This document shows positions 1-64,000 of a stretch of DNA of 64,000 nt, piece by piece (position 1 is the stretch's first letter; each line of letters starts with the position of its first letter). The notes under the pieces were generated by a model, which ran no database searches, was not told the origin of the DNA, and saw only the letters and a program-made list of their open reading frames with translations. This DNA comes from Bdellovibrio sp. NC01. Lineage in GTDB: Bacteria > Bdellovibrionota > Bdellovibrionia > Bdellovibrionales > Bdellovibrionaceae. The stretch lies in NCBI RefSeq assembly GCF_006874625.1, contig NZ_CP030034.1, forward strand, positions 3,038,001 to 3,102,000, given 5' to 3'. Made by a program: the position numbers and the translations under genes.

Positions 1-577
1 GCAAACGCACCGCTTCGGCATCTTGTCCCTCGATACGCGCGACAAGTTTCGCTTTATTCGAAGGCAGGTTGATGCGCACCATATCTTTCGCAGTCGGTGG
101 ACCCTCTTTCAGGCAAAATGCAAATTTGCCGTTGGGATGTTGTGGGAGCGTTCGTTCGTTAATGTTTGCAATGATCCCTGCCCACTCGTCCATCACTTGC
201 GCGGTATAATAACGACCTTTGATTTTGGGAATGTTTAAGATCTGGCATGTCTTTTCATCAACGGCAATCCACGCTTCAACGTTCGTCGAATCCAAATTTG
301 GATTCGGAGCGGAGGTTTGTCCCGTCGGAATATACTTAATTTTATTGTAGCCAAGATTTTTCTCTGCCACATCCAGGCGCTCTTGACGAATCACGAAGTA
401 ACGAGACATCAAGTATACATAAGCATCGGTCACGTCTTTTTCAGACAACCCGGCTTTCGCAAGAGCGATGTTTGTTCCCGATTTTTCTGATTGAGCTTTA
501 GCCTCTTTTTTTTGTTCGCTTTGACAGGCACTCAATAAACTCACAACCGACAGAGCCGCAACAACCACCTTCAGCAT
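1..577 (-). CDS. DUF1254-like lipoprotein, C-terminus cut by window edge
   Basis: The reading frame runs open from the ATG at 577 to the window edge (192 codons). It starts with a signal peptide and the lipobox LLSAC, so it is probably a lipoprotein. A GGGGGAAG ribosome binding site lies just upstream of the ATG. The body contains NVEAWIAVDEKTCQILNIPK followed by KGRYYTAQVMDEWAGI. This resembles the DUF1254 fold, in which a beta-rich domain is often paired with DUF1214; only the first part is visible here. The biochemical function of the family is unknown. The family assignment rests on motif resemblance and is moderately sure. Confidence 0.6.
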   Translation of the reverse strand, partial: MLKVVVAALSVVSLLSACQSEQKKEAKAQSEKSGTNIALAKAGLSEKDVTDAYVYLMSRYFVIRQERLDVAEKNLGYNKIKYIPTGQTSAPNPNLDSTNVEAWIAVDEKTCQILNIPKIKGRYYTAQVMDEWAGIIANINERTLPQHPNGKFAFCLKEGPPTAKDMVRINLPSNKAKLVARIEGQDAEAVRL

Positions 578-659
578 ACTTCCCCCTCTGTTTATCACAC
601 TAAGGGCGGTTGTTAGCCTCAACGCCAGCGCGAAAAACACATATCCCCGCCTCGACCTT

Positions 660-740
660 CGCAAAGGGACGGACTTACTTTTGATTAAGAATTGCGTCAA
701 TTGACGTCGTTTTGAACCAAAAGTAAGTCCGTACCTTGCG
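660..740. repeat. Nested inverted repeat, REP/MITE-like
   Basis: A perfect 15-base inverted repeat (669-683 and 718-732, arm ACGGACTTACTTTTG) is extended outward by near-matching arms starting CGCAA. It encloses a second perfect palindrome, CGTCAATTGACG, at 695-706. There is no T-run after it, so it is not a standard terminator. It sits between two divergent genes. I see no second copy in this window. Confidence 0.6.
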
Positions 741-771
741 GGAATGCAGGTAGGAACTTAAAATTTTAGGA

Positions 772-1443
772 ATGACTGCTGACAGCTTTTTTCAAAGACA
801 TTCAAAACTCACTCGTTCTTTGAAAAAGTTCGTTTTGGATTTTCAGCAACAACTCCCGGAAGACACGTTCGCTGCGTTTTTAGTAAATCTTGATGAAGAG
901 CTGCAGAAATACTCTCAGCAATTGTTATTAGCTCCGGCGGGACCGGCCCGTGCACGTTTGCTGCAAAGCCTGGTCGATCAAGAAATTAATAGTGAAAAAG
1001 AAATTCAAGTCAGTTGCACCAAAGGGTGTTCCGCTTGTTGTCACATGGAAGTTGAAGTCACAAGTTATGAAGCTGATATTCTTCATAAGCTTGTCACCGA
1101 CGGGCATGCAATAGACCGCGAGCGCCTAAAACAACAAAGTCAGCGCAAACTGCAAGATCCCTTATGGTTTCAAGGTCCCAAGAAAAGTCCTGAAAGCCGT
1201 TGTGTGTTTTTGAATGATGAGGGTGCTTGTAGTATTTACGAAAATCGCCCCGTCATGTGCCGCAGACATTCGGTCACAACACCAGCTAAAAACTGCGAAG
1301 ACTTAAATGAAAAAATCACGGTTCGATACTTTCCACGCGTGGACTTACTAATCAGTGCTGCGAATGAAGATCTGAATGTGCAAGTGGGACCACTCGCCAA
1401 AATGCTTCAGATGAAGCTGCACGAAGAAATCGACTTCATCTAA
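772..1443 (+). CDS. YkgJ-type CxxxCxxCC cluster protein
   Basis: The 223-residue protein has CTKGCSACCHMEVEV near residue 82. A second cysteine group follows as RCVFLNDEGACSIYENRP and VMCRRH. This is the pattern of the YkgJ family (putative zinc- or iron-chelating domain), whose members are mostly uncharacterised and include proteins linked to metal-dependent modification. There is no signal peptide, so it is likely cytoplasmic. The ATG follows TTTTAGGA. The first 80 residues are helical and not recognised. A strong hairpin terminator follows directly. Confidence 0.7.
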   Translation: MTADSFFQRHSKLTRSLKKFVLDFQQQLPEDTFAAFLVNLDEELQKYSQQLLLAPAGPARARLLQSLVDQEINSEKEIQVSCTKGCSACCHMEVEVTSYEADILHKLVTDGHAIDRERLKQQSQRKLQDPLWFQGPKKSPESRCVFLNDEGACSIYENRPVMCRRHSVTTPAKNCEDLNEKITVRYFPRVDLLISAANEDLNVQVGPLAKMLQMKLHEEIDFI

Positions 1444-1455
1444 TCCGAAAAAACA

Positions 1456-1478
1456 AAAGGCACCTTTCGGTGCCTTTT
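1456..1478. terminator. Bidirectional rho-independent terminator
   Basis: The hairpin AAAGGCACC/GGTGCCTTT with a TTTC loop is flanked by an A-run on the left and a T-run on the right. It can end both the YkgJ-type gene and the oncoming topoisomerase VI operon. Confidence 0.8.
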
Positions 1479-1537
1479 TATTTTAGCTGCTTCAGCTTCC
1501 GCGACTGCCGTCGCTCCAGCTCTGCCGGCTTCCGCCG

Positions 1538-2701
1538 TTATACGTACGAGCCGCGTTTGATTTTTTCCAAGATCAACTTTTCTGTCTTGATAGGGTCCTT
1601 TGGATCTACCGAGAAGAATGATTGCTGCTCACAACGAATCTTTTCTTTGATCAACCAGCGAAGGATGTCCGCCAAGTTTTTATTCTTCTTATCCAAGAAG
1701 AATGGATCGTTTTCCAAAGCGTCTTTTGCTTTTTTCAAAGCACGTGCTTCAGCCGGATCAGATTCTTTCACTTTGTAGTGAGGCAGATCGTATTTTTTCA
1801 CGTCTTCAGGCAATACACCCAAGAATTTTACATTCGGTGCAGAGAAGTCAGCGTTACGGATCAAAGATGCCGCAGAGCCTGCTTTCAATGTACGGAAGAT
1901 ATTTTGCATCGTGTACGCATCGAGATCTCCGAAGAAGTACATTGGAACATCTAGTTCTTCTTGGATCAGCTTCGCCCAACCACGAACACCATTCGATGGA
2001 ACCCCTTGAGCACCCATGACGATACAGTTGTTACGTTTTGTGAAACCCATTGTTACAAGCGTATTCGCCGTACCTTCAGATTCAACGATCAAGCAGAAGT
2101 CGATTTTCTTTTTCGCCTTCAATTTCAAAGCTTGAGGTTTATTCTTCGGTTGGAATGGTGACGTACCCAAAGTTGAAAGATCGATCACCGCACGGTCACC
2201 GTCTGCCAAAGTTTCAGTCACGATCAATTGTTGCGAGTAAGTTTGTCCACCACGGTCATTGGCGAAAACGTTCAATTCCTCACGATACACTTCAAGCATA
2301 TCGCCGATGAAATCGATGATCGCATCTGATTCAGGCTGATCTTCGAAATCCAAAGGTTTCAAACGAGGATTGCCTTTAATCTCACCTTTACAGATGTAGT
2401 AAAGTTCACGCTTCGTATTGACGTTGCCGACATCAAGGTTACGCAACAAGATCTCAAGAATGAAAACCACGCGCGCAAGTTTTTGTACGGAAGATACGTT
2501 CAACTCTGTACGAACAACTTTATCACCTGGAGTCAGGTAACCCACTTTGGCGTTGTACAAAGAGTTATCCAAAGAAGTCTTTACCGCTTCCAAAACAGGA
2601 CGTTTTGAAGATTCAAGATCCTTCAACATCTTGTCAGCCAAGATGCGGGCCTCTTTAGGGATATCAATTTTTAAATCACGGATGCTGAGTAGTTTTGCCA
2701 T
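1538..2701 (-). CDS. top6A: DNA topoisomerase VI subunit A (Spo11-like)
   Basis: The 387-residue protein matches the cleaving subunit of type IIB topoisomerases. The motif KRELYY puts the candidate catalytic tyrosine at 101/102 (second Tyr by analogy with Spo11). The TOPRIM metal site is visible as LIVESEG (Glu207/209) and FFGDLDAY (Asp259 and Asp261). Family length is about 350-390, so it is full length. With subunit B it would pass one duplex through a double-strand break using ATP. The start overlaps the end of subunit B by one base (TAATG), which implies translational coupling. The enzyme is typical of archaea and plants and patchy in bacteria. Confidence 0.9.
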   Translation of the reverse strand: MAKLLSIRDLKIDIPKEARILADKMLKDLESSKRPVLEAVKTSLDNSLYNAKVGYLTPGDKVVRTELNVSSVQKLARVVFILEILLRNLDVGNVNTKRELYYICKGEIKGNPRLKPLDFEDQPESDAIIDFIGDMLEVYREELNVFANDRGGQTYSQQLIVTETLADGDRAVIDLSTLGTSPFQPKNKPQALKLKAKKKIDFCLIVESEGTANTLVTMGFTKRNNCIVMGAQGVPSNGVRGWAKLIQEELDVPMYFFGDLDAYTMQNIFRTLKAGSAASLIRNADFSAPNVKFLGVLPEDVKKYDLPHYKVKESDPAEARALKKAKDALENDPFFLDKKNKNLADILRWLIKEKIRCEQQSFFSVDPKDPIKTEKLILEKIKRGSYV

Positions 2702-4470
2702 TACGCTTTTTTCCCAGTCGTTTTCTTAGTTGCTACTTTTTTTGTCGTCGCTTTTTTAGTTCCTTGAGAACTATCTTCCGACGCCTCATCGACCAAATCT
2801 TCAGAGCTGATTACGTCCAACTCTTCTTCATCACCGTGGTCGATACCTTTTTTCTTCTCGCGCTTTTTCTGCTCAAGAAGTTTAGATTCCGCTGCTTCCA
2901 AATCTGCAATCGCCTCTTCAGAATCGCGACCCAAAAGTTTTTTCAAACCTTCTTCGGCTTTTTTCTTACGAGACTCTGGAGCTTTGATGATTCTTGCCAA
3001 ACCTTCTACCAAGATCGGACCGAACTGCTCGATGTGAGCAAGTTTTCTTTCAAGATCCGCTTCTTTCACTTCTTTTTTGATGTGACGAGAAAGCTTTTGA
3101 CCCGCTTGGATCAAGGCAAGACGAATTTCACCAACCAACTCTTCAGAAGCGTCGATTGTTTCTTTCGAAGCATTTTTAAATTTAATGAACGGAGACACGA
3201 TTGAAACCGCGAAAATATACGGACCCAATGGCAAGCTGTCTTTCGGCTGACCAAGACCGTATGATTTCCAGTTTACTGATTCAATCGCCCACGTGATCGC
3301 ACAACCTGATTTATCGAATTGCAACGGCACGCGATTCGCGAAACGTAGCAATGTCACAGGAGAATCCGCTTCTTGATTGCGGTTTTTGAAACGCGCCAAA
3401 GCCACTTCCACAACCACCGGTTTGAAGTCACAAATAGTCGGCTTACGAGTCACAACTGCGAAGAAGTCGATTTCACCCAAACGCGTGATTGATTTAGAAA
3501 GAGCTTCTTCACCCACAGTCAAAACTGACTTCGTTGAAGGCGCCATCAAATCTGTATTTTGCACCGCTTGGAAAACTTTTTTGAAGTCTTCTTCAGACAA
3601 AGAAGTGATCGGTTTTTCTAGCAAATTCTTAGGCAAACCTTTTTTCACGAACTCAGAGATCGATTGATCAGAGATGCGCGAAAAACCAGTTTTCAAGAAT
3701 TTAGACAAAGTCGTTTTACCGAACAATGTCGAGTGAGTGATGAACTCACCTAATTTAAATGTATGAGGATGTGGCAAAGACGCCTCTGGAACTTGCGGTA
3801 CATCTGTACTTACGCGAGTCACAGTAACGAAATCATTTTCCATCAACTTATACGTAATCGTCATGTGCGGATTTACTAGGATCGTACCTTCAAGATACGT
3901 CACAAGACCACCGTCACCGTTCAATTGAATACGTCCATCAAGAACGAACTCAACGCGAGTTCCATGGTCGCGATCCCAATCCAAAGTTTCTTTATTTTTT
4001 AGAACACCTGTATTGGATTTGATGTCGACGTCTACTTGAGCCGCGACAGCTTTACGCATTTTTTTAGTTTTAGAAACGACGTTTACACCACGGGCATTCG
4101 TCATTTGCGCCCATGTTGTTGCAGCAGAGATACCGATACCTTGTTGACCACGAGAACATTGACCGCGACCGAACTTAGATGATGCAAGATACTCACCGTA
4201 AACTTTGGCAAGATCTTCGGCTTCGATACCAGGTCCGTTATCTTCAACGACGATACGAATAAGATCGGTATTTTTAGTGGAACCGCTGCCCACTTTTGAA
4301 ATCTCAACCAATAGATCTGGAAGAATTCCCGCAGATTCGCAGGCATCCAATGAGTTATCCACGGCCTCTTTCAAGGTCGTCAAAACGGCCTTCAATGGAG
4401 ACGAGAAACCGACCTGTTGGAGGTTCTTAGCAAAATATTCAGCTGTACTACTTTTAGTAATTTTGCTCAC
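2701..4470 (-). CDS. top6B: DNA topoisomerase VI subunit B (GHKL ATPase)
   Basis: The 589-residue protein carries the GHKL ATP site: EAVDNSLDA (35-43), DNGPG (77-81) and GRGQCSRGQQGIG (101-113). The rest fits the transducer region of Topo VI-B, which couples ATP-driven closure to strand passage. The last ~60 residues are acidic and then lysine/threonine-rich (TKKATTKKVATKKTTGKKA), an atypical basic tail that may bind DNA. The start is a GTG with AAGGATT upstream. It is the first gene of the A/B pair. Identification is firm from the ATPase motifs and the adjacent Spo11-like gene. Confidence 0.9.
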   Translation of the reverse strand: MSKITKSSTAEYFAKNLQQVGFSSPLKAVLTTLKEAVDNSLDACESAGILPDLLVEISKVGSGSTKNTDLIRIVVEDNGPGIEAEDLAKVYGEYLASSKFGRGQCSRGQQGIGISAATTWAQMTNARGVNVVSKTKKMRKAVAAQVDVDIKSNTGVLKNKETLDWDRDHGTRVEFVLDGRIQLNGDGGLVTYLEGTILVNPHMTITYKLMENDFVTVTRVSTDVPQVPEASLPHPHTFKLGEFITHSTLFGKTTLSKFLKTGFSRISDQSISEFVKKGLPKNLLEKPITSLSEEDFKKVFQAVQNTDLMAPSTKSVLTVGEEALSKSITRLGEIDFFAVVTRKPTICDFKPVVVEVALARFKNRNQEADSPVTLLRFANRVPLQFDKSGCAITWAIESVNWKSYGLGQPKDSLPLGPYIFAVSIVSPFIKFKNASKETIDASEELVGEIRLALIQAGQKLSRHIKKEVKEADLERKLAHIEQFGPILVEGLARIIKAPESRKKKAEEGLKKLLGRDSEEAIADLEAAESKLLEQKKREKKKGIDHGDEEELDVISSEDLVDEASEDSSQGTKKATTKKVATKKTTGKKA

Positions 4471-4928
4471 AGTCGCTTAATCCTTACAACGATGTTAACG
4501 AATTTTTATCGAGGGCTCCTGCCCTTGCTCCCTTACCGGAGCTGCGCTAATTTGCCTTCCTGGCCAATTTTTAATGAATGACTTTGATAGCTTAACTCGA
4601 ACGCATGGAGTCAAATCAAGACCAAAGCCCCAACGCTGCTTGGCGTAAAATTGAATGTGAGAAAAACCGAGTTCCAAAAAAGCAGCCCAAAAAACAGTCG
4701 TTTCCCTCTGAAAACCATATCTGAGAGGCATAAAAAACCCCGAAAAAAGGGCTCTGAAACAATAAAAAAACCTACCATTTTGATGCGTATTCGACGGCTT
4801 TTTTGCTGTTAATTGCCGGTTTTTATCGGCCGGCGATGAGTTCATTCCCTGGAAATCAGAGTCTATCTCTCATATGGGCACTCAAACAGTCACCTATTGG
4901 AATAGAACCTTTGGACTGTTAAGATATC
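4471..4928. other. 458-bp stretch without a convincing gene
   Basis: This lies between the Topo VI operon and the next, divergent gene and should hold both promoters. The region has A/T-runs and C-rich patches. One open frame on the minus strand (4845-4495) ends 24 bases before top6B. Its translation, rich in Phe, Arg and Gln with no domain-like pattern, does not look like a protein. Confidence 0.5.
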
Positions 4929-5585
4929 TTGGTGAAGCACACATCTCGCTCTGAACATTCGAAATTCCGTACTCACAGCGAGAACATTTGCCATCTGATT
5001 TCAGAAGAGGGTTTGAGTTTTCGCCCTTATGCCCGTGAAGCCCTGACTTATTTCAGTCTGCTTGATGAAGCCTTACAACGCGCGATCGTCGTCGACCTGA
5101 TGAACTACTATCAGATTTGCTTGGATATGCGCGCGACCGGACAAACTTTAAAGAGTACACGCGTGTTTACGGAAAAAGCTTTAGATCGTTTGGATCTGCA
5201 CATTGATCCTAAAGAGCTTGAACGCATCGAAGATCAACACATCATTGAAATCTATGATGTCGATCAACGACAGATCTTCAGAAGTTTCCGTTTTTTTGAA
5301 GTTTCAAGTTATACGCTGGAAGATCTTTTGTGTCGTCGTTGGTATCATATCTTTTTGCGTCCGCCAGAACACGAAGCCGCCTTTCAAGCAAAGGTGAACG
5401 AATTCTTCACGGCAAGCGAAAAGAAAACGATGGAGCTAGGCTTACCCGAGTGTCCTGTTTCTGAAAGTGAAACTCTTGAACGCCTTAAAATCTTCGCGCA
5501 AGTTCATCGCTTCGTTCCGCTCTTTGACCAGAACAAGCAATTCAAAGCCGTGATGTTAGTCATCACGGCACGCCCGGAAAAATAG
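4929..5585 (+). CDS. Conserved hypothetical protein, possibly PAS-like
   Basis: This is a 218-residue soluble protein without signal peptide or membrane segment. The start is uncertain: a TTG at 4929 is followed directly by a GTG at 4932, with no clear ribosome binding site. The segment around residues 108-150 (IEIYDVDQRQIFRSFRFFEV, then CRRWYHIFLRPPEHE) is reminiscent of a PAS-type sensor fold. That is only an impression from spacing and hydrophobicity. No enzyme motif is visible. It is monocistronic and ends at a bidirectional terminator. Confidence 0.6.
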   Translation: MVKHTSRSEHSKFRTHSENICHLISEEGLSFRPYAREALTYFSLLDEALQRAIVVDLMNYYQICLDMRATGQTLKSTRVFTEKALDRLDLHIDPKELERIEDQHIIEIYDVDQRQIFRSFRFFEVSSYTLEDLLCRRWYHIFLRPPEHEAAFQAKVNEFFTASEKKTMELGLPECPVSESETLERLKIFAQVHRFVPLFDQNKQFKAVMLVITARPEK

Positions 5586-5592
5586 AGCAAAA

Positions 5593-5618
5593 AAAAGCCG
5601 GAATTTCTTCCGGCTTTT
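5593..5618. terminator. Bidirectional terminator
   Basis: The perfect hairpin AAAAGCCGG/CCGGCTTTT is flanked by A- and T-runs. It lies between the convergent hypothetical gene and oligopeptidase B. Confidence 0.85.
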
Positions 5619-5623
5619 TAGTC

Positions 5624-7678
5624 TTATTTCGTGATTCCAAACTTATTCATGATGAAAGCGTATTCTTCCGCTTGTTCCCACAAGTGATCAAAGCGTCCTG
5701 ACACCCCAAAGTGTCCTGCGCCCATGTTGGTTTTAAATACCAACGTATTGCTATCGGTTTTCAACTCGCGCAATTTAGAAACCCATTTAGCTGGTTCCCA
5801 ATATGTCACGCGTGGATCGTTCAAACCACAAGTCACAAACAACGTGGGATAAGCTTTCGCTTCGACGTTATCATACGGAGAATAACTCTTCATGTACTTG
5901 TAGTATTTCTTATCCGCTGGATTGCCCCACTCTTTGTATTCAATTTGTGTCAGTGGCAAATCCTTATCGAACATTGTGTTGATCACATCCACAAACGGCA
6001 CGTGAGCTGCGATAGCGCTGTACAGATCAGGGCGCATATTCATACAAGCTCCCATCAACATACCACCGGCACTGCCACCGCAGGCTGCAAGTTTATCTTT
6101 TGCAACAAGACCGCTTTTAATCAGGTAATCGCCACACGCATTGAAATCTAAGAATGTGTTTTTCTTTTTCAAGAACTTACCGTCTTCATACCAGTAACGA
6201 CCCATTTCAGAGCCACCACGCGGATGGGCCAATGCATACACAAAACCACGATCAATCAAACGGAACACATCACGACGAGCTGGGAATGCATCAGGAATGC
6301 TCATGCCGTATGAGCCATAACCATACAAGTAACCTGGCGCTTTTCCGTTCTTCTTCAAACCTTTGCGATACACCAACGTCAAAGGCACTTTCACTCCGTC
6401 ATGAGATTTCACCCATACACGTTCACAAACATAGTTTGCTTTCTTGTGACCTTTCACTTCTTTGGTTTTCAAAGTTTTGGATTTACGCGTCTTCATATTG
6501 TACTCGATCACGGAATCAGGTGTGATCGGTGACGAGTAAGAAATACGCAAAGCCTCTGTTTCGAATTCACGATTTGCGCCCAATGAAACGTCATAGGCTT
6601 TATCAGCGAATGAAACAAGATGATCTTTTTTCTTAGTGAAATCATAGATACGAATTTGCGGCAATCCGCCTTCGCGCTCTGTAATCACCATGAAGTCTTT
6701 GAACATCATCAAACCCGTGCGCAAAATCGCATCAGAGTTCTTAATGAACGTTTTCCAGTTCTTGCGACCCGGTTTTTGCAAAGACGTTTTCATGATTTGG
6801 AAATTTGTGGCTTTGTAGTTCGTGTGAACCCAGAACTCACCCTCACGATCCGTCACAGAATATTCGATACCTTCTTTACGAGGTTCGATGCATTTGAAAT
6901 GACCATGTGGTTCGTGCGCGCTTAAGTACCACACTTCCGTCGTGATTTTACCGCCTGTGTGGATGTAAAGCATGTCTTCGGATTCAGACTTCTCGACACC
7001 GACGAAGAATTGCGCATCTTTTTCTTCATAAACCAGAACATCGTTCTTAACATCTTCACCCAAAGTATGACGCCATACTTGGAACGGACGAAGATTTGCA
7101 TCAAGCACGACATAGAAATACGTCATGCCATCAGCAGCCCACATGCCGTTTCCACTGCTATTCAATAACGTGTCTTTCAAAATCTTATTCGATTTCAAAT
7201 TTTTGAAATGAATTGTGTGACGTTCTGAACCGTCGAAATCCACCGCATAAGCCAGTGTGTTTTCTTCTGCTGAAATATGCATGCTTGCTAAGGCGAAGTA
7301 TTTTTTGCCTTTAGCAACCACGTTGCCATCAAGAATAACAACTTCACGACCACCTTTTTTAGGCTTACGCGTATGAATCGCGTATTGTTTTCCTTTTTTA
7401 AATTTCGTCGTGTAAAGGTAGCTACCGTCTGGCGCCGGCACAGAAGAATCATTTTCTTTGATTCGAGCTTTCATCTCTTTGAAGAGTTTGTTTTTAAAAG
7501 CCTGAAGCGGCTTCATCACAGATTGAAAGTAAGCATTCTCAGCGTGAAGATATGGCATCGTTTCTGGATGATTTTTATCACGCAACCAGAAGTAATCATC
7601 GACTCGTGTGTCGCCATGATTTTTAAAAGTTGTCGGATGCTTGGACGCCTGCGGCGGCGTTAACGTTTTCTTAGCCAT
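5624..7678 (-). CDS. ptrB: Oligopeptidase B-type S9A serine peptidase
   Basis: The 684-residue protein has the usual family length: an N-terminal seven-bladed propeller, then an alpha/beta-hydrolase domain from about residue 415. The catalytic triad is visible as GGSAGG (Ser536), LNDPRV (Asp621) and GAGHFGVSGR (His656). The N-terminus (DDYFWLRD) is the standard S9A opening. Oligopeptidase B cleaves short peptides after Arg or Lys. There is no signal peptide, so it probably works in the cytoplasm on imported peptides, which fits a protein-feeding predator (inference). It is monocistronic. Prolyl oligopeptidase is the alternative, but HFGVSGRF favours oligopeptidase B. Confidence 0.88.
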   Translation of the reverse strand: MAKKTLTPPQASKHPTTFKNHGDTRVDDYFWLRDKNHPETMPYLHAENAYFQSVMKPLQAFKNKLFKEMKARIKENDSSVPAPDGSYLYTTKFKKGKQYAIHTRKPKKGGREVVILDGNVVAKGKKYFALASMHISAEENTLAYAVDFDGSERHTIHFKNLKSNKILKDTLLNSSGNGMWAADGMTYFYVVLDANLRPFQVWRHTLGEDVKNDVLVYEEKDAQFFVGVEKSESEDMLYIHTGGKITTEVWYLSAHEPHGHFKCIEPRKEGIEYSVTDREGEFWVHTNYKATNFQIMKTSLQKPGRKNWKTFIKNSDAILRTGLMMFKDFMVITEREGGLPQIRIYDFTKKKDHLVSFADKAYDVSLGANREFETEALRISYSSPITPDSVIEYNMKTRKSKTLKTKEVKGHKKANYVCERVWVKSHDGVKVPLTLVYRKGLKKNGKAPGYLYGYGSYGMSIPDAFPARRDVFRLIDRGFVYALAHPRGGSEMGRYWYEDGKFLKKKNTFLDFNACGDYLIKSGLVAKDKLAACGGSAGGMLMGACMNMRPDLYSAIAAHVPFVDVINTMFDKDLPLTQIEYKEWGNPADKKYYKYMKSYSPYDNVEAKAYPTLFVTCGLNDPRVTYWEPAKWVSKLRELKTDSNTLVFKTNMGAGHFGVSGRFDHLWEQAEEYAFIMNKFGITK

Positions 7679-7762
7679 TCTTCCCTCTTTCTTGTCAGAG
7701 GGATCATTCTAAAAGTGAAGACGATGCGAGGCAAGAAGCGTGCAGCCACGGCGAAGAAGTGT

Positions 7763-8212
7763 TTAGTGTTTTGCCGCGCAAGTGATGAGGCTGATGTATT
7801 TGGGCGCGTGATCTTTACTGACTAAAACCCCGCTGCCGTTTTTGTCAGTGGACGAAGTTTGTAGCGCCGCTCCCGCTCTGAAATAAAGGCCGTCCTTTTT
7901 CGAATTTTCTACGGACCAATCCGCAAGATCGCCCCACCCAAAAGAAACACACACCGCTTGTAAAACCGCTTCTGTGTCCGTGAACTCTTCGTGACTGATA
8001 GCGTGATCATCAGAACCGTGATCAGCAGCAAATAAATATTCTTTACCGGCGATTGTGAGCTTGGGAACTGCTTTATAACAAGAATTTTTACGGCACGCTT
8101 CTTTAGCGATTTCCATACGACTTGAAGCTGGCTTGCGACCCGGATCTTGCTCATGGGCCCATGCCGAAAGAGTGAACACCAGCGATGCTAAAACCAAAAA
8201 TACTGGCTTCAT
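7763..8212 (-). CDS. Exported hypothetical protein
   Basis: The 149-residue protein has a clear signal peptide (cleavage after SAWA). The mature part has five cysteines (C39, C45, C88 and C145 among them) that could form disulfides in the periplasm. No known domain is recognised. The start has AGAGGT upstream. It lies 9 bases downstream of the HNH gene and could be cotranscribed with it. Confidence 0.6.
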   Translation of the reverse strand: MKPVFLVLASLVFTLSAWAHEQDPGRKPASSRMEIAKEACRKNSCYKAVPKLTIAGKEYLFAADHGSDDHAISHEEFTDTEAVLQAVCVSFGWGDLADWSVENSKKDGLYFRAGAALQTSSTDKNGSGVLVSKDHAPKYISLITCAAKH

Positions 8213-8221
8213 TTATAACCT

Positions 8222-8566
8222 CTAATCAGTGGATTCATCGTCTGACGGAATGTCTGACGAAGGTGTTGTGTCGTTCTGAGATGCTGACAGTTCTTCCAAT
8301 GCCATTTCTGCTCGGGTTTTGTAACCTTTTTTTGAGTTGCAGTCTTTGCAAGAAGGAACGCAGTTATTCTTTGTAGATTTGCCACCGCGGGCGATTGGAA
8401 TCAGATGGTCCATCGTTAATTCTGCGGGTTTAAAGCGATTTCCGCAATGATAACAGACACCTTTGCCGACTTCTTGTTTCCACCATTGGCTCATGCGCAG
8501 CTCGCGAGCTTTTGCTTTTTCCTTTTTTTGGTGGGCAGCCGGGGCCGCAGAAAAGAAGTAATCCAT
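8222..8566 (-). CDS. HNH endonuclease-family protein
   Basis: This is a 114-residue protein. The HNH core is complete: CYHCG, then LTMDHLIPIARGGK, then NNCVPSCKDCNSKKG. The four cysteines would hold a structural zinc, and the His in DHLIP and the Asn in NNC are the family's catalytic positions. I chose the ATG at 8566; a TTG 12 codons upstream is possible. The C-terminus is a Ser/Asp-rich tail. No restriction, phage or intron genes are near, so it is a stand-alone HNH protein of unknown target. Confidence 0.75.
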   Translation of the reverse strand: MDYFFSAAPAAHQKKEKAKARELRMSQWWKQEVGKGVCYHCGNRFKPAELTMDHLIPIARGGKSTKNNCVPSCKDCNSKKGYKTRAEMALEELSASQNDTTPSSDIPSDDESTD

Positions 8567-8719
8567 TGCGGATTTTATAGCGTAAATCGAGGTGAATCGC
8601 AATGGGCTTTGCCTGGAATGGAAACTCCAAGATCTAGACCAATATAGGGCTTCTAAACCTTCATTTTGAGGCCCTTTTTACCGATAGGATTCGAGAATAA
8701 ATTGCAGGAGTTGTGAGCT

Positions 8720-9868
8720 ATGTCTGTAAAAACCTTTAAAAAAGGCGAAGTGATCTACAAAGACGGCGATAAAATCACCGCTGTTTACCTGATTCAATCA
8801 GGTGGCGCCAGTCAGTGTTTGATCCGCGGAAAAAAGAATATCGATCTTTTCCAATTGGGTGCTTCCCATATTTTGGGTGACCAAGTGATCTTGGGTGCGA
8901 CAACTCATCCGACATCTGCCATCGCGACAACTGAAACGAAAGTTTTAGAAATCCCGGTAGAGACTTTGAAGTCTCACTACGAGGGCGCTCCGCAAATGTT
9001 GAAAGTAATCGTCAAATCATTGGCTGACCGTTTGCGTTTGGCGATGAATGACGTGCGTTCAGCAAAACTTGAAAAAGACTCTTCACCATGTCCTGAAGAC
9101 CAAGTGGCAAAAGCATTTGGCGCGGTTTTTCATACGGCAAATCACAAAGGCGATCGATCAACTCCAGGTCGCATTGTGGTCGAGTGGCCGATGATGAAGC
9201 AGTATTCACAACGTATTTTTGGTGAAGGCCCAAAACGTGTCGAGCAAGTGATTAACATTCTTGTGAAGCAGAAGCTTGCGTTATACGAAATGGGTAAAGC
9301 TCCTGACAATCCAGAAGGACCTGACGAGATTCAACGCGTTCACTTCTTGGATCTGGGTTTGCTTGAAAGCTTCTTTGAATTCTATCAATACTATTACTTC
9401 AAAGGCGGCCGTTCGGAGCTTTTGAAAGTCGATGAATTATGCCAACAAATGCTTGATGGTTTGTTGAAAATGGCTGACGGCCAAGAAGCCGATCGCTTCG
9501 GTGTCGTGGGTGTTGAATTCGCCAAATTCACTGAATACTGCAAAAACGAAATCGGCATTAACTTGAACAATGACCACTTTGCCCGTCTTGAAGGTAAAGG
9601 CGTGTTCATGAAAAGAAAAAACGCCAGCACGGGCGTTATTCTACAATTTGAAATCAAAGAGTTCCGTTCTATCTTCCAAAGCTGGAAAATGCTTCGCGAG
9701 ATCGAAAAATGGAACGAAAAAGGTTTCGTCGACATGGACGAAAAAGAAGAAAAGCCGAAGAAACGCGCCTCTGCGGGTGGCCCTGCCTGCCCTGCTTGTA
9801 GTGCGGAACTTCAAGCTGGCGCAAAATTCTGCAGCGAATGCGGTCACAAGATCGTAGCGGCGGCATAA
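8720..9868 (+). CDS. Cyclic nucleotide-binding-domain protein with C-terminal zinc ribbon
   Basis: The 382-residue protein begins with a cyclic nucleotide-binding fold (residues 1-120; FKKGEVIYKDGDK and the LGDQVILG turn). A helical middle region of about 200 residues follows. The end is a zinc ribbon (CPAC, 18 residues, CSEC) after a lysine-rich linker. There is no Crp-type helix-turn-helix that I can see in the middle region, so it may sense a ligand without being a classic DNA-binding regulator. AGGAG precedes the ATG. Its stop overlaps the start of a PilZ gene by one base (TAATG), so the two are translationally coupled and probably act together. Confidence 0.75.
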   Translation: MSVKTFKKGEVIYKDGDKITAVYLIQSGGASQCLIRGKKNIDLFQLGASHILGDQVILGATTHPTSAIATTETKVLEIPVETLKSHYEGAPQMLKVIVKSLADRLRLAMNDVRSAKLEKDSSPCPEDQVAKAFGAVFHTANHKGDRSTPGRIVVEWPMMKQYSQRIFGEGPKRVEQVINILVKQKLALYEMGKAPDNPEGPDEIQRVHFLDLGLLESFFEFYQYYYFKGGRSELLKVDELCQQMLDGLLKMADGQEADRFGVVGVEFAKFTEYCKNEIGINLNNDHFARLEGKGVFMKRKNASTGVILQFEIKEFRSIFQSWKMLREIEKWNEKGFVDMDEKEEKPKKRASAGGPACPACSAELQAGAKFCSECGHKIVAAA

Positions 9869-10554
9869 TGAGCGAAGCACTGATTATCTTTAAAGCCATC
9901 GGTTCCGAGCAAGAAAAGCAGATGCTTTTACAGAAGCTGCTTTCTTCGCAGGAACGCATCACGCTGAAAGACAAATTTGAGCGCGTAATTACAATGCGTG
10001 TAATTAGCGTGAATTCGCAAGGCCACCTGAAATGCCATCCGCCTGAAGAAACAGCGATGAACTTTCAAGAAAATTCAGTATTCATGGCTAACTTTCAAAT
10101 TGGTCACGAAAAATACTTGTTCGAAACGAAGCCTGTTGTGCATGAAAACTACATCTCGTTGCCAGTGACCCATCTGTACCACTTGCAACGCCGCCGTAAT
10201 TTCCGTTACACGCTTCCGCAGAACTATTCTGCAACCTTTGTGATCAACTATTTGAATCAAGCAATTTGCTCGCACCAATGCCGTCTGCTGGATCTTTCCA
10301 CAGAAGGTTGTGCCGTTGAAATTCATCAGGAAGAAACAGAGTTAAAATTAGAAGACCTCGTTCAAGCAGAGATCTTCTTAGGCGATCGCGAACCGATCTT
10401 GGTTCAGGGTGTGATTAAAAACATCCGGGGTCGTGGCGTCAGTCACTTGGTTTTAGGGGTTGAGTTCAACCACTTGGCGACTCCAAGCGAAGACAAAATC
10501 ATCGCGTCGTTGACAGATCTTCAACGCGAACTTTATTTCCGCAAAGCCGGATAA
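9868..10554 (+). CDS. PilZ-domain protein (candidate c-di-GMP receptor)
   Basis: The 228-residue protein has an N-terminal YcgR-like region and a C-terminal PilZ domain. The c-di-GMP binding motifs are present: RRRNFR (108-113) and DLSTEG (142-147, the DxSxxG site). The start is the ATG at 9868, which shares a base with the stop of the cyclic-nucleotide-domain gene. PilZ proteins transmit c-di-GMP levels to motility or surface functions. The partner domain upstream suggests cross-talk between two nucleotide signals, which is inference. Its end overlaps the convergent transferase gene by 22 bases. Confidence 0.82.
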   Translation: MSEALIIFKAIGSEQEKQMLLQKLLSSQERITLKDKFERVITMRVISVNSQGHLKCHPPEETAMNFQENSVFMANFQIGHEKYLFETKPVVHENYISLPVTHLYHLQRRRNFRYTLPQNYSATFVINYLNQAICSHQCRLLDLSTEGCAVEIHQEETELKLEDLVQAEIFLGDREPILVQGVIKNIRGRGVSHLVLGVEFNHLATPSEDKIIASLTDLQRELYFRKAG

Positions 10555-12455
10555 TAAAGTTTATTATCCCACATACCTTCATTGAAATACTGAATGCTGG
10601 CTTTGAGTCTTAAAGTCAGCTCGTTCTTTCTTGCTGCGGGTTCCGTCAGCGGATTTTCCCCGACAACATCGCTCATCGCAAACATTTGTGGTTCCGTTCG
10701 ACCTGGTGACCAACGAATGCGGTAGTCCTTTGCAAACAACAAGTAATGATCATCGATAAATGCCACGGCATCTTTATCGCCCGGAATGAACACGGAACTT
10801 CCTAAGAAGTTTTCTTCCTTATTGCGAATACCCAAGAAATCCAAAACGCTTGGTAAAATATCGATCTGCTGCACGACCATATCGCGGTCTACCGCTGGGA
10901 ATTTGTACGTCGGATGATAGAAGAACAGCGGGATACGATAGTCCCCGACTTCGTTTTCAAACTCTGGCAAATAATGTTTTGATGTGTGGTCAGCCGTGAC
11001 GATGAACAGAGTATCTTTAAACCACGGCTTCTTTTCCGCCTCGGCAAAGAATTTCTTCAAAGCCATATCCGTGTACGAAACCGTTTTTAAAATCTCGATC
11101 GGTCCTTCAGGAAAATCTTTTTCGTACTGTACAGGAACTTTGAACGGATGATGCGAAGACAATGTAAAGACCGAGGCCAGGAACGGCGATGACATCGTGT
11201 CGATCTTAGTTAACATAAATTGCAAAAACGGTTCGTCCCAAATACCCCAGATGCCGTCATCGTCTTTGCTATTCGCATACTCTGTCGAGCCATAGTATTT
11301 TTCAACACCCGCACTTTGCATGAATGAATCAAAGTACATCGTGCCGTTGTGACCACCATGAAAGAACGCAGATGAGTATTTTTTTGGCGACAACAGCGTG
11401 CCCATGCCCAAGAAATAATTCGCCGTGAAATGTGAAGAAATAAAGGGCTCACTCATCAATGCGGGAATGCCTGCCATGACAGCAGCAATGCCTTCGATGG
11501 ATCGACGGCCATCGGCATAGGCGTTGTTAAACACCAAAGATTTTGCCATCAATGAATCCAAGAACGGCGTATAAGTTTTCCCGTTGTGAGGTCCCACGTA
11601 TTCACTGCCAAAACTTTCAAGAATGATGATAACGACGTTTTGTTTGCCGGAAGGACGTTTACCCTCAAGCAGCGACGGCGTTTCGATAGATCCGTTTAAG
11701 TACTTCAGCATTTCGTCTTTATTCGTGAAATACTTTTCGTGCTTAATTTCATCTGCGCCGTAACTTTTGATGAATGTGAAAGTAGAATTCAAAACCAGAT
11801 TATTCAAAACCGGCGCCGTGAAGACATTGGCATTCACAAAACTGATCGGCTTCCCTTGCAAGCCACCGCGAATCGCAACCACTGTTATAACAATCGCAAC
11901 AAAACTTAAGAAGCCATGCAAGGCCCAGTGTTTTGCACGGCCCACTGTAGGCCATGATACTTTCCAATTGGCCTGCACAACTTTCCATGCACACCAACCG
12001 AACGCAAAAGTAATAACCGTGTTAATCAAAAACAGCAGCCAATAAGTTCCGATGAAACCCATCATCTTGCCTTGCGCTTCGCCCACGATGAACAAGGTGT
12101 CGTAAGTGAAACGACGGCCTACGAAGTTAATAAACTCAGTATCGACAAGGTTTAGAATCAGAAACGGAATCTGTGTGACTGCAAAGATGATCCACGTCCC
12201 GACTCGCCAGAAACGTTCCCAGCTTTGGGGCCATGGTAAAAACGACAAAAGCAGAATGGGCGCTGCGACTGAAAAAGCCGCCGAGATATCAAAACGCAAA
12301 CCGACAAATAGTGCGTAAAATAGATCGGCTACGGGCTTCGTCCTGAACATATTCCAGTTCCAGGCCAAGAATTCGATCCTAGCTATGAAATAAAAGCCGA
12401 TAACGACACAAATCAGAGTAAAAATCTTAAGAATACGCTGTGAAGGCCCAAACAT
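10533..12455 (-). CDS. LTA synthase-like sulfatase-fold membrane transferase
   Basis: The 640-residue protein has five N-terminal membrane segments (within residues 8-195) and a large extracytoplasmic alkaline-phosphatase/sulfatase domain. Metal and nucleophile positions are visible: ILESFGSE (Glu280), GRRSIEGI (Ser319 in place of the LtaS threonine) and TADH (Asp489, His490). Relatives move phosphoglycerol or phosphoethanolamine headgroups onto glycans or lipids. The substrate is not deducible here. In a Gram-negative predator it most likely modifies an envelope glycan or lipid. Ser rather than Thr as nucleophile, in the RRSIEG setting, is common in LTA-synthase-like relatives. Confidence 0.85.
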   Translation of the reverse strand: MFGPSQRILKIFTLICVVIGFYFIARIEFLAWNWNMFRTKPVADLFYALFVGLRFDISAAFSVAAPILLLSFLPWPQSWERFWRVGTWIIFAVTQIPFLILNLVDTEFINFVGRRFTYDTLFIVGEAQGKMMGFIGTYWLLFLINTVITFAFGWCAWKVVQANWKVSWPTVGRAKHWALHGFLSFVAIVITVVAIRGGLQGKPISFVNANVFTAPVLNNLVLNSTFTFIKSYGADEIKHEKYFTNKDEMLKYLNGSIETPSLLEGKRPSGKQNVVIIILESFGSEYVGPHNGKTYTPFLDSLMAKSLVFNNAYADGRRSIEGIAAVMAGIPALMSEPFISSHFTANYFLGMGTLLSPKKYSSAFFHGGHNGTMYFDSFMQSAGVEKYYGSTEYANSKDDDGIWGIWDEPFLQFMLTKIDTMSSPFLASVFTLSSHHPFKVPVQYEKDFPEGPIEILKTVSYTDMALKKFFAEAEKKPWFKDTLFIVTADHTSKHYLPEFENEVGDYRIPLFFYHPTYKFPAVDRDMVVQQIDILPSVLDFLGIRNKEENFLGSSVFIPGDKDAVAFIDDHYLLFAKDYRIRWSPGRTEPQMFAMSDVVGENPLTEPAARKNELTLRLKASIQYFNEGMWDNKLYYPALRK

Positions 12456-12573
12456 GAGCGTATCCTACGCTGACAGGTTGCATTAAGCAAGAACGAGGTC
12501 GGCGCGTTTGCATTCCTCGTGTCACTCGAGGAGGCTGGACTTTGCCCCGGAATTTATGCTACGTTCCCCTCCT

Positions 12574-12801
12574 ATGACGCCAGAGCAAATGAAAGACCGT
12601 TTAACACAAAATTATCCGAACTCGACGATTGAAGTTTTCGATCTGACAGGCACTCAAGACCACTGGGAAGTTTACGTGGAAAGTTCCGTTTTCGCGGGCA
12701 TGACTCGTATTCAACAGCATCAACATGTGATGGGTTGCTTTGGTCCAGAATTGAAGACAGGCGAGGTTCATGCTCTGTCGATTAAGACTAAAATACCTTA
12801 A
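12574..12801 (+). CDS. bolA: BolA family protein
   Basis: The 75-residue protein has the family core with HWEVYVESSVFAGMTRIQQH and the ending GEVHALSIKTKIP. The invariant histidine of BolA proteins is the one in VHALSIKT. I used the ATG at 12574 rather than an upstream in-frame ATG at 12508, which would add an unrelated leader. BolA proteins bind a [2Fe-2S] cluster together with CGFS glutaredoxins, and such a glutaredoxin is the next gene. Confidence 0.88.
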   Translation: MTPEQMKDRLTQNYPNSTIEVFDLTGTQDHWEVYVESSVFAGMTRIQQHQHVMGCFGPELKTGEVHALSIKTKIP

Positions 12802-12803
12802 AC

Positions 12804-12822
12804 ACTTCGGCTCCGCCGAAGT
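12804..12822. other. Hairpin between bolA and the glutaredoxin gene
   Basis: Eight-base stem ACTTCGGC/GCCGAAGT with a three-base loop and no T-run. It resembles the hairpin at 56775-56793. Confidence 0.5.
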
Positions 12823-12860
12823 AATAAAGTTTGTACTGTACTACAAAGGAAATTAAGAAA

Positions 12861-13169
12861 ATGAATCCTACACACCAAAAAATCGAAGGCATTCTTGGCC
12901 AAAACAAAGTTGTGCTTTTCATGAAAGGCACTCAACAGTTCCCAATGTGCGGTTTCTCCGCACGTGCTTGCGCTATTCTTCAAGACATCGGTGTACAGTT
13001 TCACGATGTGAACGTACTTGATGACGAAGAAATTCGTTCAGGCATCAAAGAATACGGCAACTGGCCAACGATCCCACAACTTTACATCAACAAACAACTT
13101 GTTGGTGGTAGCGACATCATGATGGAAATGTACCAATCTGGTGAGCTTCAAGACCTTTTGAAAGCATAA
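12861..13169 (+). CDS. grxD: CGFS monothiol glutaredoxin (Grx4/GrxD type)
   Basis: The 102-residue protein carries the CGFS active site (FPMCGFSARAC), the WPTIPQLY glutathione-binding segment and GGSDIMMEM. This is the monothiol glutaredoxin that carries a glutathione-ligated [2Fe-2S] cluster and hands it to apoproteins, often as a complex with BolA. The start is the ATG at 12861 with AAGGA upstream. The adjacency to bolA strongly supports the pair. An upstream in-frame TTG at 12831 is less likely. Confidence 0.93.
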   Translation: MNPTHQKIEGILGQNKVVLFMKGTQQFPMCGFSARACAILQDIGVQFHDVNVLDDEEIRSGIKEYGNWPTIPQLYINKQLVGGSDIMMEMYQSGELQDLLKA

Positions 13170-13173
13170 TCCC

Positions 13174-13380
13174 GTGAGATGCAATGTCGCCCTTTGGGAC
13201 CGTATTCTGCGTTTTGTATTCGGTGTGTTGTTAACGACATACGCCGTCGCAGGTGGTCCATTTTGGGCGTACATTGGCATTTATGGCCTCATCACAGCAG
13301 GTTGGGGCTTGTGTCCTGTCTACGCATTCTTTAGAATCAGAACTCTAAAAGATTATCACCGACCGACTTACGACGAATAA
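13174..13380 (+). CDS. DUF2892-like small membrane protein
   Basis: The 68-residue protein has a GTG start 4 bases after the glutaredoxin stop. It has two membrane segments (WDRILRFVFGVLLTTYAVAG and GPFWAYIGIYGLITAGWGLC) and ends CPVYAFFRI. This is the layout of DUF2892 proteins, which often stand beside rhodanese or sulfur-handling genes; the segment around Cys49 fits the family's conserved CP. The function is unknown. It is probably in one operon with the iron-sulfur genes. Confidence 0.75.
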   Translation: MRCNVALWDRILRFVFGVLLTTYAVAGGPFWAYIGIYGLITAGWGLCPVYAFFRIRTLKDYHRPTYDE

Positions 13381-13391
13381 GGATGTTTCCC

Positions 13392-14783
13392 ATGTCGCAA
13401 TCAGCACTTCTCGCACTTGAAAGTTTTCTTAAAAAAGAACAAATCAAAACCGACGAAGAGAGTCTGAAATATTGGGGCAAAGACTGGACAACTTATTTCG
13501 ATATCAAAGCTTCGGCTATCGTTTTCCCACACACAACTGAAGAAGTCGCAAGCCTTGTTAAATGGGCGCGCGCTAACAAAATCGCATTGATTCCTTCAGG
13601 CGGTCGCACAGGTTTATCGGGTGCTGCTGTAGCAACGCAAGGTGAAGTGGTTGTGTCGTTTGATCAAATGAATAAGATCAAAGACTTCTCTCCTGTTGAT
13701 CAAACAGTGATTATCGAACCGGGTGTTGTGACTGAATCTTTGCAAGAATTCGCACACTCAAAAAATCTTTTTTATCCCGTCGACTTCGCAGCCGTTGGCT
13801 CTTCGCAAATGGGCGGAAATATTTCTACCAATGCGGGTGGTATCAAGGTTGTACGCTATGGTCTGACGCGTGACTGGGTTGTGGGTTTGAAAGTTGTGAC
13901 TGGTACGGGCGATATCTTAGAGTTGAACAATGCTTTAACTAAGAACGCCACAGGTTACGATCTTCGTCATTTGTTCATTGGTGCTGAAGGCACTTTGGGT
14001 TTCATCACGGAAGCAACAATCAAATTAGCTCCGGCTCCCCCACCAATGAAAGTTTTGGTGATGGCAGTCAGCGGTCTTGATGCTGTGATGAAGATCTTTG
14101 CTGAATTTAAAACTAAAACTTCGCTGGTGGCGTTTGAAATGTTTTCGGACAAAGCGCTGGCGAAGGTTCTTGAAAACACAGGTCTACCAGCGCCACTTGA
14201 AACGCAAGCAAGCTTTTATGTGTTAGCGGAAGTTGAAACTCGCAACGACCAAGATGAAGAACATGCTTTGGGTGTGTTTGAAAAATGCTTGGAAGAAGGC
14301 TGGGTTATGGACGGTGTCATCAGCCAATCCGACGTGCAAGCGACAACGTTCTGGAGATACCGTGAAGATATCTCTGAATCATTGGCGAAGTATTCTCCGT
14401 ACAAAAACGATATCGCTGTGACGATTTCTAAAGTTCCGCCATTCATGGAGGACTTAGATAAAGTCTTGTCACAAGCTTACCCAACATGGGAAGTGGTGTG
14501 GTTCGGTCATATCGGTGATGGCAACTTGCACATCAACATCCTAAGACCACAAGGCATGACAAAAGAAGAATTCGTTAAAGAGTGCCGTAAAGTTGACGTG
14601 ATGGTTTTTGATACTGTGAAAAAGTACAAAGGCTCGATTTCAGCAGAACACGGTGTGGGTTTGACGAAGAAGACTTTCTTGAACTACACACGTTCTGAGG
14701 CGGAAATTGAAATGATGAAAGGGATCAAAAAAGTCTTTGATCCCGACAACATCATGAATCCAGGAAAAGTATTTAACTATTGA
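13392..14783 (+). CDS. GlcD-type FAD-linked 2-hydroxyacid dehydrogenase
   Basis: The 463-residue protein has the FAD-binding PP-loop (PSGGRTGLSGAAVA), the NISTNAGGIKVVRYGLTRDW segment, and the C-terminal HIGDGNLHIN and SAEHGVGL motifs. These place it in the vanillyl-alcohol-oxidase superfamily with GlcD, D-lactate dehydrogenase and D-2-hydroxyglutarate dehydrogenase. The exact substrate is not readable. The ATG at 13392 is used because AAGGA lies 8 bases upstream; an ATG at 13383 is too close to it. It could be cotranscribed with the upstream gene and ends overlapping a convergent lipoprotein gene. Confidence 0.88.
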   Translation: MSQSALLALESFLKKEQIKTDEESLKYWGKDWTTYFDIKASAIVFPHTTEEVASLVKWARANKIALIPSGGRTGLSGAAVATQGEVVVSFDQMNKIKDFSPVDQTVIIEPGVVTESLQEFAHSKNLFYPVDFAAVGSSQMGGNISTNAGGIKVVRYGLTRDWVVGLKVVTGTGDILELNNALTKNATGYDLRHLFIGAEGTLGFITEATIKLAPAPPPMKVLVMAVSGLDAVMKIFAEFKTKTSLVAFEMFSDKALAKVLENTGLPAPLETQASFYVLAEVETRNDQDEEHALGVFEKCLEEGWVMDGVISQSDVQATTFWRYREDISESLAKYSPYKNDIAVTISKVPPFMEDLDKVLSQAYPTWEVVWFGHIGDGNLHINILRPQGMTKEEFVKECRKVDVMVFDTVKKYKGSISAEHGVGLTKKTFLNYTRSEAEIEMMKGIKKVFDPDNIMNPGKVFNY

Positions 14784-15202
14784 TCTAGATGTAAATCGTA
14801 AGTCGAACACTGTGACAGCGGATAAGTTTTTTGCTTAATCGCCTCGATCAAGTGTTTGGCTTCGTGACCAAGAGTTGATTGATATTTCTCTCCACGACAT
14901 GAAACACCACTCGTAGGACGCATAACTGGCGCAACGGGAGTCGTGTCGCTTACATAGTTCTGTAACTGAGCGATTTCTTTTTCTCCCCAGAATGACACGT
15001 CACTTTTTTGAATCATGACGCCGTCACAGCAATGACTGCGCAGCTCTTCCAACACTCCTAAAGGTCCGACACGTTTTAAATCAGAAGCTTCGGCAACACC
15101 TTGCGCATTCGATGGCAAACGCATTTCTGGTTTCTTTTCGAATGAGCTGCAAGCGGCAAGTGCCAAAAAAACGATTGCTGAAATCGTTGAAGGTTTATTC
15201 AT
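14777..15202 (-). CDS. Lipoprotein of unknown function
   Basis: The 141-residue protein has a signal peptide with lipobox LAAC (residues 15-18) and several later cysteines. It contains no recognised domain. It lies 2 bases downstream of the next exported gene, so the two are likely cotranscribed. Confidence 0.6.
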   Translation of the reverse strand: MNKPSTISAIVFLALAACSSFEKKPEMRLPSNAQGVAEASDLKRVGPLGVLEELRSHCCDGVMIQKSDVSFWGEKEIAQLQNYVSDTTPVAPVMRPTSGVSCRGEKYQSTLGHEAKHLIEAIKQKTYPLSQCSTYDLHLDQ

Positions 15203-15204
15203 AA

Positions 15205-16254
15205 CTATTTTCCTTCCTTAACAAGCTTTGAAGCCACGTTGCCAAACATTTCTGTCAGACCTTTTGTTTCCCACGCAAGGCTGCCTTCACCACTGAACGA
15301 CAATTGATCGCCGATGGCATCTAAACGATAAAATATTCCTCCCAAAAGGAAGTTTTTTTGCTCTTTTGGCAGCTTATTAAATTCCGGCGAATTTTTCGCC
15401 TCTTCAGCGAAAGCAAGAATGGCTTTGCTGGTATCAGAGATATTCTTTCTTGCCTCAGCACTTAAACTTTTGCCACTGAAGGCCTGTTTCGATATGCAAT
15501 CTTCCGCAGAAGAGATTTTCTTCAACGTCGTGCGCACTTTTTCCGGAATTTCTTTGTGCTTGTCCATATAGGAATCCAAAGAGTCACAACGATAAAATGA
15601 AACTGCATTTCGACAATCGGATTTCAAGTCGATTTGATTCTTACGGCATTCTTTTTTGTTTGGAACGTCGTAAGTCTGCATCACTTCTTCCATCGTCTGC
15701 AAAGCATACGGAGACATCTGACTAAAACCATTTTTTGAATATGCGATTTTTTCCGAGATATAAATAAAGCCGTGTGATTCTTCGACGCCTGCTCTGCTTA
15801 CGGTACGAATCGCACCAACGTCACCGGGCTGACGAGCTTCGCCGTCTTTCAGCGCCTTACATAATGGCGGGCGCATATAGAAGTGCATTTCTTCGGGCGA
15901 AGAATAACGAAGTGATGGCAAAATTCCGCTCATCACAAGCGATAAATTCCAACAGTTCGGTCCATCGACTTCAGGTTTTGCATCTTGATATTTCACAACA
16001 TGTTCAGGCACGCAGCTTGAGATGTCGTAACGGCAATCACTTCCACTTTTAGTCATGGGTTCTAAGTTAGAACAGCCTTTGCCAGCTTTAACATTTTGAG
16101 TCCATTGCGAAAGACTTTGAATCATGTCCTGCGCATTAGAACACGAATCAGCAAGCACAACTTTGCTGCCCTCTTTGTGAACAACAAGTTCTGCTGAAGC
16201 CATCACAGAGGCTAAAACAACGATCGAAAAAAGAAGCTTCTTCATACGAAACAT
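15205..16254 (-). CDS. Exported hypothetical protein
   Basis: The roughly 349-residue protein has a signal peptide ending near SVMASAE. The start is ambiguous: ATGs at 16284, 16254 and 16245 are all in frame. I prefer 16254 because CAGGAAA lies upstream and the short N-region fits. The mature protein is cysteine-rich, with DGPNCWNLSLVMSGI and a later segment (EESHGFIYISE), reminiscent of a papain-like fold, but I cannot name a family. It is probably in an operon with the lipoprotein downstream. Confidence 0.6.
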   Translation of the reverse strand: MFRMKKLLFSIVVLASVMASAELVVHKEGSKVVLADSCSNAQDMIQSLSQWTQNVKAGKGCSNLEPMTKSGSDCRYDISSCVPEHVVKYQDAKPEVDGPNCWNLSLVMSGILPSLRYSSPEEMHFYMRPPLCKALKDGEARQPGDVGAIRTVSRAGVEESHGFIYISEKIAYSKNGFSQMSPYALQTMEEVMQTYDVPNKKECRKNQIDLKSDCRNAVSFYRCDSLDSYMDKHKEIPEKVRTTLKKISSAEDCISKQAFSGKSLSAEARKNISDTSKAILAFAEEAKNSPEFNKLPKEQKNFLLGGIFYRLDAIGDQLSFSGEGSLAWETKGLTEMFGNVASKLVKEGK

Positions 16255-16352
16255 ATCGACAAGAAGCTGTTTCCTGATGAGCATTTTAGCGTCTAGTTAT
16301 GGGAGCTTATGGAGCGGTTCCCTTCCAAGGTCCAGGGATTTAGAGCATAAAA

Positions 16353-16379
16353 AAACCCACAGAGATGAGCTGTGGGTTT
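16353..16379 (-). terminator. Rho-independent terminator
   Basis: Hairpin AAACCCACAG/CTGTGGGTTT with a T-run on the minus strand, following the 84-residue exported protein gene. Confidence 0.8.
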
Positions 16380-16407
16380 GGGATTTAAATCTTTCGGAAG
16401 ATCTAAA

Positions 16408-16662
16408 TTATTTTGCTTCTTTTTTCATGCAAGCAGCAGAAACAACGATACGATCAACAACAGGTTTAGAGATCGTGCCGCAAACTTTACCTTGAGCTTC
16501 GCAATCAGCAACAACGCGTACGCCACCTTTTAGGTCTGAAGCTTCAACTTGGTTTTGAGCATTGCACCAAGATAAATATTGAAGATCTGGTTCTAGTGAA
16601 CGAGAAGCATTGGCGAACAATGGACCAGCTATCAACAACAAAGACATTACAAGAGTTTTCAT
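16408..16662 (-). CDS. Small exported hypothetical protein
   Basis: The 84-residue protein has a signal peptide (MKTLVMSLLLIAGPLFANA) and four cysteines in the mature part. AAGGAG precedes the ATG. It is flanked by its own terminator and looks monocistronic. No family is recognised. Confidence 0.7.
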   Translation of the reverse strand: MKTLVMSLLLIAGPLFANASRSLEPDLQYLSWCNAQNQVEASDLKGGVRVVADCEAQGKVCGTISKPVVDRIVVSAACMKKEAK

Positions 16663-16717
16663 GGATTCTCCTTGGGTTTTCGTTAATTAAAGATGGTCCG
16701 ATCTAACATAAAAAAAA

Positions 16718-16736
16718 GGGGCCCACAATGGACCCC
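16718..16736 (-). terminator. Terminator after serA
   Basis: Hairpin GGGGCCCA/TGGACCCC (one mismatch) followed on the minus strand by an eight-base T-run. Confidence 0.7.
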
Positions 16737-16791
16737 GTAAATATTCGTATTAACATTGTTTAAACTTAAGGATCGTCTAATCTCTAGACAA

Positions 16792-17997
16792 TCAGTACAC
16801 CACACGGGTTCTGATGGAACGGGAGAGTTTTTCAATCTCCCCTGCCAAAGCCTTTGCATGAGAGGAATGTACGTCCATCACCAAGTAACCGATGCGCTCG
16901 TCTGTCGACAGATACTGCCCTTCGATGTTGGCGCCGGCTTTGGAAATAAGACCGTTGATCTCTCCAAGAACACCAGGTTCGTTTCTATGCACGTTCAGCA
17001 AACGAGACGTCCCCTGCTTCACTGGCAAATCCACATTTGGGAAGTTCACTGCCCCCGAAGTCGAACCAATTTTCAAATAACGACGGAAGCTTTCAGCGAC
17101 CTCGATACCAATGGCATATTGGGCCTCTTCCGTGCTGCCCCCGATATGCGGAGTCAGAATCACGTTCGCAACACCCTGTAAAGGTGACACGAATTTTTCT
17201 TTGTTCGAAGCCGGTTCTTCAGGAAACACGTCGATCGCGCAACCGCCGATGTGCTTTGATTTTAAGGCCTCTACTAGGGCTGGAATGACGACTACAGTTC
17301 CGCGGCTGGCGTTGATCAAGTGCGCGTCTTTTTTCATCGCAGCCAGCTCTTTAGCGCCAATCATATCTTTCGTTTCTGGAGTTTCTGGCACGTGCAATGT
17401 AACAAAATCTGAAACTTTCAAAAGCTCTTCAAGACTGTGCATTGCCACTGCATTTCCAAGTGGAAGTTTTTTGATCACGTCAAAGAATACAACTTTCAAG
17501 CCCATCGATTCAGCCAAGACGCTGACCTGGCTACCGATATGACCGTAACCCACGATACCCAAAGTTTTTCCGCGCACTTCTTTAGAACCAACTGCTGATT
17601 TCACCCACTCACCGACGTGAGCTTTGGTGTTGCGATCACCCAATTGACGAGATAGCGCAATCATCTCTGCAATCACAAGTTCCGCAACCGAACGCGTGTT
17701 CGAGTGAGGCGCATTGAAAACTGGAATGCCTTTTTCACGAGCGACCGAAAGATCGACTTGGTTTGTGCCAATACAAAAACAGCCGATCGTCAGAAGATGT
17801 TTGCTGTTATCTAAAACTTTTTTAGTGATCTCTGTTTTCGAACGAATGCCAAGAACGTCATAGTTGGCTACAAGCTGAATCAATTCATCTTCAGTCGGAG
17901 CATGTGAAAGCATGTCAACATGAAAGCCCTCTTCGCTGAGCTTTTGTTTTGCCACTTCATGGATATTTTCTACGAGGAGAATTCTAGGTGCTGTCAT
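16792..17997 (-). CDS. serA: D-3-phosphoglycerate dehydrogenase with ACT domain
   Basis: The 401-residue protein catalyses the first step of serine synthesis from 3-phosphoglycerate. The NAD-binding turn GYGHIG is at 150-155. Catalytic Arg232, Glu260/261 and His284 (LTPHIGG) are present. The C-terminal ACT domain (332-401) has NVHRNEPGVLGEIN and ANIEGQYLSTDERIGY, like the serine-binding face of the short E. coli type, so feedback inhibition by serine is plausible. GGAGG precedes the ATG. It is monocistronic. The presence of a complete biosynthetic enzyme is worth noting for a predator with reduced amino-acid synthesis. Confidence 0.93.
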   Translation of the reverse strand: MTAPRILLVENIHEVAKQKLSEEGFHVDMLSHAPTEDELIQLVANYDVLGIRSKTEITKKVLDNSKHLLTIGCFCIGTNQVDLSVAREKGIPVFNAPHSNTRSVAELVIAEMIALSRQLGDRNTKAHVGEWVKSAVGSKEVRGKTLGIVGYGHIGSQVSVLAESMGLKVVFFDVIKKLPLGNAVAMHSLEELLKVSDFVTLHVPETPETKDMIGAKELAAMKKDAHLINASRGTVVVIPALVEALKSKHIGGCAIDVFPEEPASNKEKFVSPLQGVANVILTPHIGGSTEEAQYAIGIEVAESFRRYLKIGSTSGAVNFPNVDLPVKQGTSRLLNVHRNEPGVLGEINGLISKAGANIEGQYLSTDERIGYLVMDVHSSHAKALAGEIEKLSRSIRTRVVY

Positions 17998-18102
17998 TGC
18001 GCCTCCATCTTGACAAGTTTACTCTGATTTCGAGGGGCGCGTCACTACTGACGATGCGCACTAAGGGTAGTCAAAGTACTCTGGTCGGGTATCCTGATCA
18101 CT

Positions 18103-19461
18103 ATGAGCAACACTCGAGTTTTCTCTCTACTTGTCGTCGACGATGACCCACTTATTCATCAAGCTTTGAAAATGAGCTTGCCGTCACAGTGGAAACTTTT
18201 TTCTGCGCACAAATTGGAAGCTATTCAGTATGAACGCTTCTATCATGCGGCCTTCGTAGATATGCATCTTGAACCCGGCACAGAGAAAGCAGCTGGACCT
18301 TCTGTTATCGCAAAATTATTGAAGCACAATCCGCAATTGGATGTCGTAGCGATGTCAGGAGATCTGAACAGAAGCCTGATGGAAACTTGTCTAAAGGCTG
18401 GGGCACAAAAGTTTTTAGCGAAGCCCTTGATGCCTGAAGAAGTTTTGCTGGTCTTAGAAAAAATGGAAGCGCTGTGGGATCTGCGTAACGTTGATCCGCA
18501 CGCCGATAGAAATACTTTGCGTTGGGTCGGCAATTCCGAAGCTTCACAAAAAATCAAAAAGCGTATCGCTGAACTTCGTGGTGAAAGCAATTCCGTTTTG
18601 ATCGAAGGTGAAACTGGTTGCGGTAAAGAAGTTGTCGCGCGCCTGCTTCACGATCAAGAAGGCGAACGCCCCTTCATCGCCGTCAACGTTGCCAGCATTC
18701 CCGATAATTTATTTGAATCAGAAATGTTTGGTCACGTAAAAGGCGCCTTCACCGGTGCTGATCAAAATAAAGTGGGTCTGACTGAAGCCGCGAACGGTGG
18801 CGATTTGTTCTTGGATGAAATCGAAGCCTTGCCTTTGGTTCAACAAGCAAAACTTTTGCGCTTCCTTGAAACCGGCGAAGTTCGCAGAGTCGGTGCGAAA
18901 GAAAGTACCTTCGTAAAAACTCGCGTGATCGTGGCTTCCAATAAACCACTCGACAAAATGGTCGCAGCTGGTGAGTTCCGTGAAGACTTACTGTATCGCC
19001 TGGCTTCACAAAGAATTACTCTGCCACCTTTGCGCGAGCGTCTTGATGACATCGCGGATCTTAGCCAACACTTCTTGGCAGCAGAACGTCCGCGTCGCAA
19101 CAAAAGCTTTACGGAAGATGGACTTGAGTCATTGAAAAAATACAACTGGCCTGGTAACGTGCGCGAACTAAAACGCGTGTGTGAACAACTCAGCCTGACT
19201 TCCCCACTGCCATTCATTCGTGAAGAAGATGTGACAGCATGGTTGAAGCCTGCGGCGGTGACTGGATCAGCTCCGTCATACACGGTTATTGATTTTAGCA
19301 AAGGCTTGAATGCTTTGGTGGATGAGTTCGAAGCTCACGTGATTCGCACGGCTCACCAACAAACCAAGAATGCGGATGAAACGGCAAACTTGCTGCAAAT
19401 TTCGCGTTCGAATCTGTATAAGAAATTAAGCCAGTACAAGATCCAAGAGGAAACTCCATGA
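18103..19461 (+). CDS. Sigma-54-dependent response regulator (NtrC type)
   Basis: The 452-residue protein has three parts. The receiver (1-125) has acidic Asp13-15, phospho-acceptor Asp53 and Lys107. The AAA+ domain has Walker A GETGCGKE (169-176), the sigma-54-contacting loop GAFTGA (214-219) and LFLDEI (235-240). The C-terminus has a Fis-type helix-turn-helix. All residues needed to drive sigma-54 open-complex formation are present. No histidine kinase is adjacent. It overlaps cdsA by 4 bases (ATGA), so it heads the phospholipid operon and may be autoregulated or control it. Confidence 0.92.
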   Translation: MSNTRVFSLLVVDDDPLIHQALKMSLPSQWKLFSAHKLEAIQYERFYHAAFVDMHLEPGTEKAAGPSVIAKLLKHNPQLDVVAMSGDLNRSLMETCLKAGAQKFLAKPLMPEEVLLVLEKMEALWDLRNVDPHADRNTLRWVGNSEASQKIKKRIAELRGESNSVLIEGETGCGKEVVARLLHDQEGERPFIAVNVASIPDNLFESEMFGHVKGAFTGADQNKVGLTEAANGGDLFLDEIEALPLVQQAKLLRFLETGEVRRVGAKESTFVKTRVIVASNKPLDKMVAAGEFREDLLYRLASQRITLPPLRERLDDIADLSQHFLAAERPRRNKSFTEDGLESLKKYNWPGNVRELKRVCEQLSLTSPLPFIREEDVTAWLKPAAVTGSAPSYTVIDFSKGLNALVDEFEAHVIRTAHQQTKNADETANLLQISRSNLYKKLSQYKIQEETP

Positions 19462-20402
19462 ATTTTAATTTCCCCAACTTCCCTATTCACCTTGATTTGC
19501 CAACTGCCTGGGAAAGTCACATCTATCGCCAAACAGTGTTCATCGTTCTGTCGATCATCTTCGGTTCGGGCCTGATCATTTTCTTCTTCAGAAACAAGAA
19601 CTATTACTTCGTGCAATCTTGGGCGAGTATTAAAAGCTGGCTGATTGCTGCGCCTTTAATGTTTATTATTATGGGCCTGCCTGAACCTTGGCCATTGGTG
19701 ATGCTGGCGTGTATTGCGATTTTTGGTGCGAAAGTCTTCTTCCAAATCATGGGGATGTTCCATCGTAGCAACTTCGTGATGATCACTTATCTAGGCATCA
19801 TCGGCCTGACGTTATGCTGTTACTTTAATCGTTTAGATATCTACAACATCATGCCGATGATCGTTTTAGGTTTCGCGTGCTTGGTACCACTGGTGCGCAA
19901 TTCTTATAAGCGCATGATTCAGTACATTTCTTTGACGTTACTGGCCTTCATCTTTTTGGGTTGGTCATTCATGCACTTGGGCTTGATCTTACGTTTCCCG
20001 AACGGCGTCTTCCAAGTGATGTACTTGATCATCTTGACGGAGTTCTGTGACAACACGAACTTGGCAGTCGGCCGTTACATCGGTGGCTGGAAATTGTTCC
20101 CTGGAATCAACCCGCGTCGTTCAGTTGGCAGTACGGCAGTTTCAATTGCTCTGACTTTGTTCCTTGCTGGCTGTATGCGTTTCTTGCTTCCAGATGGATC
20201 GGAAAAGTACTGGTTGTCGGCGGGTCTTGTCGCAGGTCTTGGCGGTTTCGTTGGTGACTTGTTGATGACGGTTGTACGTCGTGATGCGGGTATGAAAACG
20301 GTGGGACCGTTCATTATCGGTCGTGGTGATTTCCTTCACCGTATTGACCGCTTGATCTTTGTTGCACCGATTTACTATTACTTGATGACGGCGATTTTAT
20401 GA
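19458..20402 (+). CDS. cdsA: Phosphatidate cytidylyltransferase (CdsA)
   Basis: The 314-residue protein has about eight membrane segments. The C-terminal signature is GDLLMTVVRRDAGMKTVG followed by IGRGDFLHRIDRL, as in CDP-diglyceride synthases. Asn200/Asn206-containing DNTNLAVGR and PRRSVGS also match. It makes CDP-diacylglycerol from phosphatidate and CTP, the branch point for phospholipid headgroups. It is translationally coupled on both sides by ATGA overlaps to the response regulator and to plsC. Confidence 0.88.
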   Translation: MNFNFPNFPIHLDLPTAWESHIYRQTVFIVLSIIFGSGLIIFFFRNKNYYFVQSWASIKSWLIAAPLMFIIMGLPEPWPLVMLACIAIFGAKVFFQIMGMFHRSNFVMITYLGIIGLTLCCYFNRLDIYNIMPMIVLGFACLVPLVRNSYKRMIQYISLTLLAFIFLGWSFMHLGLILRFPNGVFQVMYLIILTEFCDNTNLAVGRYIGGWKLFPGINPRRSVGSTAVSIALTLFLAGCMRFLLPDGSEKYWLSAGLVAGLGGFVGDLLMTVVRRDAGMKTVGPFIIGRGDFLHRIDRLIFVAPIYYYLMTAIL

Positions 20403-21199
20403 AGGATTGGGATTACGAAAACGAGCAGTGGACCAAACTGCCGACCTATTTAAAACATCTTCCGCTGTTCACACGTCATATTGACTTGTTCAGCGTGTGC
20501 ATGCGCTTTTTGTGGTCGATCTTTCTTAAAAACATCGCCTTTAAATACTACATTCGTTTGCAGGTAAAAGGTGTTCCGTTCAAAGAACTGTATCGCACTC
20601 AACCGAAGTTAATTATTATCAGTAATCACGCCAGCCATTTGGATGCGACATCGATTGCGGCAGCTATTCCGCGCCGTTTTTGGCTTAGCGTTTATATCGC
20701 AGCTGCAAAAGATTATTTCTTTTCAAATCCGTTGTTCACATTCTTTTCGCAACACTGCTTAGGCGCGATTCCGATCGATCGTAAAGACCGCAAAGGCGAA
20801 GCTGTGAACTTGATCTTGAAACTTCTGACGGAACTACCACGCATGTGGTTGATTATTTTCCCGGAAGGCACGCGTTCACAAACTGGCAAAGTACAAGAAT
20901 TCAAACGTGGTGTTTCGATCTTTTCTGAAAAAACTCAGACACCGATTTTGTTCACATACCTTGAGGGCAACTTAGATCTTTGGCCGAAGGGTCAGTTCTT
21001 TGCAAAACCGGGTAAACTTGTTTTGCACGTAGGTCCGGTTCACCCGCCTGCTCCGATCAAAGAGGTTTATACTGCTTATAAGAGCTGGGTTCTGACGATC
21101 AATCCAAATGCCTTCGCGATTGAGGAACCGAAAGCTGACGTTGCAACTTCGACAACGGCTCCAGCGACGAAAGAGGATATCGATGACTTCAACCAATGA
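20399..21199 (+). CDS. plsC: 1-acylglycerol-3-phosphate acyltransferase (PlsC type)
   Basis: The 266-residue protein has the acyltransferase motifs NHASHLD (HX4D, residues 77-83) and IFPEGTRSQTGKVQEFKRG. It would acylate lysophosphatidate to phosphatidate, the substrate of the CdsA made from the gene immediately upstream. The start overlaps cdsA by 4 bases. The tail is Thr/Ala-rich. Substrate preference is unproven; related enzymes also act on other lysolipids. Confidence 0.88.
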   Translation: MKDWDYENEQWTKLPTYLKHLPLFTRHIDLFSVCMRFLWSIFLKNIAFKYYIRLQVKGVPFKELYRTQPKLIIISNHASHLDATSIAAAIPRRFWLSVYIAAAKDYFFSNPLFTFFSQHCLGAIPIDRKDRKGEAVNLILKLLTELPRMWLIIFPEGTRSQTGKVQEFKRGVSIFSEKTQTPILFTYLEGNLDLWPKGQFFAKPGKLVLHVGPVHPPAPIKEVYTAYKSWVLTINPNAFAIEEPKADVATSTTAPATKEDIDDFNQ

Positions 21200-22079
21200 A
21201 ACTCGCCATCTTAAAATTGGTCCTTATGAAATCTGCCCGATTCCGACTGGCTTGTTCGGCTTGGATGGTGGCGCGATGTTTGGAACTGTTCCAAAAGTTC
21301 TTTGGGAAAAATCGAATCCTGCCGACGAAAAAAATCGCATTCAAATGGAAGCTCGTGCGTTGCTTTTGAAAAGCCCCGGCAACAACATTCTGATTGATAC
21401 TGGAAACGGTAGCGACTTTGTTGCGAAGTACGGCGATAAACTTGGCAACAAATTTAAAGATCTCTACAACATCGATGACAGTGGCCCTTCATTGAAAAAA
21501 TCTTTGCAAGCTCATGGCTTGAAACCAGAAGACATCAACAATGTTGTGATCACGCATTTCCACTTTGACCATGCTGGTGGCGCCACAACTGAAAAAGATG
21601 GCAAACTTGTTCCAACGTTTCCGAATGCAAAATATTGGGCACAAAAAGGCAACTTAGAAACTGCAAGTCATCCCAATTTGCGTGAACGCGCAAGTTACTA
21701 TCCTGCGAATTATCAACCGCTCTTGGATGCTGGTGTTTTAACTCTACTTGATGGCGATACGGAAAATTTCCTTCCTGGACTTTCTGCATTCATTTCAAAT
21801 GGTCATACGGAAAAGCAACAGATGGTGAAAGTTACTGATGGTCAAACGACTCTGCTTTATTGCGGTGACGTGGTACCGACATCAACACACGTAAAAATAC
21901 CGTGGTTGATGGGCTACGATTTACAGCCGGTTGTATTGATGGAAGAAAAACAAAAATATCTTAGCCAAGCTGCTGATAATAACTGGTACCTATTCTTCGA
22001 ACATGATCCTTATTGTGATGCTGCTTTGATCGAACGAAGTGGCCACGACTTTTCAGTTCAAAAAAGATTCTGGCTCTAA
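21183..22079 (+). CDS. Metallo-beta-lactamase-fold hydrolase (lactonase-like)
   Basis: The 298-residue protein has the binuclear zinc site VVITHFHFDHAGG (HxHxDH), the distal SNGHT histidine and CGDVV aspartate, and the final FEHDP. Such spacing occurs in AHL-lactonase-like and general esterase members. The start is the ATG at 21183, overlapping the plsC end by 17 bases; an upstream in-frame ATG would run into plsC. It is the last gene of the operon. The substrate is unknown. Confidence 0.85.
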   Translation: MTSTNETRHLKIGPYEICPIPTGLFGLDGGAMFGTVPKVLWEKSNPADEKNRIQMEARALLLKSPGNNILIDTGNGSDFVAKYGDKLGNKFKDLYNIDDSGPSLKKSLQAHGLKPEDINNVVITHFHFDHAGGATTEKDGKLVPTFPNAKYWAQKGNLETASHPNLRERASYYPANYQPLLDAGVLTLLDGDTENFLPGLSAFISNGHTEKQQMVKVTDGQTTLLYCGDVVPTSTHVKIPWLMGYDLQPVVLMEEKQKYLSQAADNNWYLFFEHDPYCDAALIERSGHDFSVQKRFWL

Positions 22080-22096
22080 GACGAGCCGGAATCTTT
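22063..22096 (+). terminator. Terminator of the regulator-cdsA-plsC operon
   Basis: A fourteen-base stem (22063-22076/22083-22096) with one mismatch ends in TTTGTAATTT. The stem overlaps the last codons of the metallo-hydrolase. Confidence 0.7.
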
Positions 22097-22147
22097 GTAA
22101 TTTAGATTTCTTTGCCCACGAAGTTTCCGCTGTTTATCATATGGACT

Positions 22148-22885
22148 ATGAAATACATCATTAGTTCACTCGTTCTTTTATTCGCGACTTCTTCATTTGC
22201 ACAAACAACAACACCAACGGAAAGCAACAAGGCCACTGCGACTGAAACCGCGCAACCTTCTGAAGCTTTACCGACGAATTCTTCTCCGGTGATCGAGAAA
22301 GAATATGCGACCGACAAACAATGGGCACGCAGCTTGTGGGGCGTTTACGGAATCGTTGGTTTTCCAAAAGGTCTTGGTGGCGGTTTTGAATATCTTGATC
22401 AATCAAGATTGTGGTCCGTCGGTTTGAATTTGGGCGTCTTTCACTATGAAAGAAACGACACCAGCGGCAACATCGAACAAAAACAAGAAGCCAATACAAG
22501 CAACTTTGCTATTGAAGGCAAATATCATCCTTGGGCTTCTTCGTTCTTCTTAGGCGCAGATTTGGGCGTGCAACATATCACTGCGAAAGAGACTGGCACT
22601 TACAGCGGCCAAGAAGTCACTCCTCAAGTCAAAGTGAATACTCCATTCATCACACCTAAATTCGGCTGGTTCTGGCAATTCCAATATGGTTTGAATTTTG
22701 GCGTTGAGTTAGGTGCACAAATTCCACTTTCAAACAAAGTGGACATCGACGATGGCACAACAGATCCAACAATTTTAAACAATCCAGACTATATCCAAGC
22801 TCGCAGTGACGCTGAAGATACAGCCGATAAAATCGGAAAAACTGTTTTGCCTCACGTTCTGCTTCGCCTTGGTTACGCATTTTAG
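22148..22885 (+). CDS. Outer membrane beta-barrel-like protein
   Basis: The 245-residue protein has a signal peptide (cleavage after SSFA) then a Thr/Glu/Ala-rich stretch. The rest alternates polar and hydrophobic residues with many aromatic strand ends, and the last residues (LLRLGYAF) end in aromatic Phe, typical of outer membrane proteins. The ATG at 22148 is used; an earlier in-frame ATG at 22112 adds a leader with no role. The function is unknown. Confidence 0.7.
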   Translation: MKYIISSLVLLFATSSFAQTTTPTESNKATATETAQPSEALPTNSSPVIEKEYATDKQWARSLWGVYGIVGFPKGLGGGFEYLDQSRLWSVGLNLGVFHYERNDTSGNIEQKQEANTSNFAIEGKYHPWASSFFLGADLGVQHITAKETGTYSGQEVTPQVKVNTPFITPKFGWFWQFQYGLNFGVELGAQIPLSNKVDIDDGTTDPTILNNPDYIQARSDAEDTADKIGKTVLPHVLLRLGYAF

Positions 22886-22932
22886 TTAAATTGCGCATTG
22901 GACACAGGGGCTATTCGTGATACTTTCAGGTC

Positions 22933-23748
22933 ATGAATGCCCCAGCCCCTAAAGAAGTCATGAGAAAACTATGGCAGGTCTTTAAAAACACCGGCCGCCA
23001 AATGCGCGATGGAGAAATCCAACTTGTCGCAGCTTCTTTGTCATTTTCAACAATCGTGGGCATGGTTCCCTTTCTAGCAGTCGTTCTTGCAACCTTCCAA
23101 TCTATCGGTGGCCTTGAAGCTCTTTATCCCAAAGTGGAAGGCTTTCTGTTGGTATATTTAAAAGAAGCAGCCGGCAGCGACGTCACGAAGTTCATTCGCA
23201 TCTTCATCAAGAATATCAACGCTGGAAAACTTGGAACGACAGGTGCCATCTTCTTGTTCATCACTTCATTGAAGTTGATGCACGACATGGAGGTAGGCAT
23301 CAACCGTGTGTGGGCACATCCGCGCACTCGTCCGTTTTATAAGCGTCTGATCTATCAATGGATCTTGATTCTTTTGATTCCAATTGCTTTGGCGATCTAC
23401 GTGGGCTTTATCTCTTTAGATCAATTCCAATATGCGCGTCGTATTCTTCCGGTGGGCGTGACAAACAGCATGGTTTTGGTCGGTTGCTTGTACCTTATCT
23501 ATAAATTGGTGCCAGATTTAAAGGTCCATTCGAAAGCGGCCTTGATTAGCGCCTTTATTTCAGCAATCGCTTTATTCTGCGTGCACAAGGGCTTTGCCTT
23601 CTTAACTGTGGAAGTTTTTAATTATAATAAAATCTATGGCTCTTTTGCGGCCCTGCCTATCTTGCTGTTGTGGTTGCTGGCATTGTGGTACGTGATCCTT
23701 GCTGGCGTCGCACTGTGCGCGGGAATTCAAAAGAGACACATCGCTTAA
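22933..23748 (+). CDS. YihY/BrkB family integral membrane protein
   Basis: The 271-residue protein has six membrane segments. Typical features are the N-terminal LVAASLSFSTIVGMVPFLAV, the central LMHDMEVGINRVWAHPRTRP and the C-terminal NKIYGSFAALPILLLWLLALW. Once annotated as ribonuclease BN or virulence factor BrkB, the family is now regarded as membrane proteins of uncertain role. CAGGTC precedes the start. Confidence 0.85.
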   Translation: MNAPAPKEVMRKLWQVFKNTGRQMRDGEIQLVAASLSFSTIVGMVPFLAVVLATFQSIGGLEALYPKVEGFLLVYLKEAAGSDVTKFIRIFIKNINAGKLGTTGAIFLFITSLKLMHDMEVGINRVWAHPRTRPFYKRLIYQWILILLIPIALAIYVGFISLDQFQYARRILPVGVTNSMVLVGCLYLIYKLVPDLKVHSKAALISAFISAIALFCVHKGFAFLTVEVFNYNKIYGSFAALPILLLWLLALWYVILAGVALCAGIQKRHIA

Positions 23749-23757
23749 GAGGCAGAT

Positions 23758-24036
23758 ATGGTCATCGTTGCACGTTGGATAGTGCAAGTTCAGCACCTCA
23801 ACACAGTCTTAGGTCTTCTTAAAGAGTTACAAGTTCATTCTCGCCAAGAACCCGCAAGCCGCTGTTACGATTTCTATCAAGACCCTGCGGCTCCTGAAAA
23901 AATTCTGATCTATGAAGAATACAATGACGAAGAAGGAATCGAAGCTCATCGTATGAGCCCTCATTTTCAATCGATAATACCCAAGATATTGCCGATGTTA
24001 AAAGATCGCTCTGTGCAAGTCTTTGAACAACGCTAG
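23758..24036 (+). CDS. Antibiotic biosynthesis monooxygenase (ABM) domain protein
   Basis: The 92-residue protein has the ferredoxin-like ABM layout, with SRQEPASRCYDFYQDPA, EEYNDEEGIEAHRMSPHF and a hydrophobic end. Small ABM proteins act as quinol or heme-type monooxygenases or only as dimeric folds, and the reaction cannot be read here. AAGAGG precedes the ATG. It lies 9 bases after the YihY gene, so cotranscription is likely. Confidence 0.8.
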   Translation: MVIVARWIVQVQHLNTVLGLLKELQVHSRQEPASRCYDFYQDPAAPEKILIYEEYNDEEGIEAHRMSPHFQSIIPKILPMLKDRSVQVFEQR

Positions 24037-24566
24037 AAACGCGGATTAATTAAAGCGTAATAATCAATCGTGATGTATTTGCCGTTTTTCTTTTCGGCAT
24101 CTTGCAAACGGCCCTCGTGTTTAAAGCCGTGAAAATTTAAAACTTTATGCGAGCGTTCATTTTCGCTTTCAACCGTTGCTTCCAGGCGATGGATTTTGCA
24201 TTCATTCAAAGCAAAATTTAAAAGCGCAGGTATACATTCGCGCAAGATCCCCTGCCCCCACGCTTGCGGAAGTAACCAATAACCCATCTCGGCTTTATTG
24301 TGCACATGGGTCCAATTATTAAAACCCAAGCCGCCAATCACTTTGCCTGATGAGTCTTCAATGGCCCACCAGCATCCGCTTTGTTCAAGCCAGATGCGGC
24401 GAAACCAGTCCATTTGCAATTTAGTTTCTTCTTTAGTCGCGTAAGAGATGCCGTAATAACGAATCACATCTGGGTGTGATAGAGCGTAAAATACGACATC
24501 AAGATCTTTATCGGTGAAACATCTTAACCGGAAATTTGTTGTTAGGATTTCCGGAAAGGGTTTCAT
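24033..24566 (-). CDS. GNAT-family N-acetyltransferase (RimJ/RimL type)
   Basis: The 177-residue protein has the GNAT core: WWAIEDSSGKVIGGLGFNNW, then GYWLLPQAWGQGILRECIPA (acetyl-CoA site) and the ESENERSHKVLNFHGFKHEG segment of RimJ/RimL relatives. The start overlaps the mgsA end by 4 bases. The substrate is unknown, possibly a protein N-terminus or small amine. The end overlaps the ABM gene by 4 bases. Confidence 0.85.
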   Translation of the reverse strand: MKPFPEILTTNFRLRCFTDKDLDVVFYALSHPDVIRYYGISYATKEETKLQMDWFRRIWLEQSGCWWAIEDSSGKVIGGLGFNNWTHVHNKAEMGYWLLPQAWGQGILRECIPALLNFALNECKIHRLEATVESENERSHKVLNFHGFKHEGRLQDAEKKNGKYITIDYYALINPRF

Positions 24567-24958
24567 GGAATTTTTTGTAGAAGGTTTTTCGCAAGACCTT
24601 TAACGATCAATTGAGCCGTTGAAGGATTCGTCGCCAAAGGCACGTTGTGAACGTCACAGATACGCATCAGTGTCGAGATATCTGGATCGTGAGGATGCAT
24701 GCCCAATGGATCACGCATAAAAATCACAGCTTCACACTTTCCAGTTGCAACAAGCGCCGCGATTTGCGCATCACCACCTAAAGGCCCCGAAAGGAAGCGT
24801 TTGATTTTAAGGCCTGTTTGCTGAACGTGTTTGCCAGTTGTCGATGTTGCAACCAGATCAAAGCCCTTAAAGAATTCAAGATTGTCTTTCACAAAGGCAA
24901 TCATCTCTGCCTTTTTTCCGTCATGTGCAATAAGGGCGACTGTTCTACGTTTTTTCAT
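24563..24958 (-). CDS. mgsA: Methylglyoxal synthase
   Basis: The 131-residue protein converts dihydroxyacetone phosphate to methylglyoxal. Family residues are present: TTGKHV, SGPLGGDAQIAAL (catalytic Asp63) and MRDPLGMHPHDPD (Asp83, His90). The Shine-Dalgarno sequence lies inside a predicted hairpin (see separate entry). The end is coupled to the GNAT gene by ATGA. Methylglyoxal synthase usually relieves phosphate shortage under sugar-phosphate stress. Confidence 0.92.
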   Translation of the reverse strand: MKKRRTVALIAHDGKKAEMIAFVKDNLEFFKGFDLVATSTTGKHVQQTGLKIKRFLSGPLGGDAQIAALVATGKCEAVIFMRDPLGMHPHDPDISTLMRICDVHNVPLATNPSTAQLIVKGLAKNLLQKIP

Positions 24959-24960
24959 CT

Positions 24961-25000
24961 CAACTCCGTCTTTAATTATTTAAAGATCTAATCGGAGTTG
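24961..25000 (-). promoter_or_regulatory. Leader hairpin that contains the mgsA ribosome binding site
   Basis: On the minus strand an 8-base stem CAACTCCG/CGGAGTTG and an inner 7-base stem TCTTTAA/TTAAAGA with a 4-base loop form one long hairpin with a 6-base bulge. The 3' arm contains GGAG five bases before the mgsA ATG, so the folded form should hide it. There is no T-run, so it is not a terminator. A role in translational control is inference. Confidence 0.55.
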
Positions 25001-25047
25001 AGGCAAGCTTTCTTAGTAGGCTGCCGCTAATCACATCGACCTCAAAA

Positions 25048-27882
25048 TTAGAAGCCGACACCCGACGCCAAGAATGCCTCACCCACGACCACGTTATCAG
25101 TCAATCGCTCGAGCACTCGCACGCCACCCGTTAGTGGCAAGAAGCGGAAGAGTTTTGCTTCAAACAACAGCTCAAGACCATAACTGTTTAAAGTCGACGG
25201 TTCCATGCGTGTGTCTTGTACATGAGTCGTATCATAGAAGGCATTGCCATAAATTTGTTTTAAGTACAGCCAGCTTGTGAACATTCCACCGAACGTAAAA
25301 TCAGGATAAGCAATCGGGAACAAATAGTTCGCCGAAACTTTTTGATACCCCGGGACATCTTCATACGTATAACCGCGCGAGAATACATACGACACGGCAC
25401 TTACGCCCACGGGCAAGAAGCGATATGAACCTGGCTTCGTGTCGCGATTCTGTTGATCGAATTCAAATTTAAATCCGTCATTCGCGAAAATACTTGGCGT
25501 TTGCAAAATTGCCGCTTGGAACACGCGGTAGCCATCAGCCGCGTCATCCGAAGGGCTGTCAGCGTTATCAAACTTAACTGCATAACTTAAGAGCCACGGA
25601 GCTTGTAACGAACGCGCTGAAGGATCTTTCGACCACGCAAACGCTAAGCCCGCAGAAGATTTATAGAAGTAATTTGATCCGTCGATTTCAAGATCATTCA
25701 CTTCGTACTTGTCCGTATTGGTATAAGCACCAGAAAGAGTTGCCGCCGTTTGGAAATTATAAAGACCGCGTTTTTTAATATACGGAACAATCATCGTGAG
25801 CCCCGCACTGTCTTCGGTCCACTTGTTTTCAACCTGCGTTTCGAAGTCTTTGACCTTACGTTTACGTTCTTCCACCTCAAAACGGAAAACGGGATAATAC
25901 TTTTTAAGATCAAAAGCTAAATTCGCATAACCCTGACCTTCTTCAGCATCCGTTCCGACAATCGCAGAAAGACCCATTGTGCGCAGATAGTTGTCCGTCG
26001 CAAAACCTAAGCCCGCGCCACGACCAATCGTCAATCCCCATGAATGCGGAATGATTAAACCCTTATCGAAGCCATCGTAATCTTCAGGCTTATATTGTTC
26101 TTTATTTTGTGTGTACAACGACTCTTGATCTTTGATCGGCTGCAACGGGAAAGCATTGTAATTGTCCGATGGATCGTCAGAAAGGTATTTATAATCCACC
26201 AATTCCGAGGCCGCGATCGTTTGGCAGTTTGCTATTGGCATTTCAATCACACGTGAACCGTAAGAGTCCATGTCTGAATATGTGACCACGTCACCGTTCG
26301 ATGAAGGAGTGTAAGAACCCAGGCGCGCCAACGAACATTTTGCCGCAGCCCCCTGCTGATCAAGCTTAAAGATTTCTGTACGGCCTTTATACTGACCTTC
26401 AAAGAAAATATTTTTGTTTCTATCGACGTTCAAGCTATAGATCAAATTGCGTGACGGCGGAAGCAGCGTCTTTGTCACTTTGTGGGCTTTCAAATCAATC
26501 ACCACAATGGATCTTAAACCTGCTTTGGAACCAAGAATTGCAATCGCAGTGTCGTTATCGAGGTAATAAGCTTCTTCGACTTTACCTTCTGGAACGCCGA
26601 AGCTGCGCAGTTTTTTACCGTGCACATCAAACTCTGCCAAATTCCACATATTATGCGATGTGAACTCTGTCGCGATAATTCGGTTTTGTTCGGCGTTAAA
26701 ACGTGGATTGTAAAGACGCTCCCCGTTTGTCAGTTTGTCTTTACTGCCGGATTTTAAATCATACACTACAAGGTCCGAGTAATTGCGATGCTGGAAGCGC
26801 GGGCTTGGCAAAAATTCTGTGGTCACAGCTTTATCTTTGCCGAAGTTAATACTCATGAAGTCGCTGATGAACGGCAGCTCCACGATTTTCGTCATCTCGT
26901 CGCCTTTGACTTTATAAATCGTGTGTTGAGAATTTAAATCATACGCGATCACGTAAGTGCTATCGCCCACCATCGCAGGACTTAAAATTTCGCGGTATTC
27001 AGATTTCAATTCGCCTTTTGGAGCTGTATCTTTAGCCCATTTAGTTTTAAGGTCACTCATCGCCTCATCGTAAAACGATTGAAAGCTCTGTCCTGTCACA
27101 CGTGAAAAGGCATTATAGAAACTCAAAGGATATGGAAAGCGCGCCGTCGACTTCATCACCGCCGGCCACAACTCTTCACCGTATTTTTGTACACCGTAAG
27201 AGATCAATGCATAACCAAATACATAATGATTCGGAGTATTCGTGCGATATGTTCCACTGAGCAATTCGTCAAATGTCGGAATTTGATCTGAAGTGATCAA
27301 GGCTTTAAGACGTGCCAAAAAACGTGGTGAACGGCCACGCCCGGCATCTGTGAATTTAGTTTCAGTCCAAACGGCATCACCTTCCATGTACCACGAAGGT
27401 ACAGCAAGGAACGTGGCAACGATTTCCCCGAACTCCCCCATCACCCAATAAAGACCTTTGGTTGCGCCTTGATTAAAGTAATCAAATTGATTGACGTGAC
27501 GATATTCATGAATTGAAAGAGCTTGATACCAATCCAGTGAACCCACACCAGGGAAGAACATTGACGATGAAAACCACTCACTTCGTCTTGGCATCAATGT
27601 CACGTAACCATTCGGTTCGCCCGTTTCTGCTCTGATAATAAGATCGAATTGTTTGGGATTTTTAATTCCGTAGGTTTGACCTACGAACTTTGAATAATGT
27701 TCGACTAAGTTTGCGATATAAACTGATTCACCTTGAAGGTAATCGGGATAAATCACACGCACGGATTCATTTGAAATCGACTGCCACTTTAATGACGGCG
27801 AACTTTGTGCGAAATCTAAATATTGTGCGTGAGCTGCGACAGAACCAAAGGACAACAACAGAGACAGTAAAAGTTTTTGCAT
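25048..27882 (-). CDS. Exported gluzincin-like peptidase / propeller / beta-barrel protein
   Basis: The 944-residue protein has a signal peptide ending near AHA. Near residue 125 it has HEYRH (HExxH zinc site) and Glu167 in WYMEGDA, the gluzincin spacing. From about residue 290 to 560 there are repeated blade-like segments (SYRS, TRFTSHNMWNL, FDVHGKK), suggesting a TolB-like propeller. From ~600 the sequence has alternating beta-strand patterns and ends in GVGF, suggestive of an outer membrane barrel. I used the ATG at 27882; an upstream TTG adds two residues. Which domains really fold this way needs a profile search. No operon partner is evident. Confidence 0.65.
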   Translation of the reverse strand: MQKLLLSLLLSFGSVAAHAQYLDFAQSSPSLKWQSISNESVRVIYPDYLQGESVYIANLVEHYSKFVGQTYGIKNPKQFDLIIRAETGEPNGYVTLMPRRSEWFSSSMFFPGVGSLDWYQALSIHEYRHVNQFDYFNQGATKGLYWVMGEFGEIVATFLAVPSWYMEGDAVWTETKFTDAGRGRSPRFLARLKALITSDQIPTFDELLSGTYRTNTPNHYVFGYALISYGVQKYGEELWPAVMKSTARFPYPLSFYNAFSRVTGQSFQSFYDEAMSDLKTKWAKDTAPKGELKSEYREILSPAMVGDSTYVIAYDLNSQHTIYKVKGDEMTKIVELPFISDFMSINFGKDKAVTTEFLPSPRFQHRNYSDLVVYDLKSGSKDKLTNGERLYNPRFNAEQNRIIATEFTSHNMWNLAEFDVHGKKLRSFGVPEGKVEEAYYLDNDTAIAILGSKAGLRSIVVIDLKAHKVTKTLLPPSRNLIYSLNVDRNKNIFFEGQYKGRTEIFKLDQQGAAAKCSLARLGSYTPSSNGDVVTYSDMDSYGSRVIEMPIANCQTIAASELVDYKYLSDDPSDNYNAFPLQPIKDQESLYTQNKEQYKPEDYDGFDKGLIIPHSWGLTIGRGAGLGFATDNYLRTMGLSAIVGTDAEEGQGYANLAFDLKKYYPVFRFEVEERKRKVKDFETQVENKWTEDSAGLTMIVPYIKKRGLYNFQTAATLSGAYTNTDKYEVNDLEIDGSNYFYKSSAGLAFAWSKDPSARSLQAPWLLSYAVKFDNADSPSDDAADGYRVFQAAILQTPSIFANDGFKFEFDQQNRDTKPGSYRFLPVGVSAVSYVFSRGYTYEDVPGYQKVSANYLFPIAYPDFTFGGMFTSWLYLKQIYGNAFYDTTHVQDTRMEPSTLNSYGLELLFEAKLFRFLPLTGGVRVLERLTDNVVVGEAFLASGVGF

Positions 27883-27921
27883 AGACAAACTCTAAATTTG
27901 AAAAATGCAAAAATCACGTTC

Positions 27922-28683
27922 TTATTGTTTTAACCGAGCTAAAAACGCATTAGAAAACACGTGAGCGTCACCTGGCCAACGCGCTGAAATATAATTTCCG
28001 TCAGTCAGCGCAAAACCACGATCCATATGGGCCAAACTATCACGTAAAAGTGGTGCTGGGCCTTTCACAAAGTCAGCGGAAGATTTTAAACTCTGACGTA
28101 CTTCCGCCTCTACGGTTTGCGAATAAGTCCGATAATAGTTACCAAGCCAAAGACACGTCAGTCCCCAGGCTAAAAGTTCTTGGACTGCTAAAAGTGAGGT
28201 TGTCTTTTTCCCCGACAATACACTTTGGCCATTTTTATTTCGACTGCGAGCCGCCAACACAACACCGTGGCAAATTGCACCCACTGGCTTTTGCATTTCA
28301 AAAAAACTGCACACTACGTTTTGTAAAAATTCTGATTCCAAATACTCCTTCATTCCAGGAGCGTGACCTCCTGGCAGAAGAAGACCGTCAAAGTCCTCGG
28401 AACGAATATCTGACCATTTCATCGGACTTTGAAATTCCGGCGACGCTTCCATTGCACGATAAGCACTTTGCGCATTTTTATCGGCGATCAGAAATGAACT
28501 TAAGAAGCCTAAGCCATATCCATACAACATGCGTTGATCACACTGACTTACTTTTCCGTCCGGTGTTGCAAAATACACCTGTGTAGTGGAGCGAGTTAAA
28601 GTCTGCCACGGAATAGCCGTTTCTGTAGGATCGAAATCCCGTGATGGCAAAGGCATCAGAATTTTCTTTATTCGGGTATTCAT
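27922..28683 (-). CDS. DJ-1/PfpI-like class I glutamine amidotransferase-fold protein
   Basis: The 253-residue protein has the nucleophile elbow GAICHG (Cys138, His139) and LLLPGGHAPGMKEYLES (102-117). The Glu/Cys/His layout is that of DJ-1/PfpI proteins, which include glyoxalase III, chaperone Hsp31 and peptidase-like members. The nearby methylglyoxal synthase makes a glyoxalase role attractive, but that is inference from position only. It is divergent from the next secreted gene. Confidence 0.75.
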   Translation of the reverse strand: MNTRIKKILMPLPSRDFDPTETAIPWQTLTRSTTQVYFATPDGKVSQCDQRMLYGYGLGFLSSFLIADKNAQSAYRAMEASPEFQSPMKWSDIRSEDFDGLLLPGGHAPGMKEYLESEFLQNVVCSFFEMQKPVGAICHGVVLAARSRNKNGQSVLSGKKTTSLLAVQELLAWGLTCLWLGNYYRTYSQTVEAEVRQSLKSSADFVKGPAPLLRDSLAHMDRGFALTDGNYISARWPGDAHVFSNAFLARLKQ

Positions 28684-28910
28684 TTTAACAAGCTCCTAGT
28701 TTTACTATTCCTGTTCAAGGTCAATTCTACACGGAGCCTCGTACAATGGAAATAGATTTGAATCTACGGCGAAGGACAAATCTAAATTTGTTCTGAGATT
28801 CCGAATACAAAATCTGTTTTGTTCAAGTATTCTTCCGGCGGTTTATTTTTTAATTGCCTTCATTTCCTTCGAAACTTATTTCGTCTCCATCAACCAAAAG
28901 GAGATCCAAA

Positions 28911-29378
28911 ATGAAAAATGTATTCGTTGTACTTGCTCTTGCCATCTGCTCTTCAATCGCTTCTGCCAACACATACTCACCAGAAATGTCTTGGGAAACA
29001 TTGATGAACGACAAACACCTTAAAATTGACGAGCCTGTTGTTATGATGGGTCATGCAGTTGCTTACTCGTTTGTTTGCCAAGACGGCCAAATGCTAAGAA
29101 CTAAAAAGCCAGTAAAACAAACTGAAACGGTTTATGTTGGCCATGGTGAAGGCAAAGAAATCGTTAAAGGCTACAAATACCTTTACACTCCAATTCACTA
29201 TTCTCGCACTGTTTCTGACTGCACATACATCGGTCGTAACCGCGAAGTTTGTAAGGACAAAGTTATTTCAGGCACTTACCCAATGACAGTTCAATTCAGC
29301 GTGTCAGTATGGGGGCCACGTAACGACAGCGAAAAATTCTTATTCAAAAAAGCGTACACAGTACCATCTTGTAACTAA
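28911..29378 (+). CDS. Exported hypothetical protein
   Basis: The 155-residue protein has a signal peptide (MKNVFVVLALAICSSIASA). The ATG has AAAAGGAG upstream. The mature sequence holds five cysteines and KEIVKGYKYLYTPIHYSRTV, compatible with a beta-sandwich. A strong terminator follows. No family is recognised. Confidence 0.65.
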   Translation: MKNVFVVLALAICSSIASANTYSPEMSWETLMNDKHLKIDEPVVMMGHAVAYSFVCQDGQMLRTKKPVKQTETVYVGHGEGKEIVKGYKYLYTPIHYSRTVSDCTYIGRNREVCKDKVISGTYPMTVQFSVSVWGPRNDSEKFLFKKAYTVPSCN

Positions 29379-29386
29379 GAAAACTC

Positions 29387-29407
29387 GAGGCTCGCATTGC
29401 GAGCCTC
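29387..29407 (+). terminator. Rho-independent terminator
   Basis: Hairpin GAGGCTCGC/GCGAGCCTC with a three-base loop, followed by AGCTTTTTG. Confidence 0.8.
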
Positions 29408-29473
29408 AGCTTTTTGCAAGATCATTTGCTTTCAATACTTCTCTCTACTATGCCTTCGCCCACGAGGTGAAGA

Positions 29474-30247
29474 ATGGAAACGACAAAGTGCATGAGTCTT
29501 CAAGACCAAGTCTGTGAAGATATCGGAATCTTTTTGAAACGCTACAAAGATCCTCGCAAAGGGATAAACATTCTGTCTTCGCGTTCGAATATCCATGTGA
29601 AAACTTTAAAACGCCTTTCAGATAAAGAGCACAACCCAGGATATCAAACTCTTTATAAGCTCTATTCGAGCCTGCTAGAAACAAATGATTTCAACCAACT
29701 GCTAGGAACAGTTCCACGCGCTGTCCGAGAGAAATTAGAAAAAAAAGATCCTCAACTAAAGACATCACCACTTCATAGATTCAATTTAAATATTGAAAAA
29801 GAACTACTGAAGGATCGTTGTTTCGCAGAACTTTATGTTCTTGCCGAAACAAAAACATTTGATTTAGGCTTCGTCAAAAGTCGCTTTGGTGATTATGGAA
29901 TTGAGATATTACAAAAAATGCTACTTTTAAAAGTAGTCAGACAGTTAGGTAACGGAAATTATGGGCTTGGCGAGAATAGGTCACCCTTTTCAGCGGAGTC
30001 CATTAAGTCTGTCGGGATAATTTTAAGCGAAAGATATTCCAAACCCGAGCGAACTGATGAAAATGGCGCGAACTACATGGGTTTGATATTCGAATCAGTC
30101 AGTGAATCTACTTATAGAAAGTGGATTGAAATTGAAGAACGCGCTTTTCAGGAACGCATCGCGCTTTTACAAAACCCCACTTCCCGCGGTGGCCTTCCCG
30201 TCTTCATGTTTAGTGTTATTGATACTTTAATGGAAAAAGCAAAATGA
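29474..30247 (+). CDS. TIGR02147-like helix-turn-helix regulator
   Basis: The 257-residue protein has an N-terminal HTH region (IHVKTLKRLSDKEHNPGYQT) followed by a winged-helix-like domain (SRFGDYGIEILQKMLLLKVV) and a helical end. This is the layout of TIGR02147-family proteins, which are paralogues typical of Bdellovibrio and Fibrobacter. Assignment is by layout and moderate. CGAGGTGAAG precedes the ATG. It ends at ATGA, overlapping a 39-residue secreted peptide gene. Confidence 0.65.
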   Translation: METTKCMSLQDQVCEDIGIFLKRYKDPRKGINILSSRSNIHVKTLKRLSDKEHNPGYQTLYKLYSSLLETNDFNQLLGTVPRAVREKLEKKDPQLKTSPLHRFNLNIEKELLKDRCFAELYVLAETKTFDLGFVKSRFGDYGIEILQKMLLLKVVRQLGNGNYGLGENRSPFSAESIKSVGIILSERYSKPERTDENGANYMGLIFESVSESTYRKWIEIEERAFQERIALLQNPTSRGGLPVFMFSVIDTLMEKAK

Positions 30248-30363
30248 AAAAACTTGCGATTATTATATTACTTCTATCTATTTTCAGTACTCACTCGGTC
30301 TATGCGAGTGGAGGTGGCACAGCCGGCGGTACCGACAGTTCGAATTCGTCCCAAAGAAAATAA
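30244..30363 (+). CDS. Short secreted Gly/Ser-rich peptide (39 aa)
   Basis: The ATG overlaps the preceding regulator stop in ATGA, so translation is coupled. The reading frame codes a signal peptide (KKLAIIILLLSIFSTH, then SVYA) and a mature tail of only about 18 residues rich in Gly, Thr and Ser (SGGGTAGGTDSSNSS). Its position and signal peptide make it a credible gene despite its size. No homologue is known to me. A role as a small exported ligand or marker is inference. Confidence 0.55.
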   Translation: MKKLAIIILLLSIFSTHSVYASGGGTAGGTDSSNSSQRK

Positions 30364-30456
30364 CGACAAGCCCGTCGTCATGGATAACAAAATTGAAACT
30401 TGACCGAATTGTCGTGCACGAAGAAATTCGCCATACTGTCACAATCCGGAGTTCTC

Positions 30457-31182
30457 GTGTTAAAGTCAGTGTTTACCATTCTTTCACTTATGGCTTTCGC
30501 AGCAGCATCTTCAGCAGACACTTTAAAGACGGTCATCGGCGAAAACATGTCTTTACCGTGGTATTCTCCAGGAAGCAAAGGTGAGCCTAAAGGTATTACT
30601 CCAGAATACTTGCGTGCCCTGGAAAAAAAGCTCGGCAAGAAAATAGAGATTTTGGTTCTGCCGAAATATCGAATTCGCGAGTATTATAAAAACAATCTCA
30701 TCGACTTTAATTGCTACACAAATCCCCAGTGGGCAGGATCTGCTACCAAAAATTTTCAGTGGTCACATCCACTATTTACCGTAACTAACCTGATTGTTTC
30801 GAATAACGGGACTGTTGCCTCTCTGGATTCTTTGAAAGGCCAAACGATTGGAACCGTCCTCAAATACAATTACCCCAAGTTAACCAAGAAATTTTCGTCC
30901 AGAGAAATCATTCGTGATGATGCCACAAATGAAGAAGCAAACATTGTAAAGTTGGAAAACGACCGTTTTAAATATGCGGTCGTCGACGGCCATCATCTGG
31001 CTTACTATCTTCGCAGTAACCCGAACTCCAAAATCAACCCTAATGGCCTTCTCCTTGAAGAAATTCCCGTCAGTTGCTGGATCAGAAAAGGATCTGAACT
31101 CAAACTTGAAGACCTGAATACAGCCATTGATCAAATTAAAAGCGAAGGTATCTTAGAAAAGATATTTCAAAAATACCGATAG
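30457..31182 (+). CDS. Periplasmic solute-binding protein, SBP_bac_3 type
   Basis: The 241-residue protein begins with a GTG at 30457 with CCGGAG five bases upstream; an in-frame TTG at 30400 is possible. A signal peptide is followed by the type 3 solute-binding fold: PWYSPGSKGEPKGITPEYL, LDSLKGQTIGTVLKYNYP and the C-terminal SEGILEKIFQKY. Family members bind amino acids or related ligands in the periplasm. No permease or ATPase gene is adjacent, so it may serve as a sensor or enzyme-like binding protein. Confidence 0.8.
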   Translation: MLKSVFTILSLMAFAAASSADTLKTVIGENMSLPWYSPGSKGEPKGITPEYLRALEKKLGKKIEILVLPKYRIREYYKNNLIDFNCYTNPQWAGSATKNFQWSHPLFTVTNLIVSNNGTVASLDSLKGQTIGTVLKYNYPKLTKKFSSREIIRDDATNEEANIVKLENDRFKYAVVDGHHLAYYLRSNPNSKINPNGLLLEEIPVSCWIRKGSELKLEDLNTAIDQIKSEGILEKIFQKYR

Positions 31183-31238
31183 CCGCGAAAAAAACCTTAC
31201 GTGACACCCATGTCGTGGTACATGTTCCATTATCTGCG

Positions 31239-31262
31239 ATGTGGCTCCATATTGAGCCACAT
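31239..31262. promoter_or_regulatory. Inverted repeat upstream of the second TIGR02147 gene
   Basis: A nine-base perfect repeat ATGTGGCTC/GAGCCACAT with a six-base loop is bounded by TGCG and TTCGCA. A T-run lies only 15 bases later, so it may be a weak terminator of the binding-protein gene or an operator for the downstream regulator. Confidence 0.45.
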
Positions 31263-31323
31263 TTCGCACAGCGCACTGTTTTTTTTATTTTAAAGACACA
31301 CGGAAATGTGAATAAATGCCGCA

Positions 31324-32061
31324 ATGACTGTTCAGCAATTTATGCAAATTCAACTTTTGCGTCGCCAAGAAAAGAACGCCAAGTTTTCATTGCGATCCTT
31401 CGCGCGCTTACTCGATACCGATCCTAGTTCGCTTTCGAAAGTTTTAAATGGTTTGCGGATTCCATCGGAAGAAACCGTCGAAAAGTGGATCAACAAACTT
31501 AAGCTGTCTCCAGAAGAGGCCTCAGCTCTTCGCGATGCGGCTCGCGGCTCGAACAGTTTCAATCCTTTAGCTTGTGAATTCTTTGAATCAACTTACAGCT
31601 GGGTGCACCCCATTTTATTGGAAGCAATGAAGCTACCAGATTCACACACAAGACATGATCAACTTGCAAGTTTATTTGGAATGACGGTCGAACAGGTTCG
31701 CGAAATCATTGATTTCCTATTGACGAATAAAATTCTGAGTAAAAATCCGATTGGTGAAGGATACGTTTCTTCAAACCTTACGACTATTCCTATTCCCTAC
31801 ACGACCGCGTTAAGAAGAAATCTTCAAAAAAAATACCTACAACTTGCAATTGATGCAGTCGAAGAAGTCGCTTTCGAAAAAAGGGATCACAGCACGTTGA
31901 CTGTGGCGATCCACTCTGACGATATTCCCGCAATACGCGATATTATTCGAGAAGCGCAAAGTAAGATCAATCGAATCTCTGAAAAAAGAAAAGATCAGGT
32001 TAATCAAGTTTACAACTTTAGTTCTGCGTTCTATCCGGTCATTGAGGAGTCTAAAAAATGA
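31324..32061 (+). CDS. TIGR02147-family regulator
   Basis: The 245-residue protein has an N-terminal HTH (SLRSFARLLDTDPSSLSKVL), a middle EFFESTYSWVHPILLEAMKL and a winged-helix segment (LFGMTVEQVREIIDFLLTNK). The end is YNFSSAFYPV. This matches the TIGR02147 layout well. The gene ends in ATGA overlapping a secreted protein. With the unit at 29474-30363 it forms two regulator-plus-secreted-product pairs within 3.4 kb. Confidence 0.8.
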   Translation: MTVQQFMQIQLLRRQEKNAKFSLRSFARLLDTDPSSLSKVLNGLRIPSEETVEKWINKLKLSPEEASALRDAARGSNSFNPLACEFFESTYSWVHPILLEAMKLPDSHTRHDQLASLFGMTVEQVREIIDFLLTNKILSKNPIGEGYVSSNLTTIPIPYTTALRRNLQKKYLQLAIDAVEEVAFEKRDHSTLTVAIHSDDIPAIRDIIREAQSKINRISEKRKDQVNQVYNFSSAFYPVIEESKK

Positions 32062-32909
32062 AAATACTCATCGTTATTTTATGTGCACTTCTAAGTTCAA
32101 CATCAGCTTTTTCAATGACCTTAATTGACGGCCAAGTAACCAACGGCGGAGACGGATACGTGGCAGAATTCTTCCTTCTTTTGGACAGCGCCTTATCTCA
32201 TATGCCTGCCACCATTCCACTGGAAAATAACGCCACACTACAACGTTCAGTATTGCAGCAAGCCCGTAATCAAGTGCAGATTTCTTCCGAAGAAAATCTG
32301 CACCTTGATGGTCGCGAAGTCTCTGCAATCAACCAGCCCTTTACGAATCCGCCGACAATTAAACTTTCTCGCAGTTTTTGGAAAGTTTTATCAGAAAACC
32401 AAAAACTCCAACTCGTGGTTCATGAGATATTTCCAGTGGCAGGTGTTTACGATGCCGACTATAAGAACTCAACAGCCCTGATTCGAATCATTGCGCAAAC
32501 CACACCACTTTCGTTTTCCTCTTTGGCGGCGGCAACATCTGTCTGCGACACAGATACCATCAACGCAATTCCAGAAGAACCCTTCATGCGTTTAACGACA
32601 GATGAACAAAAAAAAGCATTGTTAATTGAGTCTTTAAATCAGAGCTGCGCTCCCCTTCTGCGTAAATATATTGCTATGAATATCAATATGGATATTTGTG
32701 TGGGCGGTATCAGTCTGATGAATTGGTATCTTCGCCAGGCAACGGGAGATGAACGTACTTTTGATATTCTAAAGCTGTTAATGCTTGGTGGTGCCCCAGT
32801 TACCCAAACATGTGCGACTCGTCTGAATGACAGCTGTAAACAAATTATGACCCTGAAGTTGCCTCAACCGGAACGTTTCGCCGAAGTTTTACGGTGTAAT
32901 AATAAGTGA
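32058..32909 (+). CDS. Exported protein coupled to a TIGR02147 regulator
   Basis: The 283-residue protein has a signal peptide (cleavage near SAFS). It holds HEIFPVAGVYDADY near residue 122, and the mid-region has LIRIIAQTTP and two cysteine pairs. I recognise no domain; an ankyrin-like C-terminus (FDILKLLMLGGAPVTQTCAT) is suggestive but weak. The start overlaps the regulator stop. The regulator may sense or control it. Confidence 0.65.
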   Translation: MKILIVILCALLSSTSAFSMTLIDGQVTNGGDGYVAEFFLLLDSALSHMPATIPLENNATLQRSVLQQARNQVQISSEENLHLDGREVSAINQPFTNPPTIKLSRSFWKVLSENQKLQLVVHEIFPVAGVYDADYKNSTALIRIIAQTTPLSFSSLAAATSVCDTDTINAIPEEPFMRLTTDEQKKALLIESLNQSCAPLLRKYIAMNINMDICVGGISLMNWYLRQATGDERTFDILKLLMLGGAPVTQTCATRLNDSCKQIMTLKLPQPERFAEVLRCNNK

Positions 32910-33028
32910 TATATCAAAGGCCTGAGTCTCTAACGAAGGCCACAGATTAGAACTCGTGATCTTGCAATCACTATTTACATTCTGTTTACTAATTTTAGAA
33001 CGTCATTCATCGGCAATATGAGGGTCTA

Positions 33029-33376
33029 ATGTCATCACGAGTTCATTTACCTGGCACAGAAATTTCAAATACTTTTATTTCCTCCCACTCGCAGGAAGAC
33101 ATCCGCAAAGACATAGGTTCTTTACTTAAAACCATTTTGCAAAGAATCGTCAGAAATCCAAATGACGTCATGGTGACATATTTAATTGGTGACCGCACAA
33201 CTGTCTACAGCGTCGCGGTTCACCTCGATGACTACGGTTATCTCCTTGGCCGAAAAGGTGCGACTATTAATAGCCTTAGATCCATCGCGCGAGCCATGTT
33301 GGCGCGTCATGAAATTCGTGCCGTAGTGGATGCACCTCACACACCTTTTAATGGCAATCAAGACGACAGTTACTGA
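33029..33376 (+). CDS. khpA: KH-domain RNA-binding protein (KhpA/YlqC type)
   Basis: The 115-residue protein has a single KH domain. The helix LLKTILQRIVRNPNDVMV is followed by the GxxG loop in GYLLGRKGATINSLRSIAR. KhpA proteins are usually about 75-80 residues and bind RNA, often with a KhpB partner; here there are ~30 extra N-terminal residues. AGGGT precedes the ATG. It is not next to rpsP, the common neighbour of khpA. Confidence 0.8.
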   Translation: MSSRVHLPGTEISNTFISSHSQEDIRKDIGSLLKTILQRIVRNPNDVMVTYLIGDRTTVYSVAVHLDDYGYLLGRKGATINSLRSIARAMLARHEIRAVVDAPHTPFNGNQDDSY

Positions 33377-33480
33377 ACTTAGTATCTGTGGCTAGGGTTT
33401 AAAGACACGAAATAAAGTTCGCGATATTGAACGGTTATGGGTAACAGTGTAAATAAGTGCCTTCTAACCAGGAGGCTCTT

Positions 33481-34017
33481 ATGACACGTTCAATTCTTTC
33501 TGCTATCCTTATCCTCTCTTCATCTTGTTTTGCAAAAGCTGAAGTCCAAGTTTTCAAAATCCTAGATGGAAGTTCACTGTCATGTCCAAGTACTAATTCA
33601 ACAGATTCTCAACCCGAAAAAGCCATCGGCGTTTCTTTAGTTAAAGAAGCAGCGACTGATAAAACGATGAAAGTTACAGTTAACATTTCGGCCGTAACTT
33701 GTCAGAATGGAATTTGGATTGCGGATGTAATGCCAGCATCCCGCGAATACGTTGCACCGAACGGAAAAAATGTCAGAGTTTCTTACGACAACTATGAACT
33801 CTTACTGGTCAATGAACGCTATGAAATTATCCAACAAAGAAGACTCGGCGATCTATCTGTAGAGCAAAAAGGCACTCAAACTTTTTCTTTGCCCTACAAC
33901 CGTGGTGCCACTCAAAATTACGACTTATTTATCCGTGTTCACAAAACGGTATCGACAGACAATTACCAATATAGCGAAACGATGCACTTCGGAGGTTTCC
34001 GCCTTCGCATGAACTAA
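33481..34017 (+). CDS. Exported hypothetical protein
   Basis: The 178-residue protein has a signal peptide and starts at the ATG at 33481 with ACCAGGAGGC upstream. The mature part is beta-rich, with RVSYDNYELLLVNERYEII and a conserved-looking LIRVHKTVS-type region (residues 150-170). Two cysteines may pair. I cannot assign a family. Confidence 0.65.
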   Translation: MTRSILSAILILSSSCFAKAEVQVFKILDGSSLSCPSTNSTDSQPEKAIGVSLVKEAATDKTMKVTVNISAVTCQNGIWIADVMPASREYVAPNGKNVRVSYDNYELLLVNERYEIIQQRRLGDLSVEQKGTQTFSLPYNRGATQNYDLFIRVHKTVSTDNYQYSETMHFGGFRLRMN

Positions 34018-34028
34018 CTTAGTTGGGA

Positions 34029-34586
34029 TTAGAACTTAATAGGCCAAGATACGTTCAACATCATGACGTTGTTCGAAACCTTCGCATCAACGTCTGAATT
34101 TGTATCGTCTGAAGCCTTATTGAAAGACTCTACGATATATTCAAAATTGATCGTGACTGGTTTGTAGCGGGTATATCCTAAACCAACCTTGTATGCCATG
34201 CCCGACAACTTTGAATGGTTGTCATTCTTAATAGTCCACGAGTCAACACCGACTCCCGCATAGATGCGGTAAGGATTGTTCTGAAAATTATAAAGTGCTG
34301 TTGCCATGATGATGGACTTGTTAAAAGCATCGCGCGAGTCACCTTCGTAATCGACGCTACCATCAAAAAGAGTATTGTAATCAACACCCACGAAAGTTGT
34401 TCCTGAATCCGTCAGCCAACCCAAACGTGCACCGACGTTGATAGCTTTCGTTGAAAATCCACTGTCGACACTTTTATCTGTCCCGCTGCCCATCTCGTAA
34501 CCGATGTAGGGGTCAATCATAATTGCTGCTTGAGAGTGAGAAGAATAACCAACGAATAAAGCCGCGATAAGGAACCATTTTTTCAT
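34029..34586 (-). CDS. Outer membrane beta-barrel-like protein
   Basis: The 185-residue protein has a signal peptide (cleavage after SQAA). Strand-like repeats (YIGYEMGSG, GARLGWLTDSGTTFVGVDYN, YRIYAGVGVDSW, GYTRYKPVTINFEYIVESF) end in VSWPIKF, the aromatic C-terminal signature of outer membrane proteins. I chose the ATG at 34586 to begin directly at the signal peptide. The function is unknown. Confidence 0.7.
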   Translation of the reverse strand: MKKWFLIAALFVGYSSHSQAAIMIDPYIGYEMGSGTDKSVDSGFSTKAINVGARLGWLTDSGTTFVGVDYNTLFDGSVDYEGDSRDAFNKSIIMATALYNFQNNPYRIYAGVGVDSWTIKNDNHSKLSGMAYKVGLGYTRYKPVTINFEYIVESFNKASDDTNSDVDAKVSNNVMMLNVSWPIKF

Positions 34587-34665
34587 GAACTTTATTTTGG
34601 GGAACGAACTGTTCATTGGCAAGTCACGTCCCCACAAGCAAGCTGTTCGTCTTGTTTGCCCCGCT

Positions 34666-36117
34666 CTAGGCAGCCATGGAACCGGAATTTGATCCGGTTA
34701 CCACAGACGTTAAAGTCGCCACTCCATCTTTCAAAGATTTTGATTGCTCTGAAAGTTCTTCGGCAGAAGCCGCTGATTCTTGTGAAGCAGAAGCATTTTG
34801 CTGAGTCACTTGATCTAATTGATTCATGACCTGGCTGATTTGCACGATCCCTGAAGACTGCTCTTCACTGGCCGTCGCAATTTCGCTGTTCAAATCAGAA
34901 ACTTTACGAATCGAAGTGACAATTTCTTCTAGAACTTTACCACCGACAGACGCTTGATTCGCGCCATTTTCAATTTTACCAACGCTATCATTAATCAATG
35001 TCGCGATGACCTTAGCGGATTCTGAACTTCGTTGTGCAAGATTGCGAACCGCTTCGGCAACGACCGCAAAGCCTTTTCCTTGCTCACCGGCTCGAGCTGC
35101 CTCTACGGCGGCATTCAGTGCTAACAAGTTTGTTTGGAAGGCAATATCATCGATGACCGTTGTGATTTCCGCGATCTTCTTGGAATCTGCTGCGATCCCT
35201 TGGATCGAGCTGATCAAAGTTTTAATTTCTGATTCACCTTTGATTGCTACATCACGAGTCGCACTTGCTAATGAAGCTGCTTGTTTCGCATTATCTGTAT
35301 TCAGACGAACCATTGAAGTCAGCTCTTCAAGCGTCGCCACTGTTTCTTCAAGGGATGCTGCCTGACTGCTTGATGATTGTGACAATGTCGCAGCTGTCGA
35401 GGCAATCTGTTGCGAAGCCGTTGAGACTCGTTCTGATCCTTGCGCCAAATCTTCGCTGACATTTAAAAGACTTTTTGAAAGTTTGCCTGCGAAAAGGATG
35501 CTCATCGCAAGTCCCGCTGAAACACCAAGGATGGATACGATCAACAATGTCTGATTGTTGGATTCTGCCGTTTCACGCGCTTGCGCCACCCAAACTTTTT
35601 GTTGGTTCGTCAAAAAGCCTCTTAAGGCCATAATGTCGTTCATGAAGGTCTGAGCCGACTCGGGACACTCTTTAAAGAAGATTCCAACCATAGCCTTACG
35701 ACTTTCAGGTGTTCCTTCCTTTTGATATTTTAAAATATTGCCACCAACACCTTTGAAGTGTTCCCAATTTTTTTGTAAAGAAGCGACAAGTTCTTTTTCG
35801 CCGGGAATCAAGTCAGGGCGCTCAAATTTTTTAAGCTCCATATCGACTTCTGCCACGGCTTGAAGAGTTTCTTTCTTTGCTTGTTCTTCTTGCGCTGGCG
35901 TTACGCCTTCAATTCCTAGTGTACGAATAGAGATACGCGCTTGCTTAAAGGCCAAGAAAGCCGCGTCGGTTGTGATCACATCATCTAATACGCCACGAGC
36001 TACTTCCTCGTATTTCTTTTGCGTGCGCGCTTGCCCCCAATAAGCAAGAACTGCTACGAAGATCGAAACCAAACTCATCCCAATTCCCAAACCTACTAAT
36101 TTTTTTCCGAGACTCAT
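34666..36117 (-). CDS. Methyl-accepting chemotaxis protein
   Basis: The 483-residue protein has membrane segments at 7-27 and 190-210 with a four-helix-bundle-type periplasmic sensor of about 160 residues between them. The cytoplasmic part has a HAMP-like start and the signalling tip ([20 protein letters not shown] and [20 protein letters not shown]). It feeds a CheA pathway for chemotaxis. The C-terminal tail lacks an obvious CheR-tether pentapeptide. It is monocistronic with a GGGGAA ribosome binding site. Confidence 0.93.
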
Positions 36118-36441
36118 TTTGTATTCCCCACAACTTGGTCGTTAAAACTTTCTAAATTGTTCGGAGACCTCAAATATCGCTGTATGCTGACGTAGGTATT
36201 GAACTAGGCTTCAAATCGAATGCATTGCAATTGCGCTCAAATATAAAGAATTCTTAAGCAGGATGCTACTTTTGTAATATCGCTACTGGTCCGGAAAATT
36301 GAACTCCTGTAATCGTTCACTCGCTGTGAACAAGAGTCGATGAAATTAACGAAGCAGAAAAGAGTATCTCCACTCTTTTTGCGCCTCGAGTTTGACCGGT
36401 CTTTATAGTAATTTTCGCGCATAACTTAAGCGAGGTATTAC
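36118..36441. other. 324-bp stretch without a convincing gene
   Basis: The region between the divergent MCP and the next small gene must carry the promoters of both. A minus-strand 61-codon frame (36422-36237) has no start context and is not convincing. No palindrome stood out. Confidence 0.5.
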
Positions 36442-36708
36442 ATGACAACTCTTATTCCTCTACTTTTTTCGGTGGTTGTAGGTCAGCCGTTTACAAAAGC
36501 GACTATCGAGCAAATGAAAGAAATTGCTGATGGCAGTTACGCCGTTCAGTACTATTCGGCTCCTGCGTGTGAAAGAAATTTCGCGGGTTTGAATAACGAT
36601 TCTACGTGTGATGACGTAAGAGCATTTCTAAAATCGTGCGATATGGTTCCGGTTATTTATCAAACTGGAGAGAACGTCGATATTTCTACCATGGTTCAGT
36701 GTAAGTAA
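36442..36708 (+). CDS. Small hypothetical protein
   Basis: The 88-residue protein starts with MTTLIPLLFSVVVGQPF, which could be a short signal or membrane segment, and has four cysteines. GAGG precedes the ATG. No family is recognised. It is followed after 44 bases by another small exported gene and may be cotranscribed. Confidence 0.5.
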   Translation: MTTLIPLLFSVVVGQPFTKATIEQMKEIADGSYAVQYYSAPACERNFAGLNNDSTCDDVRAFLKSCDMVPVIYQTGENVDISTMVQCK

Positions 36709-36752
36709 TTAATTAGCGAAGCTTGCGCTCCGCCTCTATTCAGGAGAAAAAA

Positions 36753-37352
36753 ATGAAATCCTTGTTTACCACTTTATTATTAATCTTTTCTTTCGGAACT
36801 GTTGCTAATGCCAATGACTGTCTAGTGTATGGAGCTTCCGGCAAGAGTCTTGCCGCGAGATTAAACTCTACAGCTGGCATTGCTATTTCGAATTCACTTT
36901 ATAATTCGAATGTAATTGTTGAAGCTTCGGATATCAAATTTGCTAGCACTTCAATCCAAATTTATAAACTGATAAACGGTGAACACAAGATTGTTCAGAA
37001 TATTAAGTTGAAAACAAGAGCATTAACACCTTGGGATGCAGACAAACTTGGAGAAAAAAATTTGAATGAAGTGGTCGACGGAATAACGAACGCTTGCAAA
37101 ATGGCTGAAGAAATTGCTGAAGTTACTATTAAGTATCCAAGAATAAATGGGCGGCTTATTTCTCGACTGAATGAAGATACTCACAACGTACCTGAATTAT
37201 TTTGTGAGTTCTATGGCTTTAAAACGTCTACTGGAAATGTAAAAAGCCTTAATCAGGAAGTTTATGAAAACGTCCAAGTTTTACCTTATGCGGGACCTTT
37301 GAGTTACGCTCAGGCTGGAAACATTTTTAAAGAAATTAAATGCGCCAATTAA
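36753..37352 (+). CDS. Exported hypothetical protein
   Basis: The 199-residue protein has a signal peptide (MKSLFTTLLLIFSFGTVANA) and CAGGAGAA upstream of the ATG at 36753. The mature part is soluble with few cysteines and no recognisable motif. The preceding gene is likely cotranscribed. Confidence 0.6.
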   Translation: MKSLFTTLLLIFSFGTVANANDCLVYGASGKSLAARLNSTAGIAISNSLYNSNVIVEASDIKFASTSIQIYKLINGEHKIVQNIKLKTRALTPWDADKLGEKNLNEVVDGITNACKMAEEIAEVTIKYPRINGRLISRLNEDTHNVPELFCEFYGFKTSTGNVKSLNQEVYENVQVLPYAGPLSYAQAGNIFKEIKCAN

Positions 37353-37387
37353 TAAGGTGGGACAGCGAAACGCTCGCTTAGAAAAAA

Positions 37388-37464
37388 TGGTGATTCCGGT
37401 ACGACTCGAACGTACGACCCTCTCCTTAGAAGGGAGATGCTCTATCCAGCTGAGCTACGGAACC
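37388..37464 (-). tRNA. tRNA-Arg(UCU)
   Basis: On the minus strand a complete cloverleaf folds: acceptor GGTTCCG/CGGAATC (one G:U), D-arm GCTCAGCTGGATAGAGC, anticodon stem TCTCC/GGAGA with loop CTTCTAA (anticodon TCT), and T-arm GTACG TTCGAGT CGTAC. CCA is encoded, giving 77 bases. It reads AGA codons. Confidence 0.95.
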
Positions 37465-37955
37465 ACTTGCGATCTAATATCGCTGAAGGGGCCCAAACTA
37501 GCAAATCTATTTCAAATTTCCAAGATGATGAGGCCAATTTTTCACGCTTTATGCTGCGTGTTATTGGCCTATCCTTCCAGATAGATGCGTGAGAGTTGAA
37601 TCCCCACGAAGAGTAGGACTATCAAAGCCCAAAATAATAACGAGTTCAATTTCATCGATCGCTCCCCAACTAACGAACCACATCGGAACGAGTTTACTGT
37701 CTAACAGATCGGCAAAATTCCGCAGATTCCCAAGCATCTTTATTACAAATTGATAGACGTCCATAAGTTCCAGCGCATGTCCGTTTCATGGTGAAACGGA
37801 AGTGATATTTTTGTAGATTTTCCGCATTTTTCTCCTGTGAATTTGAAGCTGCGCAAGCAGCCATTACAAGCGATTCAGAATGCGAGTCTTCGTTGATAAG
37901 TAAGCTTTTAAAATCTAGCTTCGATTCCTCAGCAAAAAAACTTTTCGGAGGAACC
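37465..37955. other. 491-bp stretch with tRNA leader region
   Basis: Apart from the small peptide at 37569-37655 I see no gene. A minus-strand frame (37694-38110) overlaps the secreted gene and has no start context. The rest should contain the tRNA promoter (minus strand) and that of the gene at 37956. Confidence 0.45.
37569..37655 (-). CDS. Putative 28-residue membrane peptide
   Basis: An ATG with an excellent ribosome binding site (GGGGAG, spacing six) opens a 28-codon frame whose product is one hydrophobic helix (NSLLFWALIVLLFVGIQL) with a charged end. It lies 104 bases upstream of the tRNA gene on the same strand. Strand, start and composition look like a real small protein, but there is no independent proof. 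Confidence 0.45.
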   Translation of the reverse strand: MKLNSLLFWALIVLLFVGIQLSRIYLEG

Positions 37956-38381
37956 ATGAAGCTTCTTATTTCAATGATTCTATTTTTTTCGTCTTTCGCA
38001 CAAGCCGCTAACGAACTGAAAGCCATTGATGGCGAAGACGCGATGTATGCGACAAACATGATGGTCAATTCAAAGTTCATGCAATACTCGCAGTCGTACA
38101 AAGGCCGCATGCTTTACGATATCAAGGTTAAATATTGTCGCTATGACAGTTTGTCAGAAGAGCTTGGTTGCAGCGGCGATGGCATTTCGTTCGTCATTCC
38201 GGATGCCACACGCTTAGTTGATATCCTTCAAGCTGCGGGCATTTTAGACACGTATATGATGTGGGGAGGAATGGCCTACTACAACGTTGTCTCTAGCATC
38301 TGCAGCGGCTTTGAAGGTGAAGTCCTAGGCCAATACCGAGCGGACTTACGTTGTAATTTAAAAAACTTCCTAGATAAGTGA
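37956..38381 (+). CDS. Exported hypothetical protein
   Basis: The 141-residue protein has a signal peptide (cleavage after SFAQA). The ATG at 37956 has TCGGAGGAACC upstream, so longer upstream starts are unlikely. The mature part has four cysteines and an MMWGGMAYYNVV segment. No known domain is seen. Confidence 0.65.
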   Translation: MKLLISMILFFSSFAQAANELKAIDGEDAMYATNMMVNSKFMQYSQSYKGRMLYDIKVKYCRYDSLSEELGCSGDGISFVIPDATRLVDILQAAGILDTYMMWGGMAYYNVVSSICSGFEGEVLGQYRADLRCNLKNFLDK

Positions 38382-38469
38382 CTAGTTCCTGACCCTCGCC
38401 CCTCGCCAAGATCCTTTCAAATTTAATATTCTTTAAATTCGAATGTGAACTTAGAGGGAAGAGGTCCGG

Positions 38470-39129
38470 GTGAAGAAGTCACTTATCTTGAGTGCTCTGC
38501 TATTTTTGTCTGTAAATAGTTTTGCTAAAGTAGCTCCGCCCCTATCGCAATGTCGTAAGGCCACCGTGCAAGAAATCGAACAAGTTAATGAAGGCAACGC
38601 CAAGAAAGAACGCTTTCTTGCAAAGTGCTTAGCCGAGACCGACAACTCGTCATGGTGCCAACAACTCACTCGCCCTAACGAGAGCAGCACGGCGCGCTTT
38701 AAATGCACGTATGGTGAGGAACAAGTTCATCAGTTGATTGATCCCTCTGAAAACACCTGGAAGTTCGCTATTGAAGGCGTGCGAGTCGTTAAAGATCTAC
38801 AAGCGAAAGGTTTGAAGGTTTGCGAAATCTATAATTGGTGGCGTCCCGATGCTTACAATCACAACGTGGGTGGCGCGCCCGGCAGACATCCCTTTGGAAC
38901 TTCCATCGACGTGCGCTTTTGTACTAACGCCGATGCCGATCGCGCTTTTGCAGAGCTTTGCAAAATGAAAGCGGCTGCTCGTATTCGCGCCATTGGCCAT
39001 TACGGCAATTCAGCAATTCATATCGGAGTGGGCGATAATCTTTCCAATACTTGGGGTAAATACTGCGACGGAGCCGCGAAGACTCAGGTTGCAAAAAATC
39101 CTAAGTCTTTCGCTAAGAAATCTATTTAA
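38470..39129 (+). CDS. Peptidase M15-like protein (D,D-carboxypeptidase/endopeptidase type)
   Basis: The 219-residue protein starts at a GTG with GAGG upstream and has a signal peptide (cleavage near SFAK). The segment YNWWRPDAYNHNVGGAPGRH then PFGTSIDVRF gives zinc ligands His140 and Asp147, with His184 (AIHIGVG) as the third. This is the M15_3 layout of peptidoglycan or hedgehog-like zinc peptidases. It is likely periplasmic and would cut cell-wall peptides. A wall-remodelling role in predation is inference. The end overlaps the convergent esterase by 8 bases. Confidence 0.78.
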   Translation: MKKSLILSALLFLSVNSFAKVAPPLSQCRKATVQEIEQVNEGNAKKERFLAKCLAETDNSSWCQQLTRPNESSTARFKCTYGEEQVHQLIDPSENTWKFAIEGVRVVKDLQAKGLKVCEIYNWWRPDAYNHNVGGAPGRHPFGTSIDVRFCTNADADRAFAELCKMKAAARIRAIGHYGNSAIHIGVGDNLSNTWGKYCDGAAKTQVAKNPKSFAKKSI

Positions 39130-40627
39130 AAGTTATCGGGCTTGTCCAACCTGGATCGCCTGTATAAAAAAACTTTGTGAAGTACGTACTCATCTTTTCG
39201 CGCAGATTCTCGCGTGATTCACGATTGTCTTCACACCACGCAAAGCGTGCAAAGTTCGGATGTACCGTATCAAAATTTCCTAAATAGAAAACCGCATCTA
39301 AACCATGAACCGCGCCGAATACGTCTTTCCAGGGCGATGGCGTTTCCTTCCATTCAAATGAATACAAATAAGAATTCGAGTTATGAAGTTTTGAGTTCAG
39401 ATAAATATTATGAACAGTTGTTTGAATAGCAATCGAACCCGCTTTCGTCATAGTTTGAAAGTGGTCGAAGTCTATCGTCACAAAATCTTGTGGAGATTTC
39501 GGTGCAGTTTCCGGTGCCTGCATCCATCCCCACAATTCAACGGCAGAGGGTTTTAAATACTCACCACCGATTAAATAAGTTCCGTCATCTAATGTCGAAC
39601 CTAAGATAATAGGCACCTGTTGATAATTGCCTAAGGCCAAAGCTTCAAAGCCGTGAGGAATCACTTCGCCATCAACGATATGTTGAATCGGAATTGTATA
39701 ATCTTGCGCCATCACAAGTTCTTCCGCTGTGCGCGAATAAAGGAATTCTTTCAGCCACTTTTTGTCTTTATTCTTTACCAAAGCTTCGGCTTTGCTTTCG
39801 TCTTCGACTAAACCCGCCTGAATCACAAGATTTTCAATAAACTTTAAACCGCGCGCTTTGGCGAAAATTTGCGGATAGGCATTCGGCAGCCCCGACGAAC
39901 ACACCGCTTTGTGATAGAGATCTTTAGATAACGGCGATTGCAATAAGCCCCACACATTCATGCAACCTGCTGACTGCCCCATGATTGTGACATTCGCTGG
40001 ATCACCTCCGAATTGCTCAACGTTATCACGCACCCATTTCAAAGCTTGGATCAAATCCAAAGTCACATAGTTGCCCGAACGATCCAGTTTATTTTCTTCT
40101 GCGAAGGCATCGGACGCAAACGCGCCGAGCATTCCTAAACGATAGTTCACACTAATAAAGACAACATTAGATCTTTTAGCAACGTAAGTTCCGTCATACA
40201 TGGGGTCTGATGAAGTGCCCTTAAAGTTTGAACCACCATGAATCCAAAAAACCACGGGAAGTTTTTTTCCCTGTTCACGAATATCGGAAGGACGCCACAA
40301 GTTTAAATAAAGACAGTCTTCATTACCAACGAACTGCCCGAATTGTTCGGCCGGCACATTCGCAAAAAAGTTTCCACGTTGAGGACAAGCATCAGAAAAA
40401 TGATCCGCCTTCAATGTTCCACTCCAAGATTGAACGGGACGCGGAGCCTTCCAGCGATTCACACCAATAGGAGGTGCAGCGTAAGGAATACCCAGGAAGC
40501 TTTCAACACCTTCCTGCGTCTGCCCCTGCGCTTTGCCTGAAGCAAATTGAACGGAGGGCCCAAAAGCATGAAGTGATGGTGAAAATAAAAAAGTCAGGAC
40601 GGACGTAAGCAAAATTTGAATGCGCAT
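39122..40627 (-). CDS. Secreted type B carboxylesterase
   Basis: The 501-residue protein has a signal peptide and the full carboxylesterase/lipase family fold. HGG (130-132) is the oxyanion hole and GQSAG (Ser219) the nucleophile. GNYVTLDLIQALKWVRDNV is the family signature, and His lies in GAVHGLD. It hydrolyses carboxylic esters; the substrate is not readable. I chose the ATG at 40627 because GGGAGGG precedes it. Confidence 0.88.
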   Translation of the reverse strand: MRIQILLTSVLTFLFSPSLHAFGPSVQFASGKAQGQTQEGVESFLGIPYAAPPIGVNRWKAPRPVQSWSGTLKADHFSDACPQRGNFFANVPAEQFGQFVGNEDCLYLNLWRPSDIREQGKKLPVVFWIHGGSNFKGTSSDPMYDGTYVAKRSNVVFISVNYRLGMLGAFASDAFAEENKLDRSGNYVTLDLIQALKWVRDNVEQFGGDPANVTIMGQSAGCMNVWGLLQSPLSKDLYHKAVCSSGLPNAYPQIFAKARGLKFIENLVIQAGLVEDESKAEALVKNKDKKWLKEFLYSRTAEELVMAQDYTIPIQHIVDGEVIPHGFEALALGNYQQVPIILGSTLDDGTYLIGGEYLKPSAVELWGWMQAPETAPKSPQDFVTIDFDHFQTMTKAGSIAIQTTVHNIYLNSKLHNSNSYLYSFEWKETPSPWKDVFGAVHGLDAVFYLGNFDTVHPNFARFAWCEDNRESRENLREKMSTYFTKFFYTGDPGWTSPITFK

Positions 40628-40786
40628 AAAAACCCTCCCGCGAAGTTCTTCAAAAATATCGAGCTTCGCAAAGAGGGCCAATAAAATATCAGCGTCAGAA
40701 TTTATTTAACCAAGAATTAATGGCAATTCACTTTGAAGTTTCAATGAATTAATTTTTGTAGTCCAAAGCACACTGCAATTCGTCAC

Positions 40787-40990
40787 TCACAACGGCACCT
40801 TTGGCGTTTCACGACAGTGGCGCTCTAGCAGCACCACTTTGTCGTTCACGTGGACGTTTTGATTTTTTCCAATGGCCACTTTAATCCCTGCTGATGTTCT
40901 GTCTGACTCTTTATAAGTTTCGACAGAAGCACACCCTACAAACAGAGTAAGACTTAAAAGACTCGCAATTTTCATTTTAATATTTTTCAT
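40787..40990 (-). CDS. Small lipoprotein at the end of the efflux operon
   Basis: The 67-residue protein has lipobox LFVGC (residues 16-20). TAGGAAAA precedes the ATG, and the gap from the RND gene is 7 bases, so it is likely cotranscribed. The mature 48 residues contain a short charged stretch. The function is unknown; it may be an accessory metal-binding or assembly factor. Confidence 0.6.
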   Translation of the reverse strand: MKNIKMKIASLLSLTLFVGCASVETYKESDRTSAGIKVAIGKNQNVHVNDKVVLLERHCRETPKVPL

Positions 40991-40997
40991 ATTTTTC

Positions 40998-43900
40998 CTA
41001 ATGCGCTACGCGCCCGACAAATTTCTTTTCAAAAATGGAATACAAAATCGGCAAAACAATCAGAGTCAAAATAGTCGATGATACGATGCCACCGATAACG
41101 ACTGAAGCCAGAGGCCTCTGCACCTCTGCTCCCACTCCTGTTGAAAGCATCATTGGCAAGAAACCAAAGACCGCCACCAATGCCGTCATCAGTACAGGGC
41201 GAAGACGAATCAACGTCCCTTGCATCACCAGCTCTTTGCCTGTTTTTCCCTCTTGGCGAAGTTGATTGAAGTAATTGACCAATACGACGCCATTAAGGAC
41301 CGCGATGCCCGACAGAGCGATAAAACCAACACCTGCAGAAATACTAAATGGCAGACCATTCGCAATCAGGCCAATCACGCCACCGACAAGTGCAAACGGG
41401 ACACACGAAAAGATCAGCACTGTCTGTCCTACACTGCGGAACGCTGCATAGATCATTAACAACACCAAAACCAAAGCCATTGGCGTTAATACCAACAATC
41501 GCGCACGAGCTTCCTGCAAGTTTTTGAAGTTGCCGCCCCATTGTAGGTAATATCCCTGTGGCAGCTTCAGTTCCCTTTCGACCAGTGCTTGCGCTTCATT
41601 CACAAAACTTTCAGTATCGCGACCACGAAGATTGACCAGAACCGCCGAACGACGATTCGAATCTTCACGATTAATACTTCCGAAAGTTTCTGCAAACTTC
41701 GATGTCGCAAGATTTGAAAGTGATGCCGTTGCATTATTCCCCAATGCGACCGGCAACGACCGAATCGTTTCCAAATTAGAACGTTCGTCATCACTCAAGC
41801 GAACAACAATCGGAAACTTTCTTTCGTTTTCATAAAGATATCCACTTTCTTGACCACCCACTGCAATTGCAACCGTTGTTAAGACGTCAGAAATGTTAGC
41901 ACCATAGCGACGAAGTGCTTCTTCTTGGGGCTCCACTTTCAAAACGGGACTTGTGCCCGCTAAGTCAACTTCGACGTCCCCAGCGCCCGGAACTTTAGCG
42001 ACAAGCTGCTGCACTTGTTTTGCCAAATCCATGTTTTTGGCAAGATCCGGTCCGAAGATCTTAATCGATACGTCGGCACGAGTCCCTTCTAACAATTCGT
42101 TGAAGCGCATTTGAATTGGTTGAGAGGCCAAATAATTTTGTCCCGGCAATTCTCTTTCCAAACGTGCGACCAACGCATTGACTAAACTTTCATAGGTGTG
42201 TTTTTTTCCATCATTCGCTTTCGGCCATTCGGAACGATCCTTCAACATGATGTAAGTATCAGAGATATTTACCCCCATTGGGTCCGTCGCAACTTCACTT
42301 GTACCAATGCGTGAAAACACATGATCCACTTCAGGGAACTGTTTTACGATCACATCAGCCTTTTCCTGAAATGCGATGGACTGATCCAAGCTTATGTTCA
42401 CTGGACGAATCATATGAAAGGCATAAGAGCCTTCACTTAACTGCGGCAAGAACTCCGCACCGCGAGTCGCAAATAAATAACCACCAATCACAACCGCGAA
42501 GACTGCTCCCACCAAGGTTGCTTTCTTAAAGCGATAGGCGATTTCAAAAACGGGTTGATAAGCTTCACGCAACCAGTGCATGAACTTTGGTTCTTTATCT
42601 TCGGCGTTACCTTGCAGAATCAAAGATGCCAATGCTGGCGCCGTCGTAAATGACAATACCAAGGCACAGGCCACGGCAATTGCAAATGTTGCAGCCATCG
42701 GTGCAAACATTTTTCCTTCAACTCCGACCAATGCAAAAATGGGTAAGAACACGGCAATAACGATCAATTCACCAAAACCCGCAGCAACACGAACTTCAAC
42801 GGCCGCTTCATAGACGGCGTGTTGCACTTCTTCACGTGTTAATTTACGGCCCATCTTTTTACTTTGTTCATGAATATAGCGAACGCAATTATCAATCAGG
42901 ATAACTGTGCCATCGACGATAATCCCGAAATCCAAAGCGCCTAAGCTCATCAAATTTCCAGAAATACCCAGTGGCTTCATGATTAAGAATGTCGCCAGTA
43001 AAGAAAGCGGAATCGTGATCGCGGTAATAACCGCAGCCCGAATGTTTCCTATCAATAGGAATAACACCACGATGACCAACGTCGCACCCATTAACAAGTT
43101 ATGTTCAACCGTACCAAGGGTCGCATTCACAAGATCAGAGCGATTGTACACCGTCGTCATCTCAATATCAGCAGGAAGAGTTTTTTGAATTTCATCAACT
43201 TTCTCTTTTACCCGAGTCGAAACAGTGCGACTGTTTTCACCTAACAACATCATCACTGTGCCAAGCACCGTTTCACGTCCATTGTGAGTCGCAGCCCCCG
43301 TGCGTAACTCTTTTCCTAACTGAACCTTTGCAATATCACCAATACGAATCACTCGAAATGAATCTAATTGTTTGACTGGAACTTTTTCGATGTCTTTTGC
43401 AGATTTAAATAAACCCACACCTTGCACCAGAAATTGTTCAGACGTTTGCGAGATATATCCACCACCGACGTTCTTATTGGCCTTTTCTAAAGACTCAACA
43501 ATCTCTTCGAAATGAATTCCATACGACGCCATTTTGCGAATATCCGGCTGCACGTGATACTGTTTTTCATACCCGCCAGTCGTATTGATTTCCGCCACAC
43601 CTTCAACGGTTAACAAGCGCGGTTTTACAAACCAATCTTGCACCGCTTTAATTTCCATCATTTGTTTTAAACGCTCTTGCGGATCCGTCGCAGGCTTTTT
43701 GAAATCAAGGGTGTACTGGAATATTTCACCTAGCCCGGTCGAGATCGGTCCTAATTTCGCTTCCGCTCCTTTCGGTAATTCATTAAGCACACCTTGCAAA
43801 CGCTCGGTCACCATTTGGCGTGCGCGATAGACATCGACAGCATCTTTAAAGACCACCGTCACTTGTGACAGACCAAAGCGCGTGATCGAACGGACCTCCA

Positions 43901-44138
43901 TGACACCTGAAATACCGCGCATTGAAGATTCCACCGGGAACGTAATCGAGCGTTCGATTTCTTCCGGCGCAAGTCCTTCAATCGTTGTATTAATTTGCAC
44001 TTGATTGTTTGTGATATCTGGAACCGCATCAATGGGCAGATGTTGAAATGCGTAAATCCCTGCAATCGCTAACATCACCGTAAAGATCAGAACCAGAACT
44101 CTATTATAGACTGAGAAATGAATTATTTTATTTATCAT
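40998..44138 (-). CDS. Heavy-metal RND efflux pump (CzcA/CusA type)
   Basis: The 1046-residue protein has the RND layout: twelve membrane segments and two large periplasmic domains. The transmembrane motif GALDFGIIVDGTVILIDN matches the heavy-metal DFGxxVDGxV signature of the CzcA-type subgroup. It has Asp rather than Glu at the last acidic position. The protein would export divalent cations (Zn, Co, Cd, Ni) or monovalent Cu/Ag by proton antiport; which metal is unproven. It sits in an operon with an outer membrane channel and a short adaptor. Confidence 0.92.
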   Translation of the reverse strand: MINKIIHFSVYNRVLVLIFTVMLAIAGIYAFQHLPIDAVPDITNNQVQINTTIEGLAPEEIERSITFPVESSMRGISGVMEVRSITRFGLSQVTVVFKDAVDVYRARQMVTERLQGVLNELPKGAEAKLGPISTGLGEIFQYTLDFKKPATDPQERLKQMMEIKAVQDWFVKPRLLTVEGVAEINTTGGYEKQYHVQPDIRKMASYGIHFEEIVESLEKANKNVGGGYISQTSEQFLVQGVGLFKSAKDIEKVPVKQLDSFRVIRIGDIAKVQLGKELRTGAATHNGRETVLGTVMMLLGENSRTVSTRVKEKVDEIQKTLPADIEMTTVYNRSDLVNATLGTVEHNLLMGATLVIVVLFLLIGNIRAAVITAITIPLSLLATFLIMKPLGISGNLMSLGALDFGIIVDGTVILIDNCVRYIHEQSKKMGRKLTREEVQHAVYEAAVEVRVAAGFGELIVIAVFLPIFALVGVEGKMFAPMAATFAIAVACALVLSFTTAPALASLILQGNAEDKEPKFMHWLREAYQPVFEIAYRFKKATLVGAVFAVVIGGYLFATRGAEFLPQLSEGSYAFHMIRPVNISLDQSIAFQEKADVIVKQFPEVDHVFSRIGTSEVATDPMGVNISDTYIMLKDRSEWPKANDGKKHTYESLVNALVARLERELPGQNYLASQPIQMRFNELLEGTRADVSIKIFGPDLAKNMDLAKQVQQLVAKVPGAGDVEVDLAGTSPVLKVEPQEEALRRYGANISDVLTTVAIAVGGQESGYLYENERKFPIVVRLSDDERSNLETIRSLPVALGNNATASLSNLATSKFAETFGSINREDSNRRSAVLVNLRGRDTESFVNEAQALVERELKLPQGYYLQWGGNFKNLQEARARLLVLTPMALVLVLLMIYAAFRSVGQTVLIFSCVPFALVGGVIGLIANGLPFSISAGVGFIALSGIAVLNGVVLVNYFNQLRQEGKTGKELVMQGTLIRLRPVLMTALVAVFGFLPMMLSTGVGAEVQRPLASVVIGGIVSSTILTLIVLPILYSIFEKKFVGRVAH

Positions 44139-44146
44139 AGATGCCT

Positions 44147-44665
44147 CTAGTGACTATGCCCTTCTGGCGCGTCGCCACTTGCCACGATTTCAACAGATCG
44201 TAAATATCCCACTCCGGAAATCACGACTTCGTCACCCGCGTGAAGATCAGCGGATTTGATCGTGATCTCTTTTGGGGTTTTTATGACTGTTGTAAAATCG
44301 ATGCGTTTGAAAAATGCATTGCGCACGCGATACACGTTTACTTCTTCACCTGAATAAAGAATGGCAGAGGCTGGAATTTTCCACTGCGTTTCTTTTCCCA
44401 GCGTCAACGTTTGAATACCGAAATTACGAATGGCTTCCACTGACAGCTTAAAACCATCATGTTCATCAACTGTGGTGATTCCTTTATCAGCGCCAACACT
44501 GGCGTTTCGTTCTTCGGTCTCACCTTCGTGCTCATGCTCTTCACCATGTTCATGCGAACCGTGATTTGCGGTGATCATTTCGGCTGAGCCCTCTTTGTTT
44601 TTCTTATCAGTGCAGCTTGCTGCGAACAAAAGAGTGACGATACTAAGAAAAATTATGTTTCTCAT
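44147..44665 (-). CDS. Short RND periplasmic adaptor-like lipoprotein
   Basis: The 172-residue protein has a lipobox-like SC at residue 18 (LLFAASC). A His-rich linker (HGSHEHGEEHEHEGE) is followed by a region resembling only the C-terminal membrane-proximal domain of CzcB/CusB adaptors (IPASAILYSG and LHAGDEVVISGVGYLRSVE). Normal adaptors have about 400 residues with lipoyl and helical-hairpin domains, which I cannot find. It is coupled by ATGA to the outer membrane gene. It could be a metal-binding accessory or a minimal adaptor. Confidence 0.7.
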   Translation of the reverse strand: MRNIIFLSIVTLLFAASCTDKKNKEGSAEMITANHGSHEHGEEHEHEGETEERNASVGADKGITTVDEHDGFKLSVEAIRNFGIQTLTLGKETQWKIPASAILYSGEEVNVYRVRNAFFKRIDFTTVIKTPKEITIKSADLHAGDEVVISGVGYLRSVEIVASGDAPEGHSH

Positions 44666-45903
44666 AACGCCAACTCCACCGCTTCACCGTCAATCATTTG
44701 AATATCCAAATAGGTTTCGACCGCATGCAATTCACGTTCGTTGCGAAGTTTTTCGAAATCCACCAGCGAACGATGAGCCTCAATAATCAATGGACTTGAA
44801 ACCACACCTTTCATAAATAGACCTTCAATTTTTTTATGCTTGTCGGATAAAGAGCTTTCATTCGGCGTTAGTGCAAAAACTTCGATAGCTTTCGCGTAGG
44901 ATTTTCTTAAACCTTCGCGCTGCGCTTCCAACTGCTGCAGTTGCAAATCGCGTTTCTGTTCTGCCGCTTTCAAACCAACTGCGGCAGCCGTGCGTCCTGC
45001 CCCGTTCACGTTAAACACAGGAATGGGCATACTTAAATTTGCGCCCCACTGTTGCAGATCCTGTCCACCTTCAGAAGTAAACTTTGCAGAAGGACCGATC
45101 ATCATCGTAGGCCACGACTCGCCTTTGGCCTGATTTAATTCACCTTGTGCACTTTGCACATCAGCCAAGTGACTTGCTAGCAATGGAGATTTAGCTAAAT
45201 CGTCATGGGACGCGCGCACGATCGGCCACTTTGTTATTTTGGGCGGCAGAACTTGTTTGATTTTCTCAAGCGGCAAACCTGTGGCAATTTTGAAATACGC
45301 TTCTAAAGAAGTCAGTTCTTCATCGTATTCCATGCGTTTAAAACTATATTCGCCCCTAGCGATACGAAATACCGTCAAAGTCACTTGTTGTTCTGGCGAC
45401 AATGCGGGTCTTGATTCGTATTGTTTCACAAGCTTGGTGAACGTTTGCGACGACTCGTCGATTAACTCCAATTCAGAAGTTATCTGACGAAGACGCAACA
45501 ACTTTAACAACGTCATCTTGCGCACCGTTTGCTTTTGCAAAAGCAATGCAGATTGCGCCCTACTAAGCTCCGCTTCTGAAACTTCCTTACGGGCAGCTCG
45601 CTTGCCGCCGAGCTCGACAGGAAATGCCAGTGACACATCGGTTTCAGTTCGCGTTTCAGAGTTCACAGATCCCGTGATACTTTGCACACCCAATTCTGGA
45701 TTGCGTAACTGCGTGACCGCATCGACCACCGCCGACTTCTGACGAACTAATGCTTCTTGCTCAAGAACATCGGGTGACTTCTGTTCCGCACAAGTTAAAA
45801 CTTGCTGATAATTTTGGACTGACTCACAAGCTGTAGCCGCTTGCACACGTGCACCCATAAGCGCACACGCAAGCACCAGCACAGCCTTCACTAAAAAAGA
45901 CAT
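44662..45903 (-). CDS. Outer membrane efflux protein (TolC/CzcC type)
   Basis: The 413-residue protein has a signal peptide (cleavage after VQAA) and the long coiled helices of the outer membrane efflux family (LSRAQSALLLQKQTVRKM; EAHRSLVDFEKLRNERELHA). This family forms the outer channel for RND pumps. It is the first full gene of the operon and overlaps the adaptor gene by 4 bases. Confidence 0.85.
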   Translation of the reverse strand: MSFLVKAVLVLACALMGARVQAATACESVQNYQQVLTCAEQKSPDVLEQEALVRQKSAVVDAVTQLRNPELGVQSITGSVNSETRTETDVSLAFPVELGGKRAARKEVSEAELSRAQSALLLQKQTVRKMTLLKLLRLRQITSELELIDESSQTFTKLVKQYESRPALSPEQQVTLTVFRIARGEYSFKRMEYDEELTSLEAYFKIATGLPLEKIKQVLPPKITKWPIVRASHDDLAKSPLLASHLADVQSAQGELNQAKGESWPTMMIGPSAKFTSEGGQDLQQWGANLSMPIPVFNVNGAGRTAAAVGLKAAEQKRDLQLQQLEAQREGLRKSYAKAIEVFALTPNESSLSDKHKKIEGLFMKGVVSSPLIIEAHRSLVDFEKLRNERELHAVETYLDIQMIDGEAVELAL

Positions 45904-45957
45904 GGCATAACCTTTAATTAAAATTTAAAAAATATTTATGGAAAATTTTGCGAGGAC

Positions 45958-46287
45958 TTAAACTCGCGGAGGTTGGAAGGGGCCTTCCAGAACTAGATCA
46001 ACTGGTAATTGAGAGTACTCTTTAAAAGACGAAGTCATGAAGCTTAACGGAGCCGCAAACTTCACATCAATAAGAACCAATTTTGCACAATGTCCAAGAT
46101 GACAAAAACCATCGGCACAAGGATCGATATCTTTGTGATCACAATGGGAATCGTCGGAAGCATGAAACTGATTATCGGCATTTACCGAAGAAGAAATATT
46201 GACGCCGGATTCTGCTGCCAAATCGGAATGAAATGAAAGTGAGTTCCCTATTAATACAAAAAATAGGGGCAAAATCAGAACAGTCAT
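45958..46287 (-). CDS. Small Cys/His-rich exported protein
   Basis: This frame codes a signal peptide and a mature segment rich in His, Cys and Asp (HASDDSHCDHKDIDPCADGF and CHLGHCAKL), a pattern that would bind metal. Start choice is uncertain: an upstream TTG at 46371 or GTG at 46320 would lengthen the N-terminus. It lies 54 bases upstream of the efflux operon on the same strand and could be cotranscribed. The function is inferred only from composition and position. Confidence 0.5.
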   Translation of the reverse strand: MTVLILPLFFVLIGNSLSFHSDLAAESGVNISSSVNADNQFHASDDSHCDHKDIDPCADGFCHLGHCAKLVLIDVKFAAPLSFMTSSFKEYSQLPVDLVLEGPFQPPRV

Positions 46288-46463
46288 AAAGATAGAATGA
46301 ATTCTGCTTCTCACGAAACTCACAATACGACTACCCGTGAACCATTTCAAGATAATTGGACCAAACGCCAATAGATGAGACGGTTTTCAACTGCAGTTGC
46401 AATACTCTTGCAACACTAGGAAGCCCACGCACATTTTGTGACGAGCTTCCTATAAAATATTAA

Positions 46464-46877
46464 CTAATGAGAAACGTGAGACAAGATATCGTGTGACAGA
46501 TTTTTATTTTGCGCACGATTGGCGATATCACCAAGACTGAGCATTCCGATCAATCGTTTGCTTCTGTTAATAACCGGCATGCGACGAATTTTGAAGGAAA
46601 TCATCGACTGTCCGACAACTGCAACATCATCGTCGTCGTAGCAATAATTAATTCCTTCGGTCATGCACTCAGAAACTTTTGTATCTGCGGGATCAAGGCC
46701 GCGCGCAACGACGCGAACGACAATATCGCGATCGGTGATCATGCCTACCATTTTATCTTCCCGCTCTACAGGCAAAGATCCGTAATCACCTTTGGCCATC
46801 ATTTTTGCGGCTTCTTCAACGGTGTGATCCGCATTGATAACGTCAGCGCGTGGTCTCATGACTTCTTTGACTTTCAT
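46464..46877 (-). CDS. Tandem CBS-domain protein
   Basis: The 137-residue protein is two CBS motifs: VMRPRADVINADHTVEEAAK with MITDRDIV, and CMTEGINYCYDDDDVAVVGQ with MLSLGDIANRA. Such pairs bind adenosine nucleotides (AMP, ATP or SAM) as energy sensors. AAGGAG precedes the ATG. No catalytic domain is attached. Confidence 0.85.
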   Translation of the reverse strand: MKVKEVMRPRADVINADHTVEEAAKMMAKGDYGSLPVEREDKMVGMITDRDIVVRVVARGLDPADTKVSECMTEGINYCYDDDDVAVVGQSMISFKIRRMPVINRSKRLIGMLSLGDIANRAQNKNLSHDILSHVSH

Positions 46878-46991
46878 GACAGGCTCCTTTGCTATTTTCT
46901 TAAGAATAGAGCTGCAAAGGCTAAAGGGCGCGTTGTATTTTGTGACTCGCGAAAGAGCTGGTGCGCTTCGACAGGAATTTGGGCAAAAAAA

Positions 46992-47013
46992 AAGGGAGCT
47001 CGAAAGCTCCCTT
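46992..47013 (-). terminator. Terminator after the Lys-rich protein gene
   Basis: Hairpin AAGGGAGCT/AGCTCCCTT with a four-base loop, followed by a T-run on the minus strand. Confidence 0.75.
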
Positions 47014-47033
47014 CTAAAGACCTAAGTAATTAA

Positions 47034-47231
47034 TTACTTGGAAGCGCCTTCAGTTGCTGCTGCTGCTTTTTCTTTTTTGCTGTGTTTTTTGTGTTTTTTC
47101 TCTTTTTTCACAGTTTGTTCTGCTTTAGGAGCAGATTCCATTGCTGAACCAGCTGCAGGAGCTGCTTCACCTTGAGCTTGAGCCATAACACCAGCGAACA
47201 TCAAAGACATAAGGATAGTTGCGAATTTCAT
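47034..47231 (-). CDS. Small exported Ala/Lys-rich protein
   Basis: The 65-residue protein has a signal peptide (cleavage near AQAQ). The mature part is rich in Ala, Glu, Lys and Ser with KKEKKHKKHSKKEKAAAA, a highly basic low-complexity tail. AATGGAGG precedes the ATG. The function is unknown. Confidence 0.65.
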   Translation of the reverse strand: MKFATILMSLMFAGVMAQAQGEAAPAAGSAMESAPKAEQTVKKEKKHKKHSKKEKAAAATEGASK

Positions 47232-47563
47232 AAAACCTCCATTGGTTTTTTTGTTTCTTAATTTAAAAGGCCGCTCTTGTTGTTTCCTTCAAGAGTCGAT
47301 TCCCTCTGATGAACTCAGATTAGCAACAAGTTCTTAAACCCCAATTAAAACGGTATTAATAATTTTTTATCTCGCAAGCCTAAAGGCCAGCAAAATTCAC
47401 GTCAAAATGAGTCAACGAAATCACGTGAGGTTTCAATCATCTAGCCACGATTGTCCGCAGCATTCGGACCTGTAAAGCAAAAGCTACCCTGTCTCAAAAT
47501 GGAAGGGTAGATTTGAGCAAATGCAGATTTGTTTTTGCAGAACTCTAACTGAGGTGATTCGAA
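47232..47563. other. 332-bp stretch without a gene
   Basis: It holds a palindrome GCCTAAAGGC and a seven-base inverted repeat CTACCCT/AGGGTAG (47484-47490/47504-47510) near the start of the next gene. It probably carries divergent promoters. I see no open frame with start context. Confidence 0.5.
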
Positions 47564-48493
47564 ATGAAGAAACGTTATCTAGTCCTTCCACTCTTTCTAG
47601 CGGCTTGCGCGTCTAATCCCAATAAGGCGGAAAAGCTTGATACAGAGATGAAAAAATCTGAAGACATGGGCGGAGGAGTTGTTCTTGGTTTGAATGAAAA
47701 AGACGAAATGGTCATGCAAAAAAAAGTACGCCTTGCTGATTACGTCAAACAATTGCAATACGAAGTTTACGGTCTTGAAGACAATATTTACGGAAGCGAT
47801 GACGGCAACCGCGGCTTGTGGGGCGTTCTGGAAGAGTGTCAAACAAACGAAAACTCTGCAGAGATCGGCGGCGAAGGCACTTACGTAAAAATGCCTGAAA
47901 AAGCACGCCTGACAGATCGTGAAGATCAATTCCAAAAAATTGGTTTGGATGAAAAGAAAAACCTTGTCGCGATCTCTACCGATTATTTAAAAGATCGCAT
48001 CCGTCGTTTCGAAAACTACAAAGCGACATACAAAAAGCGCAAAGACTGGTACGAAACACAGATCAAAATCTGTAATGCCAACGTGAACCGCAAAAACTAC
48101 AAAGCGAAACAAGCCGCTTTGGATCTCAGCAAGTATCCACAAATCGTCAATACAACTTCAGAGTTGGATCAATACGTATGCCGTTATGTAAAACAAGGCG
48201 CGAAGTTAAATGACCTTGTTAAAGTCGCTTTGAACAAACAATGGATCATGAAAGAAGACTACGATCAGGATCAGCCAGTGAACTCACAAAGAATTGTGGA
48301 TTCAAACCAAGCAGAACGTCAGAACGTTATCCGTGTTGGCGGCTGGGCGTTGGCTTATGATTCAGGTGCAAAATTCTCTGAACTTGAAGCAGGAACAAAT
48401 CCTACTTTGAAATCTTGGATGAATGATTCTGCCGATATCGTTCCTGGTGCAAAAAACTGCCTACGCAAAGGCAGCAATGTTTGGAATAACTAA
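47564..48493 (+). CDS. Lipoprotein A of a paralogous pair
   Basis: The 309-residue protein has a signal peptide with lipobox LAAC (residues 12-15). It shares an architecture with the next protein: LRGLWGV-type segment, a LADYVKQLQYEVYGLEDN coil and a later YKATYKKRKDWYETQIKICN coil. GAGG precedes the ATG. No known domain is recognised. The two genes are 11 bases apart and lead into the Nramp gene. Confidence 0.65.
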   Translation: MKKRYLVLPLFLAACASNPNKAEKLDTEMKKSEDMGGGVVLGLNEKDEMVMQKKVRLADYVKQLQYEVYGLEDNIYGSDDGNRGLWGVLEECQTNENSAEIGGEGTYVKMPEKARLTDREDQFQKIGLDEKKNLVAISTDYLKDRIRRFENYKATYKKRKDWYETQIKICNANVNRKNYKAKQAALDLSKYPQIVNTTSELDQYVCRYVKQGAKLNDLVKVALNKQWIMKEDYDQDQPVNSQRIVDSNQAERQNVIRVGGWALAYDSGAKFSELEAGTNPTLKSWMNDSADIVPGAKNCLRKGSNVWNN

Positions 48494-48504
48494 GGATTTA
48501 TAAA

Positions 48505-49119
48505 ATGAAAAAGTTAACTCTATTTATCGTTGCGGCATTAGTTGTTACTGGTTGTTCAAGTAAAAAGAAACGCGAAGAACAAGTACTGAAAGATCAAAAC
48601 GTTACGACAACTCTTTCTAAAGAAGAAAGTCTTGGTAGCGACACTTCGATCGGCGTTGATGAAGACGGCCATGTCATGCACATGGATAAAACTCAATTGT
48701 CTGAATACTTGCAAAACTTGAAGTATGAAACTTTCAAAGAGTATGAAGCTCTGTATGGTATTCGTGAATATTCAAGCAAAGGTTTGGCTGGCCAAGTCGA
48801 TGCTTGCAATAAAAAAGCGAGCCAAAAGAAATATGGCGGCGACGGCACAGCTCCTAAGCGTGTTGATCGTAGCGATGTTTTGAATACAGAACTTCTTTCT
48901 GAATGGAAGAACTTCAATAAAAACAAAACAAGCACGGACACGAACGCTAAAGTTGAAGTCGGCTACAATGAAAGAGGTCAAGTGACAGCAGTCACAAAAG
49001 AAAACCTGCTGGAAACTGTTGATCGCTTCCAAGATTACAGAAAAACTTTGGCGCAGAAGCGTACAGAGCTTGAACAATCCCTAGCTGCCTGCGAAGCTAA
49101 AATAGAAGACGCGCAGTAA
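48505..49119 (+). CDS. Lipoprotein B of a paralogous pair
   Basis: The 204-residue protein has lipobox VVTGC (residues 13-17). It shows the same order of motifs as the previous protein in shorter form: LSEYLQNLKYETFKEYEALY and ETVDRFQDYRKTLAQKRTEL. Tandem duplication is likely. The Nramp gene begins 16 bases later, so cotranscription is plausible. Confidence 0.65.
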   Translation: MKKLTLFIVAALVVTGCSSKKKREEQVLKDQNVTTTLSKEESLGSDTSIGVDEDGHVMHMDKTQLSEYLQNLKYETFKEYEALYGIREYSSKGLAGQVDACNKKASQKKYGGDGTAPKRVDRSDVLNTELLSEWKNFNKNKTSTDTNAKVEVGYNERGQVTAVTKENLLETVDRFQDYRKTLAQKRTELEQSLAACEAKIEDAQ

Positions 49120-49135
49120 AAGGATTGAGGTTTGA

Positions 49136-50416
49136 ATGAGTTCAGAGTTCAAAGGCAGCATCAGCGTTCCCCAAAACGCCAGTCTTTGGACAAAGTTCTT
49201 TAAATTTCTAGGACCGGGACTTCTTGTCTCGGTCGGCTACATGGACCCGGGCAATTGGGCCACCGATATTGAAGCCGGGTCTCGCTTCGGTCATCTTCTT
49301 CTTTCCGTCGTTTTATTTTCAAGTCTTGGCGCCATCGCCCTTCAATACCTGAGTTTAAAATTAGGAATCGCATCAGGAATGGATCTTGCCGTTGCATCAC
49401 GCAATAATTACGGCAAAAAGACCAATCTAACTCAATGGTTTCTGGCAGAGATCGCCATCATTGCCACTGACATCGCTGAAGTGCTTGGCAGTGCCCTCGC
49501 CTTCAAACTTCTATTCGGTTGTTCATTACTTGTCGGTGTCGCCATTACCGCTTTGGATACATTTCTAGTTTTAGCTTTTGCCGGAAAAGGATTTCGCAAA
49601 ATTGAAGCGATCATTCTTGGTTTGGTCATGACCATCGGCATTTGTTTTTTTATCGAGTTGGTTTTCGTTAAGCCTGACTTTATATCAGTGCTGCACGGTT
49701 ATGTGCCGCGCTTCGATCTTTTGCGCGATAAACAAAGCTGGTATTTGGCAATCGGAATTATTGGCGCAACGATTATGCCCCACAATCTTTACCTTCATTC
49801 TGCCATCGTACAGACTCGTAAAGTCGGTATCACGGAACAAGAAAAACGCCAGGCCATTAAGTTTTCAACACTCGATACATTAGGTTCATTGGGACTGGCA
49901 TTTTTAGTGAACTCGGCCATTCTTGTTTTAGCGGCATCCGCCTTTCACAGATCAGGTCATTATGACGTCGCAGACATTCAAGACGCTTATCACCTTTTAG
50001 AGCCGATTGTAGGCACATGGCTTGCGCCAGTGCTGTTTGCAGTTGCCTTATTAGCGTCAGGACAAAGCTCGACCTTTACAGGCACACTTGCTGGGCAAGT
50101 CATCCTTGAAGGCTATCTGAATTTAAAATTAAGCGCCTGGAAGGTTCGACTTATCACACGTTCACTGGCGCTAATTCCTGCATTTCTGGGTGTCTGGTTA
50201 TTAGGTGACGACTCGACCGGAACATTGATTGTGATTACTCAAGTGATCTTAGGACTGCAATTGCCATTTGCGATTTATCCATTGGTGAAATTTACGAGCG
50301 ACCGATCAATGATGGGACCTTTTGTAAATAGCCTGCCGATAAAAGTAATTTGCTGGAGTATTTTTGCAGCAATCAGCCTTGCGAATATTTGGCTGATTGT
50401 GCATCTGCTAAAATAG
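49136..50416 (+). CDS. mntH: Nramp-family divalent-metal transporter (MntH type)
   Basis: The 426-residue protein has about eleven membrane segments. The metal-binding motifs are present: MDPGNWATDI (DPGN in segment 1) and GATIMPHNLYLHS (MPH in segment 6). Nramp proteins import Mn2+ or Fe2+ with protons. GGATTGAGG precedes the ATG, and it follows the two lipoprotein genes closely. No mntR/mntS-like regulator is adjacent. Confidence 0.93.
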   Translation: MSSEFKGSISVPQNASLWTKFFKFLGPGLLVSVGYMDPGNWATDIEAGSRFGHLLLSVVLFSSLGAIALQYLSLKLGIASGMDLAVASRNNYGKKTNLTQWFLAEIAIIATDIAEVLGSALAFKLLFGCSLLVGVAITALDTFLVLAFAGKGFRKIEAIILGLVMTIGICFFIELVFVKPDFISVLHGYVPRFDLLRDKQSWYLAIGIIGATIMPHNLYLHSAIVQTRKVGITEQEKRQAIKFSTLDTLGSLGLAFLVNSAILVLAASAFHRSGHYDVADIQDAYHLLEPIVGTWLAPVLFAVALLASGQSSTFTGTLAGQVILEGYLNLKLSAWKVRLITRSLALIPAFLGVWLLGDDSTGTLIVITQVILGLQLPFAIYPLVKFTSDRSMMGPFVNSLPIKVICWSIFAAISLANIWLIVHLLK

Positions 50417-50422
50417 AAAGTC

Positions 50423-51394
50423 TTAGTGAATCCAACCCATCACAATCGCACCTAACGTGGCACTTGCAATTGTCACCCATAACATCACACCTTGAATCAA
50501 AGGCTTAATGCCCACTTGCGCCAATGTTTCTTTCGTCAGGTTCGTACCAATCAGGAACAACGTAACGACCAAAGCTCGTTTCGCAATTTCATTTACGACA
50601 TGGCCTGCCGGGCGAAGTTGCGGGATATAAGTCACCACGGCTGCCGCAATTAAGAAGCCAAGAATAAACCATGGACGTTTCGGTTTCGCATCAACTGCGG
50701 TCTTAGCAGCACCTTTGGCGTAAATATAACCAAACAAGAAAGTCACAGGCACAATCCATAAAGCCCGTGCCAACTTAACTGTCGTTCCTACTTCCAAAGC
50801 GTGTGCACCATATTGCAAAGACGCACCGACCACCGAACTTGTGTCATGAATCGCCAAAGCACTCCACAGACCAAATTGAGTTTCAGTCAAACCGAGCGCG
50901 TGACCTATCGGCGGGAAGATAAACAACGCCAAAGCATTCAACAAGAACACCGTCCCCAGTGCGACAGAGATTTCGTGATGTTTTGCTTTAATTGTCGGCG
51001 CAATAGCCGCAATCGCACTGCCACCACAAATCGCTGTACCAACAGAAATCAAAACCGATGTATCACGTTCCGTTTTCAAAAGTTTTCCAAGCAAGTAACC
51101 AAGAATCAAAGTTGAGGAAATCCCGACAACGGTATAACCAATACCTTGCAAACCGACTCGGCCAACAACGCCCAAATCCATCCCCGCGCCTAAACCCATC
51201 ACTGACAAGCTTAACAACGTCGAAGTCAGCTTACGAGTTTTCGCGATATAGGGATTGCCCATCACGACGGCTAAAAAGATTCCCAGAATCAAAGCTAAGG
51301 CTGATGACACATAAGGAGTCAGACACAACACCGCAGCCAACGGGATCACAATCTTTGCTACATTTTCAGAGACCGTTTTCTTCGCAGTTTCCAT
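50423..51394 (-). CDS. YeiH/UPF0324-family membrane protein (putative sulfate exporter)
   Basis: The 323-residue protein has about ten membrane segments and the family's SVGTAICGGSAIAAIAPTIK. The start is ATG at 51394 with AAGGA upstream; the longer frame runs into the LysR promoter. Family members are annotated as sulfate exporters without much proof. It diverges from a LysR-type regulator that probably controls it (like YeiE/YeiH in enterobacteria). Confidence 0.85.
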   Translation of the reverse strand: METAKKTVSENVAKIVIPLAAVLCLTPYVSSALALILGIFLAVVMGNPYIAKTRKLTSTLLSLSVMGLGAGMDLGVVGRVGLQGIGYTVVGISSTLILGYLLGKLLKTERDTSVLISVGTAICGGSAIAAIAPTIKAKHHEISVALGTVFLLNALALFIFPPIGHALGLTETQFGLWSALAIHDTSSVVGASLQYGAHALEVGTTVKLARALWIVPVTFLFGYIYAKGAAKTAVDAKPKRPWFILGFLIAAAVVTYIPQLRPAGHVVNEIAKRALVVTLFLIGTNLTKETLAQVGIKPLIQGVMLWVTIASATLGAIVMGWIH

Positions 51395-51430
51395 AGAAAG
51401 TCCTTTACTGTGTGTAGTATCGTCTCTATT

Positions 51431-51480
51431 TATCAGAAATAGTAATACTATTTTACTATATATCATCAGTATTTCTGATA
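51431..51480. promoter_or_regulatory. Candidate LysR operator between divergent genes
   Basis: An 11-base perfect inverted repeat TATCAGAAATA/TATTTCTGATA (51431-51441 and 51470-51480) brackets a second palindrome ATAGTAATACTAT (51439-51451). It lies between the exporter and regulator starts, where LysR-type proteins usually bind. Confidence 0.6.
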
Positions 51481-51491
51481 TAGTGATTTCT

Positions 51492-52376
51492 ATGAATTCA
51501 TTCCTCTTTAATTTCAATACCGAGCTTCTTCCAACGTTTCTTGCAGTTGCCGAAGCTCAAAGCTTATCGGGGGCCGCGAAGTTATTAAATCTGTCGCAGC
51601 CCTCAGTCACAGCTCACATTCAGAAATTAGAAGAAGAATTGAATTCAGCGCTGATTAAGCGTTCCGTAACTGGTATTCAATTGACCGAGGCTGGCCATAA
51701 ACTTCTAGAACAAGCACGCCGCATTCAAAACATCGTGCGCGAAGCCGCGGAAAGTGTCAGTGAGGCGAAAGTCGTCAAAGGTCACTTAAAGATCGCAGCC
51801 AGTACAACGGTTGCCGCCTATGCCTTACCTCCTCTACTGACAGAGTTTCGCAAACGCTTTCCGCAAATCAGTTTGGAACTGCAAATTGGAAACACTGACG
51901 ATGTTCTAAAGAAATTACGAAATGGCTCAGTACCATTGGGTTTAGTGGAAGGCCAGGCTCGTGCCTCTGCCATTCATCTTGAGCCCTTTCTAGAAGACGA
52001 ATTACTATTCGTGTGCGGCACGGTTCAACAATCGCTGCTGCGTAAAAAAGAAGATCTGCACAAACAGACACTGCTGTTACGTGAACAAGGTTCCGGTACA
52101 CGAGTAGTTGTTGAAAAAGGTCTTAAAAAACTGAACCTGGCGACAAAAGATTTCAACGAAACATTGGACATTGGCAGCTCTGAAGCGATTAAAACTTCCG
52201 TGATGGCGGGCTTAGGTGTGGCATTCATGTCACGCCTAAGTATTCAGAATGAATTAGCCCTGGGGAAACTGACGATCCCATTCCCAGATCTGCGCATTCC
52301 CCGAACTTTTTATTGGGCCTTTCCCTCAAAAGGGCTTTCTGGTACGGCTGCAGAATTCTATCGTCTGCAAAAATAA
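51492..52376 (+). CDS. LysR-type transcriptional regulator
   Basis: The 294-residue protein has the N-terminal winged HTH (FLAVAEAQSLSGAAKLLNLS then QPSVTAHIQKLEEELN) and a C-terminal periplasmic-binding-like effector domain. The ATG at 51492 is used; a GTG at 51483 is in frame. It is divergent from the YeiH-type gene with an operator-like palindrome between them. Confidence 0.9.
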   Translation: MNSFLFNFNTELLPTFLAVAEAQSLSGAAKLLNLSQPSVTAHIQKLEEELNSALIKRSVTGIQLTEAGHKLLEQARRIQNIVREAAESVSEAKVVKGHLKIAASTTVAAYALPPLLTEFRKRFPQISLELQIGNTDDVLKKLRNGSVPLGLVEGQARASAIHLEPFLEDELLFVCGTVQQSLLRKKEDLHKQTLLLREQGSGTRVVVEKGLKKLNLATKDFNETLDIGSSEAIKTSVMAGLGVAFMSRLSIQNELALGKLTIPFPDLRIPRTFYWAFPSKGLSGTAAEFYRLQK

Positions 52377-52377
52377 A

Positions 52378-52400
52378 AAAGCCGGTTTATCACCGGCTTT
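52378..52400. terminator. Bidirectional terminator
   Basis: Hairpin AAAGCCGGT/ACCGGCTTT with A- and T-rich flanks, between convergent genes. Confidence 0.8.
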
Positions 52401-52403
52401 TCT

Positions 52404-53390
52404 TTATCCCAAAGTGGCATCCCAAGATTTCACATAAGATTCCAAAATTTTTAAATCTGTCGAAGCACGTTTACGCTCCTGATCTAAAATCTTTTTATCC
52501 TCTTCTGTGTTGTTGCCAACTTCACGTTCGACAACCTTCAGATCACTTTGTGCTTTTTCAAAAATACTGCGCCACAAGCGAGCCGCGACATCGCGACTTA
52601 ACTGTTCTTGCGGTTGCGAATCTTCAGGCAACTGAACGCCGTCATCGCCAATCAAACCACGAGATTTGAACTGGATCTTGGCAGCAAAACGATACTTCGC
52701 AATTGAATCAATTTGTTTGGCATATTTCATCGATTCTTCCACTTTGCCGACATTGTCTAATGGGCGAGATAGAAGGCTTTCATTCAAAAGCACATCACGA
52801 ATGAACATCGTTCTTAGCATTAAGAATGAATACGCTGTCTCTTCAAAACGCAACGAACCTTCAATCGAAGATGTGCCCACGATATGCGTGCGCACGATCT
52901 CGTCAACTGTGGTTTGCGGCGTAAACCCTGCGATCACTTGCAAAGCCACCAAACGCGCGATCTTTTCGTTATTGATCTTTGCTACCTGACGACGTGTGTA
53001 TGGAAGTTCTGATCCTGTGGTCTCGTCGATGTCCTTTGCTGGTAAAGATTCGTCGACTTCTTTCAACCACAAGTAAGTCAGATCAATCAACTCTTGCGCG
53101 GTCGCTGCCTCTGCAAACTTTTTACCGTAAGGCATCAGTTTGAAAGGAACAGGCGACAATGAATCGTGATTTTCCTCTTTCAAAATATTTTCCATTGGGA
53201 TCAACAACGATTGGTCATGAACGCCGGAAGTTGTTTTTTTCATCTCTTCCAACATGTTGCTCATGTTTTGATTTGTTTGATCCATCTTAGCTGGAATTTG
53301 GTTTGCGCTTTTAATAGCGTCAGTGGCTTCACAAGCCACTAACGATAGGCACAGTCCCGCGCCGATAAGAACTTTCAATTGCGACTTCAC
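52404..53390 (-). CDS. Lipoprotein of unknown function
   Basis: The 328-residue protein has lipobox LVAC at residues 17-20. The first third is coiled (QTNQNMSNMLEEMKKT) and the rest helical. No known family is recognised. It is followed downstream by nothing close and preceded by the chalcone-isomerase-like gene (9 bases), so cotranscription is likely. Confidence 0.6.
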   Translation of the reverse strand: MKSQLKVLIGAGLCLSLVACEATDAIKSANQIPAKMDQTNQNMSNMLEEMKKTTSGVHDQSLLIPMENILKEENHDSLSPVPFKLMPYGKKFAEAATAQELIDLTYLWLKEVDESLPAKDIDETTGSELPYTRRQVAKINNEKIARLVALQVIAGFTPQTTVDEIVRTHIVGTSSIEGSLRFEETAYSFLMLRTMFIRDVLLNESLLSRPLDNVGKVEESMKYAKQIDSIAKYRFAAKIQFKSRGLIGDDGVQLPEDSQPQEQLSRDVAARLWRSIFEKAQSDLKVVEREVGNNTEEDKKILDQERKRASTDLKILESYVKSWDATLG

Positions 53391-53399
53391 GAAAAACTC

Positions 53400-54050
53400 C
53401 TAGTTCGCTAGCAAATCAGATTTGCAAGAAGCCACGCCATCGTCCGCTGGAGTGCCCAACCAGATCGCAAGAATTTTTTGCGTCAAACCTTTGTCACCTT
53501 TAATCACAGTTTGTTTCGCCGCTGAATCTTCATAAATCAACGTTTCAGAACCGTCGCTGTGCTTATGAACTAGGATCGTTAAGCTATTGCCCGAAGTTGC
53601 ATCGCCGCCGTTTTTAACAGCGCTCAAGAATTGCTTAATTGCGTCTGTGCTCATATCGACTTTATTGATCGACAAAGCATCACGGAATGAACTTTGTACT
53701 GTTGGCGCGTCTACTGTGCGCAAGAACGTCAATTGAATCGCTGTAGTTTCGCTGTCATCCAAAGACTTCAAAGCTTCTTTGTCTTTTTTTACGAAACGTT
53801 CTGGGCTGCTTACAAGAAGTTGTGCGACATACACGTTCACTTTCGCCAAAAGAACTTTCTTCCAACGAAGACCGCCGCCCACGGTACTCAAATGCACAGC
53901 AGTTTGATCAATTGTCGCATCAGCTGATTTAGAAATGTTCACGCCTTTGATATCGCGAGAACCTTTTTCGAGCTTCAGAAGAGAAGCCTCTGCGAAAGAA
54001 ACAGAAAGAATGATGGCAGAGGCAGTAAGAACTTTTAGGACCGATTTCAT
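53400..54050 (-). CDS. Exported chalcone isomerase-like protein
   Basis: The 216-residue protein has a signal peptide (cleavage after AEA). The core ADATIDQTAVHLSTVGGGLR then KVNVYVAQLLVSS and QLTFLRTVDAPTVQSSFRDA matches the chalcone-isomerase-like fold found in secreted bacterial proteins that usually bind lipids and lack catalysis. It lies just upstream of the lipoprotein gene and they likely form one unit. Confidence 0.75.
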   Translation of the reverse strand: MKSVLKVLTASAIILSVSFAEASLLKLEKGSRDIKGVNISKSADATIDQTAVHLSTVGGGLRWKKVLLAKVNVYVAQLLVSSPERFVKKDKEALKSLDDSETTAIQLTFLRTVDAPTVQSSFRDALSINKVDMSTDAIKQFLSAVKNGGDATSGNSLTILVHKHSDGSETLIYEDSAAKQTVIKGDKGLTQKILAIWLGTPADDGVASCKSDLLAN

Positions 54051-54144
54051 AGAACGTCTCCTTTTAAAGGTAAGAAGACGTTCTTAGGACAGCCAACTAG
54101 AAGAGTCCCTTTTTATTTGTGCAATCGAACTTGCACAAATTTAA

Positions 54145-55032
54145 CTAGAATAGTGTCGGAATTGTTTGGTTGATCCAATCTTTGAACTCAAGCGCATTCG
54201 TGTAAACGCCCGTAGAGTTGCAAAGAAGGCTACCACGGCTTGTAACACCCCAAAGAAGGTATTGACCGTTGATTTGGATGAATGCTGGACCGCCAGAGTC
54301 ACCGCTGCAAGTGCCAGACTTACGCTCGTCCAAACGCACTTCAGTCTCTTGCAATGAAGAGATCGGTGCTTGGCCTTGACGAAGAAGACCGTCGCCGGAC
54401 ATTTCAACTTTCATGCAATTACGGTTGTTATCGTCGCAGAATACTTCACCGTCTTCGATAGCTTGATCTAGGTTTTTGTATTTTCTTGGATCGATTTGTG
54501 TCGCCTGAACGTCATCAACGCCATAACCAGCAACAGTCACCATCATGCCGCGTTTCAAAAGGTTCGTACCACCCAAGAAAGTCGCAGGCTTGTAACCCTC
54601 TGGCAGGGCGCCTTTAAAACGAACCAACGCGATATCGTTGCGATTGAATTCAGTTTCTTCATCATTTGGATTGTATTTGTCGTTCGCCTTGAAGCTTGTC
54701 ACCTGAAGCACGTGAGCTTGAAGAACGTCTTGTTCGCGGTTGCTCATCATATCGTCAACATTGTTCGCAAAAACAACTTTCATGTTAGATGCTTTAGAAG
54801 GCATACAGTGAGCCGCCGTCAAAACGATATTTGGAGCGATCAACGTACCTGTGCAGATGTATTGTTCTTTCGTATCGTACAAAGAAACGATACTTGCAGC
54901 GATAGAGGCGCCCTCTTTCACTTCTTGGCCGTTAATAATTGATGGCTTACCCGCAAGCTCAACGTTGTTCGAATTTTTAGGTGCGCAGGACACCAAAGCA
55001 ATCAACCCCAGGACCAAGACTGAACGGTTCAC
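54145..55032 (-). CDS. Trypsin-fold S1 serine protease, lipoprotein
   Basis: The 295-residue protein starts at a GTG with GGGGAGA upstream and has lipobox LVSC. The catalytic triad is complete: TAAHC (His75), NDIALVRF (Asp133) and GDSGGP (Ser246). The residue corresponding to trypsin 189 is Gly240, so a trypsin-like cleavage after Arg/Lys is not expected. It probably acts in the envelope. Secreted S1 proteases are expected in a predator (inference). Confidence 0.9.
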   Translation of the reverse strand: MNRSVLVLGLIALVSCAPKNSNNVELAGKPSIINGQEVKEGASIAASIVSLYDTKEQYICTGTLIAPNIVLTAAHCMPSKASNMKVVFANNVDDMMSNREQDVLQAHVLQVTSFKANDKYNPNDEETEFNRNDIALVRFKGALPEGYKPATFLGGTNLLKRGMMVTVAGYGVDDVQATQIDPRKYKNLDQAIEDGEVFCDDNNRNCMKVEMSGDGLLRQGQAPISSLQETEVRLDERKSGTCSGDSGGPAFIQINGQYLLWGVTSRGSLLCNSTGVYTNALEFKDWINQTIPTLF

Positions 55033-55163
55033 TAGTTTCTCCCCTTTTTAATGAGCGGCTTATATATGGACTCAATTACAGATGAGCAAGGGATTTTTCA
55101 AAAAAAAGGCGAGTCAGATGACATATTCTTGTCCGCCCCTCTAGAGCGACCTACACTAGGACC

Positions 55164-56714
55164 ATGAAAAACTTTTATCAAGAAGGCCCAAGCCTCACGA
55201 ATACTTACGAGTCTGACGAAACCCTGAAGAAGTTTTTGCGCAAAATTCTGCCAGCGGATGCACAAAAGGTAGCTCTTCCTCACCTTGCTCATCTCGGCCA
55301 AAGAGCTGCAACAGACATGTTGGCGTGGGCTCAGGATGCTGAAACCTATCCTCCAGTTCATGTGCCCTATGATCCGTGGGGGCGTCGTATCGATGACATC
55401 CGCGTATCTAATGGTTGGCGCCAACTTGAAAAAGTGGCGGCCGAAGAAGGTATCGTCGCAACGGCCTACGAACGCCGTTTCGGTTCCTTCTCGCGAATCT
55501 ATCAAATGGCTTTGCTTTATCTTTACTCGCCAAGCTCGGCCATTTTCTCATGCCCACTGGCTATGACAGATGGAGCAGCCCGCGCATTAGAGCTATACGG
55601 TACTCCAGAGCTTAAAGCCCGCGCCATTCCTCACCTGACATCCAAGGACCCTGCAACCTTCTGGACTGCCGGCCAATGGATGACAGAGCGTACGGGCGGT
55701 TCTGACGTCAGCGGCACTTCAACAGATGCACTAACGTTCTCGGGATCAAGCAACTTTGGAGCGACTCATGCTTTGCATGGGACGAAGTGGTTCACGTCTG
55801 CAACGACTTCGCAGATGGCTTTGACATTGGCTCGACCTGAAGGTGCTCCGGCAGGTTCGCGTGGTCTAAGTCTTTTCTATCTTGAACTTCGCGATAACCA
55901 AGGATCGTTAAACAACATCCAAATTCACCGTTTAAAAGACAAATTGGGCACAAAGGCATTGCCAACGGCCGAGTTAAGCTTGCAAGGCACCCCTGCTCGC
56001 ATTATCGGTGGCGAAGGTGAAGGCGTGAAACGTATTGCGAGTGTTTTGAATATCACACGCATTTACAACTCCGTCTGTGCTTTGGGTCACATGCGCCGCG
56101 CTTTGGATCTTGCCCAGAATTATTCTAAGAAACGCAAAGCTTTCGGAAAATTATTGATCGATCACCCCCTTCATCGCGAAACGTTGAATTGGCTAGAAAG
56201 CGATTTCCAACACTGCTTTGCTTTCACTTTCTATGTGGCACATCTTTTAGGTAAAGAAGAAGTCGGCGAAATCACAGCCAGTGAAAGAACTTTGCTGCGC
56301 ACGTTGACTCCGGTTCTAAAACTTTACACGGCTAAAAAAGCGATCACGATTTCAAGCGAGGTTGTCGAAATGTTCGGTGGCGCTGGTTATGTTGAAGACA
56401 CGGGTCTTCCACGCCTGCTTCGTGATGCGCAAGTTTTCTCGATCTGGGAAGGCACGACAAACGTTCTTTCACTTGATATGCTTCGTGCATTTGAAAAAGA
56501 ACAATCATTGCCTGTCGTGATGGAGTACCTAAAAAATTCTGCAGGAATGAAAGGCAATCACGCCCCGTTCGTGAAGAAATTTGAAGAGTTCACGAACCTT
56601 GTCGGCAAACTTGTTAAAGCCGGTCCTGAAGAGATGGAAGCAAATGCTCGTCGCTTAGCTTTGATGTTGGGCGATTTGATGTGTGAGAATTTGAAATTCG
56701 AATACGAAATTTAA
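55164..56714 (+). CDS. Acyl-CoA dehydrogenase family protein (AidB/ACAD type)
   Basis: The 516-residue protein has the acyl-CoA dehydrogenase domains: ATFWTAGQWMTERTGGSDVS (FAD/substrate loop), NITRIYNSVCALGHMRRAL and the C-terminal FGGAGYVEDTGLPRLLRDAQ then IWEGTTNVLSL. The start region (55164) and length (~500) resemble AidB-like members rather than the ~380-residue short-chain type. It oxidises acyl-CoA with FAD in the canonical case; the actual substrate is unknown. No electron-transfer flavoprotein genes are near. Confidence 0.85.
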   Translation: MKNFYQEGPSLTNTYESDETLKKFLRKILPADAQKVALPHLAHLGQRAATDMLAWAQDAETYPPVHVPYDPWGRRIDDIRVSNGWRQLEKVAAEEGIVATAYERRFGSFSRIYQMALLYLYSPSSAIFSCPLAMTDGAARALELYGTPELKARAIPHLTSKDPATFWTAGQWMTERTGGSDVSGTSTDALTFSGSSNFGATHALHGTKWFTSATTSQMALTLARPEGAPAGSRGLSLFYLELRDNQGSLNNIQIHRLKDKLGTKALPTAELSLQGTPARIIGGEGEGVKRIASVLNITRIYNSVCALGHMRRALDLAQNYSKKRKAFGKLLIDHPLHRETLNWLESDFQHCFAFTFYVAHLLGKEEVGEITASERTLLRTLTPVLKLYTAKKAITISSEVVEMFGGAGYVEDTGLPRLLRDAQVFSIWEGTTNVLSLDMLRAFEKEQSLPVVMEYLKNSAGMKGNHAPFVKKFEEFTNLVGKLVKAGPEEMEANARRLALMLGDLMCENLKFEYEI

Positions 56715-56737
56715 TTTTTAAAAGAATATGAGAATAA

Positions 56738-56767
56738 AAAAAGGGCGGTATCACTACCGCCCTTTTT
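56738..56767. terminator. Bidirectional terminator
   Basis: Hairpin AAAAAGGGCGGTA/TACCGCCCTTTTT with a four-base loop, ending both the dehydrogenase gene and possibly the repeat-protein gene. Confidence 0.85.
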
Positions 56768-56774
56768 TTTTAGC

Positions 56775-56793
56775 ACTCCGGCGAAGCCGGAGT
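56775..56793. other. Short hairpin ACTCCGGC/GCCGGAGT
   Basis: Eight-base stem, three-base loop, placed between convergent genes; same layout as the hairpin at 12804-12822. Confidence 0.45.
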
Positions 56794-56816
56794 AACTAAT
56801 TAGCTATTGATCTTTA

Positions 56817-59800
56817 TTAAAGACTTACAGCTGGTTGGATCATTGGGTTCACGATGTCACCAGGGTTGTTACCGATGATGATACCGCGAGCTTTAGATCT
56901 TCTTAGCTTAGGATCGAATGGAAGACCTTTTTTGCTTGGAGCTGAGATTGCAATCCAGCGTCCAGAAGCATCTGTCTGCCATGCTCTGTAGTACATAGAC
57001 AATTTCGTACCTTCGATGAGGTAGTCAATTTGTACGCCAGGGCCTGCCATATCCATCGCAGCTTTGAATGTGAACGCATTCTCATTCATCGCTTCACCGA
57101 ATTCACCGTAAGCTGCAGCGAATGCTTTAGCGTCAGTGTTCATCGTTTTATACATGCGTTTCAATGCAGCATACATTCTGCCCATTGCACCACTTGTATT
57201 CGATTTCAATTGGTATTCGCAACTTGCTGTATTTGGATGTTCGCCGTTAGCAGCTGGGCAATACCAGTATGGATCGTTACGGTCCATATAGCCTGCAACC
57301 ATGCCGTTAGCTTTAGTTACGAACGTATCCTGAGTCGCACGTTGAGCAGCCATCATCAATCTCAATGTATTGTCGTCGCTGAAGTTAACGTTGAACTCAA
57401 CACCTGTGTAACCAAGATCTTGATCAGGAACATTGACATTCAATGCATCCAAACCAGTTTTCTTGATCAACTCGGCGATACCAGAGCGTAGACGAGAGCC
57501 ATTTGATTTCTCGTGACGGAATGCATAGCTGTACGTACCGAACATGCTATCCATTTTCGCGTGAGTATCCCAGTTCTCGATCGTGTATTTAGCACCGTAG
57601 AACATGAAATCTTTCTCTTTGTGTTTGAACCAGAAGCGTGAATCTTCCGATTGCGAGAAGATACCATAGTGCACACGTGCCGTATTACGATTGATGTACA
57701 AATCAGAAGTCGTGAACGATTGCACACGGCCTTTGCTGTATACTTTATCCCAGATAATAGGGATAGAGAATGCAGCACTTACGACAGAACCAGAGCTAAC
57801 AGTTCTGAATGTCGCAACTTTTTGTACTGGAGCCGCTTCAACCAAGTTTCTTGGTTTCTCTGATGCCAACTGCTCAGATGAGTACGCATTACCACGAATC
57901 ATATCTTCGTAAGCTTTACGTCCTGTCTCTGTGCTCAAGTCGAACAAGTATGAGAATCCATCGTCGGCTGAGTTGAAGTAATTTTTCGAAATAGTCAGGA
58001 TCGAAGCACTTGCAAACACTGACAATGACTCTAGTTTACCACTTGTCATTTTCACGTATGCTTTGTTCGCGCCAACTTTTTCAACATAAGTTTCCCAAGT
58101 ACCTTTCGCCAAGCGAGCTGCGCCCACTCCGACAGGTCCTAAGCCAGCACTTGCACTGAAGACCACGCCACCGTGACCAACATAAGTGATGCTGTCACCT
58201 GGATCCCAACGGTTCAAATCCGTTGCCGATTCAGGAATTTCGTTACGTCCACCCATATCGTATGCTTTGCCCAGAGTGCTTACATAACGAGTTGATTGAG
58301 TGTCTTTACCTACGACAGGCAATACGCCCACGTAAGCCCAGAAGCTTTGATGCCAGCCTGTCGCATTTTCAAACCAGAATCTGATTTGTGCGCCAAGACC
58401 CACTTCGAGACTGCCGTAAACAGTTTTTTGGAAACCGTCGCGGTAGTCGCCATACACCAATGAATCTGTCGCTGCTTTTGAATCGTACGCTTCCAAAACT
58501 GCTTTTGGTTGCGGACCACCCATTTGCGGCGTCAAGTTGATGATGTAAGAACCGAAGTCGAATGATAGATGGAACAAAGGCTCCAACTTATGACGAAGTT
58601 TATTTTTCTCTTCTTTGCTTCCAGTTGTAGCTGTAGCTGAAGTAGCAGTCGAAGTAGAAGTTGACGTCGACTCTGTGCCTGTCGTCGCAGTTGAAGTCGA
58701 CTGTTCGCCAGTTGTTGCTGTCGAAGTTGCAGTCGTCACCGTCGCCGTTGTAGCCGTCGAAGTTGCAGTTGTTACCGTTGCAGTCGAAGTGACTTCACCA
58801 GTCGTGTATCCAGTTGTGTAACCCGTCGTTGAATACCCTGTAGAGTATCCTGTCGAGTGACCTGTTGAATGACCGTCTGTGTGACCATCAGTACGTCCGT
58901 CAGTATGGCCATTTGAGTAACCATCTGTCTTACCGTCTGAGTGACCGTTCGTGCGACCTGTCGAGTTTTGTTGACCGTCAGAATGGCCATCAGTTCTACC
59001 GTTCGTGTAGCCTGAAGTTTTACCATCTGAGTGACCATCGGTACGACCATCGGAATGACCGTTAGTGTAGCCGCTCGTTTTACCATCAGAATGACCGCCA
59101 TCAGTACGACCATCTGTATGACCGTTAGTTCCACCATTAGTGTAACCAGTTGAGCCATTTTGGTGACCGTTTGAGTGACCATTCGAATTGCCGTTTGCAT
59201 TTCCATTAGCGTTGCCATTTGAGTTGCCATTCGCATTACCGTTGGCGTTACCGTTAGCATTGCCGTTTGAATTGCCATTCGCATTACCGTTGGCATTACC
59301 ATTCGTGAAACCATTAGATCCACCATTAGTGCGACCATTTGAGTTTCCGTTGGCGTTACCATTGGCGTTGCCGTTCGAATTGCCATTGGCATTACCGTTC
59401 GCATTTCCGTTTGAGCCACCGCTTGTTGAACCAACAACAGTTGCAGCTACAGAAGTACGACCATTTGAATTGCCGTTTGCATTTCCATTGGCGTTACCAT
59501 TCGCATTACCGTTAGCGTTTCCGTTTGAGCCACCGCTTGTTGAACCAACAACAGTCGCCGCTACAGATGAACCACCATTTGAGTTACCATTCGCATTGCC
59601 ATTTGCATTACCATTAGCATTTCCGTTTGAACCACCGCTTGTTGAACCAACAACAGTCGCCGCTACAGAGCTTCCGCCTGAGCCACCACTTGTTGAGCCA
59701 GCAACAGTTGCTGCCACAGATGAACGACCATTTGAATTGCCGTTCGCATTGCCATTTGCGTTGCCATTCGAACCGCCGCTAGTAGAACCAGCCACAGTTG

Positions 59801-60344
59801 CTGCAACAGAACTACCACCACTGAAGCCAGTTGAACCACCGACAACAGTTGCAGCAACAGAAGAGCCACCGCTTGAAGAACCGCCTGAAGACGATCCACC
59901 CGAAGAAGATCCACCAGAGAATCCAGTTGATCCACCTACAACAGTCGCAGCTACAGAAGAGCGACCATTTGAATTTCCGTTAGCATTGCCATTCGCATTG
60001 CCGTTTGAGCTTCCACTCGAACCACCACTTGTAGATCCGACTACAGTTGCAGCGACAGATCCGCCCGTGGAACCACCTACGACTGTGGCTGCAACAGATC
60101 CTCCAGTCGAACCACCGACAACGGTGGCTGCGACTGACGATCGACCATTAGAATTTCCATTCGATCCGCCAGAAGAAGAGCTTCCTCCTCCATTAGCTGC
60201 CTTCGGTACAGGCATGCTCTGCTCGTTATTCGAAGTTTGCGTCGTCTTACTTCCATACGGAAGTAGACTTAACTGCGCCCACGTCGGATTCGCGATCAGA
60301 GTAATACCAGCAGCGAGGAATGCCTTCCTATATGCTACTTTCAT
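56817..60344 (-). CDS. Large exported repeat-rich protein
   Basis: The 1175-residue protein has a signal peptide (cleavage near TWAQ). Residues ~48-572 are low complexity. First come ten copies of VAATV[V/A]G joined by Gly/Ser and Asn-Gly runs (NGNANGNANGNSNG). Then (~390-515) come tetrads such as DGRT, DGHS, NGHT and TGYS, and then a Thr/Ala/Ser-rich stretch. The remaining 600 residues (from KLRHKLEPLF) form a distinct folded region that I do not recognise, with strand-like patterns. It is likely a surface or secreted protein. Repeats are in frame and multiples of three bases long, so copy number can vary without frameshift. Confidence 0.8.
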   Translation of the reverse strand: MKVAYRKAFLAAGITLIANPTWAQLSLLPYGSKTTQTSNNEQSMPVPKAANGGGSSSSGGSNGNSNGRSSVAATVVGGSTGGSVAATVVGGSTGGSVAATVVGSTSGGSSGSSNGNANGNANGNSNGRSSVAATVVGGSTGFSGGSSSGGSSSGGSSSGGSSVAATVVGGSTGFSGGSSVAATVAGSTSGGSNGNANGNANGNSNGRSSVAATVAGSTSGGSGGSSVAATVVGSTSGGSNGNANGNANGNANGNSNGGSSVAATVVGSTSGGSNGNANGNANGNANGNANGNSNGRTSVAATVVGSTSGGSNGNANGNANGNSNGNANGNANGNSNGRTNGGSNGFTNGNANGNANGNSNGNANGNANGNANGNSNGNANGNANGNSNGHSNGHQNGSTGYTNGGTNGHTDGRTDGGHSDGKTSGYTNGHSDGRTDGHSDGKTSGYTNGRTDGHSDGQQNSTGRTNGHSDGKTDGYSNGHTDGRTDGHTDGHSTGHSTGYSTGYSTTGYTTGYTTGEVTSTATVTTATSTATTATVTTATSTATTGEQSTSTATTGTESTSTSTSTATSATATTGSKEEKNKLRHKLEPLFHLSFDFGSYIINLTPQMGGPQPKAVLEAYDSKAATDSLVYGDYRDGFQKTVYGSLEVGLGAQIRFWFENATGWHQSFWAYVGVLPVVGKDTQSTRYVSTLGKAYDMGGRNEIPESATDLNRWDPGDSITYVGHGGVVFSASAGLGPVGVGAARLAKGTWETYVEKVGANKAYVKMTSGKLESLSVFASASILTISKNYFNSADDGFSYLFDLSTETGRKAYEDMIRGNAYSSEQLASEKPRNLVEAAPVQKVATFRTVSSGSVVSAAFSIPIIWDKVYSKGRVQSFTTSDLYINRNTARVHYGIFSQSEDSRFWFKHKEKDFMFYGAKYTIENWDTHAKMDSMFGTYSYAFRHEKSNGSRLRSGIAELIKKTGLDALNVNVPDQDLGYTGVEFNVNFSDDNTLRLMMAAQRATQDTFVTKANGMVAGYMDRNDPYWYCPAANGEHPNTASCEYQLKSNTSGAMGRMYAALKRMYKTMNTDAKAFAAAYGEFGEAMNENAFTFKAAMDMAGPGVQIDYLIEGTKLSMYYRAWQTDASGRWIAISAPSKKGLPFDPKLRRSKARGIIIGNNPGDIVNPMIQPAVSL
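58800..60180. repeat. In-frame coding repeats of the large secreted protein
   Basis: Tandem short units (about 12 bases, encoding NGNA-type tetrads) and longer VAATVVG blocks make up this stretch. It reads as protein on the minus strand; the plus strand carries long shadow frames rich in Pro, Leu and Phe. Confidence 0.75.
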
Positions 60345-60504
60345 GTATCCTCCAAAAAATTGGGTTGTTGTTTTGTGCGTGAAGCAACTTTTAACTAACC
60401 TTTGATTTTTGGATAGCGAAATTGATTTGATGTCTGTCTTTTAATTTTTTGCAGATTCAAAATATTTTTCAGAAGTGAAATGTAAAAAACAATTTTGAAA
60501 AAAT

Positions 60505-60539
60505 AAAAAACGCCGAGGTGATTAAGCTCGGCGTTTTTT
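60505..60539 (-). terminator. Terminator after the HTTM gene
   Basis: Hairpin CGCCGAG/CTCGGCG with A6/T7 flanks, 29 bases after the HTTM stop on the minus strand. Confidence 0.8.
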
Positions 60540-60567
60540 TCGAATATAAATTTTTAAGAAGAAAAAA

Positions 60568-61524
60568 TTATTCAGCAGTAACAGAGTTCAAAATTGAAAT
60601 CTCCTTGTTCGCAAATCTTTCTTTCAGTTTACCACGAACCCACTGATCAATTTTTTCCGCATCGAATGGTTCAATCATCAAGCCCATCGCGGCGATCATC
60701 ACCCATTCAAACATCGGAATATTCATTACGACTTCAATACCAAGATGCAAGCCGAGACCCGCGAGCAAAACCCAGTAACGAAGTTCTTTGATCCACACCA
60801 GAGTACCTAACGAGAATTCAGTAATCAAAGTGCCCCAAGTTAATAGCTTAATGATCACCAGATTATTAAGAAGTGGAAGTGGTATGCGCACAAACTCATC
60901 CAAGCGAGTCGCGATATAAATCGCCGTACCATCAGCCCAATAAGTACCTTTCATCTTAAACAGTACCGTCGATACATAAATAAGACAGAACTGAATCTGC
61001 ATCAAACGCAAACCCCAAGGCGCACGCAAAGCTGGAATCTCTGGTGCAAGACCACGCACACGCGCGATCAAACGATCCAAAGAGTAAGCTTCACCGGCTG
61101 GAGTGAACATCATAAAGAACAATAAATTGCGCAAGACTAAATCTGAACTATTCAGAATAAAGACATTTCGGTTGTGGAATGACATAACCGTCAGGAACGC
61201 AAACAAGATGGATGTACGGGTAAAAAGACCGAACGTCACACCCAACGCCGCAGCAAGATTCAGTAAGGCAACGAAAGTTGCCGTGCGCGGATCATTCGGC
61301 AACCAATCGAAGAAACTAAATCGCCAATCAGATCCATAAATCTGTGAAGTGTTCAAAGAAACCAAACCATTCGTTCCCCAGAAAACTTCAAGATGTGTCC
61401 ACGTCATGTACCAGTTCGCAAGAAGAAGCAAACCAAACAGCACACGAACCGCTGCCACGGATTGAACTGGCACGGGTTTAAAGAAAAATTCGCGAACGGA
61501 ATTAACGATTGATGTTAGCTTCAT
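60568..61524 (-). CDS. HTTM-domain membrane protein
   Basis: The 318-residue protein has the HTTM layout shared with vitamin K-dependent gamma-carboxylases: AAVRVLFGLLLLANWYMTWT, SFHNRNVFILNSSDLVLRNL, and RLMQIQFCLIYVSTVLFKMK with TYWADGTAIYIATRLDEF. HTTM proteins are multi-pass with roles not well defined. It overlaps the upstream partner by 23 bases. Confidence 0.82.
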   Translation of the reverse strand: MKLTSIVNSVREFFFKPVPVQSVAAVRVLFGLLLLANWYMTWTHLEVFWGTNGLVSLNTSQIYGSDWRFSFFDWLPNDPRTATFVALLNLAAALGVTFGLFTRTSILFAFLTVMSFHNRNVFILNSSDLVLRNLLFFMMFTPAGEAYSLDRLIARVRGLAPEIPALRAPWGLRLMQIQFCLIYVSTVLFKMKGTYWADGTAIYIATRLDEFVRIPLPLLNNLVIIKLLTWGTLITEFSLGTLVWIKELRYWVLLAGLGLHLGIEVVMNIPMFEWVMIAAMGLMIEPFDAEKIDQWVRGKLKERFANKEISILNSVTAE

Positions 61525-62098
61525 ATTTCACCTTCTGAGGTTCTGTCGGAATGAAATGGAAAACAGCTTCAGTTTGATATTCTGTGCTCATTTGCCCATG
61601 CGGAATAAATTTTTCTTGTGGCGGCTTCACGATATTGAAATGACGATAGAATTGAAGCTCTTTGATTTCGCGATGTTTACCCTGGTTTTCAAGGTTCACA
61701 ACTTCACGAGCAACAAAGCGAGACATATCGAACCACACTTCCGATTTTTCCATCGGAACTAAATTTTCTTGCGAATATTTGCGGAAGCGTTCGCCACCTA
61801 AAAGTTTTTCCCATGAAGGCATGCGTGACGGGCGAGGAAACGTCCAACGTTCCTTAGAGCCGTCTTTGAATGTGATCTCGGCATCAAGATACGCATTCAC
61901 GTTCGCCGGATTCGGAGCAAACATGCTCCACATCTGATCCAGAGCGAAGAACGTCTGATATCGCCAGAGAACATTTAAAATATTATCTCCCACGGCACTT
62001 CTATCTGGAAGAGATGCCGTCGCCATCAACACGACATTGAGTGTGATGAATAAAGAGATCGCGACAAATTTCACTTTATGAAAAAGTTTGACCACCAT
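61502..62098 (-). CDS. HTTM partner protein
   Basis: The 198-residue protein has one N-terminal membrane segment (KFVAISLFITLNVVLMATA) and a conserved-looking MWSMFAPNPANVNAYLDAEI then WTFPRP stretch. Such proteins sit beside HTTM genes in many bacteria. The ATG at 62098 with AAGGGG upstream is used. It overlaps the HTTM gene, so they are translated together and probably form a complex. Confidence 0.75.
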   Translation of the reverse strand: MVVKLFHKVKFVAISLFITLNVVLMATASLPDRSAVGDNILNVLWRYQTFFALDQMWSMFAPNPANVNAYLDAEITFKDGSKERWTFPRPSRMPSWEKLLGGERFRKYSQENLVPMEKSEVWFDMSRFVAREVVNLENQGKHREIKELQFYRHFNIVKPPQEKFIPHGQMSTEYQTEAVFHFIPTEPQKVKYEANINR

Positions 62099-62240
62099 AA
62101 ATACCCCTTGAATGTTGGCTAACATCCGAAGGAATCTAGTAAACACTTAGTGATCTGTGCAACGACGAAGACGACAAGAAGAATTAAACTTCATCCACCA
62201 ATCTTTCCCATCCTTAATCTGCGCGTGAATTTCAAAAAAA

Positions 62241-62263
62241 AGCCCCGCAAAATCTGCGAGGCT
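62241..62263 (-). terminator. Terminator after the small exported protein gene
   Basis: Hairpin AGCCCCGCA/TGCGAGGCT (one G:U) with a T-run on the minus strand. Confidence 0.65.
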
Positions 62264-62294
62264 TTCAAACTTTCAATTAATTGCGATTCAGAAA

Positions 62295-62552
62295 CTATTT
62301 TTTCTTTTTCGCTTCTTTCACTTCAACGGTCTTCGCAGTCATTGTGTACTCGATAGTAACTTTTTCACCAACTTTCAAATCGCCAGTTACTTTCGTATCT
62401 GCAGCTCTATCGATTTCCCATTTATCTTTGCCTTTTTCGACAACGATTTTTGAATCAGTTACTTCCAAAACTGGTCCCGTTACTTGATAAGTCTTTGCAG
62501 CAAAGCTGAAAGATGCCATCAACATCGTTGCGATGAATACCAATGCTTTCAT
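62295..62552 (-). CDS. Small exported hypothetical protein
   Basis: The 85-residue protein has a signal peptide (cleavage after SFAA) and one beta-rich mature domain (KTYQVTGPVLEVTDSKIVVE and KVGEKVTIEYTMTAK). It resembles small secreted proteins in other deltaproteobacteria-like genomes, without known function. It ends in lysines. It is monocistronic. Confidence 0.65.
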   Translation of the reverse strand: MKALVFIATMLMASFSFAAKTYQVTGPVLEVTDSKIVVEKGKDKWEIDRAADTKVTGDLKVGEKVTIEYTMTAKTVEVKEAKKKK

Positions 62553-62790
62553 TGTAAAACTCCCTTTTTAAAGTAGCTCTATCAAAACAAAAACCTAAGG
62601 CCTTGTCGATTCAATATTGTTTGCTAGGCAGCATGTCTAAGGAATGTACAGGTGCCTTTTTAGGGCGCCGATTCTTAGCTTATGGAACTTCCAGCTTTAA
62701 TTAATTGTACGAACGATCGCCCTTTTCCTGGCACGCGCTTTGTAAATTCCCCGGAACAGTTACAGGCACGTCAATGCGAGAGAGGATAAG

Positions 62791-63597
62791 ATGAAGCGAT
62801 CTTTAAAAATTTTAAGCATTATCACAGTGATTTTCTTTAATATCGCGGCCCATGCCGAAAGCATCGCCGATAAAAAAATCAATGGCGTACGCTTGTATGA
62901 TGTTTTTAAAAATCAAGGCATTTCAGAAACAGCTCTGCAACGTGCTCTTGAATTCATGGATAATAACGCAGGCAAAACCGTGCGTGTAAAAGCAAAGGTT
63001 CGTCCTGCCGAAGGTGAAGCTTACATGACGGACAAGGCTTTCGCGGTTCAATCTAAGAACCTTGCGATCATTGACTTCTCTTTACCTTCAGACCAGCGCC
63101 GCTTGTTCGTTATGAACTTGGAAACTGGTGTTGTGAATAAGTATTTCGTTGCGCACGGTAAAGGTTCGGGCGTTCGTTTAGCGACTAAATTCTCTAACCT
63201 TGATGGTTCAAAAATGTCTTCGCTAGGTTTCTATCTTGCGGGCTCTGTTTATTACGGCGGTCATGGCGAATCTTTGAACCTTCATGGTCTTGAGAAATCA
63301 AATGACCAAGCAGCTTCTCGCGATATCGTTATGCACGGTGCGAACTATGTGTCTCAAGACTTCGTAGATTCCAGCGGTCGTTTGGGTCGTAGCTGGGGCT
63401 GCCCAGCCGTTTCACCAGCGATCATTAAAAAGATGATTCCACTCTTTAAAGAAGGTGGCGTGATTTACGCCTACCAAAAAGACTTGATGACGTCGACTCA
63501 ATCAACTCCGACATTGCAAGAAGTAAAAGCGGATCAACCAGACGAAGCTGACGTAGATTTGCCAAATGAAGAAGAAGACTTCCAGGCTAAGAAATAA
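62791..63597 (+). CDS. Secreted murein L,D-transpeptidase-like protein (YkuD fold)
   Basis: The 268-residue protein has a signal peptide and the L,D-transpeptidase core: VMHGAN (His182) and SWGCPAVS (nucleophile Cys204). It is of the YkuD_2 type, with KFSNLDGSKMSSLGFYLAG before the core. These enzymes link or anchor wall peptides in the periplasm. GAGAGAGG precedes the ATG. The acidic C-terminal tail (DEADVDLPNEEED) is unusual. Cell-wall remodelling during predation is inference. Confidence 0.85.
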   Translation: MKRSLKILSIITVIFFNIAAHAESIADKKINGVRLYDVFKNQGISETALQRALEFMDNNAGKTVRVKAKVRPAEGEAYMTDKAFAVQSKNLAIIDFSLPSDQRRLFVMNLETGVVNKYFVAHGKGSGVRLATKFSNLDGSKMSSLGFYLAGSVYYGGHGESLNLHGLEKSNDQAASRDIVMHGANYVSQDFVDSSGRLGRSWGCPAVSPAIIKKMIPLFKEGGVIYAYQKDLMTSTQSTPTLQEVKADQPDEADVDLPNEEEDFQAKK

Positions 63598-63628
63598 CAA
63601 CTCATAACGGGACCGTGGTCCCTCAATG

Positions 63629-63653
63629 AAAAAGGGACCTTGCGGTCCCTTTT
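63629..63653 (+). terminator. Terminator after the L,D-transpeptidase gene
   Basis: Hairpin AAAAAGGGACC/GGTCCCTTTTT with a T-run; a second small hairpin (GGGACC/GGTCCC, 63609-63622) lies just before it. Confidence 0.85.
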
Positions 63654-63654
63654 T

Positions 63655-64000
63655 TTATGTTCTTTTGTAATCGTCTTGATAGCGAACGATATCGTCTTCG
63701 CCGAAGTAAGTTCCCAATTGAACCTCCACGAATTCTAACATTTCGTCCGTATTGTTACGCATACGGTGTTTCGCACCCAATGGAATGTGAATGTGCGTTC
63801 CCGCTTTCACCGGAATGATTTGGTCGTTAAGAACCACTTCACCCGCCCCACGCGTGATCGTCCAATGCTCTTCACGTTTCGCATGCGATTGATATGACAA
63901 TTGCGCATGAGGATTCACGCGAATGACTTTTGATTTAAAGAAATCCGTATCTTTTAAGATTTCGAAATAGCCCCAAGGGCGGTATTCAAAGATATGCTCT
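63655..64000 (-). CDS. Cupin C-terminus of mannose-1-phosphate guanylyltransferase/mannose-6-phosphate isomerase type protein, cut by window edge
   Basis: The frame is open beyond the GTG at 63918 to the window edge, so the true start lies outside. Upstream codons give RPWGYFEIL and then VNPHAQLSYQSHAKREEHW, IPVKAGTHIHIPLGAKHRM and EVQLGTYFGEDDIVRYQDD. This is the C-terminal cupin (metal-dependent isomerase part) of the bifunctional GDP-mannose enzymes. Only this part is visible. The enzyme belongs to GDP-mannose and surface-sugar synthesis. Confidence 0.8.
   Translation of the reverse strand, partial: EHIFEYRPWGYFEILKDTDFFKSKVIRVNPHAQLSYQSHAKREEHWTITRGAGEVVLNDQIIPVKAGTHIHIPLGAKHRMRNNTDEMLEFVEVQLGTYFGEDDIVRYQDDYKRT

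What the first reader, a model, noticed from the sequence alone, without database searches (positions are those of the whole stretch)
56817..60344. Exported giant with three kinds of repeats and an unknown 600-residue C-terminal domain
The N-terminal half has ten VAATV[V/A]G blocks, Asn-Gly runs (NGNANG), then tetrads with period four (DGRT, DGHS, NGHT, TGYS) and a Thr-rich stretch. This is unlike RTX or ordinary collagen repeats. Regular Asx-Gly tetrads could form a fibre or bind ions, which is speculation. The C-terminal half has no family I know. It may be a surface or attachment protein.
Basis: partly seen in the sequence, partly recalled or inferred. Interest (0 to 1): 0.65.

Follow-up and report, generated by a model that had tools for sequence, protein, structure and literature searches.

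The report
Stalked outer-surface protein of Bdellovibrio predators
This Bdellovibrio gene encodes an exported protein with a long, fast-changing repeat stalk, usually collagen-like in its relatives but four-residue here, joined to a conserved, uncatalogued 595-residue domain that is probably an outer-membrane barrel and occurs across the predator-containing phylum Bdellovibrionota.

Summary
Confirmed: 56817-60344(-) encodes a 1175-aa exported protein with ten VAATV[VA]G blocks, 32 NGN[AS] units, Asx-Gly tetrads, a Thr-rich tract and a 595-aa C-terminal domain without Pfam, NCBIfam or PDB match. Adjacent NGN[AS] units keep the amino acids while third codon positions agree in only 8-60%, so the pattern is old or maintained, not fresh slippage. 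Relatives change the picture. The C-domain occurs in 98 of 369 Bdellovibrionota genomes tested, in 40 of 182 genera. The stalk before it is interchangeable: 16 of 20 orthologues carry Gly-X-Y repeats (two tested pass Pfam Collagen), others five-residue repeats or none; the window protein has period four and fails Pfam Collagen. Orthologues with 98-99% identical C-domains have stalks 68-91% identical that differ in length by 44-120 residues. One AlphaFold2 model (pLDDT 67) folds the C-domain as long antiparallel strands; its best structural matches are nearly all outer-membrane barrels, autotransporter translocators first (Z 12.6); a second model failed. Best reading: barrel-anchored stalk protein, probably surface-displayed. 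A SdpB-like HTTM gene adjoins the family in Bdellovibrio and in five other genera, more than chance. Orientation, partner and function are untested.

The parts
60276..60344 (-). Sec signal peptide (aa 1-23, MKVAYRKAFLAAGITLIANPTWA)
   Evidence: sequence; similar signal peptides at the start of orthologues with intact 5' ends; no lipobox Cys
59430..60134 (-). stalk part 1: ten SVAATV[VA]G blocks between Gly/Ser and NGNA runs (aa 71-305)
   Evidence: comparable hydrophobic blocks in stalks of L032, L033, L048 and L152, absent in several others
59148..59423 (-). stalk part 2: 23 consecutive Asn-Gly tetrads, mostly NGNA/NGNS (aa 308-399)
   Evidence: Gly period 4
58800..59147 (-). stalk part 3: mixed tetrads DGRT/DGHS/NGHT/TGYS (aa 400-515)
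   Evidence: TGYSTGYTTG repeats occupy the same place in several orthologues
58611..58799 (-). Thr/Ser-rich stretch before the domain (aa 516-578)
   Evidence: sequence; Thr/Ser-rich tract at the same place in most orthologues
56817..58604 (-). conserved C-terminal domain (aa 581-1175), Bdellovibrionota-wide family without Pfam entry
57381..58604 (-). predicted beta part of the C-domain (domain residues 1-408): 13 strands of 13-22 residues
   Evidence: one AlphaFold2 model, pLDDT 67
57045..57377 (-). predicted helical part of the C-domain (residues 410-520) with two invariant Cys (C449, C462)
   Evidence: helices also in the weak second model
60459..60486 (-). sigma-70-like promoter candidate upstream of the gene
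   Evidence: 9 of 12 matches, no more than chance expects
60497..60533 (-). intrinsic terminator between the HTTM gene and this gene; suggests a separate transcription unit
   Evidence: z -4.9
60568..61524 (-). HTTM-domain membrane protein (SdpB-like), conserved neighbour, possible partner
61502..62146 (-). DUF5819-like protein with WSMFAPNP motif, partner of the HTTM gene

Best explanation
A secreted stalk-and-anchor protein. Sec exports it (inferred from the signal peptide). The C-terminal ~590 residues form an outer-membrane beta-barrel (inferred from one model) with a helical, disulfide-stabilised appendage (inferred from two invariant Cys). The Gly-rich N-terminal repeat region is a long hydrophilic stalk, displayed outside the cell through or beside the barrel, as the N-terminal passenger of an autotransporter is (inferred). 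Selection keeps stalk length and general composition, not one repeat type: Gly-X-Y in most orthologues, Asx-Gly tetrads here (shown by comparison). The stalk changes fast while the anchor stays constant (shown), as expected for a surface-exposed contact or spacer layer.
For: Signal peptide and domain order conserved in orthologues. C-domain conserved, 57-70% in orthologues, and phylum-wide. Stalk type varies on a near-constant domain; close pairs have 98-99% identical domains but stalks 68-91% identical with 54-126 gapped positions. AF2 model: 13 strands, mostly 16-22 residues long; VIA-align ranks NalP Z 12.6, EspP 11.9, Hbp 11.4, AIDA-I 11.0, with OmpG and porins among and after them, against a typical best Z of 7-8 for models without a clear match; Foldseek's best rows are outer-membrane barrels too. 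No lipobox or LPXTG seen, so a barrel would supply the missing anchor. Some relatives are signal peptide plus domain without repeats (L063, L064, L111, L139), so the domain is the core and the stalk an add-on.
Against: The barrel rests on one shallow-alignment model (7 sequences, mean pLDDT 67; the other four models 44-53), no Foldseek hit under E 0.001, and the second run failed (pLDDT 50). My amphipathicity score did not separate OmpF from TolB. No conserved C-terminal aromatic beta-signal across subfamilies. With an even strand number the N-terminal stalk starts in the periplasm, so surface display needs passage through the pore or another route: not shown. Helical residues 410-520 have no counterpart in autotransporter translocators.
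Confidence: 0.5

Rival explanations
1. Periplasmic stalk: the C-domain is an outer-membrane barrel but the N-terminal repeats stay in the periplasm, reaching towards peptidoglycan as a spacer or tether.
For: An even-stranded barrel has its N-terminus in the periplasm; an L,D-transpeptidase gene lies nearby (62791-63597) and stays nearby in many orthologues.
Against: Stalk length varies widely between close relatives and some relatives lack it; a periplasmic ruler should keep its length. The transpeptidase is a separate gene on the other strand.
Confidence: 0.2
2. Soluble secreted or surface fibre: the C-domain is a folded (perhaps trimeric) head and the Gly-rich stalk a collagen-like shaft.
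For: Orthologue stalks pass Pfam Collagen, and collagen-like regions occur in bacterial surface proteins that bind matrix proteins (PMC6755704, PMC7682875).
Against: The window protein has lost the Gly-X-Y pattern (longest run 2), which a triple helix needs; no anchor would be left; the model resembles membrane barrels.
Confidence: 0.2
3. The protein is a substrate of the neighbouring HTTM/DUF5819 pair, which modifies or processes it after export, as SdpA/SdpB are required to process SdpC in Bacillus. (Compatible with the best explanation.)
For: HTTM genes lie beside the family in most Bdellovibrio loci and in five other genera with changed gene order; chance expectation 0.1-0.7. The window HTTM hits SdpB TIGR04033, below cut-off; SdpA/SdpB role from PMC6818787.
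Against: Most family members elsewhere have no HTTM neighbour; in the window a strong terminator separates the genes; no conserved processing site seen.
Confidence: 0.2
4. The repeats are neutral low-complexity expansion with no selected function; only the C-domain matters.
For: Stalk type and length vary, and some paralogues lack it.
Against: Third positions in NGN[AS] units are scrambled while the amino-acid pattern holds, and an unbroken Gly-X-Y run of 112 triplets persists in orthologue L048.
Confidence: 0.1

Closest known systems
Classical (type Va) autotransporters such as NalP, EspP, AIDA-I
   Same: Signal peptide, N-terminal variable passenger, C-terminal domain modelled as an outer-membrane barrel; best structural matches.
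   Different: C-domain about 590 aa against translocators of about 280-300 aa; extra helical part; no Pfam match; low-complexity passenger; no universal C-terminal beta-signal.
VtaA trimeric autotransporters with collagen-like repeats (PMC6755704)
   Same: Collagen-like repeats within a passenger and a C-terminal translocator barrel.
   Different: No sequence match to any Pfam family in the C-domain; the window protein lacks Gly-X-Y; trimerisation untested.
Bucl8, outer-membrane protein with a collagen-like extracellular region (PMC7682875)
   Same: Outer-membrane protein carrying a collagen-like stretch whose repeat number varies between isolates.
   Different: Bucl8 has tandem OEP domains followed by the collagen region; here the stalk is N-terminal and the domain has no Pfam match.
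MAT fibre proteins of Bdellovibrio (PMC10769870)
   Same: Variable surface fibres of the same genus.
   Different: No PHROGs match above noise for the C-domain; direct comparison with MAT sequences not made.

Membership tests
Pfam Collagen (PF01391) collagen-like proteins | Gly-X-Y repeats that pass the Pfam gathering score | tested here: not met
   Window protein: no Pfam hit, longest G-X-Y run 2. Orthologues L036 and L045 do pass (121.5 and 75.3 bits against 27.2).
Classical autotransporter (type Va) | Pfam autotransporter beta-domain by sequence | tested here: not met
   No Pfam family for P0002, and no autotransporter family for any of 27 family members.
Classical autotransporter (type Va) | C-terminal 12-stranded outer-membrane barrel | tested here: inconclusive
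   One model of moderate confidence matches translocator barrels at Z 11-12.6; second model failed.
Classical autotransporter (type Va) | C-terminal aromatic residue (beta-signal) | tested here: inconclusive
   Many orthologues end in F or Y, the window protein ends in L and other subfamilies differ.
Classical autotransporter (type Va) | passenger exposed on the cell surface | not testable with these tools
   Needs localisation.
RTX proteins | nonapeptide Ca-binding repeats and type I export without a cleavable signal peptide | tested here: not met
   Period 4, not 9, and an N-terminal signal peptide.
MAT fibre proteins | phage-fibre-like trimeric modules | tested here: inconclusive
   Only PHROGs was searched (one hit at E 0.23).
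SdpABC-type maturation system | HTTM protein of the SdpB family beside its exported substrate | tested here: inconclusive
   SdpB model hit at 49.7 bits against a cut-off of 178.4; adjacency shown, substrate relation not.

The most novel reading that the evidence does not exclude
A phylum-wide class of barrel-anchored stalk proteins in Bdellovibrionota, whose stalks switch between collagen triplets and other Gly-rich repeats on one conserved anchor, and which are matured by dedicated HTTM/DUF5819 membrane enzymes related to SdpB.
Probability: 0.17. Interest if true: 0.75.

Novelty: new variant of a known kind. Interest (0 to 1): 0.5.

Why it matters
It defines an uncatalogued domain family found in 40 of 182 Bdellovibrionota genera sampled, a candidate addition to the few known surface components of bacterial predators. 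It also gives a natural series in which one anchor carries stalks of period 3, 4, 5 or none, so the question whether bacterial collagen-like repeats are kept for the triple helix or only as a spacer can be tested with close orthologues. The HTTM link, if real, would offer a candidate substrate for a widespread membrane-protein family of mostly unknown bacterial function.

Tried and rejected
RTX reading: rejected (period 4, signal peptide). Phage or plasmid origin: no tblastn match in phages or plasmids and none confirmed in viral contigs. Second structure prediction with a divergent member first: failed, pLDDT 50. Strand amphipathicity as a test of the barrel: useless, since OmpF and TolB scored alike. 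Profile search against PDB sequences: nothing. Literature for the HD100 orthologue: no paper found naming it; the Bd number could not be fixed. Operon with the HTTM gene in the window: set aside because of a strong terminator.

Full report
Observation. The ORF at 56817-60344 on the minus strand encodes 1175 residues with a ribosome-binding site and a Sec-type signal peptide. Gly recurs with period four. In 25 adjacent NGN[AS] pairs the first two codon positions always agree (apart from A/S), while third positions agree in 40, 36, 60 and 8%, so the amino-acid pattern has outlived the DNA repeat.

The C-domain is a family of its own. It has no match in Pfam, NCBIfam or PDB sequences. In the window's genus 21 of 24 genomes have it; 19 of these, besides the window's own, hold an orthologue at 57-70% identity, and there are paralogous groups near 34% and 25%. 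In the order 32 of 141 genomes match, in the phylum 98 of 369, from 40 of 182 genera. Named loci belong to Bdellovibrio and other Bdellovibrionota. The window genome has a second, distant member at C1:703237-704904. Two Cys (449, 462) are invariant in the 27 members aligned.

The stalk is interchangeable. Of 20 orthologues 16 carry Gly-X-Y triplets, some as (GNN)n, some as charged GDKGERG; L036 (from the genome whose length, 3,782,950, is the one I recall for B. bacteriovorus HD100) and L045 pass Pfam Collagen at 121.5 and 75.3 bits against 27.2. The window protein does not. Gly autocorrelation peaks at lag 3 in the former, at lag 4 in the window, at lag 5 in L047; L049 has no repeat. On the domain tree the tetrad protein lies beside Gly-X-Y orthologues, nearest to L031, though the deepest forks are open, so loss of the triplet pattern in the window's lineage is likely but not proven. 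L033, L035 and L036 have 98-99% identical domains but stalks 68-84% identical with 54-126 gapped positions. Paralogues use NGNS tetrads, Pro-rich or NGGG repeats; distant relatives use NGNRNSG-like, DTGG or Ser-rich repeats, or none. Hydrophobic blocks like VAATVVG recur in some orthologue stalks and are absent from others.

Fold. One AlphaFold2 model from seven sequences (pLDDT 67.4, pTM 0.62; the other four models 44-53) shows 13 antiparallel strands, mostly 16-22 residues, in residues 1-408 and helices in 410-520. Foldseek gives no hit under E 0.001, but its best rows are mostly outer-membrane barrels. VIA-align ranks autotransporter translocators first (NalP Z 12.6 over 204 residues at 4.1 A), with OmpG and porins among and after them. 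A second prediction with L098 first failed, and an amphipathicity test was uninformative. The barrel is therefore probable, not shown.

Neighbourhood. Upstream on the same strand lie a DUF5819-like gene and an HTTM gene, syntenic in most orthologues. A strong terminator separates them from this gene. HTTM genes also adjoin the family outside the genus: directly downstream in L110, L115 and L122 as fusions with a C-terminal part resembling the DUF5819-like partner, in L100 as a separate pair, convergent in L112; G178 and G047 likewise by coordinates. That is seven of 77 genomes, five of 39 genera, against 0.1-0.7 expected, by a rough Poisson estimate that ignores shared ancestry. In Bacillus, SdpA and SdpB are required to process exported SdpC (PMC6818787). 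Whether this pair acts on the stalk protein is unknown.

Mechanism. Most likely Sec export, insertion of the C-domain in the outer membrane and display of the stalk outside. Shown: domain order, conservation pattern, stalk turnover. Inferred: export, barrel, orientation, disulfide, surface role. The interest lies in the phylum-wide uncatalogued domain and the swap of collagen triplets for tetrads on one anchor; the category of a stalked surface protein is itself known.

Noticed in passing
L151:7880-8668(+) with L034:8073-10772(+) (G015); L152 about 8410-9530(+) with L039:7877-9937(+) (G006): In two genomes the orthologue is split inside the GNN repeats: signal peptide and collagen part stay beside the HTTM genes, the C-domain part lies elsewhere without signal peptide. 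Rearrangement or misassembly.
   Followed up: partly
window 59188-60405(+): 405-aa antisense ORF rich in LPFALP, most likely a by-product of codon use in the repeats.
   Followed up: no
L032, L033, L035, L036, L041: Two convergent DUF5819-HTTM pairs lie back to back upstream of the orthologue, where the window has one pair.
   Followed up: partly
L115:8242-9999(+): HTTM-like membrane protein with a DCC1-like thiol-disulfide oxidoreductase stretch and a WNMFAPKP motif in one 585-aa protein; the Pfam hits are below cut-off.
   Followed up: partly
L063, L064, L139: Repeat-less family members sit beside GH44-like genes (L064 proteins tested in Pfam) and surface-polysaccharide-type genes.
   Followed up: partly
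L154:3492-6007(+): Two adjacent Gly-rich, partly collagen-like exported proteins in G005, apparently unrelated to the C-domain family.
   Followed up: no
window 54145-55032(-): Trypsin-like protease with a signal sequence, syntenic with this gene in many orthologues.
   Followed up: no
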